Of a DNA stretch of 64,000 nt, positions 1 through 64,000 are shown in pieces (position 1 is the stretch's first letter; the number at the start of each line of letters is the position of its first letter). The stretch is from positions 1,674,001 through 1,738,000 of the forward strand of contig NZ_CP009287.1 in NCBI RefSeq assembly GCF_000758705.1, in the 5' to 3' direction. Source of the DNA: Paenibacillus graminis (GTDB lineage Bacteria > Bacillota > Bacilli > Paenibacillales > Paenibacillaceae). The position numbers were made by a program, and so were the translations under genes. The notes under the pieces were generated by a model. That model saw only the letters and a program-made list of their open reading frames with translations, was not told the DNA's origin and searched no databases.

Positions 1-462
1 AACACTGAGCACTTGTCCGCTGCCTTTGCCGGTTCTGGCAATCAGCGGGAGCACAGGAATGCCAAGACGAGACTGCAGTACCTCATGATTAACAACAATG
101 CCGCGCGCCTTAGCCACGTCGATCATGTTCAATCCAAGGACAGTAGGTTTGCCGTATTCAAGCAATTGAAGGGTGAGCAGCAGATTGCGTTCGAGCTGGG
201 AGGCATCAACGATATTAATGAGGGCTTCCGGAGATTCCTCAATCAGATATTGCGTAGCGACACCCTCATCACGGGAGAGGGGGTGCAGCGAATATATACC
301 TGGAAGATCGATCAGCTTGCCTGCGCCATTCTTCAGGCTTCCGATTTTTTTCTCAACCGTTACGCCGGCCCAGTTGCCCACATATTCATAGGAAGAAGTC
401 AGTGTATTGAAAAGCGAGGTTTTCCCTGTATTAGGATTACCTACGAGAGCAATTGAACTCAT
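1..462 (-). CDS. feoB: Ferrous iron transporter FeoB, N-terminal GTPase part (partial)
   Basis: This is the N-terminal 154 codons of FeoB, the membrane Fe(II) permease with a cytoplasmic G domain; the rest lies outside the window. The G-protein motifs are visible in order: the P-loop GNPNTGKTS at residues 8-16, DLPGIYS (G3) and NMID (G4). The start is ATG at 460-462, which overlaps the feoA stop codon in an ATGA arrangement, so the two genes are translationally coupled. In Fe(II) uptake the G domain regulates passage through the C-terminal membrane domain, which cannot be seen here. Family assignment is firm because of the G motifs plus the adjacent feoA. Confidence 0.93.
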   Translation of the reverse strand, partial: MSSIALVGNPNTGKTSLFNTLTSSYEYVGNWAGVTVEKKIGSLKNGAGKLIDLPGIYSLHPLSRDEGVATQYLIEESPEALINIVDASQLERNLLLTLQLLEYGKPTVLGLNMIDVAKARGIVVNHEVLQSRLGIPVLPLIARTGKGSGQVLSV

Positions 463-701
463 GAGACATTCACCTCAATCATGGAAGCTTCCTTCCGGCG
501 GATAGCGAACAACTGACCGTTGCATTCCAGGGTAATGGGACCGAGAAAAGGCCCTTTCCCTTTCAGACGGATCATTACGCCTTCAGACACACCAAGATCA
601 GCCAAGCGGCGCCGCAAAATGGGGTTCATTCCTTCTATTCTGTGAATGGAGCCCGTTGAGCCCGGTTGTAAGCGCAGTAAGGAGCAGGATGTGGAAGCCA
701 T
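459..701 (-). CDS. feoA: FeoA-domain iron transport accessory protein
   Basis: An 80-residue protein with the small SH3-like FeoA fold signature: a glycine-rich turn, then RRRLADLGVSEGVMIRL, then a basic strand leading to a C-terminal VNVS. FeoA is thought to assist or regulate FeoB at the inner face of the membrane. The start at 701 is preceded by GGAGGG. The gene overlaps feoB by four bases (ATGA), so both form one operon transcribed leftward. A perfect palindrome resembling a Fur site lies about 17 bp upstream of the start, fitting iron-repressed expression. Confidence 0.92.
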   Translation of the reverse strand: MASTSCSLLRLQPGSTGSIHRIEGMNPILRRRLADLGVSEGVMIRLKGKGPFLGPITLECNGQLFAIRRKEASMIEVNVS

Positions 702-717
702 TTAAATCCCTCCGAGA

Positions 718-736
718 GAGATTGATAATCAATCTC
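718..736. promoter_or_regulatory. Fur-box-like palindrome upstream of feoAB
   Basis: GAGATTGATAATCAATCTC is a perfect 9-1-9 inverted repeat containing TGATAATCA, close to the core of the Fur consensus. It sits between the probable promoter and the feoA start. The palindrome is seen directly; that Fur binds it is inferred from the consensus and the iron-uptake gene. Confidence 0.6.
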
Positions 737-839
737 AATTGTTTTCTTGTACTGTAGCATTTTTTAGTGCGTTTTTTCTGTGATATTTGTCACTGCTTCT
801 TATGCGATAAAAAGTGTATGGAGCGAATCTGAAATTTTC

Positions 840-869
840 TTTACAATTGATTCTTTGCTACAGTATGAT
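840..869 (+). promoter_or_regulatory. Candidate sigma-A promoter for the aldolase-like gene
   Basis: TTTACA (840-845) and TATGAT (864-869) are separated by 18 bp, about 70 bp upstream of the coding start at 941. Only consensus similarity supports this. Confidence 0.4.
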
Positions 870-940
870 TGAACGATAATGACTGCATAGGAAGTCCGTC
901 CTGGCGGCACAATGAGAGCTATAGTTGAAAGGAGAACACA

Positions 941-1903
941 ATGGTAAAGAGTAATAAAAGCAAAATTGTCGATTGCACGATCCGCGATGGGGGTTTGGTT
1001 AATAACTGGGATTTCAGTGTGGAATTTGTACAGAATTTGTATGCCGGTCTGAATGAGGCTGGCGTTGATTATATGGAAATCGGGTATAAAAATTCACCTA
1101 AACTGCTTAAAGGGGCAGAAGGTGCCGGGCCTTGGCGTTTTCTGGATGATGATTTCCTGAGAAAAGTGATTCCCCAGAAGGGTCACACCAAGCTGTCTGC
1201 GCTTGTGGATATTGGCCGGGTGGATGAGAATGATATTTTGCCCCGCAGTGAAAGTATGCTGGATTTGATCCGCGTAGCCTGCTACAGCAAGGATGTGGAC
1301 AAAGCCCTGCAGCTGGTGCAGACGTTCCACGATCTTGGTTATGAAACCACCATTAATATTATGGCCTTGTCAAATGTCATGGAGAATGAACTGCTGGAAG
1401 CCTTTGAACAAATCCGCGAGAGCGTTGTAGACGTTGTATATATTGTAGATTCATACGGCAGTCTGGACCATAACGACATTCATTACCTGGTGGAAAAATT
1501 CCAAACCCACCTGCCGAATAAGCGCTTAGGGGTACATACCCATAACAATTTGCAGCTGGCTTTCTCCAACACCCTTCTAGCTTCCGAAAAAGGTGTCGAA
1601 CTGCTTGATGCTTCCTGCTACGGGATGGGACGAGCTGCCGGAAATTGCCCAACTGAACTGCTGGTTACCCATTTGAAGAATACCAAATATACGCTCCGGC
1701 CGGTGCTCGACATCCTTGAGCGGCTGATGATCCCTTTGCGTGAAAAGGAAGAATGGGGCTATATCATTCCGTATATGATTACAGGTACGCTGGATGAGCA
1801 TCCACGTTCCGCAATGGCGCTGCGTTCATCAGAGGACAAGGACAAAGCGGTTGAGTTCTATGACAAGCTCACCACGCCTGAAGTGAATTTTGGAGATAAA
1901 TAA
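941..1903 (+). CDS. DRE-TIM aldolase-like protein (HMGL/pyruvate carboxyltransferase-like domain)
   Basis: A 320-residue protein of the HMGL-like TIM-barrel family (Pfam PF00682 type), which includes 4-hydroxy-2-oxovalerate aldolase and isopropylmalate synthase. Visible family marks are DCTIRDGG at residues 11-18 (the DxTxRDG metal/substrate motif) and GVHTHNNLQLAFSNT, carrying the HxH metal ligands in the C-terminal part of the barrel. These indicate a divalent-metal aldolase or Claisen-type enzyme. The start has a good site, GAAAGGAG, 8 bp upstream. It is monocistronic, closed by a terminator at 1916. No neighbouring aldehyde dehydrogenase or hydratase points to aromatic meta-cleavage, so the substrate is unknown. 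The family call is firm; a specific reaction cannot be assigned. Confidence 0.82.
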   Translation: MVKSNKSKIVDCTIRDGGLVNNWDFSVEFVQNLYAGLNEAGVDYMEIGYKNSPKLLKGAEGAGPWRFLDDDFLRKVIPQKGHTKLSALVDIGRVDENDILPRSESMLDLIRVACYSKDVDKALQLVQTFHDLGYETTINIMALSNVMENELLEAFEQIRESVVDVVYIVDSYGSLDHNDIHYLVEKFQTHLPNKRLGVHTHNNLQLAFSNTLLASEKGVELLDASCYGMGRAAGNCPTELLVTHLKNTKYTLRPVLDILERLMIPLREKEEWGYIIPYMITGTLDEHPRSAMALRSSEDKDKAVEFYDKLTTPEVNFGDK

Positions 1904-1915
1904 AAGTCTCATGAG

Positions 1916-1956
1916 AAGCACTGAACTCTACAACAGAGGGAAGTGCTTTTTATTTT
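1916..1956 (+). terminator. Rho-independent terminator after the aldolase-like gene
   Basis: AAGCACT and AGTGCTT form the outer stem, with an inner CTCT/AGAG pair, followed by a T-rich tail. Confidence 0.65.
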
Positions 1957-2083
1957 TCTCCGGGGTTTTCCTTTAATAAAAGTTGATTGTAACTTTACTG
2001 AGCCATCCGGCCGATATTTATACATAGGACATAAATATATCCATGCACTTATTATAGATATCAAATTCAGACGCGAGGGACCT

Positions 2084-4207
2084 ATGAGACAAGAAGAGAA
2101 AAAGACCATACATGCGGCAATTACAGGGGCCGTGCTGTTCCTTCTGATACAAATTTTTCGTACACCGCTGGGGAATATAGAGGATAAGGATTTGTTGTCG
2201 GCGCTCTACCTGATCATTGGCTGCTGTAATGTCGCCTTTGGATTTGCTATTTTTGCCCAAGGATGGCTGTTCTTCGCCAATCGATTATCCCAGGCGAGGC
2301 TTTATACCTCTGCGCTCTTTTTGGGTGTCTGCATATTTGACTTTTTACACACGCTCAGTTTCGTAGGCATTCCTGCAATATCTTCCTATATTAATGCTGA
2401 ACAATCCTTGTGGCTGCTCACCTTCTCCCGCTTGACGAGTGCAGTAGGGATTTTGTTCATTTTCGGCAGGGGGGACAAGCCCGTAGCAGCTGCAGGCAAA
2501 AACAAAGTCTTCCGGACCTCCTCTGTGCTGATTGTGGGCGCTCTGGCTCTGTTCATTTTTGGGGATATGGTGGCTAACCGGATGTCGGGTTATTCGCAGG
2601 TTGAAGGACTGCAGCATGTCATGAATCTGGCCGTGCTTTTTATCTATCTGCTAGCCGTGGGCATCATCGTTTACCCTGGCAAAACGGAGAAGTCGGCCTC
2701 CTTCCTCATTATTATCCGCTCCTTGATCTTTTTCTCGCTGGGCCAGGTATTTCTTATGAATCTTCTAAGCGTAGGAGAGATGGATTATCTGTTTGGAATG
2801 CTCAGCAGCGGTGCAGCCTATTATCTTTTGCTGAAGGGTGTATACCGGCTTACTATTGAAGAGCCTTTTCAGGAAAATGAGGAGGCAGAGGCCCGGATTA
2901 ATTATTTGGCTTACCACGATGATCTAACCGGTCTGCCGAATAGACGCCGCCTGATGCAGAGCGTGGAAGAAATGCTGCTCCAGGGTGAACGGGATAAGAG
3001 CCGCGGATTCACTGCACTGGTTATCATGAATATCAATCATTTCAAAAATATAAATGACTCGCTCGGACATTACGCCGGCGATCTTCTGCTTCAATTGGTC
3101 GCCAAGCGTATTGGGAATGAAGCGAAGGCGAATGAAGAACTCTACAGTATGGGAGCCGATGAGTTTGCTTTTCTGATGACGGACCGGACCGGTGTTGAGA
3201 ATTGCCTGATTCGTGCGGGGGAGCTTTTGCGGCTATTTGACACGCCGGTACAGCTTGAATCCGGGGAATATCATATTTCACTCAGTCTGGGCATGAGCAT
3301 TTACCCTGGGGACGGGGACACGGCAGAGCAGCTGATTCAGAATGCGGATACCGCCGTTCATAATGCCAAAGACCAGGGAGTGGAGATCCGGCGGTACATA
3401 CCCGCAATGCAGATGAAAGCGAAGGAACGGCTGAAACTGGAAAATGATCTGCGCCGTGCGCTTGAACGTGACGAGTTCTATCTGGTCTATCAGCCGCAGG
3501 TACAGCTCGAAACCGAGGAAATTGTCGGTATGGAAGCATTGCTCCGCTGGGATCATCCGAAGCGCGGACTGGTCTCGCCAGTGGACTTCATTCCGATTGC
3601 CGAAGAAAGCGGCCTGATCGTTCCGATTGGGGAATGGGTGCTCAAAACAGCCTGCCGCCAGAATAAAATGTGGCAAAACGCCGGTTACCGGCCCATTTGC
3701 GTCTCCATCAACCTGTCTATGCGCCAATTCCTTCAGCCGAACCTGGCGGGGAAAATTGGTGTCATTCTGCAGGATATCGGACTTGACCCTTGTTATGTTG
3801 ATCTGGAGATCACGGAAAGCATGACCCTGGATAAAGAGACAGCCTTCGATCAGCTCAACCGCTTGAAGAGATTGGGTGTCTTTATCAGTATTGATGATTT
3901 TGGCACAGGCTACAGCTCTTTGCATTACCTGAAGAATATGCCGATTGACCGGTTGAAGATTGACCGTTCCTTTGTGTCGGAAGTGTTGGAAGACAGCAAC
4001 AACGCAGCCATCGTATCGACGATTACCTCCATGGCCCACCACTTGAAGCTGAAGGTAACGGCGGAAGGTGTGGAGAACCAGGAGCAGCTGCAATTCCTGC
4101 GCCAGCAGCACTGCCATGAGGGGCAAGGCTATTTATTCAGCAAACCCATTAAGGCTGCCGAATTCGAAACATTTTTTCTGAAGCCTTCGCTGGGAATGCC
4201 ATCTTAA
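2084..4207 (+). CDS. Membrane GGDEF-EAL protein, probable c-di-GMP phosphodiesterase
   Basis: A membrane-bound cyclic-di-GMP protein of about 707 residues. The start chosen is ATG 2084 behind GCGAGGGA; the frame is open back to 1943, but that part overlaps the upstream terminator. Residues 1-270 hold about eight hydrophobic segments resembling the MASE3 sensor region. The GGDEF domain follows (DDLTGLPNRRR near residue 280), but its signature reads GADEF near residue 355, so cyclase activity is doubtful. The EAL domain appears catalytically complete: EALLRW near 483, then DLEITES, DDFGTGYSS, AEGVEN and QGYLFSKP. The likely net activity is c-di-GMP hydrolysis, perhaps controlled by GTP binding at the degenerate domain. 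It is a single gene; the tRNA downstream has its own promoter. Confidence 0.88.
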   Translation: MRQEEKKTIHAAITGAVLFLLIQIFRTPLGNIEDKDLLSALYLIIGCCNVAFGFAIFAQGWLFFANRLSQARLYTSALFLGVCIFDFLHTLSFVGIPAISSYINAEQSLWLLTFSRLTSAVGILFIFGRGDKPVAAAGKNKVFRTSSVLIVGALALFIFGDMVANRMSGYSQVEGLQHVMNLAVLFIYLLAVGIIVYPGKTEKSASFLIIIRSLIFFSLGQVFLMNLLSVGEMDYLFGMLSSGAAYYLLLKGVYRLTIEEPFQENEEAEARINYLAYHDDLTGLPNRRRLMQSVEEMLLQGERDKSRGFTALVIMNINHFKNINDSLGHYAGDLLLQLVAKRIGNEAKANEELYSMGADEFAFLMTDRTGVENCLIRAGELLRLFDTPVQLESGEYHISLSLGMSIYPGDGDTAEQLIQNADTAVHNAKDQGVEIRRYIPAMQMKAKERLKLENDLRRALERDEFYLVYQPQVQLETEEIVGMEALLRWDHPKRGLVSPVDFIPIAEESGLIVPIGEWVLKTACRQNKMWQNAGYRPICVSINLSMRQFLQPNLAGKIGVILQDIGLDPCYVDLEITESMTLDKETAFDQLNRLKRLGVFISIDDFGTGYSSLHYLKNMPIDRLKIDRSFVSEVLEDSNNAAIVSTITSMAHHLKLKVTAEGVENQEQLQFLRQQHCHEGQGYLFSKPIKAAEFETFFLKPSLGMPS

Positions 4208-4230
4208 GGGAAAAGAAAGTGCCAGAAGGG

Positions 4231-4259
4231 TTGCATTTTATTCATAGGAATGCTACAAT
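4231..4259 (+). promoter_or_regulatory. Promoter of tRNA-Gly
   Basis: TTGCAT and TACAAT are 17 bp apart, with the -10 ending 23 bp before the mature tRNA 5' end. Spacing and position fit a dedicated tRNA promoter. Confidence 0.6.
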
Positions 4260-4282
4260 ACTTCTTGTCTTTACTTTCCATT

Positions 4283-4356
4283 GCGGGTGTAGTTCAATGG
4301 TAGAACTTCAGCCTTCCAAGCTGATAGCGTGGGTTCGATTCCCATCACCCGCTCCA
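4283..4356 (+). tRNA. tRNA-Gly (anticodon TCC)
   Basis: A complete cloverleaf: acceptor arm GCGGGTG paired with CACCCGC, a D-arm with GTTCAATGGTAGAAC, an anticodon arm TCAGC/GCTGA-type with loop CTTCCAA (anticodon TCC, bases 4315-4317), a T-arm with GGTTCGATTCC, discriminator T and an encoded CCA (4354-4356). It reads GGA codons. A terminator follows 17 bp downstream, so it is a single tRNA gene. No integration scar or att-like duplication of its 3' end is visible nearby. Confidence 0.97.
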
Positions 4357-4372
4357 TATGATTTTTTCGCCT

Positions 4373-4401
4373 AAACCCTTGTTGCAGAAGGGTTTTTTGT
4401 T
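4373..4401 (+). terminator. Terminator after tRNA-Gly
   Basis: AAACCCTT and AAGGGTTT form an 8-bp stem around the loop GTTGCAG, followed by a T-run. Confidence 0.8.
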
Positions 4402-4448
4402 TGCTCATTTTTCGACAAACTTGAGAATATTAGTAGTTTATTTTGATT

Positions 4449-4484
4449 CCATAATAAAAACGAAATAATAAAAACGAAATTAGG
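4449..4484. repeat. Short tandem duplication in the gap before the serine hydrolase terminator
   Basis: A unit reading AATAATAAAAACGAA occurs twice in a row. It lies in the AT-rich gap between the tRNA terminator and the convergent serine hydrolase gene. Nothing else is recognisable in this 170-bp gap. Confidence 0.5.
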
Positions 4485-4574
4485 AAATATGTTTGGACGG
4501 GACTGGTCAGGGTAATTCATGGCGGGAATCCGTCTTTGGAGCGGGATGCCTGGTGTTCAAATTAGTGGCGGGCC

Positions 4575-4610
4575 AAAAAGACGGATCGGAACCCTCACGA
4601 TCGATCCGTC
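4575..4610 (-). terminator. Terminator of the SLH serine hydrolase gene
   Basis: Read leftward, GACGGATCG pairs with CGATCCGTC and is followed by five T. It lies just beyond the stop codon at 4618. Confidence 0.75.
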
Positions 4611-4617
4611 TGAATAT

Positions 4618-6597
4618 TCAGTTATTTTCAATTTGTCGAATTGACTTCAGGAGCTGGCTAAGCAATGCAGCCGCTTCTTGTTTGAGCATGATATCTTTCG
4701 GCCTATAGTCTACCGAACCTGCTGAAGACGTCTGTACATCGGGACCGAACAATTGCTTTCCGACGACAAACTGCAGGCCTTCAGCTGCCCAAGAAGAGTA
4801 CGGGCCTTTCAAGTCGGATTGCACTGGGGCAGCGCTCAGCACAATTTTGACCAATCGCCAGACAAGGGTTGCCGCTTCTTCACGGGTGACCGGTTGGTCT
4901 GGATTGAACATACCGTTTGTAAATCCATTAGCAATGCCAATTTCGTATGCTGTCTGGATATATGCCTCGTATTGATTTCCTTTGGTGTCTGCAAACGAAG
5001 AGGGTTTCTGAGAAAGCGGATAAGTGGATAAATGGACGAGCATAGCTAGGAATTGGCCGCGGGTGATCGGCTTGTCCGGCTCAAAACGGCCTGAACCTCC
5101 TTGGATGGCTCCTGATTGAACGAGCTCATAAATGTACTCAGCATAAGGATGGTCATCGGGTACGTCTTGGAATTTGGGCATCTCGGGGGGCTTCACCGAC
5201 CAACTGCCAGGCTTGTTGTAAGCAAAGTAAAGGATGTTCCCATCGGCGTCCGGTTTAAATCCTGCTGCAACTCCCTCTTCGTCATAGAAAAGCAAGTCTT
5301 CCGCTTGCCGCAAAGTATGGTTACCCGAAGGAGCTTTGACGATCAATGCTCCATCCACGGCCGAAATATCATAACTCCATCCCGGACTGCGCAAATCTCG
5401 GTATGTTCCCTCGAAGCGAAGCAACTGCTGCTTGGTCGGTTCCGGTTGCACGAAAGTCGGACCTTTTCCCTTTTTCGGGAAATAACGATTCATGAATTGC
5501 TCGAAGAAAGACAGGCGCAAATTGCCTTTGTCGCTGTTCGAAGCGAGAAAAACCCCTGTCTTCTCGTCAGGTAGCAGCCATATGTTCGAATGGAAGCCGG
5601 GCAAATCGCCGCCCTTCTCTACGACATTGTATCCGTTGTAATATTGGGTATAGTTCGATTCCAAGCCGTAGCCGGCTCCTGGAATTTTAGGGTGAATCGT
5701 AACGCTGTTATGTTCCATCGCCCGTATAGAAGCTTCGGTCAGAATACGATGTCCGCTTGCAGGGTCATCGTTCAGCATGGCCATAAGAAACTTGGCCATA
5801 TCGGCTCCGGTGGAAAACATACCGCCGGCCGGCCTGTTAGCCGGTACATTGACAATTTGCTGGGCCTGCTTAAGGGAACTGTCGTAGGGAGTAGCGATCG
5901 CTTTCTTGACTTTATCGGTGAAGATGAAATCACTGTTGTTCATGCCCAGAGGCGCAAACAAGTTCTTCCTCATATACTCTTCAAACGGAAGTCCGGATAC
6001 CTTTTCAATAATATATCCTTGCAAATCATAGCCGTAGTTATTGTAGTTGAACACTTCGCCAGGCTTTGTGATGACGGTCGGTACGGTCTCCTTGATAAAG
6101 TCTCTTAGCGAATATGTTTTTTGGGGATCTTCTGCGGTACCTGCGTCAAAACCGCCCGTGTGAGTCATTAGATGTTTCAAAGTGAGCGGCCCCCCGGTTT
6201 TATTCGGGATTTGAACATCCGGTAAATAGGCTTGAACATCCTTGTCCAGGTCCAGTTTTCCTTTTTCAGCCAATTGCATAATCCCTACAGCAGTAAACAA
6301 TTTGGATACGGATGCCACGCGGAAGACGGTATTACCGGAGTCGAACGGTTTTTGAGAGTCGATATCCGCATAGCCATACCCTTTATTCAGCATGACTTGC
6401 CCGTTTTTCACGACGACGAGAACTGCGCCTGCAAGTTGGTCTTTTACTTCTTTTTGCTGAAAAAATGTATTCGCGAATGCTTCGATTTCAGCCTTGCCGA
6501 GGTTGACAGGGGAAGCGTTCTTTTCTGGATCTGCCGCTGCAACAACGGATGGAACCAGCAAAACAGCAGCGAGAATGAACGGGATCATTTTTTTCAT
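4618..6597 (-). CDS. Secreted serine hydrolase (beta-lactamase class C-like) with three SLH domains
   Basis: A 659-residue exported protein. A signal peptide spans residues 1-22 (KK, hydrophobic core, VVAAA). A serine hydrolase domain of the PF00144 type spans about 35-380, with S96-V-S-K99 (SxxK), Y185-N-N187 (YxN) and a late KGGDLPG motif in the place of KTG/HxG. A linker beta domain follows, then three surface-layer homology repeats from about 470 (FxDVPxxHPYAEYI, ITRGQFLAML, VTREEAATLVWRLV; the third is more diverged). Such proteins are anchored through SLH domains to pyruvylated wall polysaccharide and act as D-amino peptidases, esterases or beta-lactamase-like enzymes; the substrate is not readable. 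The start has AAAGGAG upstream. It is monocistronic with its own terminator. Confidence 0.9.
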   Translation of the reverse strand: MKKMIPFILAAVLLVPSVVAAADPEKNASPVNLGKAEIEAFANTFFQQKEVKDQLAGAVLVVVKNGQVMLNKGYGYADIDSQKPFDSGNTVFRVASVSKLFTAVGIMQLAEKGKLDLDKDVQAYLPDVQIPNKTGGPLTLKHLMTHTGGFDAGTAEDPQKTYSLRDFIKETVPTVITKPGEVFNYNNYGYDLQGYIIEKVSGLPFEEYMRKNLFAPLGMNNSDFIFTDKVKKAIATPYDSSLKQAQQIVNVPANRPAGGMFSTGADMAKFLMAMLNDDPASGHRILTEASIRAMEHNSVTIHPKIPGAGYGLESNYTQYYNGYNVVEKGGDLPGFHSNIWLLPDEKTGVFLASNSDKGNLRLSFFEQFMNRYFPKKGKGPTFVQPEPTKQQLLRFEGTYRDLRSPGWSYDISAVDGALIVKAPSGNHTLRQAEDLLFYDEEGVAAGFKPDADGNILYFAYNKPGSWSVKPPEMPKFQDVPDDHPYAEYIYELVQSGAIQGGSGRFEPDKPITRGQFLAMLVHLSTYPLSQKPSSFADTKGNQYEAYIQTAYEIGIANGFTNGMFNPDQPVTREEAATLVWRLVKIVLSAAPVQSDLKGPYSSWAAEGLQFVVGKQLFGPDVQTSSAGSVDYRPKDIMLKQEAAALLSQLLKSIRQIENN

Positions 6598-6625
6598 TGT
6601 AACTCTCCTTTTGATGAATAATGGA

Positions 6626-6830
6626 TTACAGTCGTATGCCCAGCTCGCGGTTTAACCGCTTGAGCAGCTCAAGCATTTCGATGATGCCACCGGACGTAAT
6701 ATTTGCCTGGGATGCCGCGCAAAATCCGGTTCACTTGTCCCCTCAGTCGGAAAAGCAAGTCCGGTGACAACGCGGATCAGTGCTGATTTCCCAGCTCCGT
6801 TTTGTCCTCCTTTCCTTGATAGACCAAGTA
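6626..6830 (-). pseudogene. Relic of an ABC-transporter ATPase (BcrA-like), internally deleted
   Basis: Two pieces of one ATPase family survive close together but in different frames. The first has a P-loop region GGQNGAGKSALIRVVTGLA followed by FPTEG. The second reads GIIEMLELLKRLNREL and ends at TAA 6626-6628; this resembles the stretch just after Walker B in bacitracin-type exporters (PAGI.E.RELLKRLNRE). The roughly 120 codons between them, including the LSGGQ signature and Walker B, are missing. No ribosome binding site or partner permease is present. Decay is seen directly; the parent family is my recognition of the two motifs. Confidence 0.6.
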
Positions 6831-7128
6831 TAGAAACGAAAACATAAGGAGAACTTAAGCCAATTATTAATAATATCTTAAGATCGCCTCTCCTATGGAT
6901 TCTGCCTGGGTGGGATGCAACAACACTTACGAAGATGGGGCTTGAGTTCGTTTTTTTAATATACGGTCCACCGTGTTGTTTCCGGGCAGGCGGAGTGCTG
7001 CAATTTAGCGCGCTGATTTTTGCCTCCGGTTCGCCGGTGACCTTTGGCGGATTCAGTGGGTCAGTCTCTCTCCCTTTGATGGTTGCAGCTCTCATTGCCA
7101 TTCCGGCTCACAAAAAACATAAATCTTA
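6831..7128. other. Gap with no convincing gene
   Basis: An open frame of 64 codons runs rightward (6935-7129) and another continues leftward from the ATPase relic. Neither has a ribosome binding site nor a recognisable family, and they overlap each other. I regard the stretch as decayed flank of the ATPase relic. Confidence 0.4.
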
Positions 7129-7129
7129 A

Positions 7130-7170
7130 AAAAGCCAGGGTCTCCGCAATATGCGGAAACCCTGGCTTTT
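7130..7170 (-). terminator. Strong, possibly bidirectional terminator after the dipeptidase
   Basis: AAAAGCCAGGG pairs with CCCTGGCTTTT, with an inner TCCGCA/TGCGGA hairpin. There are A- and T-runs on either side, so it can work on both strands. It lies 22 bp past the dipeptidase stop. Confidence 0.8.
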
Positions 7171-7191
7171 ACTGTATAGGGACAGGAGGTC

Positions 7192-8547
7192 TTAGACAGT
7201 CTTCAGGAACTCGACAATGGTCAGCAGGCCTTTATCGAAGTTCTCCAGATTGAAATGCTCATCCGGTGCATGCAGATTCTCGTCATCCAGGCCAAAGCCC
7301 ATCAGCACCACCGGTGCTTGAAGAATGCGGGAGAAGCTTTCCATGATCGGAATGGAACCGCCGTCTTTGGTGAAAAGGGCGCGGGTGCCGTATACTTTGC
7401 CGTAGGCGTCAGCCGCTGTCTGCAGGATGGGATTCGAAGGATCGATGTTGAAGGCGCGGGCTTTTTCCATTTGTTTTACCTGGACTTTCGCTCCTGCCTG
7501 GATATTGGCCTTGAGATGAGCCTCAACAACATCCAGAATATGCTGAGGGTCCTGGTCGCCGACAAGGCGGCAGGTGATTTTGGCATGGGCTTCTTTAGGG
7601 ATGACAGTCTTGCTGCCTTCACCCTGGAAGCCGCCGTAGACACCGTTCAGTTCAAGGGTTGGCCGGGCGCCGACCCGTTCCACAAAACTGTATCCCTCTT
7701 CGCCGTACAGCTGCTCCAGACCAAGGCCGGATCGGATTTTGTCTTCATCTACCCCTTGCTTGGCAAATTCTTCGCGCAGCAGCGGGGATAGCTCGGGAAC
7801 ACCATCGTAGAAGCCTTCTACAGCAACGCGGCCCTTGTCGTCATGAAGTGAGCTCAGCAGGGAGACCAGCGCATGCAGTGCATTCGGCACACCTCCGCCG
7901 TAGGAACCGGAGTGAAGATCTGTCAATGCGGTATTGACGCTGACTTCAAGCGAGCAGAGGCCGCGAAGGCCGGTGCAGATGGCCGGGCGTCCGCGTTCCA
8001 GCAGGGAAGTATCCGAGACCAGCACGGCATCTGCTGCGAGCTTGTCTTTGCTGGCTTCCAGGAAAGGCGGCAGATGGACGCTGCCAATCTCCTCTTCGCC
8101 TTCGATGCACAGCTTGATATTGACCGGCAGAGTGCCTTCCTGCTTGAGAATGGCCTCAATAGCCTTGATGTGCATGAATACCTGGCCTTTGTCGTCGGTG
8201 GCTCCGCGAGCATACAGTTTGCCGTCACGGATTTTCGGTTCAAAAGGCGGAGTCGTCCACAGGTTAAGGGGATCGACCGGCTGCACATCATAGTGGCCAT
8301 AGACCAGTATGGTCGGCTTGCCGGGGGCATGAAGATAATCGGCATAGATGACCGGATGGCCTGCGGTAGGATGGAGCTCGATGTTTTCCAGCCCCGCGCG
8401 CTTCAGGGTATCCAGCAGCCAGTGTGCAGCGGATAATACATCTTCCTTGTGGGAAGAGAGCGCGGAAATGCTGGGGATCGCCAGCCATTGCTTCAGTTCG
8501 GCCAGCTGAGCTTCACGCTCAGTCTGAAAGTAGTTTTCGTAAGACAT
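7192..8547 (-). CDS. M20 family dipeptidase
   Basis: A 451-residue cytoplasmic metallopeptidase of the M20 family, nearest in pattern to carnosinase-like dipeptidases (CNDP/DUG1 type). The di-zinc ligands are visible: H in YGHYDVQP, bridging D in GATDDKG, the catalytic E pair in EGEEEIGS, D in LVSDTS, and a late H in LHAPDEHF. The dimerisation lobe lies between, from about 200 to 310. The start was placed at 8547 (MSYENYF) because AAGGAGGT lies 12 bp upstream; the open frame extends 22 codons further without such a site. A good promoter lies at 8655-8683, and a short GC hairpin with five T sits in the leader. Role: final hydrolysis of imported or turnover dipeptides. Confidence 0.92.
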   Translation of the reverse strand: MSYENYFQTEREAQLAELKQWLAIPSISALSSHKEDVLSAAHWLLDTLKRAGLENIELHPTAGHPVIYADYLHAPGKPTILVYGHYDVQPVDPLNLWTTPPFEPKIRDGKLYARGATDDKGQVFMHIKAIEAILKQEGTLPVNIKLCIEGEEEIGSVHLPPFLEASKDKLAADAVLVSDTSLLERGRPAICTGLRGLCSLEVSVNTALTDLHSGSYGGGVPNALHALVSLLSSLHDDKGRVAVEGFYDGVPELSPLLREEFAKQGVDEDKIRSGLGLEQLYGEEGYSFVERVGARPTLELNGVYGGFQGEGSKTVIPKEAHAKITCRLVGDQDPQHILDVVEAHLKANIQAGAKVQVKQMEKARAFNIDPSNPILQTAADAYGKVYGTRALFTKDGGSIPIMESFSRILQAPVVLMGFGLDDENLHAPDEHFNLENFDKGLLTIVEFLKTV

Positions 8548-8580
8548 AGTGAGTATGTACCTCCTTGGAGTTTCGCTGCG

Positions 8581-8602
8581 AAAAACCGGCTGAATCCGCC
8601 GG
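8581..8602 (-). promoter_or_regulatory. Terminator-like hairpin in the dipeptidase leader
   Basis: Read leftward, CCGGC and GCCGG flank a seven-base loop and are followed by TTTTT, between the promoter and the ribosome binding site. The stem is only 5 bp, so an attenuator role is speculative. Confidence 0.35.
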
Positions 8603-8654
8603 CATGGCATCACGGCAATGCGCCGCAGTCTTTTTTTGGCAGTGTGATGCCTCC

Positions 8655-8683
8655 ATTATACTGGAGAACCCACGATGGATCAA
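8655..8683 (-). promoter_or_regulatory. Sigma-A promoter of the dipeptidase gene
   Basis: On the minus strand TTGATC (8683-8678) and TATAAT (8660-8655) are exactly 17 bp apart, about 110 bp upstream of the start codon. Confidence 0.7.
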
Positions 8684-8989
8684 AACGCAATCAGCAACCG
8701 CCTACCAGAGAATGGTTGCGGGGGTTACACCCTTAGCTATTATTTTGCCATCCACTATCAGTTCCTTTCAGGTTGTTGATTACATACAGTAACCGTGATA
8801 AGCTTAGCTAGTTTAAGCGCCAAGAAGGCTCTGTTACTTGCTTCAATTATGTGGAGGTACACCCCCTTGGACAACAACGATTAATCGGAATTGCAGAATA
8901 AGGCAGAATCTCCGCATCAAAGCGGAAGCGACAGGAGCGAAAATAAAGTGTCAGCGAATTCAAAGATAAGCCATGACCCCGAAAGGCAA
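8684..8989. other. Divergent gap upstream of the methyltransferase
   Basis: It holds a strong ribosome binding site (GTGGAGGT, 8851-8858) followed by TTG GAC AAC AAC GAT TAA (8867-8884), a five-codon frame ending just before an alternative TTG start (8891) for the methyltransferase. No other gene or clear promoter is visible. Confidence 0.4.
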
Positions 8990-9943
8990 ATGCAAAATAA
9001 TCAGGAACAGCCATTATATATTTATACTTACGCCTGTACCGGGGACGAAGAATCCCTGTGCGGAATGGAGCTGCGCTGTCTGTTTGGCCGGGAAATTCCG
9101 GCTGCGATCTTTGGGAGCCGGGTCCAAGTGGATGTCAGCCGCAGTCCGTTTATCAAGGAGCGGATTGACGTTATGTACTCCGGGAACAGTCTGGAGGATA
9201 TCTACAAGCAGACTGAACAGGTAGAGGTGGAGGGGCAGACATTCAAGGTGATTTTTGTGAAGACGAACGATTTGTCCCCGGAAGAAAAAATTGAGTATGA
9301 TGAACGCAGAGCCATTGAGCGTGAGATCGGGATGCGTATTGAGGGAGAAGCGGATGTGAACCATCCGGAGCGGGTGTACGGCATTGTGACTCTGGGCGGC
9401 TGCTGGTACTTCGGAGAGTATCATAAGAATAAGGCAACCTGGTTCCGGCAGATGAAAAAACCGCGCAGCTACTCGATTGCCCTGAGCACGCGTGTTGCGC
9501 GGGCGGCGGTCAACATGGCGGTTCCGCATCCAGCAGGCGTGAGAGCGATAGATCCCTGCTGCGGGATAGGCACAGTAATGGTGGAGGCCCTGTCCATGGG
9601 CATTGACATTGTGGGCCGGGACATTAATCCGCAAATTGTCGCCGGTGCACGGACGAACATTGCCCATTTTGGATGGAGCAGCATGGTTACCCTGGGCGAT
9701 ATCGCGGACATCCAGGAGCATTATGACGTTGCCATAGTGGACATGCCCTATAACTTATATTCGCGGATTACGCCCGGGGAGCAGCTGGCGATTCTGGTCC
9801 ATACCCGCCGTATCGCTGACCGTGCTGTCATTGTTGCGATTGAAGCGGTGGATGAAATGATTGCTGAAGCAGGCTTCACCATTATCGACCGCTGTGTAGC
9901 GAAGAAAGGCGCATTCTCCCGTCATTTGATGCTGTGTGAGTAA
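8990..9943 (+). CDS. TRM11/UPF0020-like SAM-dependent RNA methyltransferase
   Basis: A 317-residue class I methyltransferase with an amino-methylase signature. The C-terminal half shows the SAM-binding DPCCGIGTVMVEA (motif I), GRDINPQIV (acidic loop end) and the catalytic DMPYN, a variant of the (D/N)PPY motif that methylates exocyclic amines of RNA or DNA bases. The N-terminal half resembles the substrate-binding part of TRM11-type enzymes. The start was set at ATG 8990 because family similarity begins just after it (PLYIYTYACTGDEESLCGMELR); the frame is open to a TTG at 8891 that would add a low-complexity 33-residue tail. The Nudix gene follows closely, suggesting cotranscription. A tRNA guanosine target is plausible, not shown. 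Confidence 0.8.
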   Translation: MQNNQEQPLYIYTYACTGDEESLCGMELRCLFGREIPAAIFGSRVQVDVSRSPFIKERIDVMYSGNSLEDIYKQTEQVEVEGQTFKVIFVKTNDLSPEEKIEYDERRAIEREIGMRIEGEADVNHPERVYGIVTLGGCWYFGEYHKNKATWFRQMKKPRSYSIALSTRVARAAVNMAVPHPAGVRAIDPCCGIGTVMVEALSMGIDIVGRDINPQIVAGARTNIAHFGWSSMVTLGDIADIQEHYDVAIVDMPYNLYSRITPGEQLAILVHTRRIADRAVIVAIEAVDEMIAEAGFTIIDRCVAKKGAFSRHLMLCE

Positions 9944-9985
9944 ACAAGGCTTCGTATGCCTATACTAAGGAAAGACGGTGCAGCT

Positions 9986-10603
9986 ATGGAACAGAAGTGG
10001 TTAACCTGGGCCAAGGAAATTCAGGCGATTGCCCAGACGGGGCTTACCTATGCCAAGGATGTATATGATATCGAACGTTATCAGGCGCTGCGGGAGCTGA
10101 GTGTGGATATTCTGGCGAACTATACCTTTGAGAGCAAGGAGAAGATCAGGCTTGCCTTTGCGGGCGAGGAGGGCTACAGTACGCCCAAGGTAGATGTGCG
10201 CGGTGTAATTTTCCGTGAAGAGAAGATTCTGCTGGTTCGTGAAAAGCTGGACGGCAACTGGGCGCTCCCCGGAGGCTGGGCCGATATCGGACTGTCTCCA
10301 AGGGAAGTAGCGGTTAAGGAGATTGCTGAGGAATCAGGTTTTCAGGCAGAGGCGGTGCGTCTGCTGGCAGTGCTGGACAAGAAGTTCCATCACCATCCGC
10401 CGGAGCCGTACCATGTGTACAAAATGTTCATCTTATGCCGGATAACCGGCGGCGCTGCTGCGGAGGGAGTAGAGACGGACGGGGTAGCTTTTTTTGCCGG
10501 GGATGAACTGCCGGAGCTGTCGGAAGAACGGAATACACGGGAGCAGCTGCAGACAATGTTCGAATATTTGCGGAATCCTGATAAACCGGTCATTTTGGAC
10601 TAG
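9986..10603 (+). CDS. Nudix hydrolase with N-terminal Nudix-associated domain
   Basis: A 205-residue protein. Residues 1-60 match the helical domain that precedes some Gram-positive Nudix enzymes (WAKEIQAIAQTGLTY...YDIERYQALREL), and the Nudix fold follows. The Nudix box lies near residues 93-115 and contains GWADIGLSPREVAVKEIAEE: the metal-binding KEIAEE core is intact, but the first conserved Glu of the box (GX5E) is Leu. The enzyme should hydrolyse a nucleoside-diphosphate-linked compound. The start at 9986 gives a good N terminus; an in-frame ATG at 9956 is an alternative. It begins about 40 bp after the methyltransferase gene, probably in one transcript. Confidence 0.88.
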   Translation: MEQKWLTWAKEIQAIAQTGLTYAKDVYDIERYQALRELSVDILANYTFESKEKIRLAFAGEEGYSTPKVDVRGVIFREEKILLVREKLDGNWALPGGWADIGLSPREVAVKEIAEESGFQAEAVRLLAVLDKKFHHHPPEPYHVYKMFILCRITGGAAAEGVETDGVAFFAGDELPELSEERNTREQLQTMFEYLRNPDKPVILD

Positions 10604-10806
10604 GGATGTGCATATGTTGTATAAATAAGATAGCTTATAAGTTTTAAATGAGACAAAAACTGGTTAATAATAAATATGTAAGCCTTTACAAGGTGAAGCC
10701 GCTGAGCCTTTATATCTAAAAAAATCGCCGAAAATTTAACTTTTTGGGCCAGGCGGTCTACATTTTTTCCTCTGCTCTGTCGATAGTTATTTTAGGAGGG
10801 GATCGC

Positions 10807-10959
10807 ATGGAACAAGAAGAGTTAAGACTTCCGCTTAAGCAGGAGGGCATGACACGTCCTGCAGAAGGCAACATTGCCACTGGACTGGTATGGGGCATCC
10901 TCATCAGTATTCCTTTATGGATCTCGGTTATTGGCTGGGTTATGGGCTTCTGGCACTAG
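10807..10959 (+). CDS. Small single-span membrane protein, function unknown
   Basis: A 50-residue protein with an acidic, soluble first half (MEQEELRLPLKQEGM) and one strong hydrophobic segment (about residues 26-48, rich in W and I), ending GFWH. AGGAGGGG lies 5 bp before the ATG, which argues for real translation. A terminator follows at 11006. I do not recognise a family. The upstream 200 bp are AT-rich without a clear promoter or riboswitch. Confidence 0.65.
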   Translation: MEQEELRLPLKQEGMTRPAEGNIATGLVWGILISIPLWISVIGWVMGFWH

Positions 10960-11005
10960 AATTAACCGCAGAGCTACAACTTCCACTACTTGCAACTATA
11001 CAATG

Positions 11006-11041
11006 AAGGCTGCCTCTTCGCGATGAAGAAGCAGCCTTTTT
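11006..11041 (+). terminator. Terminator between the small membrane protein and the ASCH gene
   Basis: AAGGCTGC and GCAGCCTT form the base of the stem, with CTTC/GAAG inside and a T-run. It may also serve the convergent ASCH gene. Confidence 0.75.
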
Positions 11042-11056
11042 GAGTTGTGCGCTTGA

Positions 11057-11509
11057 TTATTTGCGGTATACCAGTTCAAAGTTTTCGCAGACCACGCGCA
11101 TGCCTGGATCAAAGTTCATTTCATAAGCCTTCATTTCTCTTGTGAAATAGGCTTCATGATGATACCGCCATGATTCCAGAGTACGGTCATCCTCACCTTC
11201 GGAATAGGCAAACTCCGCAGTCACTTCGTGAAAGGGAACAACCTCGCATTTCGTTGTCCTGATGATTCCCCGCGGCATGCCTTGGCTGTCCAGGATAATG
11301 GAATGACCGCCGATAAAAGGTAAAGGCAGACCGCGCACCTCGTTCAGCTCATAGTTCATGGCTGTCTTGACTCCCTCCAGCACAAGGGCCAGCAGCTCAT
11401 CTGCCAGCCGGTCATTGTCTCCAAACGCCCAGGCACTGTCGTATAAATCAGCCGCTTCAGGGTGTTCCTCCAGATACGCCTTCCAATATTCAGCGATTAT
11501 TTCTGTCAT
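11057..11509 (-). CDS. ASCH domain protein
   Basis: A 150-residue protein whose order of motifs matches the ASCH (PUA-like) family: an N-terminal helical region (WKAYLEEHPEAADLYDSAWAFG), a basic strand with GMPRGIIRTT, then EVVPFHEVTAEFAYSEGEDDRTLESWR and a C-terminal F(E)MNFDPGMRVVCENFELVY. ASCH proteins are predicted RNA- or nucleoside-binding factors; some hydrolyse acetylcytidine. GGAGGATTATA precedes the ATG. It lies 24 bp downstream of the ABC-F gene on the same strand and may share its transcript. Function beyond the fold is unknown. Confidence 0.82.
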   Translation of the reverse strand: MTEIIAEYWKAYLEEHPEAADLYDSAWAFGDNDRLADELLALVLEGVKTAMNYELNEVRGLPLPFIGGHSIILDSQGMPRGIIRTTKCEVVPFHEVTAEFAYSEGEDDRTLESWRYHHEAYFTREMKAYEMNFDPGMRVVCENFELVYRK

Positions 11510-11533
11510 TATAATCCTCCGTCCCTTTAGTGT

Positions 11534-13531
11534 TTATTGGTCTGTTTCACTCATCCAGCAGGCGTACAGCTCATCCAGCTTCTCCTGCGCGGTGTCCCGG
11601 AGAGTCTGCAGTTCCGCGAGTCTATCCGCATCGCTGGAGATCAGCGGGTCAAGCATTTCCGCATCAATGGAGCTAAGCTGCTCCTCGGCTGCGGCGATCT
11701 TCTCCTCCCAATAGCCTTGAGGGCGGGACTTGCCGGGTACTAAAGCAGAGCTGCCGCTTCTGGCTTCGTTACTGTCCCTGAGCCTAGCCTCTGAAATATC
11801 AGCCTTGCCGGCAGATGAATTGCTGCCGGACTTGGGGGCATTATCTGATTGCAGCTGCCCGTTGCTGCTATTCGAAGAGAGCCCCGAGGCGGCAGCCTTC
11901 TCGGCCTGTTTTTCCTTGTAATACTCATAGTTGCCGGGGAAAGCGGTGAATCTTCCTCCGGCTATGGACCAGAGCTTCCCGAAGCAGCGGTTGATGAAAT
12001 AACGGTCATGGGATACCGCCAGCACAGTGCCGGGGTAATCCTCCAGCGCTTCCTCCAGCGCCTCACGTGAATCAATATCCAGATGGTTGGTCGGTTCATC
12101 GAGAATCAGCAGATTCGGGCGGCGGTGCATCAGCACTGCAAACCGCAGCCGGGTCCACTCTCCTCCGGAGAGGTTCGCAATATTCTTGAATACATCACTT
12201 CCGTAAAAGAGAAACCGTGCCAGCTGTCCCCGGGCCTCGCCCTCCTCCAGGCCTGCTTCCTCGCGGAAGTACCGCAGCACTGAAAGCTTCCCGTCCTCTG
12301 GAACAGCTTCCTGAGCCAGATAGCCGATCACGGCTCTGGAGGCAAGGGTGCAGGTTCCCTCGTCCGGCAGCTCCTGGCCCAGAATAATCCGCAGCAGCGT
12401 ACTCTTGCCTGCGCCGTTGCCGCCGATCAATGCGGTGGTTTCCCCATACCGCAGAACTTCATTGGCCCCGGAGAAGAGGGTACGGTCCCCGTAGCTTTTG
12501 CCAATCCGGTCAAGAATGACGGCCTGATTGCCGGTCCGATCCTCCTGCTGCAGCTGCAGATCCATGGTTTTGCGCTCCAGGACCGGGCGTTTGACCTTCA
12601 CCATCCGGTCGAGCGCCTTCTGCATCGAAGCTGCCCGGCGGTGGAAGGAGGGGTTCGGCGGATTGGAACGGTTGCCCCATTCGATCAGCCGTTTGATGCT
12701 CTCCTGCATTTGCTTAATCTTCTTCTGCTGCTCCTGATAATCGGCAAACTGCCGCAGCAGCCGGGCTTCCTTCTCGACTTGATAGCCGCTGTAGTTGGTG
12801 TGGAACGTGAAGGCTTCACCGTCTTCAATCTCAATCACCTTCTTCACTACCGCATCGAGGAAGTAGCGGTCATGGGAGATCGCCACCACTGTCCCTTCGT
12901 AGTCCTGCAGGAACTGCTCCAGCCATTCGATGGCTTCCATATCGAGATGGTTCGTCGGTTCATCCAGCAGCAGGATATCGGGACGGCGCAGCAGCAGCTC
13001 GGCCAGGCCGACCTTGGTTTTCTCGCCTCCGGAAAGGGAGGAGAAGCGGCGGTCATATTGTCCGGTTCCGATGCCCAGACCTGCGGCTACACGCTGGATG
13101 GAGGATTCAATCTCATAGCCTCCAGCCGCTTCGAATTTTTCCTGGAGGGTGCCGTATTCCTTGAGCAGCCGGTCAAAGGTTAATCCGCTGCTTCCGGCAT
13201 CCGGCTGAGACATTGCCAGCTCCAGCTCCCGCAGGCGGGCCTGCCACTCCAGCGGTTCGGCGAAGCTGCGCTGCAAAACTGCATAAACAGTCTCCTCGTC
13301 ATGTACTTCCTGAATTTGCGCCAGCAGTCCAACGACACTGCCTTTACGGATGGAGATTTGACCCTGGTCGGGACGTTCCTCCCCATTCAGCAGATGGAAA
13401 AGCGTTGTTTTGCCGCAGCCGTTGCGGCCGATCAGGCCGATTTTTTCACCTTGGCGGATATCGAAGGTAACGTCGCTCAGCACGAGCTGGGCACCGTGGT
13501 ATTTTTGAACATTTTGGCATGAGATGATCAT
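11534..13531 (-). CDS. ABC-F family ATPase, probable ribosome-associated factor
   Basis: A 665-residue soluble protein with two ABC cassettes and no membrane segment, as in ABC-F translation factors and antibiotic ribosome-protection proteins. Cassette 1 has GRNGCGKTT near residue 36, SLSGGEKTKVGLAELLLR and LLLDEPTNHLD. Cassette 2 has GGNGAGKST, NLSGGEWTRLRF and LILDEPTNHLD. Between them lies the charged inter-domain linker (about 240-310), which reaches the P-site tRNA in this family. The C-terminal 120 residues are a low-complexity Ser/Asn-rich stretch and then a coiled-coil extension. The start has AAAGGAG upstream. A 55-codon upstream ORF and an intrinsic terminator precede it, suggesting drug-sensing attenuation. 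Whether it gives resistance or is housekeeping cannot be told from sequence. Confidence 0.9.
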   Translation of the reverse strand: MIISCQNVQKYHGAQLVLSDVTFDIRQGEKIGLIGRNGCGKTTLFHLLNGEERPDQGQISIRKGSVVGLLAQIQEVHDEETVYAVLQRSFAEPLEWQARLRELELAMSQPDAGSSGLTFDRLLKEYGTLQEKFEAAGGYEIESSIQRVAAGLGIGTGQYDRRFSSLSGGEKTKVGLAELLLRRPDILLLDEPTNHLDMEAIEWLEQFLQDYEGTVVAISHDRYFLDAVVKKVIEIEDGEAFTFHTNYSGYQVEKEARLLRQFADYQEQQKKIKQMQESIKRLIEWGNRSNPPNPSFHRRAASMQKALDRMVKVKRPVLERKTMDLQLQQEDRTGNQAVILDRIGKSYGDRTLFSGANEVLRYGETTALIGGNGAGKSTLLRIILGQELPDEGTCTLASRAVIGYLAQEAVPEDGKLSVLRYFREEAGLEEGEARGQLARFLFYGSDVFKNIANLSGGEWTRLRFAVLMHRRPNLLILDEPTNHLDIDSREALEEALEDYPGTVLAVSHDRYFINRCFGKLWSIAGGRFTAFPGNYEYYKEKQAEKAAASGLSSNSSNGQLQSDNAPKSGSNSSAGKADISEARLRDSNEARSGSSALVPGKSRPQGYWEEKIAAAEEQLSSIDAEMLDPLISSDADRLAELQTLRDTAQEKLDELYACWMSETDQ

Positions 13532-13582
13532 AGGGATTCTCCTTTATAAGAATGCCCTGTCGCCGCTTACGTTCAATTCTGG

Positions 13583-13617
13583 AAACAAAAAGACCGCAGG
13601 GAAATTTCCCCGCGGCC
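13583..13617 (-). terminator. Intrinsic terminator in the ABC-F leader (attenuator candidate)
   Basis: On the minus strand GGCCGCGGGGA pairs with the TCCCTGCGGTC side (with G-U wobbles) around the loop AATT, followed by TTTTT. It lies upstream of the ABC-F start, not downstream of a gene. A segment AAGACCG at the end of the upstream ORF can pair instead with CGGTCTT, the 3' arm of this hairpin, giving an alternative antiterminator. Confidence 0.65.
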
Positions 13618-13635
13618 CTTATCGTTTCTCCGGTC

Positions 13636-13803
13636 TTAAAGCGTCCGTTGAAGCGCAGGCAGGAAAGGCATTTCACAATGTTGTAGTGTTATTGAATTCA
13701 TGTTAATGGACAGACTTCTCCCGTTGTCGGCAATTACATGAACGATGCCAGCCATAATATTAATCAGCCGGCTGCTAACACTATTGGTCCGATTGTGATC
13801 CAT
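13636..13803 (-). CDS. Upstream ORF (55 aa) in the ABC-F leader
   Basis: A 55-codon frame starting MDHNRTNSVSSRL and ending QRTL. Its start has an unusually strong ribosome binding region (GAAGGAGGTGTAGGAGGA directly before ATG). Its stop lies 18 nt before the intrinsic terminator, and the ABC-F start is about 105 nt beyond the stop. It matches no family I know and may be a regulatory leader peptide rather than a functional protein. The ribosome binding site and position are seen; the role is inferred from known ABC-F leaders. Confidence 0.5.
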   Translation of the reverse strand: MDHNRTNSVSSRLINIMAGIVHVIADNGRSLSINMNSITLQHCEMPFLPALQRTL

Positions 13804-13971
13804 TCCTCCTACACCTCCTTCATCCAAATTTAAGATCAGTTTAACCAATAACAGCTGAATATGCAAGAGAAAAAGTGCAGCGCCTGTGCATATCTGAGGC
13901 AATGTGCAAGTAGTATGAGTATATGGCGAAGGACTTTTTACCAAATCCAATCAGAAAGAGGGTTGGGCAAA

Positions 13972-14349
13972 ATGGCGATGTTTAACGGATTGCTGGGCAA
14001 TGCCACACAGGTCGCACTTCCGGATGTTCAGCGGGAATACGCACAGATTCTTGCCCCGCAGGAAAAAATCGAGCGGGCTTATAAGCTGGTCCGGGATATG
14101 TTTATTTTTACGGATAAACGGCTGATTCTTGTTGACAAGCAGGGCGTAACCGGCAAAAAAACGGAGTACCATTCCATCCCTTACAAAAGCATTACGCATT
14201 ATTCGGTGGAAACAGCCGGGCACTTTGACTTGGATGCGGAGCTATGCCTGTATGTGTCGGGAGGCGCACTGCCGCTGAAGAAAACCTTCAATAAATCCGT
14301 GAATATCTATGAGGTGCAGGCTGTACTGTCCCAGTATATTTTAAAATAA
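13972..14349 (+). CDS. PH domain-containing protein (YvbH-like)
   Basis: A 125-residue soluble protein covering a bacterial pleckstrin-homology domain of the YvbH type (PF08000-like). Marks are FNGLLGNATQV at the start, ILAPQEKIERAYKLVRDMFIFTDKRLILVDKQG, and HSIPYKSITHYSVETAGHFDLDAEL. The start ATG 13972 has AGAGGGT 9 bp upstream; an upstream extension to 13861 would add an unrelated cysteine-rich tail. It is divergent from the ABC-F leader. The function of these single PH domains is not established. Confidence 0.85.
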   Translation: MAMFNGLLGNATQVALPDVQREYAQILAPQEKIERAYKLVRDMFIFTDKRLILVDKQGVTGKKTEYHSIPYKSITHYSVETAGHFDLDAELCLYVSGGALPLKKTFNKSVNIYEVQAVLSQYILK

Positions 14350-14367
14350 CGTGTGGGTGCCCGGCTG

Positions 14368-14700
14368 CTAAATGGAATAGAGGAGCACCTGCCCGCCACA
14401 GGCAAATGCGGCCAGAATGAACAGCGCACAAACATCATAATGGCGATTACTTGTACAAGCAGGGTCGCGCCTTTCCCTTCAGGCGACTGCTTGTATTTTT
14501 GCATGACGCCGAACTGGACGATGAATGGCGCCGTGGAAGGAAGTTCTGCAGCGAGCAGCCCAGGGCCAGTCATAGTCATCATGCCTGCGGCAATGGCGGT
14601 TATGGTGGCGGCCGGATTTGGCAGCGCAATGCCCAGCGTAAGGTTATTCAAAAATCCTGACTGGTCAGCCAGGGATATTTTATACAATTCTCCGGTGTGC
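14368..14700 (-). pseudogene. Frameshifted small membrane protein
   Basis: Leftward translation gives about 80 hydrophobic residues (LTLGIALPNPAATITAIAA, then GPGLLAAELPSTAPFIVQFG, then LLVQVIAIMMF), after which the good hydrophobic sequence continues in another frame as ALFILAAFACGGQVLLYSI and stops at 14368-14370. The switch lies near 14427-14433. Either a single-base indel has broken the gene or the sequence has an error there. I do not recognise the family. Confidence 0.45.
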
Positions 14701-14853
14701 AGCCACACTGCACAATGCGGCTCTGCAAAACTTTGTGCATGGCTCACAAAAAACAGGAGGCAAACGTGCGGTTTCGTCTCTCCCGATTGACAAAGGTTTT
14801 TGCGGTGCTGTTAAATGACACTAACTTGAGCAACAGGAATGGGAGATGGCAGC

Positions 14854-16431
14854 ATGACGACAGGTCCTGTAATCGGTACGAAAACGATGGTGGTCAGCCC
14901 CCATTACCTGGCCTCCTCCGCCGGAGCGCGGATTCTGCAAAAGGGCGGCAACGCCTTTGATGCGGCGGTAGCAGTCAGCGCCGCGCTTGCTGTGGTCTAT
15001 CCGCATATGACGGGACTGGGCGGCGATGCCTTCTGGCTCACCTACAGCGCGGGTGAAGGGCGCGTCCGGGCCTACAACGGCAGCGGGCGTTCCGGCTACG
15101 GCGTCCGCAGGGACTGCTACGCCGGCGAGGAGGCGATTCCGAGACGGGGTGTGCGCAGTGCCATTACGGTCCCCGGAATGGCGGACAGCTGGTCGGCCGT
15201 CCAACGCGAGTATGGACGCCTGACCCTGGGGGAGGTGCTGGAGCCGGCGATCGGCTATGCCGCCGGCGGGTTTCCGCTGTCGCCGGACCAGTACGGCAAC
15301 AGCGTGCTCGCCGGAGCGGCGCTGTCCCCGGAAGCGGCGGCGATCTATCTTCCCGGCGGCGCGGTTCCGGCCGCAGGGGGCAGGTTTGTGCAGCAGCAGC
15401 TGGCCGCATCGCTGCGGCTCCTGGCCGAGGGCGGCCGGGATGCTTTTTATAAAGGGAAGATTGCCGAGGAGATCAGTCATTATATGCGGGCTTCCGGCGG
15501 GTATCTCACCCGGGAGGATTTTGCCGGTCATCAGGGGAACTGGGACGAGCCGGTATCTACGGACTACCACGGTTACGCGGTTTATCAGGTCCCGCCGAAC
15601 TCCCAGGGTTTTACCGCGCTGATGGTGCTGAATATCCTGGAACACTTCAATTTTGGAGAGATCGCGCATGGCTCCTATGAATATTATCATCTGCTGGTGG
15701 AGGCGCTGAAGCTGAGCTTCCGCGACCGCGACCGGGTGCTCACCGACCCGGCATTCAGCCGGATTCCGCTGGAGCAGCTCTTGGATAAACAGTATGCTTC
15801 CGTGCTGGCTGCATCGGTTTCACTTGTGAAGGCAGCTGCGCTTGGCAGTGAACCGGTAGGCCGGGATACCGCTTATGCGGCAGTAGTGGATGATGAAGGC
15901 AATGCGGTTTCTTTCATTCAAAGCCTGTATTTTGAATTTGGCTCAGGCGTTGTGGCCGGCAATACAGGGATTCTGCTGCAGAACCGGGGCTCGTTCTTCT
16001 CGCTCGAGCCCGGACATATTAATGGGCTGGAGCCGCACAAGCGCACGTTCCATACGCTGATGCCGGCTATGGCCTGCCTTGACGGCAAACCGGTCTATCT
16101 CTATGGCACGCAGGGCGGAGAGGGCCAGCCGCAGACCCAGAGCCTGCTGCTGACCCGGATGCTGCATTACGGAATGGACCCGCAGGCGGCGGTGAACGCG
16201 CCGCGTTTGGTCTGGGGCAGAACCTGGGGCGAGCCGACCCAGGAGCTGAAGGTGGAGCGCAGGGTCGCACCTGAGGTGCTGAACAAGCTATCCGAAGCCG
16301 GACATCTGGTGCGTTCCGTGGGGGAATATGATGGAATAGTGGGCCATGCCCACGCGATTTCAATCGATGCCAACGGCTACCGCAGCGGGGGCACGGACCC
16401 GCGCTGCGACGGTGCAGCTATAGGCTGGTAG
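14854..16431 (+). CDS. Gamma-glutamyltransferase family protein
   Basis: A 525-residue Ntn-hydrolase of the gamma-glutamyltranspeptidase family. The N-terminal subunit shows KGGNAFDAAVAVSAALAVVYPHMTGLGGDAFW; the autoprocessing nucleophile is a Thr near residue 339 in GRDTAYAAVVDDEGNAVSFIQS, though the usual TTH following it is TAY, so activity may be altered. No signal peptide is visible, so it is probably cytoplasmic, unlike the classical secreted enzyme. The start used is ATG 14854 with GGGAG upstream; ATG 14839 is also possible. The gene stands before an amidase and the purine locus; both could act on amide-type nitrogen sources, but no operon link is visible across the repeat-rich gap. 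Confidence 0.88.
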   Translation: MTTGPVIGTKTMVVSPHYLASSAGARILQKGGNAFDAAVAVSAALAVVYPHMTGLGGDAFWLTYSAGEGRVRAYNGSGRSGYGVRRDCYAGEEAIPRRGVRSAITVPGMADSWSAVQREYGRLTLGEVLEPAIGYAAGGFPLSPDQYGNSVLAGAALSPEAAAIYLPGGAVPAAGGRFVQQQLAASLRLLAEGGRDAFYKGKIAEEISHYMRASGGYLTREDFAGHQGNWDEPVSTDYHGYAVYQVPPNSQGFTALMVLNILEHFNFGEIAHGSYEYYHLLVEALKLSFRDRDRVLTDPAFSRIPLEQLLDKQYASVLAASVSLVKAAALGSEPVGRDTAYAAVVDDEGNAVSFIQSLYFEFGSGVVAGNTGILLQNRGSFFSLEPGHINGLEPHKRTFHTLMPAMACLDGKPVYLYGTQGGEGQPQTQSLLLTRMLHYGMDPQAAVNAPRLVWGRTWGEPTQELKVERRVAPEVLNKLSEAGHLVRSVGEYDGIVGHAHAISIDANGYRSGGTDPRCDGAAIGW

Positions 16432-16433
16432 CT

Positions 16434-16498
16434 GGAGCTGGGGTTGGAGTGGAGGTAGAACTGGTAGATGGAGTTGGAGCTGAAGCGGAGTTGGAGCT
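16434..16498 (+). repeat. Degenerate GGAGTTGGAGCT-type low-complexity repeat
   Basis: Right after the transferase stop codon the sequence repeats GGAGNT hexamers about ten times on a purine-rich strand (GGAGCT, GGGGTT, GGAGTG, GGAGGT...). It looks like a decaying microsatellite. No coding function is supported. Confidence 0.55.
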
Positions 16499-16954
16499 GC
16501 TCTCGGGAGGCTGCCTCCCGCCTGTAACTGTATTTTCTGCAGTTAAAAGCTCGGATATTGGCATGAAAATAGATCTATATAATTTGAACTTAAAAATTCA
16601 TAAAAAGGGAAGAAGTGCGGAGGGGAAGTATTGATACTTACAGAGCGAATGCTTCCGCCTGAAAGCTTGCCGTAGGAAAGCTCGCTATCTTCAGCATAAT
16701 CAGTCACCGGATTTCAACCGACAAAGGCGGTTCAATCAAGAAATTCTTACGGCAACAGCGGCTGGAAGTCCAAACATTCCCCACTGTACGAATTACATTT
16801 ATTTAAAAAAATGGACTTTTACACACCCGTTTAATTGCAGTAAATGTACTTATCGGTAATGAGCAGATAGGTTCTTTCCAATCAAGAACAGAAGAGCAAA
16901 AAAACATGGGATGGCTGAAGGCATTCCGGTTCGTCCGGGAGGAGTGGGGCAGAG
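16499..16954. other. Intergenic region with hairpins, no gene seen
   Basis: It contains CGGGAGG/CCTCCCG (16504-16520), TAACTG/CAGTTA (16525-16545), and a moderately GC-rich stretch at about 16640-16770. That stretch has the look of a dispersed intergenic repeat (around AGCGGCTGGAAGTCCAAACA). No open frame has a ribosome binding site. Confidence 0.4.
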
Positions 16955-18142
16955 ATGGCTGTTCATAATCAACATGGTGCATTTATTGAACCGGAGCTTG
17001 AGGTAACGGGTTCGGGAAGCGGGAAATTGGCTGGTCTTAGCTTTGCAGTAAAAGATGTATTCGCCGTAGCCGGGCACCGATCTTCTGCCGGCAACCCGGA
17101 TTGGCTTCGCAGCCATCAGCCGTCACAGATGCATGCGGCAGCGGTTCGCAGGCTGCTGCAGTCGGGGGCGAGCCTGCGGGGGGCCACGCATACCGATGAG
17201 CTGATGTACAGCCTCGGCGGGGAGAATTACCACTATGGCACGCCGGTCAATCCGCGGGCCAGAGGCCGTATCCCCGGCGGCTCCTCCAGCGGTTCGGCGG
17301 TGGCGGTAGCCTCCGGCGATGTGGATTTTGCGCTGGGAACGGATACGGGCGGTTCCGTCCGCGTGCCATCTGCGTACTGCGGCGTATACGGCTTCCGCCC
17401 TACGCATGGTGCGGTGGAGATGGAAGGCGTAATTCCGCTTGCGCCGGGCTTCGACACCGTGGGCTGGATCACAGCCCGCCCGGAGCTGCTGCTGCGGGCA
17501 GGCGAAGTACTCCTCGGAGCAGCAGCTCCGGGCAGTGGGGCAGGCACGATGGGTAAGCTGCACATCATGCCCGAGGCTTGGGCGCTGGCTGGTGCGGATA
17601 GCGCAGCCAGCTTGCAAGGCGGCCTGCAGGTGCTACAGGCCGGTGCAGGCTGGTCCGGCGCGACGGAGATCGCGCCGGAGGGGCTGAAGACATGGATGGA
17701 TGTCTTCAGGGAACTGCAGGGCGCCGAGATATGGGCGACCCACGGGGCATGGATAGAGCGTGCGCAGCCGCTCTTTGGCCCGGACATCGCCGCCCGCTTC
17801 GCATGGGCGGCGGGCCTTGCCGGGCAGGACCACCGCCGCGCGCTGCGGATACGCGAGGTGATTGCGGCCCGGCTGCGGCAGTTGCTTGGGGAGGACGGCT
17901 GCATCGTCCTCCCGACCGTGCCAGGGCCCGCACCGCTGCGCGGCGGGGATCTGGCACAGCTGGAACAGCACCGCAGCGGCGCCATGATGCTCAGCTGCAT
18001 CGCCGGCTTAGCCGGTCTGCCGCAGGTGACGCTGCCGGTGATTGGCCCCGCCGGCTTGCCGCTTGGCTTGTCGGTGATCGGCGGGCATGGGCAGGATTTG
18101 CGCCTGCTCTCCTGGGTCCGGAGGATTTGGCGACAGGACTAG
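16955..18142 (+). CDS. Amidase (amidase-signature family)
   Basis: A 395-residue amidase-signature enzyme with the Ser-cis-Ser-Lys triad region visible: Lys33 in AVKDVF, GGSSSGSAVAVASG near 108-121 carrying the cis-Ser, and GTDTGGSVRVPSAY near 127-140 carrying the nucleophilic Ser. It is shorter than GatA, and no gatB or gatC is near, so it is a metabolic amidase, not the tRNA amidotransferase subunit. GGAGGAGT lies upstream of the ATG. A strong terminator follows at 18255. Its position before a PucR-controlled purine locus makes a ureide or amide nitrogen substrate possible, but the substrate is not readable. Confidence 0.87.
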   Translation: MAVHNQHGAFIEPELEVTGSGSGKLAGLSFAVKDVFAVAGHRSSAGNPDWLRSHQPSQMHAAAVRRLLQSGASLRGATHTDELMYSLGGENYHYGTPVNPRARGRIPGGSSSGSAVAVASGDVDFALGTDTGGSVRVPSAYCGVYGFRPTHGAVEMEGVIPLAPGFDTVGWITARPELLLRAGEVLLGAAAPGSGAGTMGKLHIMPEAWALAGADSAASLQGGLQVLQAGAGWSGATEIAPEGLKTWMDVFRELQGAEIWATHGAWIERAQPLFGPDIAARFAWAAGLAGQDHRRALRIREVIAARLRQLLGEDGCIVLPTVPGPAPLRGGDLAQLEQHRSGAMMLSCIAGLAGLPQVTLPVIGPAGLPLGLSVIGGHGQDLRLLSWVRRIWRQD

Positions 18143-18254
18143 TGTTGCACAATAGACATTCATGCCGCCGCGCGGCACTCAAGAGGATGCAAATATAGCA
18201 TGAGGATGATTTGCAGGATAGAACTGATGTTGCTCGACAGAAGTAGCGTAGTAC

Positions 18255-18295
18255 AACCCCCCTAACTTCGCGACTGTGAAGTTAGGGGGTTTTGG
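18255..18295 (+). terminator. Terminator after the amidase gene
   Basis: CCCCCTAACTTC pairs perfectly with GAAGTTAGGGGG over a short loop and is followed by TTTT; the 12-bp stem is very stable. Confidence 0.85.
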
Positions 18296-18300
18296 GTAGG

Positions 18301-18415
18301 TGTAACTAGTAGGAGTAGCTAGTAGGAGTGAATAGTAGAGGTGAATATAGGAGTATGAGTAATAGTAATGGTAATAGTAATAGTGTTAGTGATGGTAAGA
18401 GCAGGTGGTAAGGCA
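18301..18415 (+). repeat. Low-complexity TAGTAG/GTAATA-type stretch
   Basis: Imperfect repeats of AGTAGGAGTAG and GTAATAGTAATG run for about 110 bp. It has the look of a decayed microsatellite, with no gene. Confidence 0.55.
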
Positions 18416-18555
18416 AAATTCAACTAATTCTCGGACGCACAAAAAGTACTTCTGAAATCACTTCCTCCAGCCAGCAAAACGATTAAGTGGAAAAAAAGGG
18501 GGGAGGGAACTTATTTCCCCAGGAAACAGATAATTGTGAGATTTAAGTCAAGTGA

Positions 18556-18750
18556 ACCCAGGACAGCCGCCGCCCATCTCACCGCTGCGATCCCACCGCC
18601 GTTCATCTCACCGCTGCCGTCCCATCACCGCCCATCCCGCTACTGCCATCTCACCGCCGCCCATCTCACCGCAGCGATCCCCTCGCCGTTCATCTCACCG
18701 CAGCGAATCCACCGCCGCCCATCTCACCGCTGCCGTCCCATCACCGCCCG
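18556..18750 (+). repeat. Imperfect tandem repeat, about 28 bp per unit, six units
   Basis: The core CCGCCCATCTCACCGCTGC recurs about every 27-30 bp, with variants CCGTTCATCTCACCGC and CCGCAGCGATCC. Units 1-2 and 4-6 form a higher-order copy. Frames are open through it, giving Pro/Ser/His/Arg-rich peptides, but they have no ribosome binding site and no family. Confidence 0.75.
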
Positions 18751-18863
18751 GTTAACTGATTGGATACACCGTTCCAGAAGTCCATGCCATGCCTCCGCTC
18801 AAGCTAAACTCCCCTCATTCAATAGAAAAAGCAACCGGAAATTGCTACGATGCGCAGGAATAT

Positions 18864-18878
18864 GTTAGGTTTTCTAAC
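18864..18878. promoter_or_regulatory. Short inverted repeat upstream of pucR
   Basis: GTTAG and CTAAC flank five bases. The segment TTTTCTAACT here recurs at 25694-25703 in the gap before the uraD gene, suggesting a shared operator. This is an observation, not a known PucR site. Confidence 0.35.
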
Positions 18879-18995
18879 TTTAATAATTGATATTCAATAC
18901 TTTTTTCTTTTCAATATAGGTATCTTTATTTATAATGTTACATAAAGTGACATAACTAACCGGATTTCAATAGAATTTATAAAGGAGGGGTGGCC

Positions 18996-20570
18996 ATGCA
19001 TCTTACGGTTGAAGAAGCGTTGTCCATTTACCCTTTGTCCGAAGCGAAGCTGATTGCCGGTTCGAAGGGGAAACACCGGGTTATCAAATCTGTCAATGTA
19101 ATGGACGCTCCCGATATCTCCGACTGGATCAAGGAGGGGGAGATGCTCCTTACGACAGCTTACTTAATCAAGGACAGTCTGGAGGATGCTTCGGCTCTGC
19201 TCCGGACCTTGAACCGGCGCGGTTCTGCAGGGCTTGGCATCAAGCTGGGGCGTTTTTGGGACGCTGTGCCGGAGAAGCTGGTTGCCGAAGCGGAAACGCT
19301 GAATTTTCCGCTGCTTGAGCTGCCCTTCCAGTTCACCTTCTCGGATCAGATGAACGGGCTGTTCCGTGCGGAGCTTACGCGCAGCACCAGTGTGCTGCAG
19401 GCCATGATGGAGAAGCAGCGGAAGCTGATGCGGTTCGCCTTGCGTTCCGGACACAGCCGTCCGTTGTTTGAATCGGTATCTGAAGTCATCGAAACTCCGC
19501 TCGCTGTGATCAGCTCCCGCGGGGATGTGGTATTCAATAATTCGGATCATGCTGCACCACAGCTGCTGGAAGGCTGGCCCTGGCAAAACCGGAATCAGCG
19601 CTTCCGTACCGGTGACAAGGTCGGATTCAGGATTCCGTTGCTGCAAGGCGATAAGTGCTCCGGCTATCTTTTATACTGCTCTATAGATCCTTTGCTGCTG
19701 CCGGTGGAAGAGAGCTTGTTCGTCCAGGGAGCCGAGCTGATCTCCTATCATCTTCATTCGGGTTATGAGGATTATTTCGAGCATGCCGGGCATAGGGAGT
19801 TCAGCGGACTCCTGCGTCACTGCCTGAACGGCGGAATGTCATGCGCCGAAATGGCCCAGGCCGCTTCCAAGCTGGGAGTGGGGCTGCTGCAGGCGCCGTT
19901 TCAGCTGATGCTTACCGATACAGCCGCCTCTGGGGAGGCTCGCCAGGCCGAACTGCTGCGTATGAAAGAGGAATATCTGGAGCAGCCCCTGCTGCGCGAG
20001 CTGAACGGGATTCATGTGATGATGAACGAAGGCCTGGTATCACTGTATCCGGCGGGTCCGAACAGTCCTGAGCAGTTCCGGGAACTGGTCAATGCCTGTT
20101 TTGAAAATTTGAAATTCGATAAAGGCTATTATCCCCGGGCCGCGCTCAGCAGTTTTAAGGTTAAACCGGAAGGGGTGAAGGAGGCTTTTGCCGAGATCAA
20201 GGAATGTATGGGGATGTTCCCGCATTGGGGAGCACACGGAAATGTTATACATTACCGGCAGCTTGAGCTGAACCTGCTGCTTGCCCGGATTCCGGCAGAA
20301 ACCATGGAGAAATACTGCAGCAGTAGCCTGCGGAGCCTTCAAAGCCGGGAACCGGAGTATGTCAGGGAGATGCTGCATACGCTGGAGGTCTACCTGGAGA
20401 ATGACGGACATGTGAATGAGACGGCCAAAAAGCTGTTTATTCACCGCAATACCGCCACTTACCGGATCGAGAAGCTGAGCGAGCTGCTGGACGTGGATTT
20501 CAAAAAAATCAATGATCTGATGCGCCTGAAGCTGGTGTTTATTTTCCGGAAAATGCTGGAGCATGAATGA
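18996..20570 (+). CDS. pucR: PucR family transcriptional regulator of purine catabolism
   Basis: A 524-residue regulator. An N-terminal PucR domain (about residues 1-125) begins LTVEEALSIYPLSEAKLIAG and contains NVMDAPDISDWIKEGEMLLTT. A GGDEF-like/CdaR-type middle region follows. A C-terminal PucR-type HTH (about 470-520) contains NETAKKLFIHRNTATYRIEKL. In B. subtilis, PucR activates the puc genes when ureides such as allantoin accumulate. The ATG at 18996 lies 7 bp after AAAGGAGG; a GTG two codons earlier is possible. It points the same way as the transport and catabolic genes and is separated from them by 200 bp with a weak promoter candidate. Confidence 0.9.
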   Translation: MHLTVEEALSIYPLSEAKLIAGSKGKHRVIKSVNVMDAPDISDWIKEGEMLLTTAYLIKDSLEDASALLRTLNRRGSAGLGIKLGRFWDAVPEKLVAEAETLNFPLLELPFQFTFSDQMNGLFRAELTRSTSVLQAMMEKQRKLMRFALRSGHSRPLFESVSEVIETPLAVISSRGDVVFNNSDHAAPQLLEGWPWQNRNQRFRTGDKVGFRIPLLQGDKCSGYLLYCSIDPLLLPVEESLFVQGAELISYHLHSGYEDYFEHAGHREFSGLLRHCLNGGMSCAEMAQAASKLGVGLLQAPFQLMLTDTAASGEARQAELLRMKEEYLEQPLLRELNGIHVMMNEGLVSLYPAGPNSPEQFRELVNACFENLKFDKGYYPRAALSSFKVKPEGVKEAFAEIKECMGMFPHWGAHGNVIHYRQLELNLLLARIPAETMEKYCSSSLRSLQSREPEYVREMLHTLEVYLENDGHVNETAKKLFIHRNTATYRIEKLSELLDVDFKKINDLMRLKLVFIFRKMLEHE

Positions 20571-20654
20571 GGTGTGTCATGTTAAGGAAAGTCACATATT
20601 TTAAGAATAATTAGAGGTATGCTAGTGCGCTCTGCACAAAATAAACAGCAGTTC

Positions 20655-20684
20655 TTATCACATGGCACAAACGTATGTTATATA
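20655..20684 (+). promoter_or_regulatory. Weak promoter candidate before the BMP transport genes
   Basis: TTATCA and TATATA are 18 bp apart, about 85 bp upstream of the lipoprotein start. The poor -35 would fit an activator-dependent promoter. Confidence 0.3.
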
Positions 20685-20770
20685 AATTTACGCAGGTGCT
20701 GTAGCTCAGTATAGTAGAGATACATTAATGGCAGCAGCTATGATGAGAGATTTACTGGAGGAGGAGAACT

Positions 20771-21943
20771 ATGAAAAAAAGGGGTCAGGCGCTATCGTTC
20801 AGCTTCGCAATCATGTTCCTGTTGGCCGTGGTTTTGGCAGGTTGCGGCAGCAGCAACAGTTCCGGCACAAACGCCGGCAGCACGGAACCTCCGGCAGCAT
20901 CGAATGCGGGCACAGCAACAGAGGCGGCAGCAACAACAGAGCCGGCAGCAGAGAAGCCGACGGTTGCTTTTGTCTACATTGGACCTCCGGGTGACGGCGG
21001 TTATACGTATCAGCATGATCAGGGCCGCCTTTATCTGGAGAAGGAGCTTGGCATTAAGGCGGACACTGTGGAAAATGTTCCGGAAAGCGCCGATGCCGAA
21101 CGCATCATCACCGAGCTTGCCCAGAACCATGACATTGTATTTACAACGAGCTTCGGGTATATGGACTATACCCTAAACGTAGCCAATAAATTTCCGAAGG
21201 TGAAGTTCATGCATGCTTCCGGCTACAAAACAGCCGCCAATATGGGAACCTATTTCGGTAAGAACTATCAAGGCAGCTACCTGGCGGGGATTGCAGCCGG
21301 CAAAATGACCAAGAAAAATCACCTGGGTTATGTAGGAGCCTTTCCGATCAGCGAGGTGATCTATAACCTCAACGCCTTCACACTTGGAGCGCAGAGCGTC
21401 AACCCTGAGGTTAAGGTGGATGTGGTTTGGACGAATACCTGGTATGACCCGGCAACAGAGCGCCAAGCGGCACTCAGCCTTTTGGATAAAGGCGCAGATG
21501 TGCTGCTCGCATATCAGGATTCACCTGCCACCCTGCAGGCTGCGTCTGAACGCGGTGCTTTTGCCGGGGGGAATGACTCTGATATGGGCAAATACGCACC
21601 GGATCACTATCTGACCAACCCTGTCTGGAACTGGGGCCCTTATTATGTGAAGGCTGTGAAATCCGTTATGGACGGAACCTGGAAGAGTGAGCAGTATTCC
21701 GGGGATATAGCTGACGGTATGGTCGGCCTTGCGCCATTCGGCAGCAAGGTTCCGGATGATGTGAAGAAGCTCGTGGAGGACGCCAAAGCTAAAATTATCA
21801 GCGGAGAGCTGGATGTGTTCACAGGTCCTATCTCTGACAACCAGGGCAAGGTCCAGGTTCAGGAAGGCCAAAAGCTGACCCTTGAAGAGGTTCTGGCCAT
21901 GAACTGGCTGGCCAAAGGCATTGAAGGCACCATCCCGAAATAA
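20771..21943 (+). CDS. BMP family ABC transporter substrate-binding lipoprotein
   Basis: A 390-residue lipoprotein: positively charged start, hydrophobic core, lipobox LAGC with the modified Cys near residue 25, then a low-complexity Ala/Thr/Glu linker. The mature part is a basic-membrane-protein fold (PF02608 type), recognisable from VAFVYIGPPGDGGYTYQHDQG and DIVFTTSFGYMDY. BMP proteins bind nucleosides and related purines and work with an RbsA-like ATPase and two permeases, exactly the genes that follow. In this context the ligand is likely a purine, urate or ureide. AGGAGGAG lies before the ATG. Confidence 0.9.
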   Translation: MKKRGQALSFSFAIMFLLAVVLAGCGSSNSSGTNAGSTEPPAASNAGTATEAAATTEPAAEKPTVAFVYIGPPGDGGYTYQHDQGRLYLEKELGIKADTVENVPESADAERIITELAQNHDIVFTTSFGYMDYTLNVANKFPKVKFMHASGYKTAANMGTYFGKNYQGSYLAGIAAGKMTKKNHLGYVGAFPISEVIYNLNAFTLGAQSVNPEVKVDVVWTNTWYDPATERQAALSLLDKGADVLLAYQDSPATLQAASERGAFAGGNDSDMGKYAPDHYLTNPVWNWGPYYVKAVKSVMDGTWKSEQYSGDIADGMVGLAPFGSKVPDDVKKLVEDAKAKIISGELDVFTGPISDNQGKVQVQEGQKLTLEEVLAMNWLAKGIEGTIPK

Positions 21944-21977
21944 GCGCTGCAACCAAATGAATATTGTAAGACCTTAT

Positions 21978-22017
21978 GGGTGGGGCGGGTGCCGTACAGA
22001 CGGTACCTTTCCCACCC
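21978..22017 (+). other. Stable intercistronic hairpin
   Basis: GGGTGGG pairs with CCCACCC and an inner GGTGCCGT with ACGGTACC. No T-run follows, so it probably protects the upstream lipoprotein mRNA or partly reduces downstream transcription rather than ending it. Confidence 0.6.
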
Positions 22018-22049
22018 GTACTACAACTATAAGGAAAGGAGCGTCCATT

Positions 22050-23582
22050 ATGCAGGACCCTTCGGTTGAGATGCGCGGGATCGTGAAGAAGTTCGGATCT
22101 GTAACGGCAAGCGATCAAGTCGATTTTTCGGCAAATGCGGGTGAGATTCACGCGCTGCTTGGTGAGAACGGAGCAGGTAAAAGCACAGTCATGAGTATGC
22201 TGTCAGGGGTGTACAGAGCGGATGAGGGCGAAATTCTCCTTCACGGCCAGCCCGCCAAAATCCGTTCCCCCAAAGATGCTGCGCTTCTTGGCGTCGGCAT
22301 GGTTTTTCAAAACTTCAGACTGGTGCAAAGTCTCACGGCAGCGGAAAATATCGTGCTTGGCGAAAAGTCGTCTTTCTGGCGGGGCAGCAAATGGATTAAA
22401 AACAAACACAAGGAAATTGAAGGTCTGGCGGAGCAGTTCGGGCTGAAGTTCCCGGTGGACCGTCCGATCTGGCAGTTGTCCGTCGGCGAGCAGCAGCGTG
22501 TGGAGATCGTTAAGACACTTTACCGCGGGGCGGAGATCATCATTTTGGATGAACCGACCTCGGTATTGACTCCCGGCGAGGTGGAGCAGCTGTTTGCGAC
22601 ACTGCAGGTCATGAAACAGGCCGGTAAGACGGTCATCATGACTACGCATAAAATGAAGGAGGTTATGGCCTCCTCAGACCGGATTTCTGTCATGCGCAAA
22701 GGAAAAATGATAGCAACGCTGGCCACTGCCGAGACTGATGAGCTGGAACTGGCGCGGCTTATGGTTGGGCGCGAGGTTGAAATCACCAGGCAGGAGCGTG
22801 AAGCTGCGGCCGGTGATCCGCTCCTGATTGTCAATAATCTGGAGGTCGCTGCCGATCATGGCCGCAAGGCGCTGGACGGGTTGTCCCTTAAAGTATGCGA
22901 AGGGGAGATTGTAGGGGTTGCCGGAGTGGCCGGCAATGGACAAAAGGAATTGGCAGAAGTGCTGACAGGGCTGAGAACCTGGAAGAACGGCGAGATCATA
23001 TTTGATGGTGAGCCGGTAAAATCGGCTTCGGTACGGGGCGCCATTGATTCGGGAATCTCCCATGTGCCGGAGAACCGGATGAAGAGCGGCCTCGCCGGAC
23101 GCCTGGGCTCCGTGGATAACCTGCTGTTCAAGTCCTACCGCAGCAGCGACCACTCCAGGTTCGGATTCCTGAAGGCAGCCAAAAACCGTTCCTGGTCACA
23201 GGAGCTGGTCGAACGCTTCAATGTTAAGACGCCTGAGCTGGATACGCCGGTGCAGCAGCTGTCAGGCGGCAATCAGCAGAAGCTGCTGTTCGCCCGTGAG
23301 GTCAGCCGCCAGCCGAAGCTGATGGTTGCCGTCCATCCCACACAGGGGCTGGACGTAGGAGCTGCTGCCGGTGTGCATGAGCTGCTGATGGAGCTGCGCG
23401 GCACGGGCAGCGGAGTATTGCTGATTTCAGAGGACCTGGATGAATTGCTCCAGCTCTCTGACCGGATTCTGGTGATCTATAACGGTTCGATTATTGGGGA
23501 GAGTGATCATGAACACGCGGACCGGGAGAATATCGGCCTGCTCATGGCCGGCATCCGGAATAAGGAGGCAAGCGCGATATGA
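22050..23582 (+). CDS. BMP-type ABC transporter ATP-binding protein (two cassettes)
   Basis: A 510-residue ATPase with two fused ABC domains, as in RbsA/NupO. Cassette 1 has GENGAGKST, LSVGEQQRVEIVKTL and IIILDEPTSVLTP. Cassette 2 has the degenerate P-loop GVAGNGQKEL usual for this family, plus LSGGNQQKLLFAREV and HPTQGLD. The start at 22050 follows AAGGAAAGGAG; the open frame reaches back 43 codons through the hairpin and is not used. The stop overlaps the next permease start (ATGA), implying translational coupling. It powers the importer made by its neighbours. Confidence 0.92.
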   Translation: MQDPSVEMRGIVKKFGSVTASDQVDFSANAGEIHALLGENGAGKSTVMSMLSGVYRADEGEILLHGQPAKIRSPKDAALLGVGMVFQNFRLVQSLTAAENIVLGEKSSFWRGSKWIKNKHKEIEGLAEQFGLKFPVDRPIWQLSVGEQQRVEIVKTLYRGAEIIILDEPTSVLTPGEVEQLFATLQVMKQAGKTVIMTTHKMKEVMASSDRISVMRKGKMIATLATAETDELELARLMVGREVEITRQEREAAAGDPLLIVNNLEVAADHGRKALDGLSLKVCEGEIVGVAGVAGNGQKELAEVLTGLRTWKNGEIIFDGEPVKSASVRGAIDSGISHVPENRMKSGLAGRLGSVDNLLFKSYRSSDHSRFGFLKAAKNRSWSQELVERFNVKTPELDTPVQQLSGGNQQKLLFAREVSRQPKLMVAVHPTQGLDVGAAAGVHELLMELRGTGSGVLLISEDLDELLQLSDRILVIYNGSIIGESDHEHADRENIGLLMAGIRNKEASAI

Positions 23583-24694
23583 GTTCCAAAAGTGCAAGTG
23601 ATTCCGTGCTGCTGAATTCCGCCTCGGCCAAATCCGCCAGAAGGTTCCCAATGCGTCTGGAGTATGATGCAAGCCGCACGCGTTCTCCCTGGTGGTCACC
23701 CATTCTGTCCATTATTTTGGCACTTCTGCTCTGTGCGGTGTTCATTGCGGCCAACGGCATGAGCCCGGTTACTGTATACGACAAAATGTTCCGCGGGGCC
23801 TTCGGCACCTCTTACGGCATCACGGAAACGCTGGTCAAAGCAATTCCGCTGCTGCTCTGCGGACTAGGCATCGCTGTCGCGTACCGGATCTCCGTATGGA
23901 ATATCGGCGCGGAAGGCCAGCTGACCGTCGGAGCAATGGCCGCGACCGCGGTGACGATATATTTTCCCGGTCTGTCTTCCTTCTGGTCTATTGCCCTGAT
24001 GCTCGTATTCGGAACGGCCGCCGGAGCGCTCTGGGGACTCATGACGGCCATTCCGCGGACGCATTTCGGCGTCAATGAACTGATAACCTCGCTGATGCTG
24101 AATTATGTGGCACTGCTGGCGCTCGACTATGTAGTGTTTGGTCCCTGGAAGGACCCTAAGGGCTTCAACTTCCCGGGTTCGCCGATGTTCACTGCTGCCC
24201 AGTCGCTGCCGGTGCTGGGGACCACAAGACTGCATATCGGGCTGATCTTTGGTCTGGTAGCAGTAGCTATCTATTATCTAATGATCCGCTTCACCCGCTG
24301 GGGCTATGAGCTGAAGCTGATTGGAGCCAACCCTACCGCTGCGCGTTATGCGGGGATTCACATCAAAAAGCATATTATTATCGTCATGCTGATCAGCGGC
24401 GGCCTGGCAGGAATCGCAGGAATGGCCGAAGTTTCCGGGGTGACCCACAAGCTGATGCAGGGAATCTCGCCGGGTTACGGCTATACAGCGATCATTGTCG
24501 CCTGGCTTGCCAAGCTGAATCCGCTGGGCCTTATCGTGACCTCGGTCCTGTTCGGCGGCCTCATTGTAGGCGGCTACAGTGTGCAGACCATCGGACTGCC
24601 TTCGTCCATTTCGGAAATGCTGCAGGGTGCGATCCTGTTTTTCCTGATTGCCGGCGAGATGATCCACCGTTTCCGTATCCGCCGGAATGCATAG
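23579..24694 (+). CDS. BMP-type ABC transporter permease 1
   Basis: A 371-residue integral membrane protein of the BPD_transp_2 (RbsC/NupP-like) family with about nine hydrophobic segments after a 40-residue cytoplasmic start. Typical features are GMSPVTVYDKMFRGAFG, NIGAEGQLTVGAMAA and GANPTAARYAGIH. Together with permease 2 it forms the channel. It overlaps the ATPase gene by four bases. Confidence 0.92.
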   Translation: MSSKSASDSVLLNSASAKSARRFPMRLEYDASRTRSPWWSPILSIILALLLCAVFIAANGMSPVTVYDKMFRGAFGTSYGITETLVKAIPLLLCGLGIAVAYRISVWNIGAEGQLTVGAMAATAVTIYFPGLSSFWSIALMLVFGTAAGALWGLMTAIPRTHFGVNELITSLMLNYVALLALDYVVFGPWKDPKGFNFPGSPMFTAAQSLPVLGTTRLHIGLIFGLVAVAIYYLMIRFTRWGYELKLIGANPTAARYAGIHIKKHIIIVMLISGGLAGIAGMAEVSGVTHKLMQGISPGYGYTAIIVAWLAKLNPLGLIVTSVLFGGLIVGGYSVQTIGLPSSISEMLQGAILFFLIAGEMIHRFRIRRNA

Positions 24695-24724
24695 CAGCAT
24701 CCTCTTAGAGAAGGGAGTATAACC

Positions 24725-25654
24725 ATGGATTTCACGACACAGTTATTAATAGCCGCCATCTCCGCCGGAACACCACTGCTCCTCGCTACACTTGGCGGCA
24801 TCCTGAATGAACGGGCGGGCATCATCCAGCTGGGTGCCGAGGGCCTGATGCTAATGGGGGCGGTCACGACCTGTATCGTCTACATCCGCAGTGAAAACCT
24901 GCTGCTGGCCCTGCTTGCAGCCATAGCCGTAACTGCCGTATTGGGTCTGGTCCATGCCTTCCTGTGCGTTACCCTGCGCGCAAACCAGACCATGTCCGGC
25001 CTGGCAATGACGCTGTTTGGCAGTGGCCTCAGCGCTTACTTAGGCAAGTCCATCAGCGGCATTCCGCTGCCGGGGACTTCGCCCAAGCTGGATCTGGGCT
25101 GGGTGAAGGGGATTCCGGTGGTCGGAGATATTTTTGGCCGGATGGATGGTCTGACCTGGTTCAGCCTGCTGCTGGTGCTGGCTCTGCATCTCCTGATTCA
25201 TCGTACTTCCTGGGGGCTGCATTTGCGGGCAGTCGGAGACAGTCCGGCGACAGCGGATGTCATGGGAATTCGTGTGCAGCTGATCCGTTACAGTTATATC
25301 ACCGCAGGAACGGCGCTGATTGGTCTTGCAGGTGCCGATATGGTGCTCGCATACGCGCCGACATGGAATGAAGGGCTGACAGCAGGCCGGGGCTGGATTG
25401 CGGTGGGTCTCGTCATTTTCGCCAGATGGAATCCGCTGCGCGCATTATTCTGTGCCTATTTCTTCGGGGCGCTCGATTCACTGGGCTTCCGCATTCAACT
25501 GCTCGGCAGTATTGTTCCGCCGTATTTCCTCAAAATGATTCCTTACGTGGTAACCATCCTGGTGCTTATGTATCTCGGTTACCGCAACCGCAACAAGCCA
25601 TCCGGCACACCGGAATCCCTGGGAACGCCTTATATTCGTGAACAGCGGTTCTGA
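24725..25654 (+). CDS. BMP-type ABC transporter permease 2
   Basis: A 309-residue membrane protein of the same family (NupQ-like), with LGGILNERAGIIQLGAEGLMLMG near residue 24 and AVGDSPATADVMGI in the cytoplasmic coupling loop. GAAGGGAGT precedes the ATG, 30 bp after permease 1. It completes the purine/ureide importer. The next gene is 110 bp away across a possible internal promoter. Confidence 0.92.
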   Translation: MDFTTQLLIAAISAGTPLLLATLGGILNERAGIIQLGAEGLMLMGAVTTCIVYIRSENLLLALLAAIAVTAVLGLVHAFLCVTLRANQTMSGLAMTLFGSGLSAYLGKSISGIPLPGTSPKLDLGWVKGIPVVGDIFGRMDGLTWFSLLLVLALHLLIHRTSWGLHLRAVGDSPATADVMGIRVQLIRYSYITAGTALIGLAGADMVLAYAPTWNEGLTAGRGWIAVGLVIFARWNPLRALFCAYFFGALDSLGFRIQLLGSIVPPYFLKMIPYVVTILVLMYLGYRNRNKPSGTPESLGTPYIREQRF

Positions 25655-25698
25655 ATACCGGAGTGCCGCCTTGGTTGAATGCAGAGGATGGGCTTTTC

Positions 25699-25727
25699 TA
25701 ACTGAAAAAAGTTAAAATTAATATAAT
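25699..25727 (+). promoter_or_regulatory. Candidate internal promoter with an inverted repeat before uraD
   Basis: TAACT/AGTTA (25699-25714) sits where a -35 would be, and TATAAT (25722-25727) is a perfect -10 box. The preceding TTTTCTAACT is shared with the pucR upstream region. An activator-dependent promoter for the catabolic half of the locus is plausible. Confidence 0.45.
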
Positions 25728-25764
25728 TTAGGATTGAGAATAACTGGAGGAAGAGGGGGAACTC

Positions 25765-26289
25765 ATGACGATACCACCTTTATTTTTGACACTGGAAGAG
25801 CTTAACCGTATGCCCAAGGAGGAATTTGTGGCGAATCTCGGCGGAATCTTTGAACATTCGCCATGGGTGGCGGAAGGGGCCTATAAGCATATTCCGTTTC
25901 AATCCACTGCCCAGCTGCACAGCCTGATGCTGGATACAGCGCGAAATGCGGAGCATAGCCAGGTAGAAGCGCTTTTGCGTGCACACCCGGATCTGGCGAC
26001 CCGGCTGCAGGTTAGCCCGTTGTCGGCGTCAGAGCAGCAGGGAGCGGGTCTGGACCGTCTGAGCCCGGAAGAATTTGCAAGGCTTACGGAACTGAACGCG
26101 GCGTACACGGAAAAATTCCGCTTTCCCTTTATCCTGGCCGTGCGCGGCAAGAATAAGGATGACATCATTCAGTCCATTGAAGCGCGTGTGAACCGTTCAT
26201 ACGAGGAAGAGCGGGAGCAGGCGCTTGCCGAGATCGGCAAAATTACCGCCTTCCGGCTGAACGATCTGATCCGGGAGAAGGAAGCATGA
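25765..26289 (+). CDS. uraD: 2-oxo-4-hydroxy-4-carboxy-5-ureidoimidazoline (OHCU) decarboxylase
   Basis: A 174-residue single-domain OHCU decarboxylase, which converts the product of hydroxyisourate hydrolysis to (S)-allantoin. Family marks are LNRMPKEEFVANLGGIFEHSPWVAEGA, the catalytic-histidine motif AHPDLA, and ELNAAYTEKFRFPFILAVRGK. In B. subtilis this domain is fused to uricase (PucL); here it is free-standing with no uricase attached. GGAGGAAGAGGGG lies upstream of the ATG. Its last four bases overlap uraH. Confidence 0.95.
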   Translation: MTIPPLFLTLEELNRMPKEEFVANLGGIFEHSPWVAEGAYKHIPFQSTAQLHSLMLDTARNAEHSQVEALLRAHPDLATRLQVSPLSASEQQGAGLDRLSPEEFARLTELNAAYTEKFRFPFILAVRGKNKDDIIQSIEARVNRSYEEEREQALAEIGKITAFRLNDLIREKEA

Positions 26290-26654
26290 GCGGGCGCCTG
26301 ACGACTCATGTACTGGACCTGTCGCGGGGACTGCCGGCCGCAGGCATGAAGCTGCAGCTTTGGAATCTCGCGGAAGGTGCAGGGAAGCTGCTGCGGGAAG
26401 CGGAGACGAATCATGACGGCAGGCTGGATGCTCCGCTTCTGGAAGGAACGGAGCTGGTTCCCGGCTGCTATGAGCTGCTGTTCATGGCAGGGGATTATTT
26501 TCGCGGAGGCAGGCTGGAGGAGCAGCTGGGCGATGGAGAGAGCTTTTTCCTCGAACAGATCCCGATCCGGTTCAATATCATCCATGCGGCAGAGCATTAT
26601 CATGTTCCGCTGCTTGTTGCGCCCGGAGGATACAGTACATACCGGGGAAGCTGA
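26286..26654 (+). CDS. pucM: 5-Hydroxyisourate hydrolase (transthyretin-like)
   Basis: A 122-residue enzyme that hydrolyses 5-hydroxyisourate to OHCU. It has the defining marks: N-terminal LTTHVLD with the catalytic His8, and the C-terminal YRGS tetrapeptide that ends every active member. HYHVPLLVAPGGYSTYRGS closes the protein. It overlaps uraD by four bases, so the two consecutive ureide enzymes are coupled. Confidence 0.96.
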   Translation: MSGRLTTHVLDLSRGLPAAGMKLQLWNLAEGAGKLLREAETNHDGRLDAPLLEGTELVPGCYELLFMAGDYFRGGRLEEQLGDGESFFLEQIPIRFNIIHAAEHYHVPLLVAPGGYSTYRGS

Positions 26655-26690
26655 GAAGAGCAGGGGCAAATGACCGGAGGTGACCGATAC

Positions 26691-28085
26691 ATGAAGGAAA
26701 CATATGAGCTTATTATCAGAAATGGGGATGTCGTGCTGCCCGGAGAAGTGCGCAAGCTGGATGTGGGGGTACGGGGCGGCAAAATTGCCGCGCTGGGCCA
26801 GGACCTTCAGGCTGCAGCAGCTACAACCGTCATGGATGCAGAGGGGCAGTATGTGCTGCCGGGGATGATTGATATGCATGTCCATTTTAATGAACCGGCG
26901 TTCGGTCACTGGGAAGGCTTCCGCAGCGGCTCGGCTGCACTGGCGGCAGGAGGCTGCACCTGTTATGCGGATATGCCGCTGAACGGCAATCCGCCTACGG
27001 TGAATAAGGCTGCACTTCAATTGAAGGCGGAAGCCGCCTCCGGGAATTCTGCAGTTGATTATATGCTGTGGGGCGGTCTGGTTCCCGGGAATCTGGGGGA
27101 TTTGGAGGAGCTGGCGGCGGCTGGAGTGACAGGGTTCAAGGCTTTTATCTCCAATCCCGGCGGCGAAGGGGAAGGACGGTTCCGTGAGGTGGATGACACG
27201 GCGCTATATTTGGGGATGCAAAAGATCGCTGCGCTCGGCGGCATTCTCGCCCTGCATGCGGAGAGCGAGGACATTACGGCTGTGCTGTCTGCAGATGCTG
27301 TCCGCAGCGGCAGGACCGGTGCGCGGGATTTCGCGTCATCCCGGCCGGCGGCAGCGGAGCTTGAGGCGGTGTCCCGTGCGCTGCTCTACAGCGAGCGTAC
27401 CGGCTGCAGGCTGCATTTTGTACACATCAGCACCGCCGCAGCAATTGAAATGATCCACGCCGCCAAGGGGCGCGGACTGGATGTGACAGCAGAGACCTGT
27501 CCGCATTACCTGGTGCTGAATGAAGACAGCATGGAACGGCTCGGACCGGTAGCCAAATGTGCGCCGCCGCTCCGCAGCGCGCAAGAGCAGAAAGAGCTGT
27601 GGAAGGTGCTGGCGGAGGGCCGGATTGATCTGATTGCATCCGACCATTCGCCTTGTCCGCCGGAGCTTAAGCTTGACCCGGGTTTAACTTTCTTTGAAGC
27701 CTGGGGCGGTATCTCCGGGGCGCAGAGCAGCCTGGAGCTGATGTTCCATGAAGGCGTGCATATGCGCGGTCTGCCGGTCACCCAAGTCTCTGCACTGCTG
27801 TCGGGGCGGCCTGCGCGGCGTTTTGGACTGGATCACCGCAAAGGCTCCATTGCTCCCGGGCTGGATGCGGATCTGGTACTGCTGAACCCCAAAGCCAGTT
27901 ATACGCTGGCTGCCGGGGATTTGCTCTACCGGCACAAGCACAGTCCATACACTGGAATGACCTTATCCTGCAAGGTTACAGCAACGGTCTGCCGGGGGAA
28001 GGTGATATACACCGCTGAACAAGGAGTGGTGTCAGCGGACGGAGGAGAGTGGCTGCAGATTTATAGCGGGCAGCAGGCTCTATGA
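26691..28085 (+). CDS. pucH: Allantoinase
   Basis: A 464-residue amidohydrolase-superfamily enzyme hydrolysing allantoin to allantoate. The di-metal ligands are visible in order: DMHVHFNEP (HxH), the carboxylated Lys in GFKAFISNPGG, H in LHAESED, H in VHISTAAA, and D in ASDHSPCPPE. These patterns separate allantoinase from dihydroorotase. The start at 26691 follows GGAGGTGA; the frame is open to 26670. The stop overlaps the next gene by four bases. Confidence 0.94.
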   Translation: MKETYELIIRNGDVVLPGEVRKLDVGVRGGKIAALGQDLQAAAATTVMDAEGQYVLPGMIDMHVHFNEPAFGHWEGFRSGSAALAAGGCTCYADMPLNGNPPTVNKAALQLKAEAASGNSAVDYMLWGGLVPGNLGDLEELAAAGVTGFKAFISNPGGEGEGRFREVDDTALYLGMQKIAALGGILALHAESEDITAVLSADAVRSGRTGARDFASSRPAAAELEAVSRALLYSERTGCRLHFVHISTAAAIEMIHAAKGRGLDVTAETCPHYLVLNEDSMERLGPVAKCAPPLRSAQEQKELWKVLAEGRIDLIASDHSPCPPELKLDPGLTFFEAWGGISGAQSSLELMFHEGVHMRGLPVTQVSALLSGRPARRFGLDHRKGSIAPGLDADLVLLNPKASYTLAAGDLLYRHKHSPYTGMTLSCKVTATVCRGKVIYTAEQGVVSADGGEWLQIYSGQQAL

Positions 28086-29353
28086 AGAAGCCGGTCATTC
28101 ACGCCCCGGCTGCGGCTATGCAGAAGCTGCTGGAGGAGCTGGCGGCATTCAGCGCGCCGGGGCCGGGGGTTACCCGGCTGCTGTACACGCCGGAGTGGAG
28201 CGGGGCACAGCATTTTTTGCAGGAGAAAATGGCTGGGCTCGGGCTTGAGGTTCATACGGATTCCGTCGGCAACGTCTTTGGGCGGTTGAACGGATCACAG
28301 CATTCCGGTAGTGTCATTCTAACCGGCTCGCATATCGATACCGTTGTGAACGGCGGCAAATATGACGGAGCCTACGGAGTGGCTGCCGCTGTCACCGCGC
28401 TGCATTATTTGGCGGAGACTTTTGGGCCGCCGCTGCGCACGCTGGAGGTTGCTGCGTTCTGTGAGGAGGAGGGAAGCCGCTTCCCGCTGACTTTCTGGGG
28501 CTCGGGCAATATTACGGGCCTCTATGACGGAAGGGCAGGAGATTCCATTGCCGATCCGGAAGGTGTTACACTAATGGAGGCAATGAATGCCTGCGGACCG
28601 GGTACCGGGGGAAGCCAAGAGTCCTCTGATAAAAGCGGGAATTCCGCCCGGAGAGAAGACATCGGGATGTACGTCGAGCTGCATATCGAGCAGGGCATCC
28701 TTCTGGAGCAATCGGCATTGCAGATTGGGGTCGTCCAGGCGATTGCCGGCCAACGGCGCTTCGCCGTGAGGGTGACGGGAACAGCCAATCATGCCGGGAC
28801 AACGCCGATGGGGCTGCGCCGGGATGCGCTTGCCGGTACAGCGGAGATGCTGTGTGCGCTGGAACGGTCTGCTGTGGAAGCGGGAGCTCCGCTTGTAGCA
28901 ACCACCGGCAGGCTGGAGGTAATCCCGGGCACACCGAATGTGATTCCGGGCGAAGTGCAGTTCACGCTGGACATCCGCCACAGTGAGGCGGCGCGGCTGG
29001 AGAGCTTCTGCGCTGCACTCGTAGCAGCGTTCAGAGAGATTGCGGCGCGGCGCGGGCTTATGCTTGAGCTTGTGCCCACGCTGGCCACTTCTCCGGCACC
29101 GATGAACCAGGCGCTCTGCGAGGCGCTTGAACAGATCTGCCTGGAGCAGGGGAGAAGCTTCCGCCGCATGGTGAGCGGGGCGGGGCATGATGCCCAGCTG
29201 TTCGCCCCGGAGTGCCCGACGGCGATGATTTTTGTGCCCAGCCGGGCGGGGATCAGCCATTCGCCGGAGGAATATTCTTCACCGGAAGAGCTGGCGGCCG
29301 GGCTTAATGTCCTAACGGCACTTTTATATAGGCTCGCCTACGAGGTGAGCTGA
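28082..29353 (+). CDS. pucF: Allantoate amidohydrolase (M20 family)
   Basis: A 423-residue M20/M28-type Mn-dependent amidase releasing ammonia and carbon dioxide from allantoate to give (S)-ureidoglycine. Metal ligands: H in GSHIDTVVNGGKYDGAYG, the bridging D in the same motif, EE in CEEEGSRFP, H in ELHIEQG, and a late H in GISHSPEE. RLNGS and NHAGTTPMGLRRDA are typical of the AllC/carbamoylase group. Hydantoinase-type carbamoylases are the main alternative, but position between allantoinase and pucG settles it. Confidence 0.92.
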   Translation: MKKPVIHAPAAAMQKLLEELAAFSAPGPGVTRLLYTPEWSGAQHFLQEKMAGLGLEVHTDSVGNVFGRLNGSQHSGSVILTGSHIDTVVNGGKYDGAYGVAAAVTALHYLAETFGPPLRTLEVAAFCEEEGSRFPLTFWGSGNITGLYDGRAGDSIADPEGVTLMEAMNACGPGTGGSQESSDKSGNSARREDIGMYVELHIEQGILLEQSALQIGVVQAIAGQRRFAVRVTGTANHAGTTPMGLRRDALAGTAEMLCALERSAVEAGAPLVATTGRLEVIPGTPNVIPGEVQFTLDIRHSEAARLESFCAALVAAFREIAARRGLMLELVPTLATSPAPMNQALCEALEQICLEQGRSFRRMVSGAGHDAQLFAPECPTAMIFVPSRAGISHSPEEYSSPEELAAGLNVLTALLYRLAYEVS

Positions 29354-29375
29354 ATTTATAGAGGGAGAGATGATC

Positions 29376-30599
29376 ATGAAGCGGTACGAAGATTTGTCGC
29401 CGTCCCTGCGGTGCATTATGACCCCAGGGCCGGTGGAAGTCGATCCGCGTGTGCTGCGGGCGATGTCTTTTCCGGTACTCGGCCAGTTCGATCCCGAATT
29501 TACGGACATTATGAATGAGACGATGGGGATGCTGCGTGAGCTGTTTGCGACGGGGAATCAATGGGCTTTTCCTGTGGACGGCACCTCCCGCTCGGGTATC
29601 GAAGCTGTTATGGTCAGCCTGATCGCGCCGGGCGACCGGGTGCTGATTCCGATCTTCGGCCGGTTCGGCCATCTGCTGCATGAGATCGCCGAACGCTGCG
29701 GGGCCGAGGTGTTCACTATTGAAAAGGCCTGGGGCAGCGTGTTCGCCCCGGAGGAAGTCATTGCCGCGATTCGGAGCTTTCGACCCGATGTAGTGGCGAT
29801 GGTTCATGGCGAGACCTCGACAGGCCGGGTGCAGCCGCTGGCGGAAATCGGGCGGGCGTGCCGCGGGCACGGTGCGCTGCTGATCGTCGATGCCGTGGCG
29901 ACCATCGGCGGTGTGCCGGTGGAGACGGATGCCTGGATGCTGGATGCCGTCATCGGCGGCACGCAGAAATGCCTGTCCGTTCCGTCAGGCATGGCGCCTA
30001 TAACCTACAATGAACGCGCCGAAGCCAAGCTGATGAAGCGCAAGCAGGTAGAGCGCGGACTGCGCACTGGCGGAGCTGCGCGCAGCGAACTGCCTGTGGT
30101 GGGCAGCAATTATTTCGATCTGGGCATGCTGCAGGATTACTGGAGTGAACAGCGGCTGAATCACCATACAGAGATGACCTCCATGCTCTATGCGCTGCGG
30201 GAAGGTCTGCGGCTCGTGCTGGAGGAAGGGCTGAAGGAACGGCATGCCCGGCATGTCCTGCACGAACGGGCGCTGGTTGCCGGACTGGCAGCGATGGGGC
30301 TGAAGCTGTACGGTGACCCGGAGAGCAAGCTGACAGTCGTAACCTGTGTGCTTATTCCGGAGGGTGTGGACGGCGAATCGGTCAGGGCCATGCTGCTTGA
30401 GCGCTTCGGTATTGAGATCGCCAGCTCGTTTGGTCCGCTCAAAGGTCTGATCTGGCGGATTGGCACGATGGGCTTCAGCTGCCGCGAGAATAATGTGCTT
30501 CGTCTGCTTGGAGCGCTGGAGGCCGTGCTGCTGCGGCACGGTTATGCTGTTCCGTGCGGGCTTGGCGTACAGGCGGCGCTTGATGTATATGAGGCTTAA
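29376..30599 (+). CDS. pucG: PucG-like aminotransferase, (S)-ureidoglycine:glyoxylate aminotransferase
   Basis: A 407-residue class V PLP enzyme. It begins with the typical MTPGPVEVDPRVLRAMS and has DGTSRSGIEAVMVSL (phosphate-binding loop) and GGTQKCLSVPSGMAP carrying the Schiff-base Lys. In B. subtilis, PucG transfers the amino group of ureidoglycine to glyoxylate, giving glycine and oxalurate. ATG 29376 is preferred because GAGGGAGAG lies 8 bp upstream; ATG 29370 is too close. It is the last gene before a terminator at 30685. Confidence 0.92.
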   Translation: MKRYEDLSPSLRCIMTPGPVEVDPRVLRAMSFPVLGQFDPEFTDIMNETMGMLRELFATGNQWAFPVDGTSRSGIEAVMVSLIAPGDRVLIPIFGRFGHLLHEIAERCGAEVFTIEKAWGSVFAPEEVIAAIRSFRPDVVAMVHGETSTGRVQPLAEIGRACRGHGALLIVDAVATIGGVPVETDAWMLDAVIGGTQKCLSVPSGMAPITYNERAEAKLMKRKQVERGLRTGGAARSELPVVGSNYFDLGMLQDYWSEQRLNHHTEMTSMLYALREGLRLVLEEGLKERHARHVLHERALVAGLAAMGLKLYGDPESKLTVVTCVLIPEGVDGESVRAMLLERFGIEIASSFGPLKGLIWRIGTMGFSCRENNVLRLLGALEAVLLRHGYAVPCGLGVQAALDVYEA

Positions 30600-30684
30600 G
30601 CCGGGTTAAAAGCATCCGGTTGTATGCTTGCACAAACCGCTGCGGGCTGTTCCGGGGGCGGCAGGGAATAGATGTTGAATTCAG

Positions 30685-30727
30685 AAACGGCTGCGGGTCC
30701 CGGAGGGGAACCGTGAGGCCGTTTTTG
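30685..30727 (+). terminator. Terminator between pucG and adenine deaminase
   Basis: AAACGGC and GCCGTTT close a stem around GGGTCCCGGAGGGGAACC-type inner pairing, followed by TTTTT. Confidence 0.65.
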
Positions 30728-30782
30728 CTGAATATATAGAAGTGGATGTATATTGGATAGTGAATCTAAAGGAGTGAGAGAC

Positions 30783-32588
30783 ATGTCATTTACAAGAAAA
30801 CCGCTCGCGGACTGTGTGCCGGAGCTTGTGGCTACCGCCCGTGGCGATTTGCCCGCCACTCTGGTCATTACCGGGGGGAAGCTGGTCAATGTCTGTTCTG
30901 GTGAAATTTTGGAGGGGATGTCCGTTGCGGTACAAGGCGGACGCATCGCCTATGTTGGCAAAGATGTCTCGCACATGATCGGCGAAGGCACCCGGGTAAT
31001 CGAAGCAGCCGGAAGATACATCGCTCCGGGACTGCTGGACGGACACTGCCATATTGAGAGCACGCAGCTCACCGTAACCGAATTTGCCCGGGCGGTGCTT
31101 CCGCTTGGGACAACGGGCGGCTTCTTCGACGCGCATGAGATTGCCAACGTGTTCGGATTGAAGGGGATTAAGCTGATGCTGGAGGAGATGCGCGGAACAC
31201 CGCTGGCTGCCTACATGCAGGTCGCCTCCTGTGTGCCTTCTGCGGGCCCGGAATTTGAAACAACCGGCGCGTCCATCGGACCGGAAGAGGTAGCGGAGGC
31301 GTACACCTGGGGCGAGGATGTGATCGCGCTGGGCGAAGTGATGAACTTCCCCGGTGTGGTCTACGGAGACAGTAAAATGCTCGGGGAAATTCAGGCGACC
31401 CTGCGCGCCGGCCGGGTGGTGGATGGGCATTTCACCTGGCCGGCGGATGACTGGAGACTGCCTGTGTACGCCGCCGCCGGCGTAACAGGCGATCATGAGT
31501 GTGTTACAGCCGAGGATGTGATCGAGCGCGTCCGTCTGGGCATGTATGCCCAAATGCGCCGCGGCTCCGCCTGGCATGATGTGGCGAAGACGATCACCGC
31601 ACATACGGAGCATGGGCTGGACCCGCGCCGGATGCTGCTCGTGACCGATGACCGCAGTTCGGAATCGCTGCGCGATGAGGGGCACATGGATTTTGTGGTG
31701 CGCCATGCCATCTCGCAGGGAGTGAAGCCGGTTACCGCTTTTCAGATGGCGACGATCAACACGGCCGAGCGCTTTGGCGTTGCCCGTGATATCGGATCGA
31801 TTACCCCCGGCTCCTGTGCCGATATTATTTTACTGGATGGAAATCTGGCGGATGTGCATGTGGTAATGACTATTGCGGCAGGTGCTGTAGTTGCTGAAAA
31901 TGGCATCATGACCGCTTCGCTTGCGCCATATACCTATCCCGGCGAGGTGCTGGCTTCGGTGCATTTGCTGAAGCTGCCTGTAGCGGAGGATTTTGTGATC
32001 CATGCGCCGGTTGAATCAGGCAGTCTCTTAACCCGGGTGATCCGAGTCATAGAGAACCATGTGGAGACAGAGGAGCTGATCCTGGACCTGCCGGTCGCAG
32101 AAGGCAGACTGCAAGTAGGAAACGGTCTGTGCAAAATAGCGGTCTTGGAGCGCCACAAAGGGACCGGCAACAAGTCGGTTGGTGTTGTAGCGGGAATCGG
32201 CTTCCATGAGCCTGCCGCCATCGCCATGACCGTTGCCCATGACAGCCACAACGTGCTGGTGATTGGCAATGATGATGGGCTGATGGCACAAGCGGCGGGG
32301 GCGGTTGCAGAAGCTCAGGGCGGTGTGGCTGTAATTACCGGAACCGGAACCACGCTTTTTCTGCTGGCTATTGCCGGACTGATGTCCGTAAAACCCTTCG
32401 AAATTGCAGCAGCGGAGTCTGCGGCGGTCAGCAAAGCGCTGTATGATTCGGGCTGCACGCTGAATTATGCCTTTATGACCTTGTCCCTGCTTGCGCTGGC
32501 CGTGATCCCGACACTGCGTATTTCCGATAAAGGCCTGGTCCGTATCTCACCGGAAGAGGGGATTGGGCTCGTATCCTTGTTCGTCTAA
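30783..32588 (+). CDS. ade: Adenine deaminase
   Basis: A 601-residue metal-dependent adenine deaminase of the amidohydrolase superfamily, converting adenine to hypoxanthine and ammonia. It has GLLDGHCHIESTQLT (metal-binding HxH), DAHEIANVFG, GEVMNFPGVV with a metal-binding Glu, and DDRSSESL. The length matches AdeC of B. subtilis. The start at 30783 follows AAAGGAG. It is adjacent to the ureide operon but separated by a terminator, so it may be expressed separately to feed purines into the oxidative pathway. Confidence 0.95.
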   Translation: MSFTRKPLADCVPELVATARGDLPATLVITGGKLVNVCSGEILEGMSVAVQGGRIAYVGKDVSHMIGEGTRVIEAAGRYIAPGLLDGHCHIESTQLTVTEFARAVLPLGTTGGFFDAHEIANVFGLKGIKLMLEEMRGTPLAAYMQVASCVPSAGPEFETTGASIGPEEVAEAYTWGEDVIALGEVMNFPGVVYGDSKMLGEIQATLRAGRVVDGHFTWPADDWRLPVYAAAGVTGDHECVTAEDVIERVRLGMYAQMRRGSAWHDVAKTITAHTEHGLDPRRMLLVTDDRSSESLRDEGHMDFVVRHAISQGVKPVTAFQMATINTAERFGVARDIGSITPGSCADIILLDGNLADVHVVMTIAAGAVVAENGIMTASLAPYTYPGEVLASVHLLKLPVAEDFVIHAPVESGSLLTRVIRVIENHVETEELILDLPVAEGRLQVGNGLCKIAVLERHKGTGNKSVGVVAGIGFHEPAAIAMTVAHDSHNVLVIGNDDGLMAQAAGAVAEAQGGVAVITGTGTTLFLLAIAGLMSVKPFEIAAAESAAVSKALYDSGCTLNYAFMTLSLLALAVIPTLRISDKGLVRISPEEGIGLVSLFV

Positions 32589-32611
32589 CTTTCATATCGG
32601 TCCTAGGCGAT

Positions 32612-32653
32612 GGGGTGTCTGCAGTCATCATTTTGACTGGAGCACCCCTTTTT
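32612..32653 (+). terminator. Terminator after adenine deaminase
   Basis: GGGGTG/CACCCC with inner CAGTCA/TGACTG pairing, followed by TTTTT. Confidence 0.8.
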
Positions 32654-32916
32654 GTGTAGGGATAATAGCTTAGCAGGATCAGTTTGCTTGGTCTTTTCAG
32701 ACTCTCTTTTGGCAGCCAAAAGTAACGAATTTGTAAACAAAACTTATATTTTAACCATTTCATCACATTAAGAAACATATTTTTATAAATTTTTTATAAA
32801 AACATTAACAATCTGCAGGAAATAGACGATAATATTTTTAAATTAATTAAAATTATTGCATATTGTGAAGATAACAAGGTACGGAAAGACCAAATATGTG
32901 GAACGGGGTGTATGAA
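32654..32916. other. AT-rich gap, no gene
   Basis: The stretch is about 70 percent A/T and includes runs such as TTTTTATAAATTTTTTATAA. It probably contains the promoter of the following gene, but I cannot point to convincing boxes. Confidence 0.4.
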
Positions 32917-33369
32917 ATGATGAGATTAGATACACAGGACATCGTGAATATCACCAGAAAGCAAATTGCTGCGATTTTTAAAATAGAGCCGGTTGAGCTG
33001 AGATTCGTCAATGATTTTCAAGGGGAGCAGTATCTGCTTACGAATGATAAGCTGCACCTCAGCAACCAGCACTACTGGGCCAAAGTCATGGATTGTGTCT
33101 TTGAGAGCCATACCCGGCCGGTTCTGATGTGCGAAGTGCTGTACTTCCTGAGAAGCGAATTTCTGGAAAGTGATATCAAGCTCCGCTTTTCTTATGATTT
33201 TGCCGAAGGCGCCAATGGTGCGGCGATGGCTTGGGCTGAGGTCAGCTTCAATGACTCGCCGGATTTGCAGCCGGAAGAAATTGCCGAATTGATCGATTTT
33301 GCACTGTCGCTGCAGGATAAGCAATGGTTCGAGGAATTGACCGCCAAATACAAACAATTGACCGTATGA
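32917..33369 (+). CDS. Conserved-looking protein with a C-terminal IDEAL-like motif
   Basis: A 150-residue acidic soluble protein. The last 35 residues (EIAELIDFALSLQDKQWFEELT) resemble the short IDEAL domain found at the C terminus of several Bacillus regulators. The first 110 residues (RKQIAAIFKIEPVELRFVNDF, then HYWAKVMDCVFESHTRPVLMCEVLYFL) match nothing I know. The start ATG 32917 follows GGGGTG; ATG 32896 is less likely. It is a single gene with its own terminator at 33409. Function unknown. Confidence 0.7.
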   Translation: MMRLDTQDIVNITRKQIAAIFKIEPVELRFVNDFQGEQYLLTNDKLHLSNQHYWAKVMDCVFESHTRPVLMCEVLYFLRSEFLESDIKLRFSYDFAEGANGAAMAWAEVSFNDSPDLQPEEIAELIDFALSLQDKQWFEELTAKYKQLTV

Positions 33370-33408
33370 GAGTGCCGTTCATTCAGAGCTTCCTTACGGA
33401 ATCAGGTT

Positions 33409-33460
33409 AACAAGCCGCTTCTCCCGCATAACTATGCGCGGACGGGCGGCTTGTTTTTTT
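33409..33460 (+). terminator. Terminator after the IDEAL-like gene
   Basis: AACAAGCCGC pairs with GCGGCTTGTT and is followed by T7. Confidence 0.85.
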
Positions 33461-33494
33461 GAATTATAGGAATTGACAAGCTGGTGGAGAGTGA

Positions 33495-33676
33495 AGTGGA
33501 ATTAGTGGACTTAAATGGGCTTGAAAAGCGTGTTGCAGAGATGCTAGTGGGAAAAAGTAGACTTAATCTAAGGGAATTCTCTTGAAAAGGTGGGAACCGG
33601 CCGGATTAGTGATCCTTTTTCCAACTAACGCTTGCGGAGAGAGGGAATGGAGAGATTTAAGTTCACTTTTTCCACT
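33495..33676. repeat. Cluster of four copies of a 22-bp intergenic repeat
   Basis: The unit is close to AGTGGAAAAAGTGAACTTAA. Two copies run forward (33495-33516, 33546-33567) and two are inverted (33606-33627, 33655-33676), so the cluster as a whole is roughly palindromic. It occupies most of the 290-bp gap between two terminators and has no coding potential. Confidence 0.65.
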
Positions 33677-33748
33677 TGGCCTGTTGCCCGGTTCAGGAAA
33701 AGAATAGGTTTACCCAGTGAGCGCGAATGACAAGGTCCTCCGGCAACT

Positions 33749-33780
33749 CAAAACGGCTGTGCGGCAGCGCAGCCGTTTTG
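33749..33780 (-). terminator. Terminator of the ferrochelatase gene
   Basis: CAAAACGGCTG pairs perfectly with CAGCCGTTTTG over a ten-base loop. It lies 28 bp beyond the hemH stop. Confidence 0.7.
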
Positions 33781-33808
33781 CTCTGTTCACCACTTACAAG
33801 GCATACCT

Positions 33809-34825
33809 CTAGATCCAGCCTTGGGCATTCCGCTCTACCAGCTCTGCCAGAAAGCTGAGCCACTCCTCATTGTCGTTGAGGCACGGTGCAATAGCGAAGT
33901 TTTCCGGCTGCCCGCCGCCCGCAGCGAAATGTTCCCGGCCTTCGATTTCCAGCTCATGCAGCGTTTCCAGACAGTCGGTCGTAAGGCCAGGAGAGAAGAT
34001 CAGAGGTCTGCGGATACCGCGTCCGGCGAGTTCCTTCAGGACTTCAGAAGTTGGGGGACCGATCCATTCCTCCCGTCCAAAGCGGGATTGGAAGGCGGCC
34101 TGCCAGCATCCCGTCTCCCAGCCCATTGCCTCCGCAAGCAGGCGCGCCGTTTCCAGACACTGCAGCGGGTATGGATCTCCGGTATCTGCATACCTGCGGG
34201 GAATGCCATGGAAGCTCAGCACATAATAGTCAGGCGGCAGGCTTAAGCGGCTGATCTGCTGCATAAGATGCTCTTTCATCGCCCAGATATATCCGGGTTC
34301 ATTATAGTAGGCTTCCATGAAACGCAGTGCGGGCACAAACCGTTTGGTGACCGGCCCGCTGGCGCTGCGCCGCCCGAGAGCGGCAAAGCTCGCAGCATCA
34401 TAAACCGAAGCGGTTGTTGTAGAAGAGTATTGCGGAAAAAGCGGAACGACGATCATTCGTGTGACGCCGGCCGCTTCCAGCTTGCCCATTGCCTGTTCCA
34501 TGCTTGGCGCACTATAGGCGAGTCCCAGTTCCACCAGATAACGGCTGCCAAGCAGCCGCTGAAGCCCGGCACATTGGTCCAGTGAATGAAGCAGCAGCGG
34601 CGATCCATCCTTTTGCCAGATCTGGTTGTACAGCAGTGCGGAGCGTCGCGGCCTGGTGCGCAGAATAATTCCCCTCAGCAAGGGCTGCCAGAAGAGCGGC
34701 GGATAATCGATAATCCTGCGGTCTGACAAGAACCGGCGCAGATAGGGCCGGACAGCCCTGGCAGTGGGAGCTTCCGGTGTTCCAATCTGAGCGAGAATCA
34801 CTCCGATAGGAGTGCGGGTCAGCAT
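33809..34825 (-). CDS. hemH: Ferrochelatase, proteobacterial-type
   Basis: A 338-residue ferrochelatase inserting Fe(II) into a porphyrin. The catalytic His is in YVLSFHGIPRRY and the conserved Glu in CLETLHELEIEG. The N terminus (GVILAQIGTPEAPTARAVRPYLRRFLSDRRIIDYPP, quoted in part: PYLRRFLSDRRIIDYPP) and RPRRSALLYNQIW match the long proteobacterial/cyanobacterial protoporphyrin type. The B. subtilis coproporphyrin-type enzyme is about 310 residues and has a different N terminus. The start ATG 34825 follows GGAAAGGTGG; GTG 34837 is possible. No other heme gene is adjacent. This points to acquisition or an alternative heme branch. Confidence 0.9.
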   Translation of the reverse strand: MLTRTPIGVILAQIGTPEAPTARAVRPYLRRFLSDRRIIDYPPLFWQPLLRGIILRTRPRRSALLYNQIWQKDGSPLLLHSLDQCAGLQRLLGSRYLVELGLAYSAPSMEQAMGKLEAAGVTRMIVVPLFPQYSSTTTASVYDAASFAALGRRSASGPVTKRFVPALRFMEAYYNEPGYIWAMKEHLMQQISRLSLPPDYYVLSFHGIPRRYADTGDPYPLQCLETARLLAEAMGWETGCWQAAFQSRFGREEWIGPPTSEVLKELAGRGIRRPLIFSPGLTTDCLETLHELEIEGREHFAAGGGQPENFAIAPCLNDNEEWLSFLAELVERNAQGWI

Positions 34826-34837
34826 GACAAAAGCCAC

Positions 34838-35087
34838 CTTTCCATCAACTTGACATCACTCTAAAATATCACATCCATTATTGAGAATACAATATAAGGA
34901 ATCACATGATTATCATAAGGAGGAGTAAATGGAAGGAATTGAGAGAGAAAGTGAGGTTGTCTTTTGAGTGAATTGTGAAATAGTGATGTTTCTTATAGGG
35001 TATGTGATTTAGTATACAGAGAAGTAAAGGATAATTTTGATACCATCAAGCCAGAAATTGCCGCTAGCAGACTTGAATCCTTTTTTT
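34838..35087. other. Divergent gap upstream of hemH and the flavoprotein gene
   Basis: It is AT-rich with GTGA-containing half-sites (for example TTGTGAAATAGTGATG near 34973). No gene or confident promoter was found for hemH. Confidence 0.35.
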
Positions 35088-35123
35088 GTGAATTAATTCA
35101 CCTTATTATGTGAAATGTTTCAC
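35088..35123 (+). promoter_or_regulatory. Tandem FNR/CRP-like palindromes upstream of the flavoprotein gene
   Basis: GTGAATTAATTCAC (35088-35101) and GTGAAATGTTTCAC (35110-35123) are two perfect palindromes fitting TGTGA-N6-TCAC. Their centres are 22 bp apart, two DNA turns. A -10-like TATAAA lies at 35137-35142. Regulation by an FNR/CRP-family protein is inferred from the consensus. Confidence 0.6.
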
Positions 35124-35205
35124 CTTTAATGAGGCATATAAAATGGCATCTTTGGGTGCACGGATGGTTGCGCAAGACCGGGAGAGGGGGGATGGCCTCT
35201 AATGT

Positions 35206-35227
35206 CTTATGAATAGGCTTTCATAAG
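35206..35227 (+). other. Inverted repeat in the flavoprotein leader
   Basis: CTTATGAA and TTCATAAG flank six bases in the untranslated leader, 80 bp before the start. No T-run follows. It could be an mRNA structure or a second operator. Confidence 0.45.
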
Positions 35228-35306
35228 AACAGAAGAGAGAGACTATGAAGAAGCTTGGTTTTGAAAGGCTACATACTACTGGGGATATGATAAAGGAGAA
35301 TACTCA

Positions 35307-37625
35307 TTGAAAAAGTTAATTTCTTTGACTGTCAGCGCAGCTTTGCTGCTCGCGCCACTCGCGTATACGATTAATGCACCTGCCTTGAATCTAAAGGTGG
35401 ATGCGGTTTCAGCGGCTTCGGAAGAAGCACCTGCGGCTACAGCCAAACCGGCTGCACCAAAACCAACAGCAAAACCGACAGCAAAACCCAAACCGACCGT
35501 GAAACCAACACCGAAGCCAACCGCGAAACCAACACCGAAAGCAACGGCTAAACCGGCGGCAACAGCCGAAGCGGCAGCAAAACCTGCAGCGACCGCAAAG
35601 CCAACGGCAACAGCGAAACCTGCAGCGACCGCAAAGCCAACGGCAACAGCGAAACCTGCCGCAACAGCGAAGCCAACTGTAACAGCCAAGCCAACTGCAA
35701 CTGTTGCACCGGCACCGACCGCAAAACCTGTAACGGTTAAGCAAAATGTGTATCAGGACGGAGTGTATGTAGCTTACGGCAATGCCTACTCCAAAGGTAC
35801 TGAAGGGGCTAAGGTAACCATTAAAGACGGTAAAATCACTGACATTGAGCTGCTGAGAACCAGCCCGAAGCTTATCGACAGAAATGCCCGCGAGAACTAC
35901 AGCGGCGTGTGGGCAGCCTACAAGCTGATGAAGGACAGACTGCTTGGCCAGACCAGAGACAGCGCAGCAGCCGTGGATGCGGTTTCCGGCGCAACACGCT
36001 CCAGCAACGGCTGGAAGCTGTCGGTCGACAGAGCGTTTGAAAGAGCGCTTAAGGTCAAACCAGCGGATGCCGCTTATTTTGAAGGCGACCATATGGGTGT
36101 AGATCCGGAAGGCAAATATGCTGTATTCGCCAGCTACGATGCTAATAAGCTTACTGCTGTGAAGCTGTATCCGCTGACTGCAGCCGGTGATTTCGTGGAC
36201 GAAAAAACCTACACTGCTGAACAAACTGCAGCCATTGCCGCAATTACACCGGTACTGCTCGCAAACGGTTCTTCCGCCCAGCCGGTTGCAGGCTTCGAGG
36301 CGGAGTCCAAGGCTGCCATCAAAGCCTTCCGGGATGCAGAACAAAACGCAAGCATCAACAACACCTCAGCGTATATTGACGGATTCTATTCTTCCTACGG
36401 CACTGCAAGAAGCGTGGGTGTAGAAAGAGCCGATGTAGTGATCCGCAACGGCAAGCTGGTGGATGTGAAGCTGTACAGACTGGGCACCAACCTGATCGAC
36501 AGAGGCGCAACCGCTTATGCTGAAGTAGTGAAGGCCAACGCTCCAATGACGGCTAAACTGCTTGCTAACGGTTCTTATATCGCTAATTATAATGAGAAGG
36601 TAGACGGAATTTCCGGCGCTACCGAAAGCAGCCACGGCTGGAATCAGGCTGTAGAACGGGCTTTTGAGAAGGCTCTGAAGGTTCCGGCTGCCGGCCAGTA
36701 CTTCGACGGCAAATTTGCCGGTGTGGACAATGCGTCCAAGATCTTTATGCTTGCTGATGTAGCGGGAGACCAGGTAACGGGCATCAAATTAAGCTTGTTC
36801 GGAACAGACGGCAAACTGATTGCAGACGATAAGCTGACTGCTGAACAGAAAACTCTGGTTGAACAATTGACCGCAGGACTTCTTGACAAAGGTGTACAAA
36901 TCGCTGACATTACTGGTCAAGAAGCGTTGACTGCAGCGGCAAGAGCTGCACTGACAGACGCTTTGACCAATGCTTCCAAGGAGCAGGGCGCTTATAAAGA
37001 CGGTACCTTCACTGCCTATGGCGACGCTTATGACAAAGGAACAAACAAAGCTGATGTTACTCTGCGCAACGGCAAAATCGTAAATGTTGCTCTGAGCCGT
37101 GTAGGCATGAATATGGTTGACCTGGGCAAAAACGCTTATGCTGAAGTGCAAAAAGCGCTTCCGCAGCTGACAGCCAGCTTCCTTGCCGCAGGCACCAGAG
37201 AAGGTGCACAGCAAGTGGATGCGGTTTCCGGGGCAACCAGCAGCAGCAATGCGTTGAAGGCTGCGGTGGACAGAGCATACGGCAAAGCTGAAGTGGTTGA
37301 AGCCGGCAAGGCTGCTTACTTTAACGGAACCTTCATTGGTGTAAGCACCGACAAAACTGTAAATGTAATGGTTACTGTAAAATATAACGTTCCAGTGAGC
37401 ATGATTGTTTACTACCTGGATGCAGCAGGCAAAGTAAAAACTTACGATCAGCTGACTGCTGCTGAACAGGCTGTGAAGGCAGAGATCGAAAATACTTCGA
37501 CCGGCAATGGCCTGCACAAATATGGATACCGTGCAGCGGCATTCGGCAGCAATGACGCTGAGAAGGAAGTCTCCGCCAAAGCGGTAGAAGCCATCAAAGC
37601 TGCACTGGAAACAGCAGGGAAATAA
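35307..37625 (+). CDS. Secreted protein with three FMN-binding domains and a TAKP-repeat linker
   Basis: A 772-residue exported protein. A signal peptide spans about residues 1-35, with no lipobox Cys. Residues 40-145 are an Ala/Lys/Pro/Thr repeat suited to spanning the cell wall. Three repeats of about 205 residues follow, each an FMN_bind domain (PF04205 type) with the flavinylation motif: VSGATRSS (Thr230), ISGATESS (Thr439), VSGATSSS (Thr644). In this family ApbE links FMN covalently to that Thr. Related multi-flavin surface proteins, such as Listeria PplA, carry electrons out of the cell; that role is inferred here. The start is TTG with AAAGGAG 8 bp upstream. No apbE or NADH dehydrogenase gene is in the window. 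FNR-like sites precede it and a terminator follows. Confidence 0.88.
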   Translation: MKKLISLTVSAALLLAPLAYTINAPALNLKVDAVSAASEEAPAATAKPAAPKPTAKPTAKPKPTVKPTPKPTAKPTPKATAKPAATAEAAAKPAATAKPTATAKPAATAKPTATAKPAATAKPTVTAKPTATVAPAPTAKPVTVKQNVYQDGVYVAYGNAYSKGTEGAKVTIKDGKITDIELLRTSPKLIDRNARENYSGVWAAYKLMKDRLLGQTRDSAAAVDAVSGATRSSNGWKLSVDRAFERALKVKPADAAYFEGDHMGVDPEGKYAVFASYDANKLTAVKLYPLTAAGDFVDEKTYTAEQTAAIAAITPVLLANGSSAQPVAGFEAESKAAIKAFRDAEQNASINNTSAYIDGFYSSYGTARSVGVERADVVIRNGKLVDVKLYRLGTNLIDRGATAYAEVVKANAPMTAKLLANGSYIANYNEKVDGISGATESSHGWNQAVERAFEKALKVPAAGQYFDGKFAGVDNASKIFMLADVAGDQVTGIKLSLFGTDGKLIADDKLTAEQKTLVEQLTAGLLDKGVQIADITGQEALTAAARAALTDALTNASKEQGAYKDGTFTAYGDAYDKGTNKADVTLRNGKIVNVALSRVGMNMVDLGKNAYAEVQKALPQLTASFLAAGTREGAQQVDAVSGATSSSNALKAAVDRAYGKAEVVEAGKAAYFNGTFIGVSTDKTVNVMVTVKYNVPVSMIVYYLDAAGKVKTYDQLTAAEQAVKAEIENTSTGNGLHKYGYRAAAFGSNDAEKEVSAKAVEAIKAALETAGK
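35580..35687 (+). repeat. 36-bp tandem repeat in the linker of the flavoprotein gene
   Basis: Two identical 36-bp units (35580-35615, 35616-35651) are followed by a third, diverged one. Each codes for KPAATAKPTATA-like residues. The identity suggests recent expansion and possible length variation of the wall-spanning linker. Confidence 0.85.
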
Positions 37626-37647
37626 TTATTTTCTAGGAGTCATCATG

Positions 37648-37696
37648 AAGGGGTTATTCCGGGCCATGCACATGGCCTGGGATACCCCTTTTTTTA
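37648..37696 (+). terminator. Terminator after the flavoprotein gene
   Basis: AAGGGGT/ACCCCTT with an inner CAGGCCATG-like stem (GGGCCATG/CATGGCCT), followed by T7. Confidence 0.85.
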
Positions 37697-37959
37697 CATG
37701 TCAGAAAGTAATATTGGGGTTCTGCAAAGTACCTGAATCAGCTTCCAGGCAAAGGCCCCGCTTTATGGGGATATTTTATGCCGTTTATGATTAAGATTTT
37801 GCGGAGCAGGCGGAATGGGGTAAAAATGGCTTGTGGTGGGACAAGGGCATAATTAGAAATAGGAATCGTATAGTAATTAAAGGGATTTCGGAGATGAATG
37901 TCTAAAGTTTAATATACACAAACAGGCTTAGGTCCTGTCAGTAATAGGAGGCTCCAAAA
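37697..37959. other. Gap upstream of yhaM, no gene seen
   Basis: It is AT-rich near 37850-37925, probably carrying the yhaM promoter. I could not fix -35/-10 boxes with confidence. Confidence 0.35.
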
Positions 37960-38916
37960 ATGACATTAATTAAACAGCTATCTCCACAGGATGAATTTGT
38001 CGGCTTTTATCTGCTGCGAGAGCTGGCAATCAAACAAACAAACGGTACTCCTCCAAAGGATTATTTTGATATTGTTTTGGGTGATTCCAGTGGCCAGATC
38101 TCGGCCAAGTTCTGGGATGCAAGCACGACGGATAAAGAAACCTTTTTCCCGATGGCATTGGTGAAGATCCGCGGGATTGCGCATACGTACCGTGAGAAGC
38201 TTCAGGTAAAAATAACCAAGATCAGACTCGCCAATGATAGTGACAACGTCTCTCTCACTGATTTTATCAGGTCCGCCCCGATCCGGCCGGTTGATCTGAT
38301 TCATACAATCAAAGGTGTTATGGCGAGCATCACCGACCCGGAGATCGCCACGATCGTATCTTTTTGTGTGGCTAAGGTGGAAGAGAAATTAATGCATTAT
38401 CCGGCGGCCAAAACCCATCATCACGCTTATTTTGCCGGACTTGCCTATCATATGGTGCGGATGCTGGAAATCGGCGAGTTTCTCTGCAAGCAGCGTCCGT
38501 TCCTCAATCCCGACCTGATGAAGGCGGGGATTATCCTGCATGATATCGCTAAGCCGGAAGAGATGATTTCGCAGTTCGGGATTGTGTCTGATTACAGTGT
38601 GCAGGGCAAGCTGATCGGACATATCTCCATGGCTTCGAACTGGATTACCGAGGCCGCGATCCGCTCCGGCATTGATTTGGAATCGGAAAAAGTGCTCGGC
38701 CTGCAGCATCTGGTATTATCCCATCATAACCTGGGTGAATGGGGCAGCCCGGTGCAGCCGCAGACGGCGGAGGCCGTGGCCCTGCATCATATCGACGCGA
38801 TGGATGCGAAGCTGCAAATGGTAGAGGATGCACTGGATACAACACCTGAGACGGAGGAATGGACACCGTTCATCCGGGGGCTGGAGAACAAGGCTGTGTA
38901 CCGGCTGAAGATTTAA
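37960..38916 (+). CDS. yhaM: 3'-5' exoribonuclease YhaM
   Basis: A 318-residue protein with an N-terminal OB-fold nucleic-acid-binding domain (about residues 10-95) and a C-terminal HD phosphohydrolase domain. The HD metal residues are seen in THHHAYFAGLAYHMVRM, ILHDIAKPEE and LVLSHH. This order is diagnostic for YhaM, which degrades RNA, and single-stranded DNA, with Mn(II) in Firmicutes. The length is standard. AATAGGAGG precedes the ATG. It is a single gene with a clear terminator. Confidence 0.95.
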   Translation: MTLIKQLSPQDEFVGFYLLRELAIKQTNGTPPKDYFDIVLGDSSGQISAKFWDASTTDKETFFPMALVKIRGIAHTYREKLQVKITKIRLANDSDNVSLTDFIRSAPIRPVDLIHTIKGVMASITDPEIATIVSFCVAKVEEKLMHYPAAKTHHHAYFAGLAYHMVRMLEIGEFLCKQRPFLNPDLMKAGIILHDIAKPEEMISQFGIVSDYSVQGKLIGHISMASNWITEAAIRSGIDLESEKVLGLQHLVLSHHNLGEWGSPVQPQTAEAVALHHIDAMDAKLQMVEDALDTTPETEEWTPFIRGLENKAVYRLKI

Positions 38917-38964
38917 TTTCCAATAGCGGTCCAACACTTCCTTGTAAGATACTAATTTCTCTTA

Positions 38965-38995
38965 GACCACCTGCTTTGAGCAGGTGGTCGTTTTT
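38965..38995 (+). terminator. Terminator after yhaM
   Basis: GACCACCTGCT pairs perfectly with AGCAGGTGGTC over a three-base loop, followed by GTTTTT. Confidence 0.9.
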
Positions 38996-39147
38996 ATACC
39001 TGTCTTAATACTTGGGCCTTGCCCCGATGATACGGGCTTCACGCGCAACTTTGCTGATGTACCGCAGCTCCCGGGCCCGTGAAGAGGGCGAACCACCGGT
39101 TTATCATCTGCTCTCAACGCTATTTTGAGAGCAACGCTGCGAATTTT

Positions 39148-39185
39148 TATGTCAAAGGATTGACATATGTTAAACCTTTGACATA
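39148..39185. promoter_or_regulatory. 11-bp inverted repeat around the -35 box of the sucrose operon
   Basis: TATGTCAAAGG (39148-39158) and CCTTTGACATA (39175-39185) are perfect reverse complements, 16 bp apart, and bracket the -35 element. They differ from the LacI-type operator downstream, so a second regulator is likely. Confidence 0.55.
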
Positions 39186-39189
39186 TAAT
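39160..39189 (+). promoter_or_regulatory. Sigma-A promoter of the sucrose operon
   Basis: A perfect TTGACA (39160-39165) and a perfect TATAAT (39184-39189) are separated by 18 bp. It is the best consensus promoter in the window and would be very active without a repressor. Confidence 0.85.
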
Positions 39190-39202
39190 CATTTTGAAGA
39201 TG

Positions 39203-39222
39203 ATTTGAAAGTGCTTTCAAAT
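39203..39222. promoter_or_regulatory. LacI-family operator of the sucrose operon
   Basis: ATTTGAAAGTGCTTTCAAAT is a perfect 9-2-9 palindrome of LacI/CcpA type located about +8 to +27 from the probable transcription start. The LacI-family gene at 45107 in the same cluster is the likely repressor; CcpA is an alternative. Confidence 0.75.
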
Positions 39223-39257
39223 CTCTTTATCTAAACTAACGACGGGGGAATGTAAAC

Positions 39258-40586
39258 ATGAATGGATTTAAAAAGATATCTTTAACAGCGCTTACTTTGA
39301 TATTATCCGCCTCTTTGTCTGCCTGTGGAAACAGCAACAGCAACAGCCAAGCCACCACCTCTTCAGATAAATCCGGCACGGATAAAAGTGTCAAGATCAC
39401 TTTGCTTAATTCCAAAGGTGAAATTCAAACCCAATTAGAGGATGCGGCCAAGAGCTTTCATGAGGCATATCCAGACATCACACTGGAAATTCAGCAAGTG
39501 CCTAGCGGCACATCGCCTTTTGAAAGAGCTTCCACGCTTTATGCTTCAGGGAATCAGCCTACTATGATTATGCTGGATACCGGGGATGTAGCCAAATTCA
39601 AGGACCACATTCTTGAACTGGGCGATGAGAAGTGGAACGGCGACGCTATTGACAGCGCGCTTGATCTGACAACCATTGACGGCAAAAACTATGCTTTCCC
39701 GCTGGCGGTTGAAGGATATGGCCTGATCTACAACAAACAGGTCCTGGATAAAGCTGTAGGAGGTAACTTTGATCCTGCTTCGATCAATACCACATCTGCA
39801 TTGGAAGAGCTGTTCAAGAAAATAGAAGCCAGCGGAAAGAAAGCCCTCACCATTTCTCCAATGGACTGGTCGCTTGGCGCTCATTATCTTCCTCTTGCTT
39901 ACGGAGGGCAGAGTAAGGACAGCACGGAGGTTTCCGGCTTTATCGACTCCCTTAAAGCAGGAACTGCGGATTTGTCCTCCAACAAGGTATTCAACGGGCT
40001 GATGGACACCTTCGATGTGATGATGAAGTACAACATGGATCAGGCCTCTCCGCTTTCTCCAACTTATGAGAAGGGACCTGAACTGCTGGGCAAGGGTGAA
40101 GTAGGCATCTGGTTTATGGGCAACTGGGCATGGCCGCAAATCAGCGGCTTTGATACAGCCGACAAGCAATATGGCTTCCTCCCTGTGCCCATCAGCAATA
40201 ATCCCGATGATTACGGCAACGCCCAAATTTCTGCTGCTGTAAGCAAACGTATTGTTGTAGACAAGGAGAAGACAACTCCGGAGCAGCAAGCGGCGGCCAA
40301 AAAATTCTTTGACTGGATCGTATATGATCAAGCCGGACAAGAGTTCCTGGTGAATAAAGCCAATATCGTCCCTGCCTTCAAGAATATTACCATGGAAACA
40401 CCAGATCCGTTAGGCAAGTCGATTCAAGCCTATTTGGCCGCAGGTAATGTGGAACCTTCTCTGAGCGATCTGCCGGCTGACCACTGGACTAAAGTGGGGG
40501 CATCCATGCAGAAGTATTTGTCCAAGGCCGGCGACCGGGCCACTTTGGCCAAAGAGATTGGGGACTATTGGAAAAAAGTAAAGTAA
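39258..40586 (+). CDS. Sugar ABC transporter substrate-binding lipoprotein
   Basis: A 442-residue lipoprotein: lipobox LSAC with Cys near residue 23 after a hydrophobic core, then a Ser/Asn linker. The mature part is a family 1 solute-binding fold (PF01547/PF13416 type), with ITLLNSKGEIQTQLEDAAKSF at the start and VGIWFMGNWAWPQI later. It precedes two CUT1 permeases, a fructokinase and sucrose phosphorylase, so sucrose is the likely ligand. It directly follows the operator-controlled promoter. A GC hairpin after the stop may keep its level above that of the permeases. Confidence 0.92.
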   Translation: MNGFKKISLTALTLILSASLSACGNSNSNSQATTSSDKSGTDKSVKITLLNSKGEIQTQLEDAAKSFHEAYPDITLEIQQVPSGTSPFERASTLYASGNQPTMIMLDTGDVAKFKDHILELGDEKWNGDAIDSALDLTTIDGKNYAFPLAVEGYGLIYNKQVLDKAVGGNFDPASINTTSALEELFKKIEASGKKALTISPMDWSLGAHYLPLAYGGQSKDSTEVSGFIDSLKAGTADLSSNKVFNGLMDTFDVMMKYNMDQASPLSPTYEKGPELLGKGEVGIWFMGNWAWPQISGFDTADKQYGFLPVPISNNPDDYGNAQISAAVSKRIVVDKEKTTPEQQAAAKKFFDWIVYDQAGQEFLVNKANIVPAFKNITMETPDPLGKSIQAYLAAGNVEPSLSDLPADHWTKVGASMQKYLSKAGDRATLAKEIGDYWKKVK

Positions 40587-40596
40587 TGTGATTCTG

Positions 40597-40629
40597 CCGG
40601 CAGGGCTGTTTCCGGCCCTGCCGGTTTTC
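40597..40629 (+). terminator. Intercistronic hairpin, partial terminator
   Basis: CCGGCAGGGC pairs with GCCCTGCCGG, then TTTT. It lies between the binding protein and permease genes, where partial termination is common in sugar operons. Confidence 0.6.
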
Positions 40630-40653
40630 AACACGAAGGAGAGTGACCATGCA

Positions 40654-41538
40654 ATGATAGGAGAAAAAGGTTTTTGGAACCGGCTGCGGGTGCGGCTTCT
40701 GTTTACCGGGCCGACCTTATTTGCCTTTTTGACCGTAATGATTATTCCTTTTATATACGGTATTTACTTAACCTTTACGAGCTGGGACGGCATTTCGGTT
40801 GCCCATCCTCTGGTCGGCTTCAAGAACTACGGATCGGTTTTTGCGGACTCGGAATTTTGGAGTTCCTTCGGACTTACACTCAAATATGTGCTGTTCACCG
40901 TGGTGCTCACCAATGTATTGGCCTTTTTGCTTGCTTATGCCCTCACCAAAAGTGTCAAGGGCCAGAATGTTTTCCGGGCAGGATTTTTTATGCCAAACCT
41001 GGTAGGCGGCATTGTACTGGGTTTCATCTGGCAATTTATTTTTAATAATGTATTGGTCTACCTGGGGCAAAAAGCCTCCATCGGCATCTTCAGCGCATCC
41101 TGGCTGGCTGATCCGGACAAGGCCTTCTGGACGCTGGTCATTGTTACCATCTGGCAGTATGCCGGATATATGATGGTGATTTATGTGGCGGGATTAACCG
41201 GTGTGCCTGCTGATATTCAGGAAGCCGCCAGCATTGACGGGGCCAACAGCTGGCAAAAGCTGATCCGTATGACCATTCCCATGATGGTGCCCTCGTTTAT
41301 CGTCTGTCTTTTTCTGTCGCTGCAACGCGGCTTTATGGTCTATGATTTGAACTTGACTCTGACTAAGGGCGGCCCATTCGGCTCCACACAGCTTGTGTCC
41401 ATGCACGTCTACCAAAAAGCCTTCTTGTCGCGGGACTACGGTGTCGGCCAGGCTGAAGCGTTCGTCCTGTTCCTGCTCGTGGCCGTAATCACATTGCTGC
41501 AGGTATATTTCAGCAAAAAGATGGAGGTAGAAGCCTGA
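40654..41538 (+). CDS. Sugar ABC transporter permease (MalF-like)
   Basis: A 294-residue membrane protein with six hydrophobic segments and the EAA loop (EAASIDGANSWQKLIRMTIPMM) that contacts the ATPase. It belongs to the CUT1 group. The start is ATG 40654, with GAAGGAGAG upstream; the frame extends back through the hairpin and is not used. Its stop shares a base with the next gene's ATG (TGATG). Confidence 0.92.
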   Translation: MIGEKGFWNRLRVRLLFTGPTLFAFLTVMIIPFIYGIYLTFTSWDGISVAHPLVGFKNYGSVFADSEFWSSFGLTLKYVLFTVVLTNVLAFLLAYALTKSVKGQNVFRAGFFMPNLVGGIVLGFIWQFIFNNVLVYLGQKASIGIFSASWLADPDKAFWTLVIVTIWQYAGYMMVIYVAGLTGVPADIQEAASIDGANSWQKLIRMTIPMMVPSFIVCLFLSLQRGFMVYDLNLTLTKGGPFGSTQLVSMHVYQKAFLSRDYGVGQAEAFVLFLLVAVITLLQVYFSKKMEVEA

Positions 41539-42365
41539 TGCACGTCAAAAGACAGCTTGGCTCAGCAGCAAAATTCGTTGTGTTGGCTATTCTGCTGGTT
41601 TTATTTCTCATTCCCTTCTTGCTGCTGCTGCTAAACTCCCTGAAAGAAAACGCGATGATCACTTCTAACCCGCTGGCCCTGCCTACCAGCTTTCAGTTCG
41701 CCAATTACAGCAATGCCTTTAAGCAGATGAACTATTTAGACGCATTCACCAATACAATTATCATCACGGCCTTCAGCGTCATTCTGATCGGGATTTGCGG
41801 TGCCATGACCGCCCACTATTTTGTGCGCAATCCCAGCAGGCTGAACCAGAATACCTTTCTGTTTATGGTAGCCTCCATGATTATTCCGTTCCAGGCGATA
41901 ATGATTCCTTTGGTAAAAATATACGGATCTCTCGACATGCTGAACAGCAAGACTTCACTGATCTTTATGTACCTGGGGTTCGGCAGCTCGCTGGCCGTTT
42001 TTATCTATCACGGTTTTATTAAAAGCATCCCCAAGGAATTGGAAGAGGCCGCGATGATTGACGGTTGCTCCAGAATACGAATGTTCTTTCAAATTGTATT
42101 TCCGGTGCTGGTACCGACGACTGTGACCATCGGGATTTTGAATGTATTATGGATCTGGAATGACTTCCTGCTTCCATCACTGATCCTGGTTGAGCCTGGA
42201 CAACGCACTTTGCCTCTGTCCACTTTTTCCTTTTACGGCACCTACACGGTCGATTACGGTCCTCTGATGGCGAGCCTGATGTTGACTATTCTGCCGGTAG
42301 TTATTGTGTATTTGTTCGCTCAAAAATACATTATCCAGGGGGTTATGCAGGGTTCGGTGAAGTAG
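41538..42365 (+). CDS. Sugar ABC transporter permease (MalG-like)
   Basis: A 275-residue membrane protein, second CUT1 permease, with the EAA motif ELEEAAMIDGCSRIRMFFQIVFP and the typical C-terminal end YIIQGVMQGSVK. It begins one base inside the previous stop codon, so translation is coupled. No ATPase gene follows; a shared MsmX-like ATPase elsewhere in the genome would be needed. Confidence 0.93.
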   Translation: MHVKRQLGSAAKFVVLAILLVLFLIPFLLLLLNSLKENAMITSNPLALPTSFQFANYSNAFKQMNYLDAFTNTIIITAFSVILIGICGAMTAHYFVRNPSRLNQNTFLFMVASMIIPFQAIMIPLVKIYGSLDMLNSKTSLIFMYLGFGSSLAVFIYHGFIKSIPKELEEAAMIDGCSRIRMFFQIVFPVLVPTTVTIGILNVLWIWNDFLLPSLILVEPGQRTLPLSTFSFYGTYTVDYGPLMASLMLTILPVVIVYLFAQKYIIQGVMQGSVK

Positions 42366-42546
42366 CTTTCTGTGACAATGATTGGATGTACCAATGTCAT
42401 TCTGGCGGCACAGAGTGGGGGCCCGGTACACTGGGGACATGCCACAAGCCGCGGTTGGTTGATTGAGAGCCTCTGCCCGTCTGAGAGAGCGGAGTTATGC
42501 AGGGGTTGAACGATTCATATTGGATAGAAGTAGGAGGGAAAACATA

Positions 42547-43506
42547 GTGTTCAAGCTGGATGAGGGAATCAAGCTGCCGGCCGATAGAGAGTACGATGTG
42601 CTGACAGCGGGAGAGATGCTGGTTGATTTTATATCGGAGGAGGATCAGAATACTGCAGGGCAAGGGACTTATCATCCTTTTTTCGGAGGGGCCCCTTCCA
42701 ATATCGCAATGAATGTCAGCCGCCTGGGTATCCGTCCTATAGTGGCTTCAGCAGTCGGTAATGACCGGCTGGGGGTTTTTTTGGTTGAATCATTGAAAAA
42801 GGCAGGAATTGATACCGGGTGTGTACAAATGGTACAGGATTCCACCAGTCTGGTGCTTATCACCAAAAGCACGTCCACCCCTGTCCCGATTTTTTACCGG
42901 GCCGCGGATTACCAATTGGCCTATACGCCGGAACTGGAGCAGGCAGTGCTGAAGGCCGGGATCGTGCATTTCTCCTGCTGGCCGATCTCAATGGAGCCGT
43001 CGCGGCAGACCATTAACCGGGTGATTGAGGCGGCGAAGCGGCGCGGCATTCCGGTATGCTTTGACCCGAACTACCATCCCCGGATCTGGTGCAAGGGTGA
43101 GGATGGCACGGCCTATGTCAAGAAGATCATCGGCAAGGCGGATATCGTGAAGCCTTCGGAAGACGATGCGGAGCGGCTGTTCGGCAGCGACACCCCCGAG
43201 AACCAGGTGCAAAAATACATCGCGCTCGGCGCAGGTCTTGTCATTATGACACTCGGCAAGGACGGCGCTATTGTCTCGAATGGACAGGAGACGGTCCGGT
43301 TTGAAACGCTGGCGCATGAGGTGGTCGATACGACCGGAGCGGGCGACGCTTTCTGGTCGGGGTTCTATACGGCGCTTGTCAGAGGGGCAACGATCCGCGA
43401 GGCGCTCCGCTCAGGGTTTGCCGTGAGCGCATTTAAGCTGAAATTTACCGGTGCAGTGGTTCCGCTGCCCGATTTAAATACAATACAAGCCGAATACGGA
43501 TGCTAA
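42547..43506 (+). CDS. PfkB family carbohydrate kinase, probable fructokinase
   Basis: A 319-residue ribokinase-family enzyme. GGAPSNIAMNVSRLG (PfkB signature 1) lies near residue 43, and DTTGAGDAFWSGF (signature 2, with the catalytic Asp) near residue 265. The start is GTG 42547 with GTAGGAGGG upstream; the frame continues to 42463 without a site. In this operon it would phosphorylate the fructose set free by sucrose phosphorylase. The substrate is inferred from context. Confidence 0.88.
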   Translation: MFKLDEGIKLPADREYDVLTAGEMLVDFISEEDQNTAGQGTYHPFFGGAPSNIAMNVSRLGIRPIVASAVGNDRLGVFLVESLKKAGIDTGCVQMVQDSTSLVLITKSTSTPVPIFYRAADYQLAYTPELEQAVLKAGIVHFSCWPISMEPSRQTINRVIEAAKRRGIPVCFDPNYHPRIWCKGEDGTAYVKKIIGKADIVKPSEDDAERLFGSDTPENQVQKYIALGAGLVIMTLGKDGAIVSNGQETVRFETLAHEVVDTTGAGDAFWSGFYTALVRGATIREALRSGFAVSAFKLKFTGAVVPLPDLNTIQAEYGC

Positions 43507-43521
43507 GGGAGAGAGACGACT

Positions 43522-44988
43522 ATGGTTAAAAATCAAGTGCAACTGATTACTTACCCGGACTCGCTTGGCGGAGATTTGAAGTCACTCCGTCATGTGCTGG
43601 ATGCGTATTTTCCGGATGTATTCAAGGGCGGGGTGCATATTCTGCCTCCGTTCCCTTCGTCGGGGGACCGCGGTTTTGCACCGCTGACCTATCTGGAGAT
43701 CGAGCCTGCCTTTGGGGATTGGGCGGACATCCGGGCAATCGGGGAGCGGCATGATGTGCTGGTGGACCTGATGGTCAATCATATCTCCCGCCAGTCTCCT
43801 TACTTTCAGGACTTCCTGCAGCACGGGCGGCAGTCCCGCTACGCCGATCTGTTCCTTACGCTGGATAAAATTTGGGCGGACGGACAACCGGTACAGGCGG
43901 ACATCGATAAAATGTTCCTGCGCCGCAGTAAGCCCTACTCCACGTTCACCATTGAGGACACACAGGAAGAGCTTCAGGTGTGGACGACCTTCGGCAAAAG
44001 CGATCCGTCCGAGCAGATTGATCTAGATATCCGCTCGGAGAAGGTCAAACAGCTGTTCATACAATTCTTCACCTGCTTCAAGGAGAACAATATCAAGATC
44101 GTCCGGCTGGACGCGGTAGGTTATGTGATCAAAAAGCTGGGCACCAGCTGCTTTTTCGTCGAGCCGGAAATTTATGGCTTCCTGGACTGGATCAAGGAAC
44201 TGGCCGATTCCCTTGATATCGAACTGCTGCCCGAGGTGCATTCGCACTATTCGATTCAATACAAGCTGGCGGAGCACGGCTGCTGGATTTACGATTTCAT
44301 CCTGCCGTACCGGATTCTCGATACGCTGCTGAACAAGGACAGCAGTGAGCTTAAGGAGTACTTGCGCACCCGTCCGGCCAAGCAGTTCACCATGCTCGAC
44401 TGTCATGACGGCGTCCCGGTCAAGCCTGACCTGGACGATCTGATCGACACAAAGGATGCCCGTAAGATCGTTGACACCTGTGTCGAAAGAGGAGCCAACC
44501 TGAGCCTTATCGTATCCGAAGAGCACAAGGCGCCCGACGGGTTCGACGTCCATCAAATCCGCTGCTCCTATTACTCGGTGCTGGGCTGTGATGACGATGC
44601 GTATTTGGCGGCGCGGGCGATTCAGTTTTTTGCTCCGGGCATTCCGCAGGTGTATTATGTCGGGCTGCTGGCTGGTGAAAATGATCTGGAGCGGGTGCGG
44701 GAAACCGGCGAGGGACGCGAGATCAACCGCCGCAACTATACGCTCCCGGAAATCGGGCAATCGCTGGAGAAGGAAGTTGTACAGCGTCTGCTCAAGCTGA
44801 TCCGGTTCAGAAATGAATACGAGGCGTTTAACGGCGATTTTACAGTGGAGGAAGCTGCAGCGGATGAAATCAGACTGTCCTGGACGAAGGGCGAATTCCG
44901 CTGCACGCTGTACATTAACCTTGATACGATGCGCTCTGAGATTGAATATACGGACGGGGAGGGCGTGCTGGCGCAGCTTGAGGTGTAG
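43522..44988 (+). CDS. gtfA: Sucrose phosphorylase (GH13)
   Basis: A 488-residue GH13 enzyme that cleaves sucrose with phosphate to alpha-glucose 1-phosphate and fructose. Motifs: VHILPPFPSSGDRGFAP near the start, LVDLMVNHIS (region I), VRLDAVGY with the nucleophilic Asp, LLPEVHSHY with the acid/base Glu, and MLDCHDGV with the transition-state Asp. Length and order match bacterial sucrose phosphorylases; sucrose-6-phosphate phosphorylase is the close alternative, but the ABC importer brings unphosphorylated sugar. It saves one ATP compared with hydrolysis. GGGAGAGAG lies before the start, 12 bp after the kinase gene. Confidence 0.93.
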   Translation: MVKNQVQLITYPDSLGGDLKSLRHVLDAYFPDVFKGGVHILPPFPSSGDRGFAPLTYLEIEPAFGDWADIRAIGERHDVLVDLMVNHISRQSPYFQDFLQHGRQSRYADLFLTLDKIWADGQPVQADIDKMFLRRSKPYSTFTIEDTQEELQVWTTFGKSDPSEQIDLDIRSEKVKQLFIQFFTCFKENNIKIVRLDAVGYVIKKLGTSCFFVEPEIYGFLDWIKELADSLDIELLPEVHSHYSIQYKLAEHGCWIYDFILPYRILDTLLNKDSSELKEYLRTRPAKQFTMLDCHDGVPVKPDLDDLIDTKDARKIVDTCVERGANLSLIVSEEHKAPDGFDVHQIRCSYYSVLGCDDDAYLAARAIQFFAPGIPQVYYVGLLAGENDLERVRETGEGREINRRNYTLPEIGQSLEKEVVQRLLKLIRFRNEYEAFNGDFTVEEAAADEIRLSWTKGEFRCTLYINLDTMRSEIEYTDGEGVLAQLEV

Positions 44989-45106
44989 AGCTGTTGCTCC
45001 CAGGAAGCACAGGATGGTGTTAGCGATTCGTTGGTCAGGCAATCTTTTCCCTATAAGCGCCAGATAAATTATAATAGAGAGACGAGCTTTGGGAAGGAGC
45101 AATGCA

Positions 45107-46081
45107 ATGGCTACGATCAACGATGTGGCGGAACAAGCCGGTGTGTCCGTGACCACCGTTTCAAGAGTGTTAAACAACCGGGGGTATATCAGCGAGAAGA
45201 CCCGGCAGAAGGTATATCAAGTCATGGACGAGCTGAATTACCAGCCGAATGAGCTGGCCCGTTCGCTGCTGCGCAAGCACTCCAATGTACTCGGGCTGAT
45301 TATCCCGAGCGTGGCGCATCCGTTCTTCGGCGAACTGGCGAATGCAATCGAATCTGTTGCTTATCAGCACGGCTTCAAGCTCCTGCTGTGCAATTCGCAG
45401 CTCGACTCCGCCAAGGAGCGGGAATACGTTGATATGATGCGGCGCAACCGGGTGGATGGGATGATTCTCGGCAGCCATACGCTGGAGATCGGCGATTATA
45501 CCCATTTGAATTATCCGCTGGTCACCATCGACCGCAGGATAGGTGATATTCCGTTTGTCGCTTCGGACAATGAAAACGGCGGAGCTCTGGCGGCCCGTCT
45601 GCTGATCGCTAAGGGCTGCCGCAAGATCGGCCATCTGTCCGGCAACATGAAGCTGGATATGCTGTCCAATCTCCGTACGACCGGCTTTGAGCGTGAGGCC
45701 AGACAGGGAGGCGTCGAATTTGTCACCTACCAGACCGAGTTGGATGTCTTCGATGAACAGATTTACAATGAAATTATCCGGAGAATGTTCACTGAACACC
45801 CTGACATCGACGGCGTGTTCGCGACAAGCGATCTGATGGCGCTGTTTGTGATGAAATGGTGCCGCACGTTCGGGAAGGAGGTCCCCCGCGACGTGCGGAT
45901 CATCGGCTATGATGATATCGGCGCCGCCTCATGGTACATGCCCGGCTTAAGCACGATCAGACAGCCGATCAAGGATATGGCCCGGCGGGCTGTTGAACTG
46001 CTGCTGGAGCAGATGGATGACAAGCCGGTAGAGCGGGAGACCGTTCTGCCGGTGGAGCTAATCGAACGGGAAAGCACCTGA
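45107..46081 (+). CDS. LacI family transcriptional regulator of the sucrose operon
   Basis: A 324-residue regulator. The N-terminal LacI HTH reads TINDVAEQAGVSVTTVSRVLNN, and the hinge helix region is NELARSLLRK. A periplasmic-binding-protein-like effector domain fills residues 60-324. The start at 45107 follows GGAAGGAGC. It is the last gene of the sucrose cluster, 120 bp after gtfA, with a possible own -10 (TATAAT near 45069). It most likely binds the palindrome at 39203 and is released by sucrose or a derivative. Confidence 0.92.
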   Translation: MATINDVAEQAGVSVTTVSRVLNNRGYISEKTRQKVYQVMDELNYQPNELARSLLRKHSNVLGLIIPSVAHPFFGELANAIESVAYQHGFKLLLCNSQLDSAKEREYVDMMRRNRVDGMILGSHTLEIGDYTHLNYPLVTIDRRIGDIPFVASDNENGGALAARLLIAKGCRKIGHLSGNMKLDMLSNLRTTGFEREARQGGVEFVTYQTELDVFDEQIYNEIIRRMFTEHPDIDGVFATSDLMALFVMKWCRTFGKEVPRDVRIIGYDDIGAASWYMPGLSTIRQPIKDMARRAVELLLEQMDDKPVERETVLPVELIEREST

Positions 46082-46124
46082 TGTGGCAGAGCCCCCCTAA
46101 GCCTGCGCACAATCACTGGACAAG

Positions 46125-46164
46125 ACACAAAGCCGCCTGCTTCAGACAGCAGGCGGCTTTGTGT
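46125..46164 (+). terminator. Terminator of the sucrose cluster
   Basis: ACACAAAGCCGCCTGC pairs perfectly with GCAGGCGGCTTTGTGT over an eight-base loop. Confidence 0.8.
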
Positions 46165-46179
46165 GCGGAAAGATAGTTT

Positions 46180-46219
46180 GCAGAACCCCCGGTCCGCTGG
46201 AATGGACCGGGGGTTCTGC
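46180..46219 (-). terminator. Terminator of the exonuclease gene
   Basis: GCAGAACCCCCGGTCC pairs perfectly with GGACCGGGGGTTCTGC, just beyond the convergent stop codon at 46224. Confidence 0.75.
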
Positions 46220-46223
46220 ATGT

Positions 46224-46928
46224 TCAGAAGAAATTGCTCCAGGCGGAGCTGTTGCCGGAGGCTCCTTGGCGTGGAGATATGGAAGATGGCGGCAGACTTT
46301 TTGGGCCGGAGGTTTTTGGAGCCGCTGCCTTCTTGGCTTTTTTCTTAGGCGGGGACTTAAAAGGCGTATAGCCGCCTGCATACATCGTTCCGGCCTTATA
46401 GCCCTGGCTCCCAGCCAGAAGCAGGGGATCGGTGTGCTGCTCCCGCTCCATCAGCTTCAGCAGTATCGCCGCCGCTGCTCTGGCGTCATCCAGTGCATCG
46501 TGATGCTTCAGGCTGATCCCGAAATGCTGTGACACCACATTCAGTTTATGGGAGGGCAGCTCCTGCAGCATTTTTTTGCTGAGCAGGTAGGTACACATGT
46601 ATTGAAACTCAGGATAGCTGCAGGCTGTCCGGTCCAGGCAATAACGCAGGACACTCATATCAAAGGCGGCATTATGCGCGATGACCACCTCTCCTTGCAG
46701 CAGTGGTTCGAGTGTAGGCCATAGCTCATCAAACGTGGGTTTTCCCTCCACCATGGAGGGGGTGATGCCATGAATGGAAATATTCATGCCGTCGAACCGC
46801 TGCTGCGGATCAATCAGCCACACATGCTCGGCGCTTACGACGCCCTCCCTCACTTGAACAAGCCCCACAGCACAGGCGCTTGAGCGGCTGGAGTTGGCCG
46901 TTTCAAAGTCTATCGCAGTAAAATTCAT
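46224..46928 (-). CDS. DEDDh 3'-5' exonuclease (DnaQ-like)
   Basis: A 234-residue protein. Exonuclease motif I is AIDFETA, motif II is VIAHNAAFDMSVLR, and motif III is HDALDDARA, with the catalytic His; together they form the DEDDh set of DNA polymerase III epsilon-type exonucleases. Residues 170-234 form a basic Lys/Pro/Ser-rich tail (PPKKKAKKAAAPK) that may bind nucleic acid. It is not attached to a polymerase, so it is a stand-alone repair or RNA-trimming nuclease. AAGGGG precedes the ATG. Confidence 0.9.
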   Translation of the reverse strand: MNFTAIDFETANSSRSSACAVGLVQVREGVVSAEHVWLIDPQQRFDGMNISIHGITPSMVEGKPTFDELWPTLEPLLQGEVVIAHNAAFDMSVLRYCLDRTACSYPEFQYMCTYLLSKKMLQELPSHKLNVVSQHFGISLKHHDALDDARAAAAILLKLMEREQHTDPLLLAGSQGYKAGTMYAGGYTPFKSPPKKKAKKAAAPKTSGPKSLPPSSISPRQGASGNSSAWSNFF

Positions 46929-47074
46929 AGGTAAAGCCCCTTATTCATCATATAGGATTCATATTAAAGGAGCGGAGAGGCAAATACAATCTGCTGAATT
47001 TACAATGAGTAGTGAATATGGTATTCCTTATCTATGAAGTTTGTTAGGATTCCTTGTGAATAGAGGGTGGGAGT

Positions 47075-48364
47075 GTGGAGCTGTTAAAAGGGCAAAAGGT
47101 AGACTTGACCAGAGGAAAGAGTGTGAACGAGCTGCTGTTCTCTTTTGGATGGACAACGAAAAAGGCGGATATTGGCATGGATGCCGCGGCTTTTTTACTG
47201 TCGGAGCACAGCCGGTGCGAGCGGGATGAAGATTTTATTTTTTATGGTAATCCTAATTCTTCAGAAGGAGCTGTATCACACTCGGCTGTGGAACAAGACG
47301 GGAGAGAAAGTATATCTATTTCATTAAACCGTCTTCCCGAAAAGGTAGACCGGATTGCATTAACCCTGACGATCTATGAAGGTGAGCGGCTAAATCATCG
47401 TATGAAGGATGTGTCGGGTCTCTACCTGAAACTTATGGATCGTATAAGCGGTAAGGAGCTATACCATTTCGGTTATGGCGCTGATTTGTCTGAGGAGACG
47501 GCGGTGGTCGTTGGAGAGTTGTACCGTCATAATGGCGAGTGGAAATTCAGTGCGATCGGCAGCGGCTTCAATGGAGGGTTGGCCGCACTATGCGCGAACT
47601 TCGGGCTTGAAGTTGAACAGGAGGGAACTTCTGAAGTTGCTGCAACTGCTGTGATGATTGAAGAAGAGATGGATGTAAAAACACCGGAAAAGCCCCTAGT
47701 GTCGAGAATAGATCTGCGCAAGAAAATTGTAGAGCTTACATTGGTAAAAAAGCAGTTAACGGGAGTAACCGCCAGAGTGGGAGTTGTGCTGGATATTACA
47801 GGCTCTATGAGAAACCTGTATTTGAACGGTGTTGTGCAGGAGGTTGTTGAACGTATTCTCGCCGTAGCTAGCAAATTTGATGACAACGGCTCACTGGATG
47901 TCTGGGTATACGATACGGAGTTCAGCCGGCTGCCAGCGGTAACGGAGAAGGAACTGGGGCGTTATGTATTTACGCATATTCTCAACAATTCAAGCATCCA
48001 CAAATTCGGAAGGAATAACGAACCGCCAGTAATGGAGGATGTAATTCACAAGTATACCCAAGAGGAGAAGGACTCCACACCAGTATTCATTATTTTCATT
48101 AATGATGGAGGTGTAGTGCGGCAGACCAAAAAGGTGATTGCCGAAGCTTCTGTACAGCCTATCTTCTGGCAGTTTGTTGGAATAGGCGACTCTGACTTCG
48201 AAGTGCTCAAGCAGCTCGATACCATGACCGGACGTTTGGTAGACAACGCCAACTTCATTCATTTGGACCGCATTGAGGAGGTTTCCGATGAGGAGCTGTA
48301 TGATCGGCTGTTGAATGAATTTCCGCAATGGCTTAAGGCGGCGAAAGAGAAACGGATTATCTAG
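47075..48364 (+). CDS. TerD domain-vWA domain protein (TerF-like)
   Basis: A 429-residue protein joining two domains. Residues 1-180 form a TerD fold (LLKGQKVDLTRG; IGMDAAAFLL; calcium-binding-type acidic loop around ERDEDFIFYGN; then ISISLNRLPEKVDRIALTLTIYEG). Residues 230-425 form a von Willebrand A domain with MIDAS motif DITGSM near 238, and FIIFINDGG. The same fusion is known as TerF in tellurite/stress clusters, where several ter genes occur together; here it stands alone, without terB, terC or other terD genes. Start is GTG 47075 behind GAGGGTGGGA. The role is unknown; membrane-stress or phage-related surveillance has been proposed for the family. Confidence 0.88.
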   Translation: MELLKGQKVDLTRGKSVNELLFSFGWTTKKADIGMDAAAFLLSEHSRCERDEDFIFYGNPNSSEGAVSHSAVEQDGRESISISLNRLPEKVDRIALTLTIYEGERLNHRMKDVSGLYLKLMDRISGKELYHFGYGADLSEETAVVVGELYRHNGEWKFSAIGSGFNGGLAALCANFGLEVEQEGTSEVAATAVMIEEEMDVKTPEKPLVSRIDLRKKIVELTLVKKQLTGVTARVGVVLDITGSMRNLYLNGVVQEVVERILAVASKFDDNGSLDVWVYDTEFSRLPAVTEKELGRYVFTHILNNSSIHKFGRNNEPPVMEDVIHKYTQEEKDSTPVFIIFINDGGVVRQTKKVIAEASVQPIFWQFVGIGDSDFEVLKQLDTMTGRLVDNANFIHLDRIEEVSDEELYDRLLNEFPQWLKAAKEKRII

Positions 48365-48422
48365 TACAGGCAGTGAAGCGCAACTGAAGCGGAATATACT
48401 GAAAAAGGGACTTTACTCAAAG

Positions 48423-48480
48423 AACCTCCACAGAAACAGGGAGCCCGGCCTGTCCTGTTCACAATGTGGAGGTTTGTTTG
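48423..48480 (+). terminator. Terminator after the TerD-vWA gene
   Basis: AACCTCCACA pairs with TGTGGAGGTT, with an inner CAGG/CCTG stem, followed by TGTTT. It overlaps the last codons of the convergent acetyltransferase gene. Confidence 0.7.
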
Positions 48481-49013
48481 GATTGAGGAAGGGAGAAAGC
48501 TCCCAGATCCAGGCAATAGCCCTTAACCAGGGTATCCCCGTTCATAATATCAGTCTCATATGCCCGCTGGAAGCCTAGTCTCTCATATAGCTTAATCGCT
48601 GAAGCCATCATATCGGAGGTATGAAGGTTCAAGGTGGCGGCTCCCAGCCCGATGGATCTTCTGGCCGCTTCACGGATCAGCAGTACTGCGACGCCGCGGC
48701 CCCGGACACTTGGAGAAACCGCAAGCAGGCGGATAATTGGGGAATCAATGCCCAGCTCCGGTCTTCCGTACGCTTCTTCGGAGGACAGGAAGAGCAGCAC
48801 GCTGCCGACAATCCGGTTGTCTATTTCAGCGACGATCCGCGCATAGGGGGCAGTTCCGTGGACGGAATCAAGAATGGAACGGCGGTACTCCGCCCAAAAG
48901 GGTTCAGGCAGCTCAGCAGCATACTGGCCGTACGCCTCCAGCAGCACTTCGGCAATAGCATCCCGCTCTGAATCTGCCGCGTCGCGGATAAGGATCTCTT
49001 TGGAGTTGGACAT
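48459..49013 (-). CDS. GNAT family N-acetyltransferase
   Basis: A 184-residue GNAT protein with acetyl-CoA-binding motif A, RLLAVSPSVRGRGVAVLLIREA (key residues V-x-P, then RGRGVA), and the late motif B LYERLGFQRAYE. It starts IRDAADSERDAIAEVLLEAYGQYA, a common GNAT opening. CAGGAGGCG precedes the ATG. The substrate is unknown. The gene is divergent from the LysR gene of the sulfur locus and might be controlled from the same 280-bp region, but I see no proof. Confidence 0.85.
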   Translation of the reverse strand: MSNSKEILIRDAADSERDAIAEVLLEAYGQYAAELPEPFWAEYRRSILDSVHGTAPYARIVAEIDNRIVGSVLLFLSSEEAYGRPELGIDSPIIRLLAVSPSVRGRGVAVLLIREAARRSIGLGAATLNLHTSDMMASAIKLYERLGFQRAYETDIMNGDTLVKGYCLDLGAFSLPQSKQTSTL

Positions 49014-49172
49014 TTAAGCGCCTCCTGCGAATCAAAATGAATGAGGTTATTATAAACGACAATTCCGATGAATATAAGCCGAATTTAATTATTCCGATAA
49101 ATGGATAGAAAAATTCTATCTATCTTTGTGACTTTTTTAATGGTTTTCCTGAATAACAACAAGGGAATTCAG

Positions 49173-49201
49173 TTGACAAAAAAAGGGGCTGTGACTAAGA
49201 T
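49173..49201 (+). promoter_or_regulatory. Promoter of the LysR gene
   Basis: TTGACA (49173-49178) and TAAGAT (49196-49201) are 17 bp apart, about 95 bp upstream of the TTG start. Confidence 0.55.
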
Positions 49202-49293
49202 ATAAACAAAATCTATAGGGTGCTTTGCTTATAATTCATTGTTAACAGATAGGAATTATAATGTTTATTGAATAGGGATGAGGGGGGCTATTA

Positions 49294-50187
49294 TTGAACA
49301 TTGAAAATATCGAAGCGTTCGTCTATATCAACCACTACGGGAGCTTCAATAAGGCAGCGGATGTTCTGTATATTTCCCAGCCGACAGTCACTGCCCGCAT
49401 ACAGTCGCTTGAACGCGAGCTGGATTGCAGAGTTTTCGACCGGGTAGGCAAGCAGATTAATCTTACGGATAAAGGCAGGCAGTTTCTTCCCTACGCCCAG
49501 CAAATTCTTCAGGTTTATCAAACAGGCAAACATCAGGTTCAATCTAAAGGGCTGGTCCCGGATGAGCTGCGAATCGGCAGCACGATATCGGTCTCCAATT
49601 ATCTGATGCCGCAGCTCCTGGTTCATCTGAAGACGGCCTATCCGAATCTGAATATTAAACTGACGACGGCCCCTACGGAGGTGTTGATTGACAAGCTGAA
49701 AGCGAAGGACATTGATCTGGCCTTCATCCGGAAGGTTGTCAATCCGGCGATCCAGGCTTATCCGTTCTGTGAGGACCCGATTTCTCTATATGTGTATGAA
49801 GGGCACCCTCTGGCCCAGGCCAGGCGTGCTTCAATCCAGGATATCCGCAAGGAGACGCTTGTTTTTTTTGAATGCGGTTCTTTGGACTGGCTGCGGCTTC
49901 ACCGTGTATTCGAGAGTATGGAGCAGCCGCCGGATATTGTATACCAGGTGGATAATCTGGAGACGGCCAAAAAGCTGGTGCTGCGAAAAGCGGGCATTGC
50001 TTTTCTCCCGGTCCTCAGTGTGCAGGAGGAGGTTGCAGCAGGAACCTTGACCCGGGTAGAGATTGCGGAGACAGAAGGGATCTCGCTGCGGACCAGCCTG
50101 ATCTCCCTGAATGGAGAGTATGCCGGCTTTATCCAAACGCTGCTGGAGCTGGGAACGGGCAATCCGTTAAATCGACTTATTGTATAG
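49294..50187 (+). CDS. LysR family regulator, YtlI-like
   Basis: A 297-residue LysR-type regulator: winged HTH at residues 1-60 (YINHYGSFNKAADVLYISQP, then LERELDCRVFDR) and a two-lobed effector domain (LRIGSTISVSNYLMPQLL; VDNLETAKKLVLRKAGIAFLPV). The start is TTG behind GAGGGGGG. It sits just upstream of an acetyltransferase-importer-monooxygenase operon in the same arrangement as ytlI next to the ytmI operon in B. subtilis, where YtlI activates that operon in response to sulfur supply. The match in role is inferred from gene order. Confidence 0.87.
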   Translation: MNIENIEAFVYINHYGSFNKAADVLYISQPTVTARIQSLERELDCRVFDRVGKQINLTDKGRQFLPYAQQILQVYQTGKHQVQSKGLVPDELRIGSTISVSNYLMPQLLVHLKTAYPNLNIKLTTAPTEVLIDKLKAKDIDLAFIRKVVNPAIQAYPFCEDPISLYVYEGHPLAQARRASIQDIRKETLVFFECGSLDWLRLHRVFESMEQPPDIVYQVDNLETAKKLVLRKAGIAFLPVLSVQEEVAAGTLTRVEIAETEGISLRTSLISLNGEYAGFIQTLLELGTGNPLNRLIV

Positions 50188-50238
50188 ATCAATTAAAAAA
50201 CTCTATTAGCGCATGGTCACATGCAGTGATAAAGTTAA

Positions 50239-50267
50239 TTGCAGAAAATCACCACTAATTCTATAGG
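50239..50267 (+). promoter_or_regulatory. Promoter of the sulfur-salvage operon
   Basis: TTGCAG (50239-50244) and TATAGG (50262-50267) are 17 bp apart, with the acetyltransferase start 35 bp beyond. The motif ATAGGGATTATAA here resembles ATAGGAATTATAA upstream of the LysR start (49249-49261). Confidence 0.5.
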
Positions 50268-50301
50268 GATTATAAAATTTAAAACGGACGGAGGTGGCAG
50301 T

Positions 50302-50817
50302 ATGGGAGAGATTTACCGGCTCGCAGAGCTGAAGGATGCGGAGCGGTTGCTGGATATTACCTATCGTGCCTATGAGACGATTCGTGAACTCGGCCTGCAC
50401 TGGCCTGCGGCCACAGCCGACCTGGAGCTGATTAAGGACAATGTAGCCACGAACGAGTGTTATGTGCTGGAGATCGAGGGTATCGTGGAAGCCACAATCA
50501 CGTTGTCCAGGGGTGAAGAGATCAAGGCACTTACTGAGCTGCCTTTTGTCAAATGGTTTGCGGTAAATCCGGATGCCCGGGGGAGAAGGTACGGCGGTAA
50601 GCTGCTGGATTGGGTTGAGGAGAATGTGATCCTCGGCAAGCTGGGTGCCTCTGCTGTTACCTTGGCTACGGCGGAGAAGCACCCCTGGCTGGTTCCGATG
50701 TATGAACGGCGGGGGTATGAGCGGATTCTGGAGCTGGACCCGCAGAATGGCGACGGTACGATGTATTTGATGCGAAAGAAGCTTATCGATCAACCAACTA
50801 CTATTCAAAGGGGCTAA
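50302..50817 (+). CDS. GNAT N-acetyltransferase, YtmI/SnaA-like
   Basis: A 171-residue GNAT enzyme with motif A around WFAVNPDARGRRYGGKLLDW and motif B PMYERRGYERI. As first gene of the operon it corresponds to B. subtilis ytmI. In that pathway S-modified cysteines are N-acetylated before oxidative removal of the S-group, so it probably acetylates such cysteines. The start at 50302 follows GGAGGTGG; the frame is open to 50239. The gap to the next gene is 4 bp. Confidence 0.83.
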   Translation: MGEIYRLAELKDAERLLDITYRAYETIRELGLHWPAATADLELIKDNVATNECYVLEIEGIVEATITLSRGEEIKALTELPFVKWFAVNPDARGRRYGGKLLDWVEENVILGKLGASAVTLATAEKHPWLVPMYERRGYERILELDPQNGDGTMYLMRKKLIDQPTTIQRG

Positions 50818-50821
50818 AACG

Positions 50822-51697
50822 ATGAAGAAGACGATCCCGCTGGTATATGGACTATTGTTGACGCTGGTGATTGCAGGCTGCGGCACTAATAATAATGCAA
50901 ACCGCAGCCAGGGCAGCAATACCGCTGAAGCAGCAGCGAAAACATCCGCAGAGGCTCCTGCCGCAACAGACGCGGCCCAAGTAACCAAAATCGTCGTCGG
51001 CACGGGCACCGCTTTTCCGCAGGTATGCTTCATTGATGAGAACGGCAAGCTTACAGGCTTCGATGTCGAGCTGCTCAAGGATATCGACAGCCGCCTGCCG
51101 CAATATGAGTTCGAACTGAAGACCATGGATTTCAGTAATCTGCTGCTGAGCCTGGATACGAAGAAGATTGATCTGGTCGCTCATGTCATGGAGAAGAATC
51201 TGGAGAGAGAGCAGAAATATCTTTTTAATACAGAGCCTTATGCACACTGGAGAAACCGGATTGTGGTCGCCAAGGATAACAACTCGATTAAGACCCTCGA
51301 TGATCTGAAGGGCAAAAAAGCCCTCGTCGGCGCAACCAGTGCCCAGGCGCAAATCCTGGAGAACTATAACAAGGAGCATGACAATGCAATCCAAATCGTC
51401 TATCAGAACGGAGCCGCCAACGATACGGTAAGCCAAATCAGCTCCGGACGGGTGGATGCCACGCTCGCGGCGGATTTTGTATTGCCGGTCATTGATCCGC
51501 AGAGCAAGCTGAAGGCATCGGGGCCAGAACTGTCCTCTGCGGACATACTCTACGTCCTGCGCAAGGATGATGCCGATTCGAAGACGCTGGCTGATGCCAT
51601 CGACGGAGCAATCAAGGAACTGAAGGCCGATGGAACTCTGGCAAAACTGAGCACCGAATGGCTGGGTGCGGACGTTACCGCTGATGAAGTGAAATGA
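50822..51697 (+). CDS. Amino-acid ABC transporter substrate-binding lipoprotein, TcyJ/TcyK-like
   Basis: A 291-residue lipoprotein with lipobox VIAGC (Cys near residue 20), followed by an Asn/Ala-rich linker and a family 3 solute-binding fold. Marks: ENGKLTGFDVELLKDID and GKKALVGATSAQAQIL. It delivers cystine or S-substituted cysteines to the permeases that follow. B. subtilis has two such proteins in tandem (TcyJ, TcyK); only one is present here. AAAGGGG lies before the ATG. Confidence 0.9.
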   Translation: MKKTIPLVYGLLLTLVIAGCGTNNNANRSQGSNTAEAAAKTSAEAPAATDAAQVTKIVVGTGTAFPQVCFIDENGKLTGFDVELLKDIDSRLPQYEFELKTMDFSNLLLSLDTKKIDLVAHVMEKNLEREQKYLFNTEPYAHWRNRIVVAKDNNSIKTLDDLKGKKALVGATSAQAQILENYNKEHDNAIQIVYQNGAANDTVSQISSGRVDATLAADFVLPVIDPQSKLKASGPELSSADILYVLRKDDADSKTLADAIDGAIKELKADGTLAKLSTEWLGADVTADEVK

Positions 51698-51736
51698 TTG
51701 ATTTTTCAAAACCTATGGGGAGGGGAGAGCGAACGA

Positions 51737-52519
51737 ATGGGGGCACCGTTTGATATCAGCTATATTTTTTCCTTTTTGCCCAAACTGCTGACTACGCTGG
51801 GTACAACGCTTTTGATTGTCGGCTTTTCTCTGCTGGCAGGTATACTGGTAGGTTTCCTGGTGGCCCTCCCCCGTCTGTATAAGGTGCCGGTTCTAAAAAA
51901 CCTTGCCGGGATTTATATCTCCTTTTTCCGGGGAACCCCGATTCTGATTCAGCTGTTCTTGTTCTATTATGGTCTGCCTGAAATATTGAAGCTGGTTCAT
52001 GTGGATGTGACGCGGACGCCCGTGCTGTTCTTTGTGATTCTGACTTATGGGCTGCATACGGGAGCTTTCATGTCTGAAATGATCCGGGCTTCTGTAACGG
52101 CCGTTGACCGGGGGCAGGTGGAAGCAGCTTATGCGGCGGGAATGACGTCAGTTCAAGCATTTTCACGGATTGTGCTGCCTCAGGCGCTGGGGATCGCGGT
52201 CCCTGTATTCTCCAACCTGGTAATTGCCCTGCTGAAGGATACCTCACTTGCTTTTACCCTCGGGGTGATGGAGATGACGGGGAAAGCACAGACCCTGGGG
52301 AGCGTCAGCCAGCATTTTATTGAGACCTATATTGCCCTTGCTCTAATCTATCTGGTCATCAGTTTTACGCTTGAGAAGCTGCTGCTGGCGGCAGAACGCC
52401 GTCTCTTGCGTCATGAAGTACCGAACAGTCCTGCGAGAAAAACATTTAGTCTGCACAGGAACGGTTCTTACCGGAGAATGATTGCCCAGTTGGGACCGGG
52501 TAAAGGAGGCGGTGGATGA
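51737..52519 (+). CDS. tcyL: Amino-acid ABC transporter permease, TcyL-like
   Basis: A 260-residue His/Glu/Gln/Arg/opine-type permease with about five hydrophobic segments. It has FFRGTPILIQLFLFYYGLP and the EAA-like loop VEAAYAAGMTSVQAFSRIVLPQA. A basic 30-residue tail follows the last span. The start at 51737 follows GAGGGGAGAG. Its stop overlaps the next start codon. Confidence 0.9.
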   Translation: MGAPFDISYIFSFLPKLLTTLGTTLLIVGFSLLAGILVGFLVALPRLYKVPVLKNLAGIYISFFRGTPILIQLFLFYYGLPEILKLVHVDVTRTPVLFFVILTYGLHTGAFMSEMIRASVTAVDRGQVEAAYAAGMTSVQAFSRIVLPQALGIAVPVFSNLVIALLKDTSLAFTLGVMEMTGKAQTLGSVSQHFIETYIALALIYLVISFTLEKLLLAAERRLLRHEVPNSPARKTFSLHRNGSYRRMIAQLGPGKGGGG

Positions 52520-53229
52520 TGAAGCTGGACCCTTCATTTATATGGACAGCATTTGTGCAAATTCTCAGTGCAATCCCAACGACGCTGTATATTACGCTTG
52601 TTTCGGTAAGTGCCGGTTTCATCATTGGAATCGCTGTTGCGCTCATCCGGATTTACAAGGTGCCGTTCCTGCATCCGCTCGCCACCGGGTATGTCACCTT
52701 TATCCGCGGGACGCCGATGCTTACCCATCTGCTGCTGATCTATTTCGGACTGCCGATGATCATTGACGGGCTGGCGGCGCATTTCGGCTGGGGTTTCCGG
52801 TCGGTATCCATTCCGATGATCGGCTTTGCCTACATTGCCTTCTCGATTACGGCAGGCGCCTATATGTCTGAGGTAGTCCGCTCGGGTCTGCTGGCGGTGG
52901 ACCGCGGGCAGATGGAGGCCGCCCATTCTGTAGGCATGACTACGGCCCAGTCGCTGCGGCGGATTGTTTTCCCCCAGGCCCTGGCGGCGGGCTTGCCGAA
53001 TCTCTCCAATTCCGTGATCGGCATGCTGCATGGATCAACCCTTGCTTTTACGGTTTCGGTCGTGGATATCAATGCCCAGGCGCAGATCGTGGCCTCGACG
53101 AACTGGAAGTTTTTTGAGGCTTATCTGGCGGCAGCGCTGATCTTCTGGGGGCTAACGTTTCTGATTGAACGGGCTACCGGCCTGATCGAAAAGCGGATCA
53201 ATCTATACAACCGGGGGGGAGTCCTATGA
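52516..53229 (+). CDS. tcyM: Amino-acid ABC transporter permease, TcyM-like
   Basis: A 237-residue permease of the same type, with [19 protein letters not shown] and [23 protein letters not shown]. It pairs with TcyL to form the channel. AAAGGAGG lies 6 bp before ATG 52516, and ATG 52519 is equally usable. It overlaps the ATPase gene by four bases. Confidence 0.9.
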
Positions 53230-53978
53230 TTAAGCTGAAGCAGATTTCGAAGTCCTTCGGACGCCATCAGGTGCTGAACCATATTGATCTGACAGTTGCG
53301 AAAGGTGAGGTTGTGGTCATTCTCGGCCCCAGCGGCTCAGGTAAAACCACGCTGCTCCGCTGCGTGAACTATCTGGAGAAGCCCAGCGGCGGAGAAATCG
53401 CCATCGGGGATTTCAAGCTGGACTGCAGGCATGCCCGCAAGAAGGACATTCACCAACTGCGGCAGAGGACGGCGATGGTCTTCCAGCAGTACAATCTGTT
53501 CCGGCACAAAACAGCGCTGGAGAATGTGATGGAGGGACTGCTGATCGTGAAGAAGCTTCCGAAGGAGGAAGCGAGGAAAAAAAGCATCGCGCTGCTGGAG
53601 AAGGTGGGCCTCGGCGCGAAGCTGGACGCCTATCCGAGCCAGCTGTCCGGGGGCCAGCAGCAGCGGGTCGGGATTGCCCGGGCGCTCGCGCTGGAGCCGG
53701 AAGTGATTCTGTTCGATGAGCCTACCTCGGCGCTTGACCCGGAGCTGGTGGGTGAAGTGCTTGCTGTCATCCGCAAAATTGCCAAGGAAGGCATCACGAT
53801 GATTGTGGTGACGCATGAGATGGGCTTTGCCCGCGATGTGGCCAATCACGTGGTGTTTATGGACGGCGGGGTCATTGTAGAAGAGGGGACACCAACGGAG
53901 GTGTTCAACCATCCGCGGGAAGAAAGAACCAAGCAGTTCCTGAAGCGGATTACGCCGGAGCTGAACTATTCGATCTAG
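53226..53978 (+). CDS. tcyN: Amino-acid ABC transporter ATP-binding protein, TcyN-like
   Basis: A 250-residue ATPase: Walker [10 protein letters not shown] near residue 35, Q-loop MVFQQYNLF, signature [15 protein letters not shown], Walker [13 protein letters not shown] and H-loop VVTHEMGFA. The sequence is typical of polar amino-acid importers. Overlap with tcyM shows coupled synthesis of the importer. Confidence 0.93.
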
Positions 53979-53989
53979 GAGGCAAACCT

Positions 53990-55006
53990 ATGGCTATTAC
54001 AATCAGCGTATTGGATCAAAGTCCAATCTATCCCGGTGAAACCCCGGAAGAAGCCTTTCAGCATACGGTCAAGCTGGCTCAGCTGTCCGAACGGCTGGGC
54101 TTCCGCCGTTTCTGGGTTTCAGAGCATCATGATTCCGAGCAGATAGCAGGCTCATCCCCGGAGGTGCTGGTCTCGCATCTGCTTGCCAAAACAGAGCACA
54201 TCCGGGTAGGCTCCGGCGGCATCATGCTCCAGCATTACAGTCCTTATAAGGTAGCGGAAAATTTCAATGTGCTGGCTTCGCTGGCGCCGGGACGGGTGGA
54301 CCTTGGAGTCGGCCGGGCTCCGGGAGGATTGCCCCGGAGCACTCAGGCGCTGCAGCAGGGCAGCACCGAAGCGCCTTCCCTGACGGACAAAATTATGGAG
54401 CTGGAGCAATACGTGCATAACCGGCTGGCAGCGGATCATCCGCTGGCCGGGCTCAAAGCGGGACCTATTCCGGGTATTCCGCCTGAGCTCTACGTGCTGG
54501 GCGCTAGCGTAGCCAGCGCGGAAATTGCCGCCAGCCTTGGACTGCCTTATGTATTCTCACTGTTCATCAGCGGTGATCAGGCGGTGGCGCTGGAAGCGAT
54601 CCGGGCCTACCGGAGCGGTTTTGACACTTCGCTGGGGAGAGAGCCACAGGCCATAATCGCCCTTGCCGTGCTGGCTGCCGACACGGAGGCGGAGGCCAAA
54701 GAGCTGGCCGGAGCGCATAAGCTGATCCGGATTCATCTGGCCAGCGGCAGGACGCTGACGGTGGCTACCCGCGAGCAGGCGGAAGAGTTTACCCGGCAGA
54801 GCAAGGAGGCCTATACGCTCGAAGAGCGGGAGCCGGAGATTACGAAGGGAACCAAGGAAGCTGTCCGCGAGCAGCTGCTGGCGCTGGCCGGGGCTTCCGG
54901 TGTCACAGAGTTCATCGTGACGACGAATGTCCAGTCCTTTGACAAGCGGCTCCGCTCCTTTGAGCTGCTGCATGAAGCATTCGCTGAAGTGCCTGCGGAG
55001 GCATAG
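53990..55006 (+). CDS. Luciferase-like flavin monooxygenase, YtmO-like
   Basis: A 338-residue LLM-class enzyme of the MsnO8 type: starts SVLDQSPIYPGETPEEA, then RFWVSEHHDSEQIAGSSPEVL and VDLGVGRAPGG. It uses FMNH2 supplied by a separate reductase. In B. subtilis, YtmO is one of two monooxygenases of the ytmI operon that act in oxidative removal of the S-substituent from N-acetylated S-alkylcysteines. GGAGGCAAACCT precedes the ATG, 11 bp after tcyN. Confidence 0.88.
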   Translation: MAITISVLDQSPIYPGETPEEAFQHTVKLAQLSERLGFRRFWVSEHHDSEQIAGSSPEVLVSHLLAKTEHIRVGSGGIMLQHYSPYKVAENFNVLASLAPGRVDLGVGRAPGGLPRSTQALQQGSTEAPSLTDKIMELEQYVHNRLAADHPLAGLKAGPIPGIPPELYVLGASVASAEIAASLGLPYVFSLFISGDQAVALEAIRAYRSGFDTSLGREPQAIIALAVLAADTEAEAKELAGAHKLIRIHLASGRTLTVATREQAEEFTRQSKEAYTLEEREPEITKGTKEAVREQLLALAGASGVTEFIVTTNVQSFDKRLRSFELLHEAFAEVPAEA

Positions 55007-55086
55007 CTCGTACAGATCAGGAGGGGCAGATAGGAAATCTGCAAGTGAGGCAATGAAAGGACAGTATTTGGCTGAAGGGAGGGATC

Positions 55087-56271
55087 ATGATGAGTATTCG
55101 CAACGCGGAGCAGGGTATACAGGCGTTAAATGAAACGGTGATCGGCATCCGCCGCCATCTTCACCGGCACCCGGAGCTTTCGAACGAGGAATTCGAAACG
55201 ACCCAATATATTATCACTCTGCTGGAGCAAGCCGGAATAACTATTATTGACTATGGCCTGACGACAGGTGTCATTGCGGAGATCGGCGGACTGCAGGAGG
55301 GCCCGGTGGTGGCCCTGCGCGCCGATATTGATGCGCTGCCGATTCAGGAGGAAACCGGGCTGCCCTATGCTTCGCTTCATCCCGGCAAAAGTCATGCCTG
55401 CGGGCATGACTTCCATACGGCGGCGCTGATCGGTGCCGCCTATCAATTGAAACAGCAGGAGTCTTATCTGAAAGGAAAGGTCCGGCTTCTATTCCAGCCC
55501 GCTGAGGAGAAAGCGAAAGGCGCTCAGCAGATTATAGCCTGCGGAGCGCTGGAAGGCGTTCATGCAGTCATCGGCATGCATAATAAGCCGGACCTGCCAG
55601 TAGGCACCATTGGCATCACCGGCGGGCCATTGATGGCGGCGGCAGACGGATTTGTGGTGGAGGTGCAGGGAGCCGGAGCGCACGCGGCCGTGCCGGAGGC
55701 AGGAACCGACCCCATTGTGGCGGCTTCGCATATCGTTACGGCGCTGCAGAGCATCGTCAGCCGCAACGTCAGCGCACTGCAAAGTGCGGTAGTCAGCGTT
55801 ACGAAGCTGCATAGCGGAAATTCCTGGAACATTATCCCGGAAACGGCGGTACTGGAGGGCACGATCCGCACTTTTGACGAAGCTGTGCGGAGCAAAGTGC
55901 TGGAACGCTTCGGGCAGGTGGCTGCCGGTGTAGCCGCTGCCTTTGGAGCCGAAGCGGCAGTGCGCTGGCTCGGCGGACCGCCGCCGGTGAATAATGATGC
56001 CGGGCTGGCCCGGCTGGGCGAAGAAACCGCTGCCGAGCTTGGTTTCCATTACGTGAAGCCGCAGCCTTCGCCGGCGGGAGAGGATTTTGCCTTTTATCAG
56101 CGCGTAGTTCCCGGATTGTTCGTATTCGTGGGCACCGGGGGAAGCCGTGAGTGGCATCATCCTGCGTTCAATCTGGATGAAGCGGCACTGCCGGTGGGAA
56201 CGGCATTCTTTGCTGACTTGGCTGTACGGGTGCTGAAGCATTTCTCTGCGGAAGAGGGTGCCGCCTCATAG
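55087..56271 (+). CDS. M20 family amidohydrolase/deacetylase, YtnL-like
   Basis: A 394-residue M20D enzyme (hippurate hydrolase/N-acyl amino acid deacylase group). Metal ligands: HACGHDFHTA, then EEKAKGAQ, H in GMHNKPDLP, and a late H in WHHPAFNLDE. The opening IRRHLHRHPELSNEEFET is typical. It would remove the N-acetyl group at the end of the S-alkylcysteine pathway, matching YtnL in the B. subtilis operon. GAAGGGAGGGATC precedes ATG ATG (55087/55090). Confidence 0.9.
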   Translation: MMSIRNAEQGIQALNETVIGIRRHLHRHPELSNEEFETTQYIITLLEQAGITIIDYGLTTGVIAEIGGLQEGPVVALRADIDALPIQEETGLPYASLHPGKSHACGHDFHTAALIGAAYQLKQQESYLKGKVRLLFQPAEEKAKGAQQIIACGALEGVHAVIGMHNKPDLPVGTIGITGGPLMAAADGFVVEVQGAGAHAAVPEAGTDPIVAASHIVTALQSIVSRNVSALQSAVVSVTKLHSGNSWNIIPETAVLEGTIRTFDEAVRSKVLERFGQVAAGVAAAFGAEAAVRWLGGPPPVNNDAGLARLGEETAAELGFHYVKPQPSPAGEDFAFYQRVVPGLFVFVGTGGSREWHHPAFNLDEAALPVGTAFFADLAVRVLKHFSAEEGAAS

Positions 56272-56588
56272 CTAAGCCCCCGGGTTATGACGTTATTGTT
56301 GTCGGTGCCGGCTCGATAGGCATGAGTGCTGCCGAAATCGCCAAGCAGGGTGTGAAAACGCGACTGGTCCATGCCTTCGATCTCCCGCATACACAGGCAA
56401 GCTATCACGGAGAGGCCCGGCTGATCCGGCATGCCTACAGCGGTGATCCGGCCTATATCGACATGGCATTGCGGGCGCATGTGCTGTGGAAGGGAGCTTC
56501 CAGACAGAATATCGGGCCATTTTCCTTGTCCCGCATTGACTTATCACCGGAACAGCCACAGTCCGGATTTACTATGGAGGGGATCTAA
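56270..56588 (+). pseudogene. Internally deleted FAD-dependent oxidase (SolA-like)
   Basis: The frame begins PPGYDVIVVGAGSIGMS, a FAD-binding Rossmann motif, continues through ASYHGEARLIRHAYSGDPAY as in N-methyltryptophan/sarcosine oxidases, then jumps near WKGAS to NIGPFSLSRIDLS, which resembles the extreme C terminus of the same family. About 280 residues are missing, in frame. There is no start codon in frame before the Rossmann motif, although ATG 56322 lies inside it. It follows ytnL directly. The deletion is seen; the parent family is inferred. Confidence 0.65.
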
Positions 56589-57073
56589 TGAGCAGCGTGC
56601 AAATCGAGGATTATCTCAATACGTATGACCAATTGGTACAGTCACTGGAAGGGCTGAGCGAGGAACAGCTCAGGTGGAAAGCCTCACCGTCCAGCTGGAG
56701 TGTCACCGAGGTGCTCGCGCATCTGGCCGATCACAGCATCGTGGTTTCCTTCCGCATCCGCGACATTCTGGCCGGGACTGAGGTGCAGCTGCCGGTATTT
56801 AACCAGGACGCCTGGGTTAGCGGCCAGCATTCCAATGGAGGCCATGCTGCTGACAGTCTGGAGCTGTTCCGCAGCCTTCTTCACTACAACAGTCTGCTGT
56901 TCAACCGGCTGGGTGACGGGGACTGGGAGAAAAGCGGAATTAACTTCAAGGGGGAAGCCGTCAGTATTGCGGACATTCTCCGCAGCTTCACAGGGCATGT
57001 GCAGACGCACCTGGCCCAGATAGAGCGGATTAAGCAGGACGCTGTAAGCAGGGCGGTAGCGCGGTTCCATTAA
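56588..57073 (+). CDS. DinB family protein
   Basis: A 161-residue four-helix-bundle protein of the DinB/YfiT-like superfamily. Candidate metal-binding His residues are in VLAHLADHS near residue 47 and in FTGHVQTHLAQI near 140. GGAGGGG lies before the ATG. Members include bacillithiol S-transferases, which would fit a thiol-related operon, but the specific activity is unknown. It is inserted between ytnL and ytnJ homologues. Confidence 0.82.
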   Translation: MSSVQIEDYLNTYDQLVQSLEGLSEEQLRWKASPSSWSVTEVLAHLADHSIVVSFRIRDILAGTEVQLPVFNQDAWVSGQHSNGGHAADSLELFRSLLHYNSLLFNRLGDGDWEKSGINFKGEAVSIADILRSFTGHVQTHLAQIERIKQDAVSRAVARFH

Positions 57074-57158
57074 CGTAAAAACTAAGCGTATGCTTCCGAT
57101 GCCAGTTTTATTGCGAAGTATGCCAGGAAGTTCAATAAAACACTGAGGAGGACTGAAC

Positions 57159-58496
57159 ATGACCAAGCCCAAACAACTGAAGCTGGGTGCGCTGCTGCAC
57201 GGAGTCGGAGGCAGCACATCAATGTGGCGCCATCCCGACGCCAAACCGGATGCCAGTGTGAACTTTGAACTATACAAGTCGTGGGTGCAGAAGGCTGAGG
57301 AAGGCAAGCTGGATTTGATCTTCATAGCAGACGGTTTGTATATCAATGAGAAATCCATTCCGCATTTCCTGAACCGTTTTGAGCCGCTGACCATTCTTAG
57401 CGCACTGGCGGGAGTCAGCAGCAAGATTGGTCTGGTCGGCACGTTGTCCACCTCCTATAGCGAGCCTTTCACCGTAGCGCGGCAATTCGGATCACTGGAT
57501 GTGATCAGCGGCGGGCGGGCAGGCTGGAATGTGGTAACTTCGCCGCTGGAAGGCTCTGCACTGAATTATGGCCGGAAGGAGCATCCCGACCATGGCAAAC
57601 GCTACCGGATTGCTGCGGAATATTTGCAGGTGGCCCGCGGCTTGTGGGACTCCTGGGAGGACGATGCGTTTGTCCGCAATAAGGAGACAGGTGTCTTCTT
57701 TGATCCGGAAAAAATGCATACACTGGACCATGAAGGTGAATTTTTCTCCGTCAAAGGCCCGCTGAACATCGCCCGCTCGCAGCAGGGCGGGCCGGTTATT
57801 TTCCAGGCGGGTTCCTCAGAGGTCGGGAAGAATTATGCCTCCCAAGTGGCGGATGCCGTTTTCACAGGGCATGACACGCTGGAGGAAGCGCAGGAATTCT
57901 ACCGGGACGTGAAGACGCGCGTGGCTTCGTTTGGGCGAAATCCCGATGAGGTGCTGATCTTCCCCGGCATCGGTCCCATTCTTGGCGATACGCCGGAGGA
58001 AGCGGAGCGCAAATATCAGGAGGTGGCCGGACTCGTAACGATTGAGAACGCGCTGAATTATCTGGGCCGGTTTTTTGAGCATCATGATTTCTCGCAATAT
58101 CCGCTGGATGAGCCTTTTCCGGAGCTGGGAGACTTGGGCCGGAACAGCTTTCAGAGCGGCACGGATAAAATCAAGAAAAATGCCAAGGAAAAAGGCCTGA
58201 CCCTGCGTGAGGTTGCCCTGCAGGCGGCTACTCCGCGCAGCAGCTTCATCGGTACACCGGAGCAGGTTGCGGATCAGATTCAGGCCTGGTTTGAAGCCGG
58301 GGCAGCGGATGGGTTTATGCTGGCAGCGGCTGTGCCGAACGGCCTGGAGGAATTTGTAGACCGTGTGGTTCCGATCCTGCAGGAACGGGGATTGTTCCGC
58401 ACCGAATACGAAAGTGATACTCTGCGGGGCAATCTTGGTCTTCCGGTTCCGGCCAACCGCTATGTGCAGGCTAAGGAGCCTTCACCGCTGGTGTGA
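57159..58496 (+). CDS. NtaA/SnaA/DszA family FMN monooxygenase, YtnJ-like
   Basis: A 445-residue LLM-class monooxygenase of the nitrilotriacetate/dibenzothiophene type: [20 protein letters not shown] at the start, [13 protein letters not shown] region ([11 protein letters not shown]), [10 protein letters not shown], and [15 protein letters not shown]. The length is that of the family. It matches YtnJ, the second monooxygenase of the B. subtilis ytmI operon. GAGGAGG precedes the ATG. It ends the locus, with a long terminator after it. Confidence 0.9.
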
Positions 58497-58607
58497 CGGC
58501 AGCCTGGGAGGATCACCCGGAAACGGGATTTAGCCGGAATAGCAGTGCTGGGAGCGGAAGGTTATCTCTGCATGAGTTGTGGCGCGGCTGATACTAACTC
58601 TTCCCCA

Positions 58608-58658
58608 AACCTAAAAAGGATACTTTTCCTGTCATCAGGAAGAGTATCCTTTTAGGTT
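58608..58658. terminator. Long bidirectional terminator
   Basis: A stem of over 20 bp (CCTAAAAAGGATACTTTTCC against GGAAGAGTATCCTTTTAGG, one bulge) around TCAT lies between two convergent genes. A- and T-rich arms suit both strands. Confidence 0.8.
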
Positions 58659-58690
58659 GCACACAGATTGTAGAGCTGATCGATGTTCTC

Positions 58691-59374
58691 TTATTTGCTG
58701 TCTCCGGCCTTACGGTTGCGGAGGCGTTCCAGCTCGGCTTCAACGGCGCTGTTTAGCGGGGATTCAGGGGTGGCTGCGGAATAATGTGCAGAGCTTTCGG
58801 CGGCGGCTTCCCATTCGTTGATTTTGTCTTCCATGCGCTCGAAGCCGCGTGAGGCCGCGCCGGCATTCAAGATTTGTCCAGGGTGTCCGGGATGGGCAGA
58901 ATAGCAGCTGCTTTCGGAGGCGCGTTTTAATTCAGCCGCTTTGCGGGCGCGGGCTGCCAGCTCGGCTCTTTTTGCCTTAAGACGTTTATGCTCTTCCCGG
59001 GCATTCAGAAGACTGCTGTCCAGGACTGCGAGCGTTTCACGGGTTTCTTCCAGCCCTGCGGTGCATTCCTGAACACTTTCGGTGTAGCGCAGCTTAGCCA
59101 TGACCGCTGCTCTGGCCGCAGGTTCGTTCCCTTCATTCATCGCCTGCATGGCTTCCGCTTCGCTTCGTTCAGCCAGCACCTGGTTTTCGTAGATACGGCG
59201 CTCCAGCACACTCGCTGCTGCTTGGAACTCACGCTGTTTGGTTTCGGCGGTGGCGATTTTTTCCTCCAGATCCCGCAAATATTGTCCGGTCAGCAGTACC
59301 GGGTCCTCCAATTTATTCAGTCCTTCGTGGATTGCCGCCTTGGTCAGGGTTGTGATTCTTTGGAAAATACTCAT
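58691..59374 (-). CDS. pspA: PspA/IM30 family protein
   Basis: A 227-residue coiled-coil protein of the PspA/LiaH family, which assembles at stressed membranes. It opens SIFQRITTLTKAAIHEGLNKLEDP, with the amphipathic N-terminal helix, followed by about 150 residues of Glu/Ala/Lys/Arg-rich helix. The C-terminal part (from 165) is Ser/Gly-rich, then helical. ATG 59374 is preferred because GGAG lies 8 bp upstream; ATG 59380 is too close. It follows a PspC gene on the same strand, forming a small envelope-stress operon. Confidence 0.9.
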   Translation of the reverse strand: MSIFQRITTLTKAAIHEGLNKLEDPVLLTGQYLRDLEEKIATAETKQREFQAAASVLERRIYENQVLAERSEAEAMQAMNEGNEPAARAAVMAKLRYTESVQECTAGLEETRETLAVLDSSLLNAREEHKRLKAKRAELAARARKAAELKRASESSCYSAHPGHPGQILNAGAASRGFERMEDKINEWEAAAESSAHYSAATPESPLNSAVEAELERLRNRKAGDSK

Positions 59375-59443
59375 GTTCATTTCTCCTTTTTCTCTTATAG
59401 GATGGAATTTGGTATTGTGAATTCTGGTATTGTCGGCTTGGAA

Positions 59444-59662
59444 TTAGTAGTACTCATAACCTTCAGGGTAACTGTTGTAGTGCTCTTTAGGCATCAGGAT
59501 GCTTGCCAGAATGTACAGGAACACTACAGTGCCTAAGCTGAACAGGGCAGTGGCGACAGCCAGCAGCCGGATGAGGGTGGTATCGATGTTCAAATAACGG
59601 GCCAATCCTCCGCAGACGCCGCTGATTCTCTTGTCACTTTCGGAACGGTACAATTTTTTCAT
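59444..59662 (-). CDS. PspC domain protein
   Basis: A 72-residue membrane protein: KKLYRSESDKRISGVCGGLARYLNID is the PspC signature, followed by one hydrophobic span (LLAVATALFSLGTVVFLYIL) and a Tyr-rich tail. GAGGAAGAG lies upstream of the ATG. It is the first gene of the pspC-pspA pair and could sense membrane stress. Confidence 0.92.
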   Translation of the reverse strand: MKKLYRSESDKRISGVCGGLARYLNIDTTLIRLLAVATALFSLGTVVFLYILASILMPKEHYNSYPEGYEYY

Positions 59663-59964
59663 AATTAATCTCTTCCTCTCATATGGGTTGAACCGGGGTG
59701 CGGTTCGTCTTAGCCGTTGTCTATGTGTTTATTGTAAAGCTATTGGCTTTGCTGCAAAACGGCCTGAAGACTGTTCTTTAATCTCGACCTTAGTCGGGGA
59801 TGGCCTCGGCAGTAAGGCGGGGAAAGCTTGGACAAACGCAGGATAACGCATAGTTGTCCCCGTTTTTTACATAACCTGCCAGCTTGTTTATTTGGATTTA
59901 ACACTTGCGGCCTATACTGGACAGTACCGGATCATATTCATATCTGGACAAAAGGAGGACTGGC
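59663..59964. other. Divergent gap between pspC and the HD-domain gene
   Basis: It holds a rightward hairpin-like sequence (GGACAA at 59830 and TTGTCC at 59854, followed by six T at 59863) with no gene upstream of it on that strand. Promoters of both genes must lie here, but no convincing boxes were found. Confidence 0.35.
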
Positions 59965-60594
59965 ATGGGAATTCATAAATATTTCCGTTCGCTGAACGAG
60001 CTGGAACGTATTATCCGCTGCCCCGGTAAATTCAAATTCGAGGAGCACAGCGTGGCCGCCCATTCCTGGAAGGTCGTGCAGTATGCCAAAACACTGGCCG
60101 ACATAGAGGAGCAAAACGGTGCCGTCATTGACTGGAAGAAGCTGTACGAAATTACAAGCAGCCACGATTATGGTGAGATTTTTATCGGCGATATCAAAAC
60201 CCCGGTCAAGCATTCATCGCTGCAGCTGCGGTCCTTAATCCAGCAGGTTGAAGAGGGGATGATCGATAATTTCATTAAGGAGCACATTCCCGAGGAGTTC
60301 AAAAGCATCTTCTACCAGCAACTTCGTGAAGGTAAGGATGAGTCGGTGGAAGGGCTGATTCTGGAGGTCGCCGACAAGATGGACCAGGTGTATGAGGCTT
60401 TTGCCGAGCTGCAGAGAGGGAACACGGAGAAGGAATTTGTGGTAATGTACCGCAATGCGCTGATCAAGATCAAGAACATTGAGCTCAAATGTGTTGAGTA
60501 TTTCCTGACGGAAATTCTGCCGGATATGGTGAATGAAGAAACGATATCCTCCATTGATATCAGACAAATTACGGAAGAGGCGCTGGCGCTGTAG
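59965..60594 (+). CDS. HD domain-containing protein (YfbR-like)
   Basis: A 209-residue HD-superfamily phosphohydrolase. Metal ligands: H in EEHSVAAHSWKVVQ, the HD pair in SSHDYGEIFIGDI, and D in EVADKMDQVYEAF. The pattern is nearest to YfbR/5'-deoxynucleotidase-like proteins. AAAGGAGG lies 7 bp before ATG 59965; the frame is open to 59905. It stands alone, and the substrate, possibly a nucleotide monophosphate, is not shown. Confidence 0.85.
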   Translation: MGIHKYFRSLNELERIIRCPGKFKFEEHSVAAHSWKVVQYAKTLADIEEQNGAVIDWKKLYEITSSHDYGEIFIGDIKTPVKHSSLQLRSLIQQVEEGMIDNFIKEHIPEEFKSIFYQQLREGKDESVEGLILEVADKMDQVYEAFAELQRGNTEKEFVVMYRNALIKIKNIELKCVEYFLTEILPDMVNEETISSIDIRQITEEALAL

Positions 60595-60675
60595 GAATGC
60601 CGGGTACGCTTCTTTTTTTATGCGGCTGGAACTCTTGAATCAGATAAAAAGCTATAGACTGTGTCTGTCCTGCTC

Positions 60676-61485
60676 TCATTCGAACAATTGCTTATGCTTA
60701 TTGAAAAATCGGAAAAAAAATTGCACATTATCTAGCTCAAACCATTCTGCTGTCTGAAGAGGCCTGGCATCGAGATTATAAATTTTTGCATGTAACGTGC
60801 CTAAAACAAAGGGAGAATGAGTGGCAATAATAAATTGACTATCGAAATATCGTGCCAGCTCATTGATTTGTTCTGCCATCCGTATTTGATTGGCAGGAGA
60901 AAGTGACGTTTCCGGCTCGTCCAATAAATACAATTGCCCGGGCAGCAGATATTCCTCAAAAAATTGCATGGACGTTTCTCCATTAGAGTATTTTTCTTGT
61001 GAAAATTGAATATCTTCCATTTTCTTTTTGAACGCATATGTAGCCTCATACTGTGCCGCCTGAGCCTCGCTCATCCCTCTGCTAATTTGTTCATTTAGTA
61101 TTCCCTCACGCAGCACGGAAGATTGCTGTATCTTCTTAATCTCATATAAAATATCCTCTGATTTCATATATCGGCATCCTTTTGGAAGTTGCCTGATTTC
61201 ACGCTCTTGCTCATCATGCCCAAGCTGATAGCTGCTCAAATCAAGGAATCGCTGAGCATAAACACTATGCCCGTAGCTTGTCATTCTTTCAGCTCCCGGG
61301 ATTTCAAGTTTGTTGGAAATTACATTGAGTAAAGTGGATTTTCCGCTACCATTATTTCCATATAGCACTGTAATCCGATCGAACAACAGCACCTCACCAG
61401 CCACATGCTTAAATACATAATCAGGGTAAATGTTGGGATTCCGATCCGTATAATTAGAAAGCTTAAAGCTTCTCAAATAAATCAT
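60676..61485 (-). CDS. AAA family ATPase (RecF/ABC-like), orphan
   Basis: A 269-residue soluble ATPase of the AAA_21/SMC-like type: Walker A GNNGSGKST near residue 46, a short helical insertion (about 85-175), and a late Walker B LYLLDEPETSLSP followed by IIATHSPFVLG. No HTH, nuclease or methylase domain is attached, and no partner gene is adjacent. The GC content is lower than in neighbouring genes, suggesting transfer. AAGGAGTGC precedes the ATG. Such ATPases occur both in housekeeping and in defence islands; nothing here decides between them. Confidence 0.85.
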   Translation of the reverse strand: MIYLRSFKLSNYTDRNPNIYPDYVFKHVAGEVLLFDRITVLYGNNGSGKSTLLNVISNKLEIPGAERMTSYGHSVYAQRFLDLSSYQLGHDEQEREIRQLPKGCRYMKSEDILYEIKKIQQSSVLREGILNEQISRGMSEAQAAQYEATYAFKKKMEDIQFSQEKYSNGETSMQFFEEYLLPGQLYLLDEPETSLSPANQIRMAEQINELARYFDSQFIIATHSPFVLGTLHAKIYNLDARPLQTAEWFELDNVQFFFRFFNKHKQLFE

Positions 61486-61869
61486 TTCTGCACTCCTTCT
61501 ACCTGTCTTATGGTTTGAGTTCTATTTTACCAGAAAAAAGACAATGTATTCTTAGAGTTGCAGCCGTATTTCTTCCACTCTCCCAACGACTGCTAATATA
61601 TTCTGTCTTGTTTATTTTCGACTTCAAGTTTATAATGTCAGTCTTGCTGATCCTTACGGACCGTAGCAAACAGGCAGACTCTATCGATCGGAAAAGGATT
61701 TCACTCGTTGGGCCTGATCCGCCTGCGGCTGGATCTCCATATTTTATACATGAAATGAATAGTTAGAATCATTTTGGGAACTTTGAGCCTTTTTTCACTT
61801 GTTAGTCTCTATTCCATTATTTACTATTAACAATAGTTTTCCACAAAATATTAGGAAGAAGGATTATAC
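61486..61869. other. Low-GC gap with weak open frames, no gene supported
   Basis: A frame of 83 codons (61515-61766) lacks a ribosome binding site and family. The part from about 61640 to 61740 is GC-richer and protein-like in places but has stops in every frame, so it may be a remnant. AT-rich DNA near 61800-61850 probably carries the carbonic anhydrase promoter. Confidence 0.35.
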
Positions 61870-62694
61870 ATGACTCCGAGCAAAAGGCTAGCCCGAATAC
61901 TCTTTCCAATCATGATCATGTCTGTGATGGCGGGCTGCGGAGGTGACAAGCAGAACGGCGAGGCCGATGGCACACAGAAGCCGCAGGCTACGGCAAGCGC
62001 TCACCATGCCCATTGGTCCTACGAAGGGGAAACCTCACCTGAGCATTGGGCGGAACTTGATGAGCTATTCTTGGCATGCAGTACCGGCAAGGCCCAGTCC
62101 CCCATTAATATTCTCCAGGAGAAAGTGAAGGATGACGAGAGCCTGTCGCCTGTTGTAGTGGAGTATTCTCCGTCTCCGGTAGCTATGATTAATAACGGCC
62201 ATACTATTCAGGTTAATTTGAAGAACCAGGACAACCGGATCACTGTTGAAGGCAAAACATATACCCTGCAGCAGTTTCATTTCCACCTGCCCAGCGAACA
62301 TGAGGTGGATGGCAAACATGCGGACATGGAGCTTCATTTTGTACATAAAAATGAAGAAGGCCAGCTTGCGGTGCTGAGTGTACTGATTACTAAAGGTACA
62401 GAAAATGCCGGACTGAACAAGCTTTGGTCCTTGCTTCCGAACGAAGAAAGTGAAGAGGAGGTTCCGGTGGGGGGTGACTTCGACATGAATAAGCTGCTTC
62501 CGGCAGATCTTCATTCCTTCCGCTACCAGGGATCGCTCACCACGCCGCCATGCACCGAAGGTGTGCAGTGGATCGTCCTGGAAAATCCGGTTCAATGGTC
62601 CGGGGAGCAAATTAATCAATATGGCGCTATTTTCCCGCATGATAACCGTCCTGTACAAGCACTCGGGGCCCGGGAAATAGAATCGGATGAGTAG
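61870..62694 (+). CDS. Alpha-class carbonic anhydrase, lipoprotein
   Basis: A 274-residue exported enzyme interconverting carbon dioxide and bicarbonate. The lipobox is VMAGC (Cys near residue 23). The alpha-CA domain follows: WSYEGETSPEHWAEL, QSPINI, the zinc ligands in QFHFHLPSEH and ELHFVHK, and the substrate-pocket loop GSLTTPPCTEGVQWIVL. All three zinc His residues are present. It is a surface enzyme that could supply bicarbonate or buffer the cell wall. TAGGAAGAAGG precedes the ATG. Confidence 0.95.
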   Translation: MTPSKRLARILFPIMIMSVMAGCGGDKQNGEADGTQKPQATASAHHAHWSYEGETSPEHWAELDELFLACSTGKAQSPINILQEKVKDDESLSPVVVEYSPSPVAMINNGHTIQVNLKNQDNRITVEGKTYTLQQFHFHLPSEHEVDGKHADMELHFVHKNEEGQLAVLSVLITKGTENAGLNKLWSLLPNEESEEEVPVGGDFDMNKLLPADLHSFRYQGSLTTPPCTEGVQWIVLENPVQWSGEQINQYGAIFPHDNRPVQALGAREIESDE

Positions 62695-62749
62695 GCAGGG
62701 GATCACTGGAAGTTCTCCTGGCCAGATTGGCCTTAACCCTCGGCTGAAT

Positions 62750-62798
62750 ACAAAAGACCTTCAACTCCACCAAGGCGTGGTTTTGAAGGTCTTTTTGT
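62750..62798. terminator. Bidirectional terminator between carbonic anhydrase and the SLH protein
   Basis: ACAAAAGACCTTCAA pairs with TTGAAGGTCTTTTTGT, with an inner CCAC/GTGG pair. It serves two convergent genes. Confidence 0.85.
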
Positions 62799-62822
62799 AT
62801 GTTATAGAGGTTCTATAGACGT

Positions 62823-64000
62823 TTAATTAGATAATTGATCCGTTAGAGCTTTGATTTCCGGGTCCAGACAAAGGGCATTCATGATGACGGTCAATGCCTC
62901 TGCCCGGGTCGATGATTGGGCAGGGGCGAATTTATCGTTGCCTCTTCCGTTAATTAGCCCGATTTGGGCAGCTCTGGCAATCTGGTCCTTGTTCCACGAA
63001 TGAGCCGTGTCGCTGAAGGTGATGCCGGCTTTTACCGGTGCTGCGCTGTTGAAGTTCACGATCTTGGACAAGATCATAATGATCTCAGAGCGGCTTATTT
63101 CCCGGTTGGGTTTAAAGGTTCCGTCTGGATAACCGGCAATGATCCCATTGGAAGCTAAAACAGCAATCGCTTCTTGGGCCCAATGGGTCTTAACATCACT
63201 CCATTGAAGGGTAGAAGCGTCTGATTTCGCCAGCCCAAATGCTTTGGCAACGACAGCAGCGAATTCCCCTCTGGTGATGGCTTTGTCCGGTCTGAAGGTG
63301 CCATCGGCATAACCGTTGATGACCTTCAGCTTAAGGAAAGCCGATATCGTCCGGGTGCTCCACAGGTCAGCAATGTCCTTAAGAGCAGGTACAGGAACTC
63401 TCCCGTCTTTCCCGGCAATCACGCCCTTTAGTGTGTCTTTTAAGGCTTGGGAGTTTACTCCGGCAGCAAATATGGAACCTTGTGGCGTTTCAACAGGCAC
63501 AGGTTTGGCTGTCGGAACAGGTGTGGGTGCTGCCGTAGGCACCGTGCTTGGCACTGTACTAGGCACCGTGCCCGGATTTGAGCCTGTCCCGGAGCCAGGG
63601 ATCGGGCTAGGGTTCGGACTTGGCGTGTGGCTTGGTGACGGACTTGGATCTGAGCTTGGTAACGGACTTGGTGTCTGGGTTGGACTTGTGCCAGGCTCAG
63701 GTTCAGGCTCTGAGGTTTTAGCCTTTTCAATGGTCAATGCTTGCAGTTGTTCGCCATCGGCCTTTCTGGCTTCAATCACAATCTGATCTTTGCCGACCGT
63801 AATGGCCGAATATACCGGGAAATTGTCATCGTACAGATACTCCAGGTAATCGAACTTGACCGCATCGTAGAATTTCCAGCCGGAGGACCCGCCGGACAGA
63901 TACACCGTGCCTGGGCGGCCATCCTTCACCGGCTGGCCATTCTTCATAGGATAGGTCCAGGCAAGCGCATGATCATGTCCCACCAGCACCAGGTCTACAC
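62823..64000 (-). CDS. SLH-anchored metallophosphoesterase (C-terminal part, partial)
   Basis: The gene enters from the right edge. The first visible residues VDLVLVGHDHALAW contain the GHxH metal-binding motif of the calcineurin-like/purple acid phosphatase family, and GTVYLSGGSSG follows, so the catalytic domain ends inside the window. A Pro/Ser/Thr linker of about 70 residues (repeats such as PSPSPSHTPSP and TVPSTVPST) leads to three SLH repeats: FRPDKAITRGEFAAVVAKAF, TFKPNREISRSEIIMILSKIV and KFAPAQSSTRAEALTVIMNAL. It is therefore a wall-anchored phosphoesterase. The signal peptide and N-terminal half lie outside the window. Confidence 0.88.
   Translation of the reverse strand, partial: VDLVLVGHDHALAWTYPMKNGQPVKDGRPGTVYLSGGSSGWKFYDAVKFDYLEYLYDDNFPVYSAITVGKDQIVIEARKADGEQLQALTIEKAKTSEPEPEPGTSPTQTPSPLPSSDPSPSPSHTPSPNPSPIPGSGTGSNPGTVPSTVPSTVPTAAPTPVPTAKPVPVETPQGSIFAAGVNSQALKDTLKGVIAGKDGRVPVPALKDIADLWSTRTISAFLKLKVINGYADGTFRPDKAITRGEFAAVVAKAFGLAKSDASTLQWSDVKTHWAQEAIAVLASNGIIAGYPDGTFKPNREISRSEIIMILSKIVNFNSAAPVKAGITFSDTAHSWNKDQIARAAQIGLINGRGNDKFAPAQSSTRAEALTVIMNALCLDPEIKALTDQLSN

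Follow-up and report, generated by a model that had tools for sequence, protein, structure and literature searches.

The gene at positions 35307..37625 (+ strand) of the window, by which we mean the whole 64,000-nucleotide stretch of DNA analysed, encodes a 772-residue protein with three predicted sites for covalently bound FMN. We think it rather probable that this triple-FMN protein is an extracytosolic multi-flavinylated electron carrier that draws its electrons from the membrane-side, flavin-based export system encoded in its genome. But how would it obtain its flavins? Where would its electrons come from? Are the three flavins arranged as a wire?

Gene and N-terminal region

The gene, delimited from the list of open reading frames, the sequence and the Pfam matches, starts with a TTG codon, and reading the sequence places a ribosome-binding-site-like AAAGGAG (35292..35298, +) 8 nt 5' of it. 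A terminator-like hairpin with a T run (37655..37684, +) begins 30 bases past the stop codon; it is a consensus match only (nine such sites occur in the region, where shuffles give 3.7 on average), and it would suit a transcript that ends at this point. Flanked by a divergent ferrochelatase gene and a yhaM-like gene, the triple-FMN gene is in no operon with EET genes and seems to be transcribed without its neighbours. At 13 Paenibacillus loci (L008-L020) the yhaM-like gene is always found downstream and a divergent hemH match upstream in nine; the hemH match is absent from L009, L013, L018 and L020, where the genes on both sides are retained. The neighbouring genes give no functional hint for the triple-FMN protein. 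At gathering thresholds, Rfam matches the window only once, at a tRNA gene (4283-4353).

Residues 1 to about 37 (35307..35417, +) form a putative signal peptide, judged by eye from the MKK start, the hydrophobic core and a conserved D-x-VSAA, and signal peptidase I likely cuts after VSA (A36) or VSAA (A37). The linker that separates it from domain A1 (residues 38-145; 35418..35741, +) comprises 108 residues rich in Lys, Pro, Thr and Ala, with a net charge of +16. Both features had been noticed in the earlier note, and so had the missing lipobox, which follows from the complete lack of cysteine in the 772 residues. Among the 53 aligned relatives with a usable N-terminus the linker measures 25-125 residues (median 76; the limits are taken from the alignment and are rough) and is net positive in 51. 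No LPXTG-like end is present in 65 aligned rows, and none of the four Pfam families listed for the triple-FMN protein at E <= 1 is a wall-binding domain. With such variable linkers in the 53 rows and no wall anchor found, the wall-spanning role first given to this region is a guess.

Predicted flavin sites and six-domain array

Pfam FMN_bind (PF04205) matches three stretches of the protein (E 4.8e-22, 78.8 bits against a cut-off of 22). SGAT motifs at residues 227-230, 436-439 and 641-644 place the candidate flavin-bearing residues at Thr230, Thr439 and Thr644; when the letters of the protein were shuffled 2000 times, at least three [S/T]GA[S/T] motifs arose once. The corresponding domains are A1 (residues 146-251; 35742..36059, +; Thr230) and A3 (residues 561-665; 36987..37301, +; Thr644), both drawn from Pfam, the alignment and the model, and A2 (residues 353-461; 36363..36689, +; Thr439), drawn from Pfam and the alignment. 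They share 44-48% identity. In the predicted structure the last main helix of every A domain begins with the site Thr, and the best structural matches include SaFMN3-D2 and CbFMN4-D1. The solved structures of these two have FMN bonded to Thr, with the helix-start position stated for SaFMN3-D2 in the covered sections of PMC10339131. The site Thr is kept in 62/62, 63/65 and 63/64 non-gap rows of a 65-row alignment that reaches down to 52% identity, and the three exceptions are Ser. From the motif, the fold and the presence of ApbE in the genome, it is very probable that ApbE flavinylates at least one of the three sites. Domain A2 has Arg368 at the position of a Tyr in A1 and A3, a Tyr/Arg/Tyr pattern by which the sites are possibly non-equivalent.

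The earlier note described three repeats of about 205 residues carrying SGAT at Thr230, Thr439 and Thr644. The motifs and their positions stood, but each repeat is in fact a flavin domain (A) followed by a second, motif-less domain (B), in the order A1B1A2B2A3B3, a pattern conserved across the 65 aligned rows. The B domains have the same predicted fold as FMN_bind, with an acidic residue at the place of the flavin-bearing Thr: Glu331 in B1 (residues 252-352; 36060..36362, +; from the model and a structural match), Glu539 in B2 (residues 462-560; 36690..36986, +) and Asp750 in B3 (residues 666-772; 37302..37622, +), the last two from the model and comparison. A fold kept despite its missing site is also what might be expected of a structural protein of the wall whose flavin domains are relics and whose sites would be flavinylated only in part or not at all in the cell. 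The A domains argue the other way, since each of their three sites is occupied by Thr or Ser wherever a row has no gap, and so does the presence of ApbE in every genome with the family; we regard a relic as very improbable.

Structure prediction had been proposed in the earlier note for the inter-domain regions. The modelled array has a mean pLDDT of 94.8 and a pTM of 0.92, no segment after residue 143 falls below a pLDDT of 50, and the approximately 630 C-terminal residues are predicted to be one ordered array of six FMN_bind-fold domains. Does this make the protein a wire, with its three FMN so near one another that electrons could hop between them within a single molecule and so cross the wall? 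The high-confidence order of the array and the three conserved, possibly non-equivalent sites would suit such a role. However, a site-less domain lies between successive flavin domains, which would usually put flavins farther apart, and the linker that was meant to span the wall precedes all the flavin domains and carries no site. Because of both features, the strict wire is the least supported part of the earlier idea, and we hold it to be quite unlikely; a continuous flavin wire is not supported when domains without an attachment site separate those with one. Another picture, which we would call possible but less likely than not, is that of a rigid redox rod of six domains. Its three covalent flavins would be non-equivalent, and the conserved flavin-less copies of their fold would keep the distance between them fixed. 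With the charged linker placing it in the wall, the rod might serve as a three-flavin relay, directed or storing, for up to six electrons. Such a geometry of flavin and flavin-less copies, if true, is absent from the descriptions of multi-flavinylated proteins in the covered sections of PMC8238504, PMC11334425 and PMC10339131. By alternating flavinylated with site-less versions of one fold, the array also offers a natural construct for studying how spacing and site environment affect electron transfer between covalent flavins.

Other architectures were seen among the related proteins. A 526-residue relative, P0065, apparently has only two A-B units and would be a natural copy-number variant of the array. 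Three longer proteins (P0066, P0067 and P0068; 1076-1247 aa) combine a Fer4_5-type membrane part with many FMN_bind domains in one chain and resemble P0071 of Clostridium paridis.

ApbE and the putative electron-export genes of the genome

Neither ApbE nor Pyr_redox_2 has a match at E <= 0.001 within the 64-kb window, in agreement with the earlier remark that no ApbE or NADH dehydrogenase is nearby; both families are present elsewhere in the 7.17-Mb genome. The suggested search of the whole genome for apbE, ndh2 and eetA/B was fruitful. One ApbE (1610756-1611598; PF02424, E 1.8e-89), with a start that looks lipobox-like by eye, is encoded about 98 kb from the triple-FMN gene. The earlier note would have given up its reading in a genome without apbE; as one is found here, that objection does not apply. 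An EET-like cluster of 17.1 kb (611206-628274) lies ~1.08 Mb from the triple-FMN gene (at 1709 kb). It contains NusG_II (EetA-like), Hpre_diP_synt_I (EetB-like) and EcfT-like genes and two ORFs that look ABC-ATPase-like by eye, together with a UbiA-family prenyltransferase, a polyprenyl diphosphate synthase and a 626-residue NDH-2-like protein. It also encodes a 304-residue lipoprotein-like PplA-like protein, matching NF041941 with E 5.8e-22 and 78.2 bits, below the model cut-off of 325. We take the NusG_II and Hpre_diP_synt_I families (PF07009 and PF07456) to be EetA and EetB. Homologues of the Listeria-type EET set (eetA, eetB, ecfT/fmnA, ndh2, pplA and apbE) are thus all present in the genome, as family matches rather than from direct comparison with Listeria.

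The naming of EetA and EetB agrees with the Listeria-type operon of Paenibacillus sp. Cedars, in which seven of eight Listeria-type homologues are found in one operon with ecfA1-ecfA2-ecfT (PMC10373932). Since EET has been demonstrated in that strain, the background system is known in Paenibacillus (PMC10373932). The covered sections of the Cedars account mention no additional triple-FMN surface protein. Encoded so far from the EET cluster, a protein of this kind is easily overlooked by operon-based surveys.

The genome holds other likely ApbE substrates besides the triple-FMN protein. At E 0.001 PF04205 has just one further match in the genome, a 663-aa lipoprotein-like protein (6927062-6929053). 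It combines an FMN_bind domain at its N-terminus with a flavocytochrome c/fumarate-reductase-like FAD domain, and an ORF near its gene looks permease-like by eye. The PplA-like lipoprotein beside Ndh2 (627360-628274) has SGVS motifs in place of the expected SGAT. At 21 PplA-like loci (20 plus that of this genome), four are second copies that score higher and carry SGAT, TGAT or AGAT; SGVS or SGVT occurs at least once in 16 of the remaining 17, and G018 has AGVS and AGAS. Two genomes, G191 and G217, encode ApbE and a PplA-like protein of the SGVS/SGVT type yet have no PF04205 match at E 0.001, and for this reason SGVS/SGVT may be an ApbE target.

Distribution and co-occurrence

Searched at E <= 1e-20 in 295 Paenibacillaceae genomes from 19 genera, the triple-FMN family is present in 50 genomes of two genera. 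ApbE accompanies it in all 50 (versus 161 of the 245 other genomes), and 49 of the 50 have an Ndh2-like protein (E 1e-100; 65/245 elsewhere), a PplA-like protein (E 1e-8; 62/245) and EetB (E 0.001; 65/245, one of these 65 below the family cut-off). Ndh2-like proteins and EetB occur together in 113 genomes, and each occurs alone in one. The association is strong in these raw counts, which are confounded by descent, as only two of the 19 sampled genera have the family. In the window's genus, Ndh2 is found in seven of the eight genomes without the triple-FMN family, in one of the seven split in two pieces. In G287, where the family is absent, the Ndh2 match (C1:553710-556174) is in two pieces and the adjoining PplA-like match holds a stop; the EET locus there may be decaying. 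Among the genome contigs searched, the closest named relative of the triple-FMN protein, with 94% identity over residues 91-772, is from Paenibacillus jilunlii. From the co-occurrence, we put the chance that the electrons come from the EET system at even or slightly better.

The one exception to the pattern is informative. G241 encodes an 80% identical copy in which each of the three SGAT motifs is kept, as is the G-x-E in B1 and in B2, on a stretch that ends inside B3; the genome also has ApbE. No Ndh2 match at E 1e-100 and no EetB match at E 0.001 were found in it, and its PplA matches are weak (best E 2.8e-5). The same genome has three FMN_bind proteins of 611-629 codons that are FAD-flavoprotein-like and a 165-codon FMN_bind frame. 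G241 counts against a strict dependence on the EET genes, unless their loss is recent, and its gene content means that the tie of the family to electron export is not absolute. Might the protein instead be a flavinylated surface protein whose redox reaction is protective or tied to a particular acceptor, for example in the chemistry of oxygen, metals or thiols within the wall, with a donor other than Ndh2, Eet or PplA? A three-SGAT protein kept with ApbE and without these genes at the cut-offs used would favour this, the solitary position of the triple-FMN gene, remote from the EET-like cluster, is consistent with it, and oxygen can serve as acceptor for reduced SaFMN3 (PMC10339131). The presence of EET genes in all but one of the family genomes speaks against it, G241 may be a case of recent loss, and no alternative donor gene adjoins the triple-FMN gene; this kind of redox role is unlikely, if less so than a wire. 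As a genome with the protein and without the EET genes, G241 offers a direct test case for dependence on the EET system.

Relation to known flavoproteins

How does the protein compare with those already described? Three flavins in one protein do not go beyond what is known: in the covered sections of PMC8238504, 2081 proteins with several FMN_bind domains are reported from 1530 genomes, with up to 13 predicted sites, and SaFMN3 of Streptomyces azureus has been purified with three FMN and a single potential of -184 mV (PMC10339131). SaFMN3 and CbFMN4 (Clostridiaceae bacterium) are of an extracellular type with three or four covalent FMN domains (PMC10339131), and the triple-FMN protein, as predicted, resembles them in this. 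It differs from them in that their domains are >80% identical within one protein and joined by unstructured linkers, whereas its own A domains are more divergent and are modelled as part of an ordered array; the near-identical domains and disordered linkers of a SaFMN3-like string of beads are not found in it. The SaFMN3 and CbFMN4 genes are also flanked by flavin transferase genes (PMC10339131), unlike the distant ApbE here. With more than one FMN-binding domain in a probably extracytosolic protein, it is similar to the multi-flavinylated class, which is mostly Gram-positive, has been proposed to act in long-distance electron transfer and in some gene clusters includes cell-wall-binding proteins (PMC8238504, PMC11334425). 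Beads on a string, circularly permuted, three-petalled flower and coiled-coil core are the structural groups given in the covered sections of PMC11334425, which make no mention of flavinylated FMN_bind domains alternating with site-less ones. Thus proteins with at least three covalent FMN domains are known, and what is new is a variant with alternating site-less domains.

PplA of the Listeria-type EET system is an extracytosolic covalent-FMN protein and an ApbE substrate, as is predicted for the triple-FMN protein. PplA, however, is a lipoprotein of two domains, as described in the source sections covered, in contrast to a protein without cysteine that has three flavin and three site-less domains, and its gene is beside ndh2 and the EET genes, in contrast to a gene at 1709 kb with the cluster at 611-628 kb. 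The triple-FMN protein has no match to NF041941 (lipo_FMN_PplA) at E 1e-3. NCBI names its relatives 'FMN-binding protein'. Paenibacillus is not mentioned in the main text of PMC8238504 or PMC11334425, and we found no account of the triple-FMN protein in the part of the Paenibacillus literature on flavins, EET and FMN binding that was covered, which is the main text of mostly open papers.

Proposed mechanism and significance

The protein would be exported by Sec and cleaved by signal peptidase I. The lipoprotein-like ApbE would then attach FMN at Thr230, Thr439 and Thr644, as the motif, the fold and the presence of ApbE suggest. The positive and probably disordered linker may retain the protein inside the anionic cell wall or at its surface, no covalent anchor being needed, and the three flavin domains are predicted to alternate with the three flavin-less spacers in an ordered array of conserved pattern. 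Judging from the co-occurrence, electrons would most likely be received from the Ndh2-like enzyme, quinone, the EetA/EetB-like proteins, the PplA-like lipoprotein or free flavin, and would be stored or passed on to more distant acceptors, ferric iron for example. The triple-FMN protein is probably an additional outer part of a known bacterial electron-export system. If this is right, Gram-positive electron export would include a second flavoprotein layer, beyond the PplA-like lipoprotein, in some Paenibacillus and in a neighbouring genus group.
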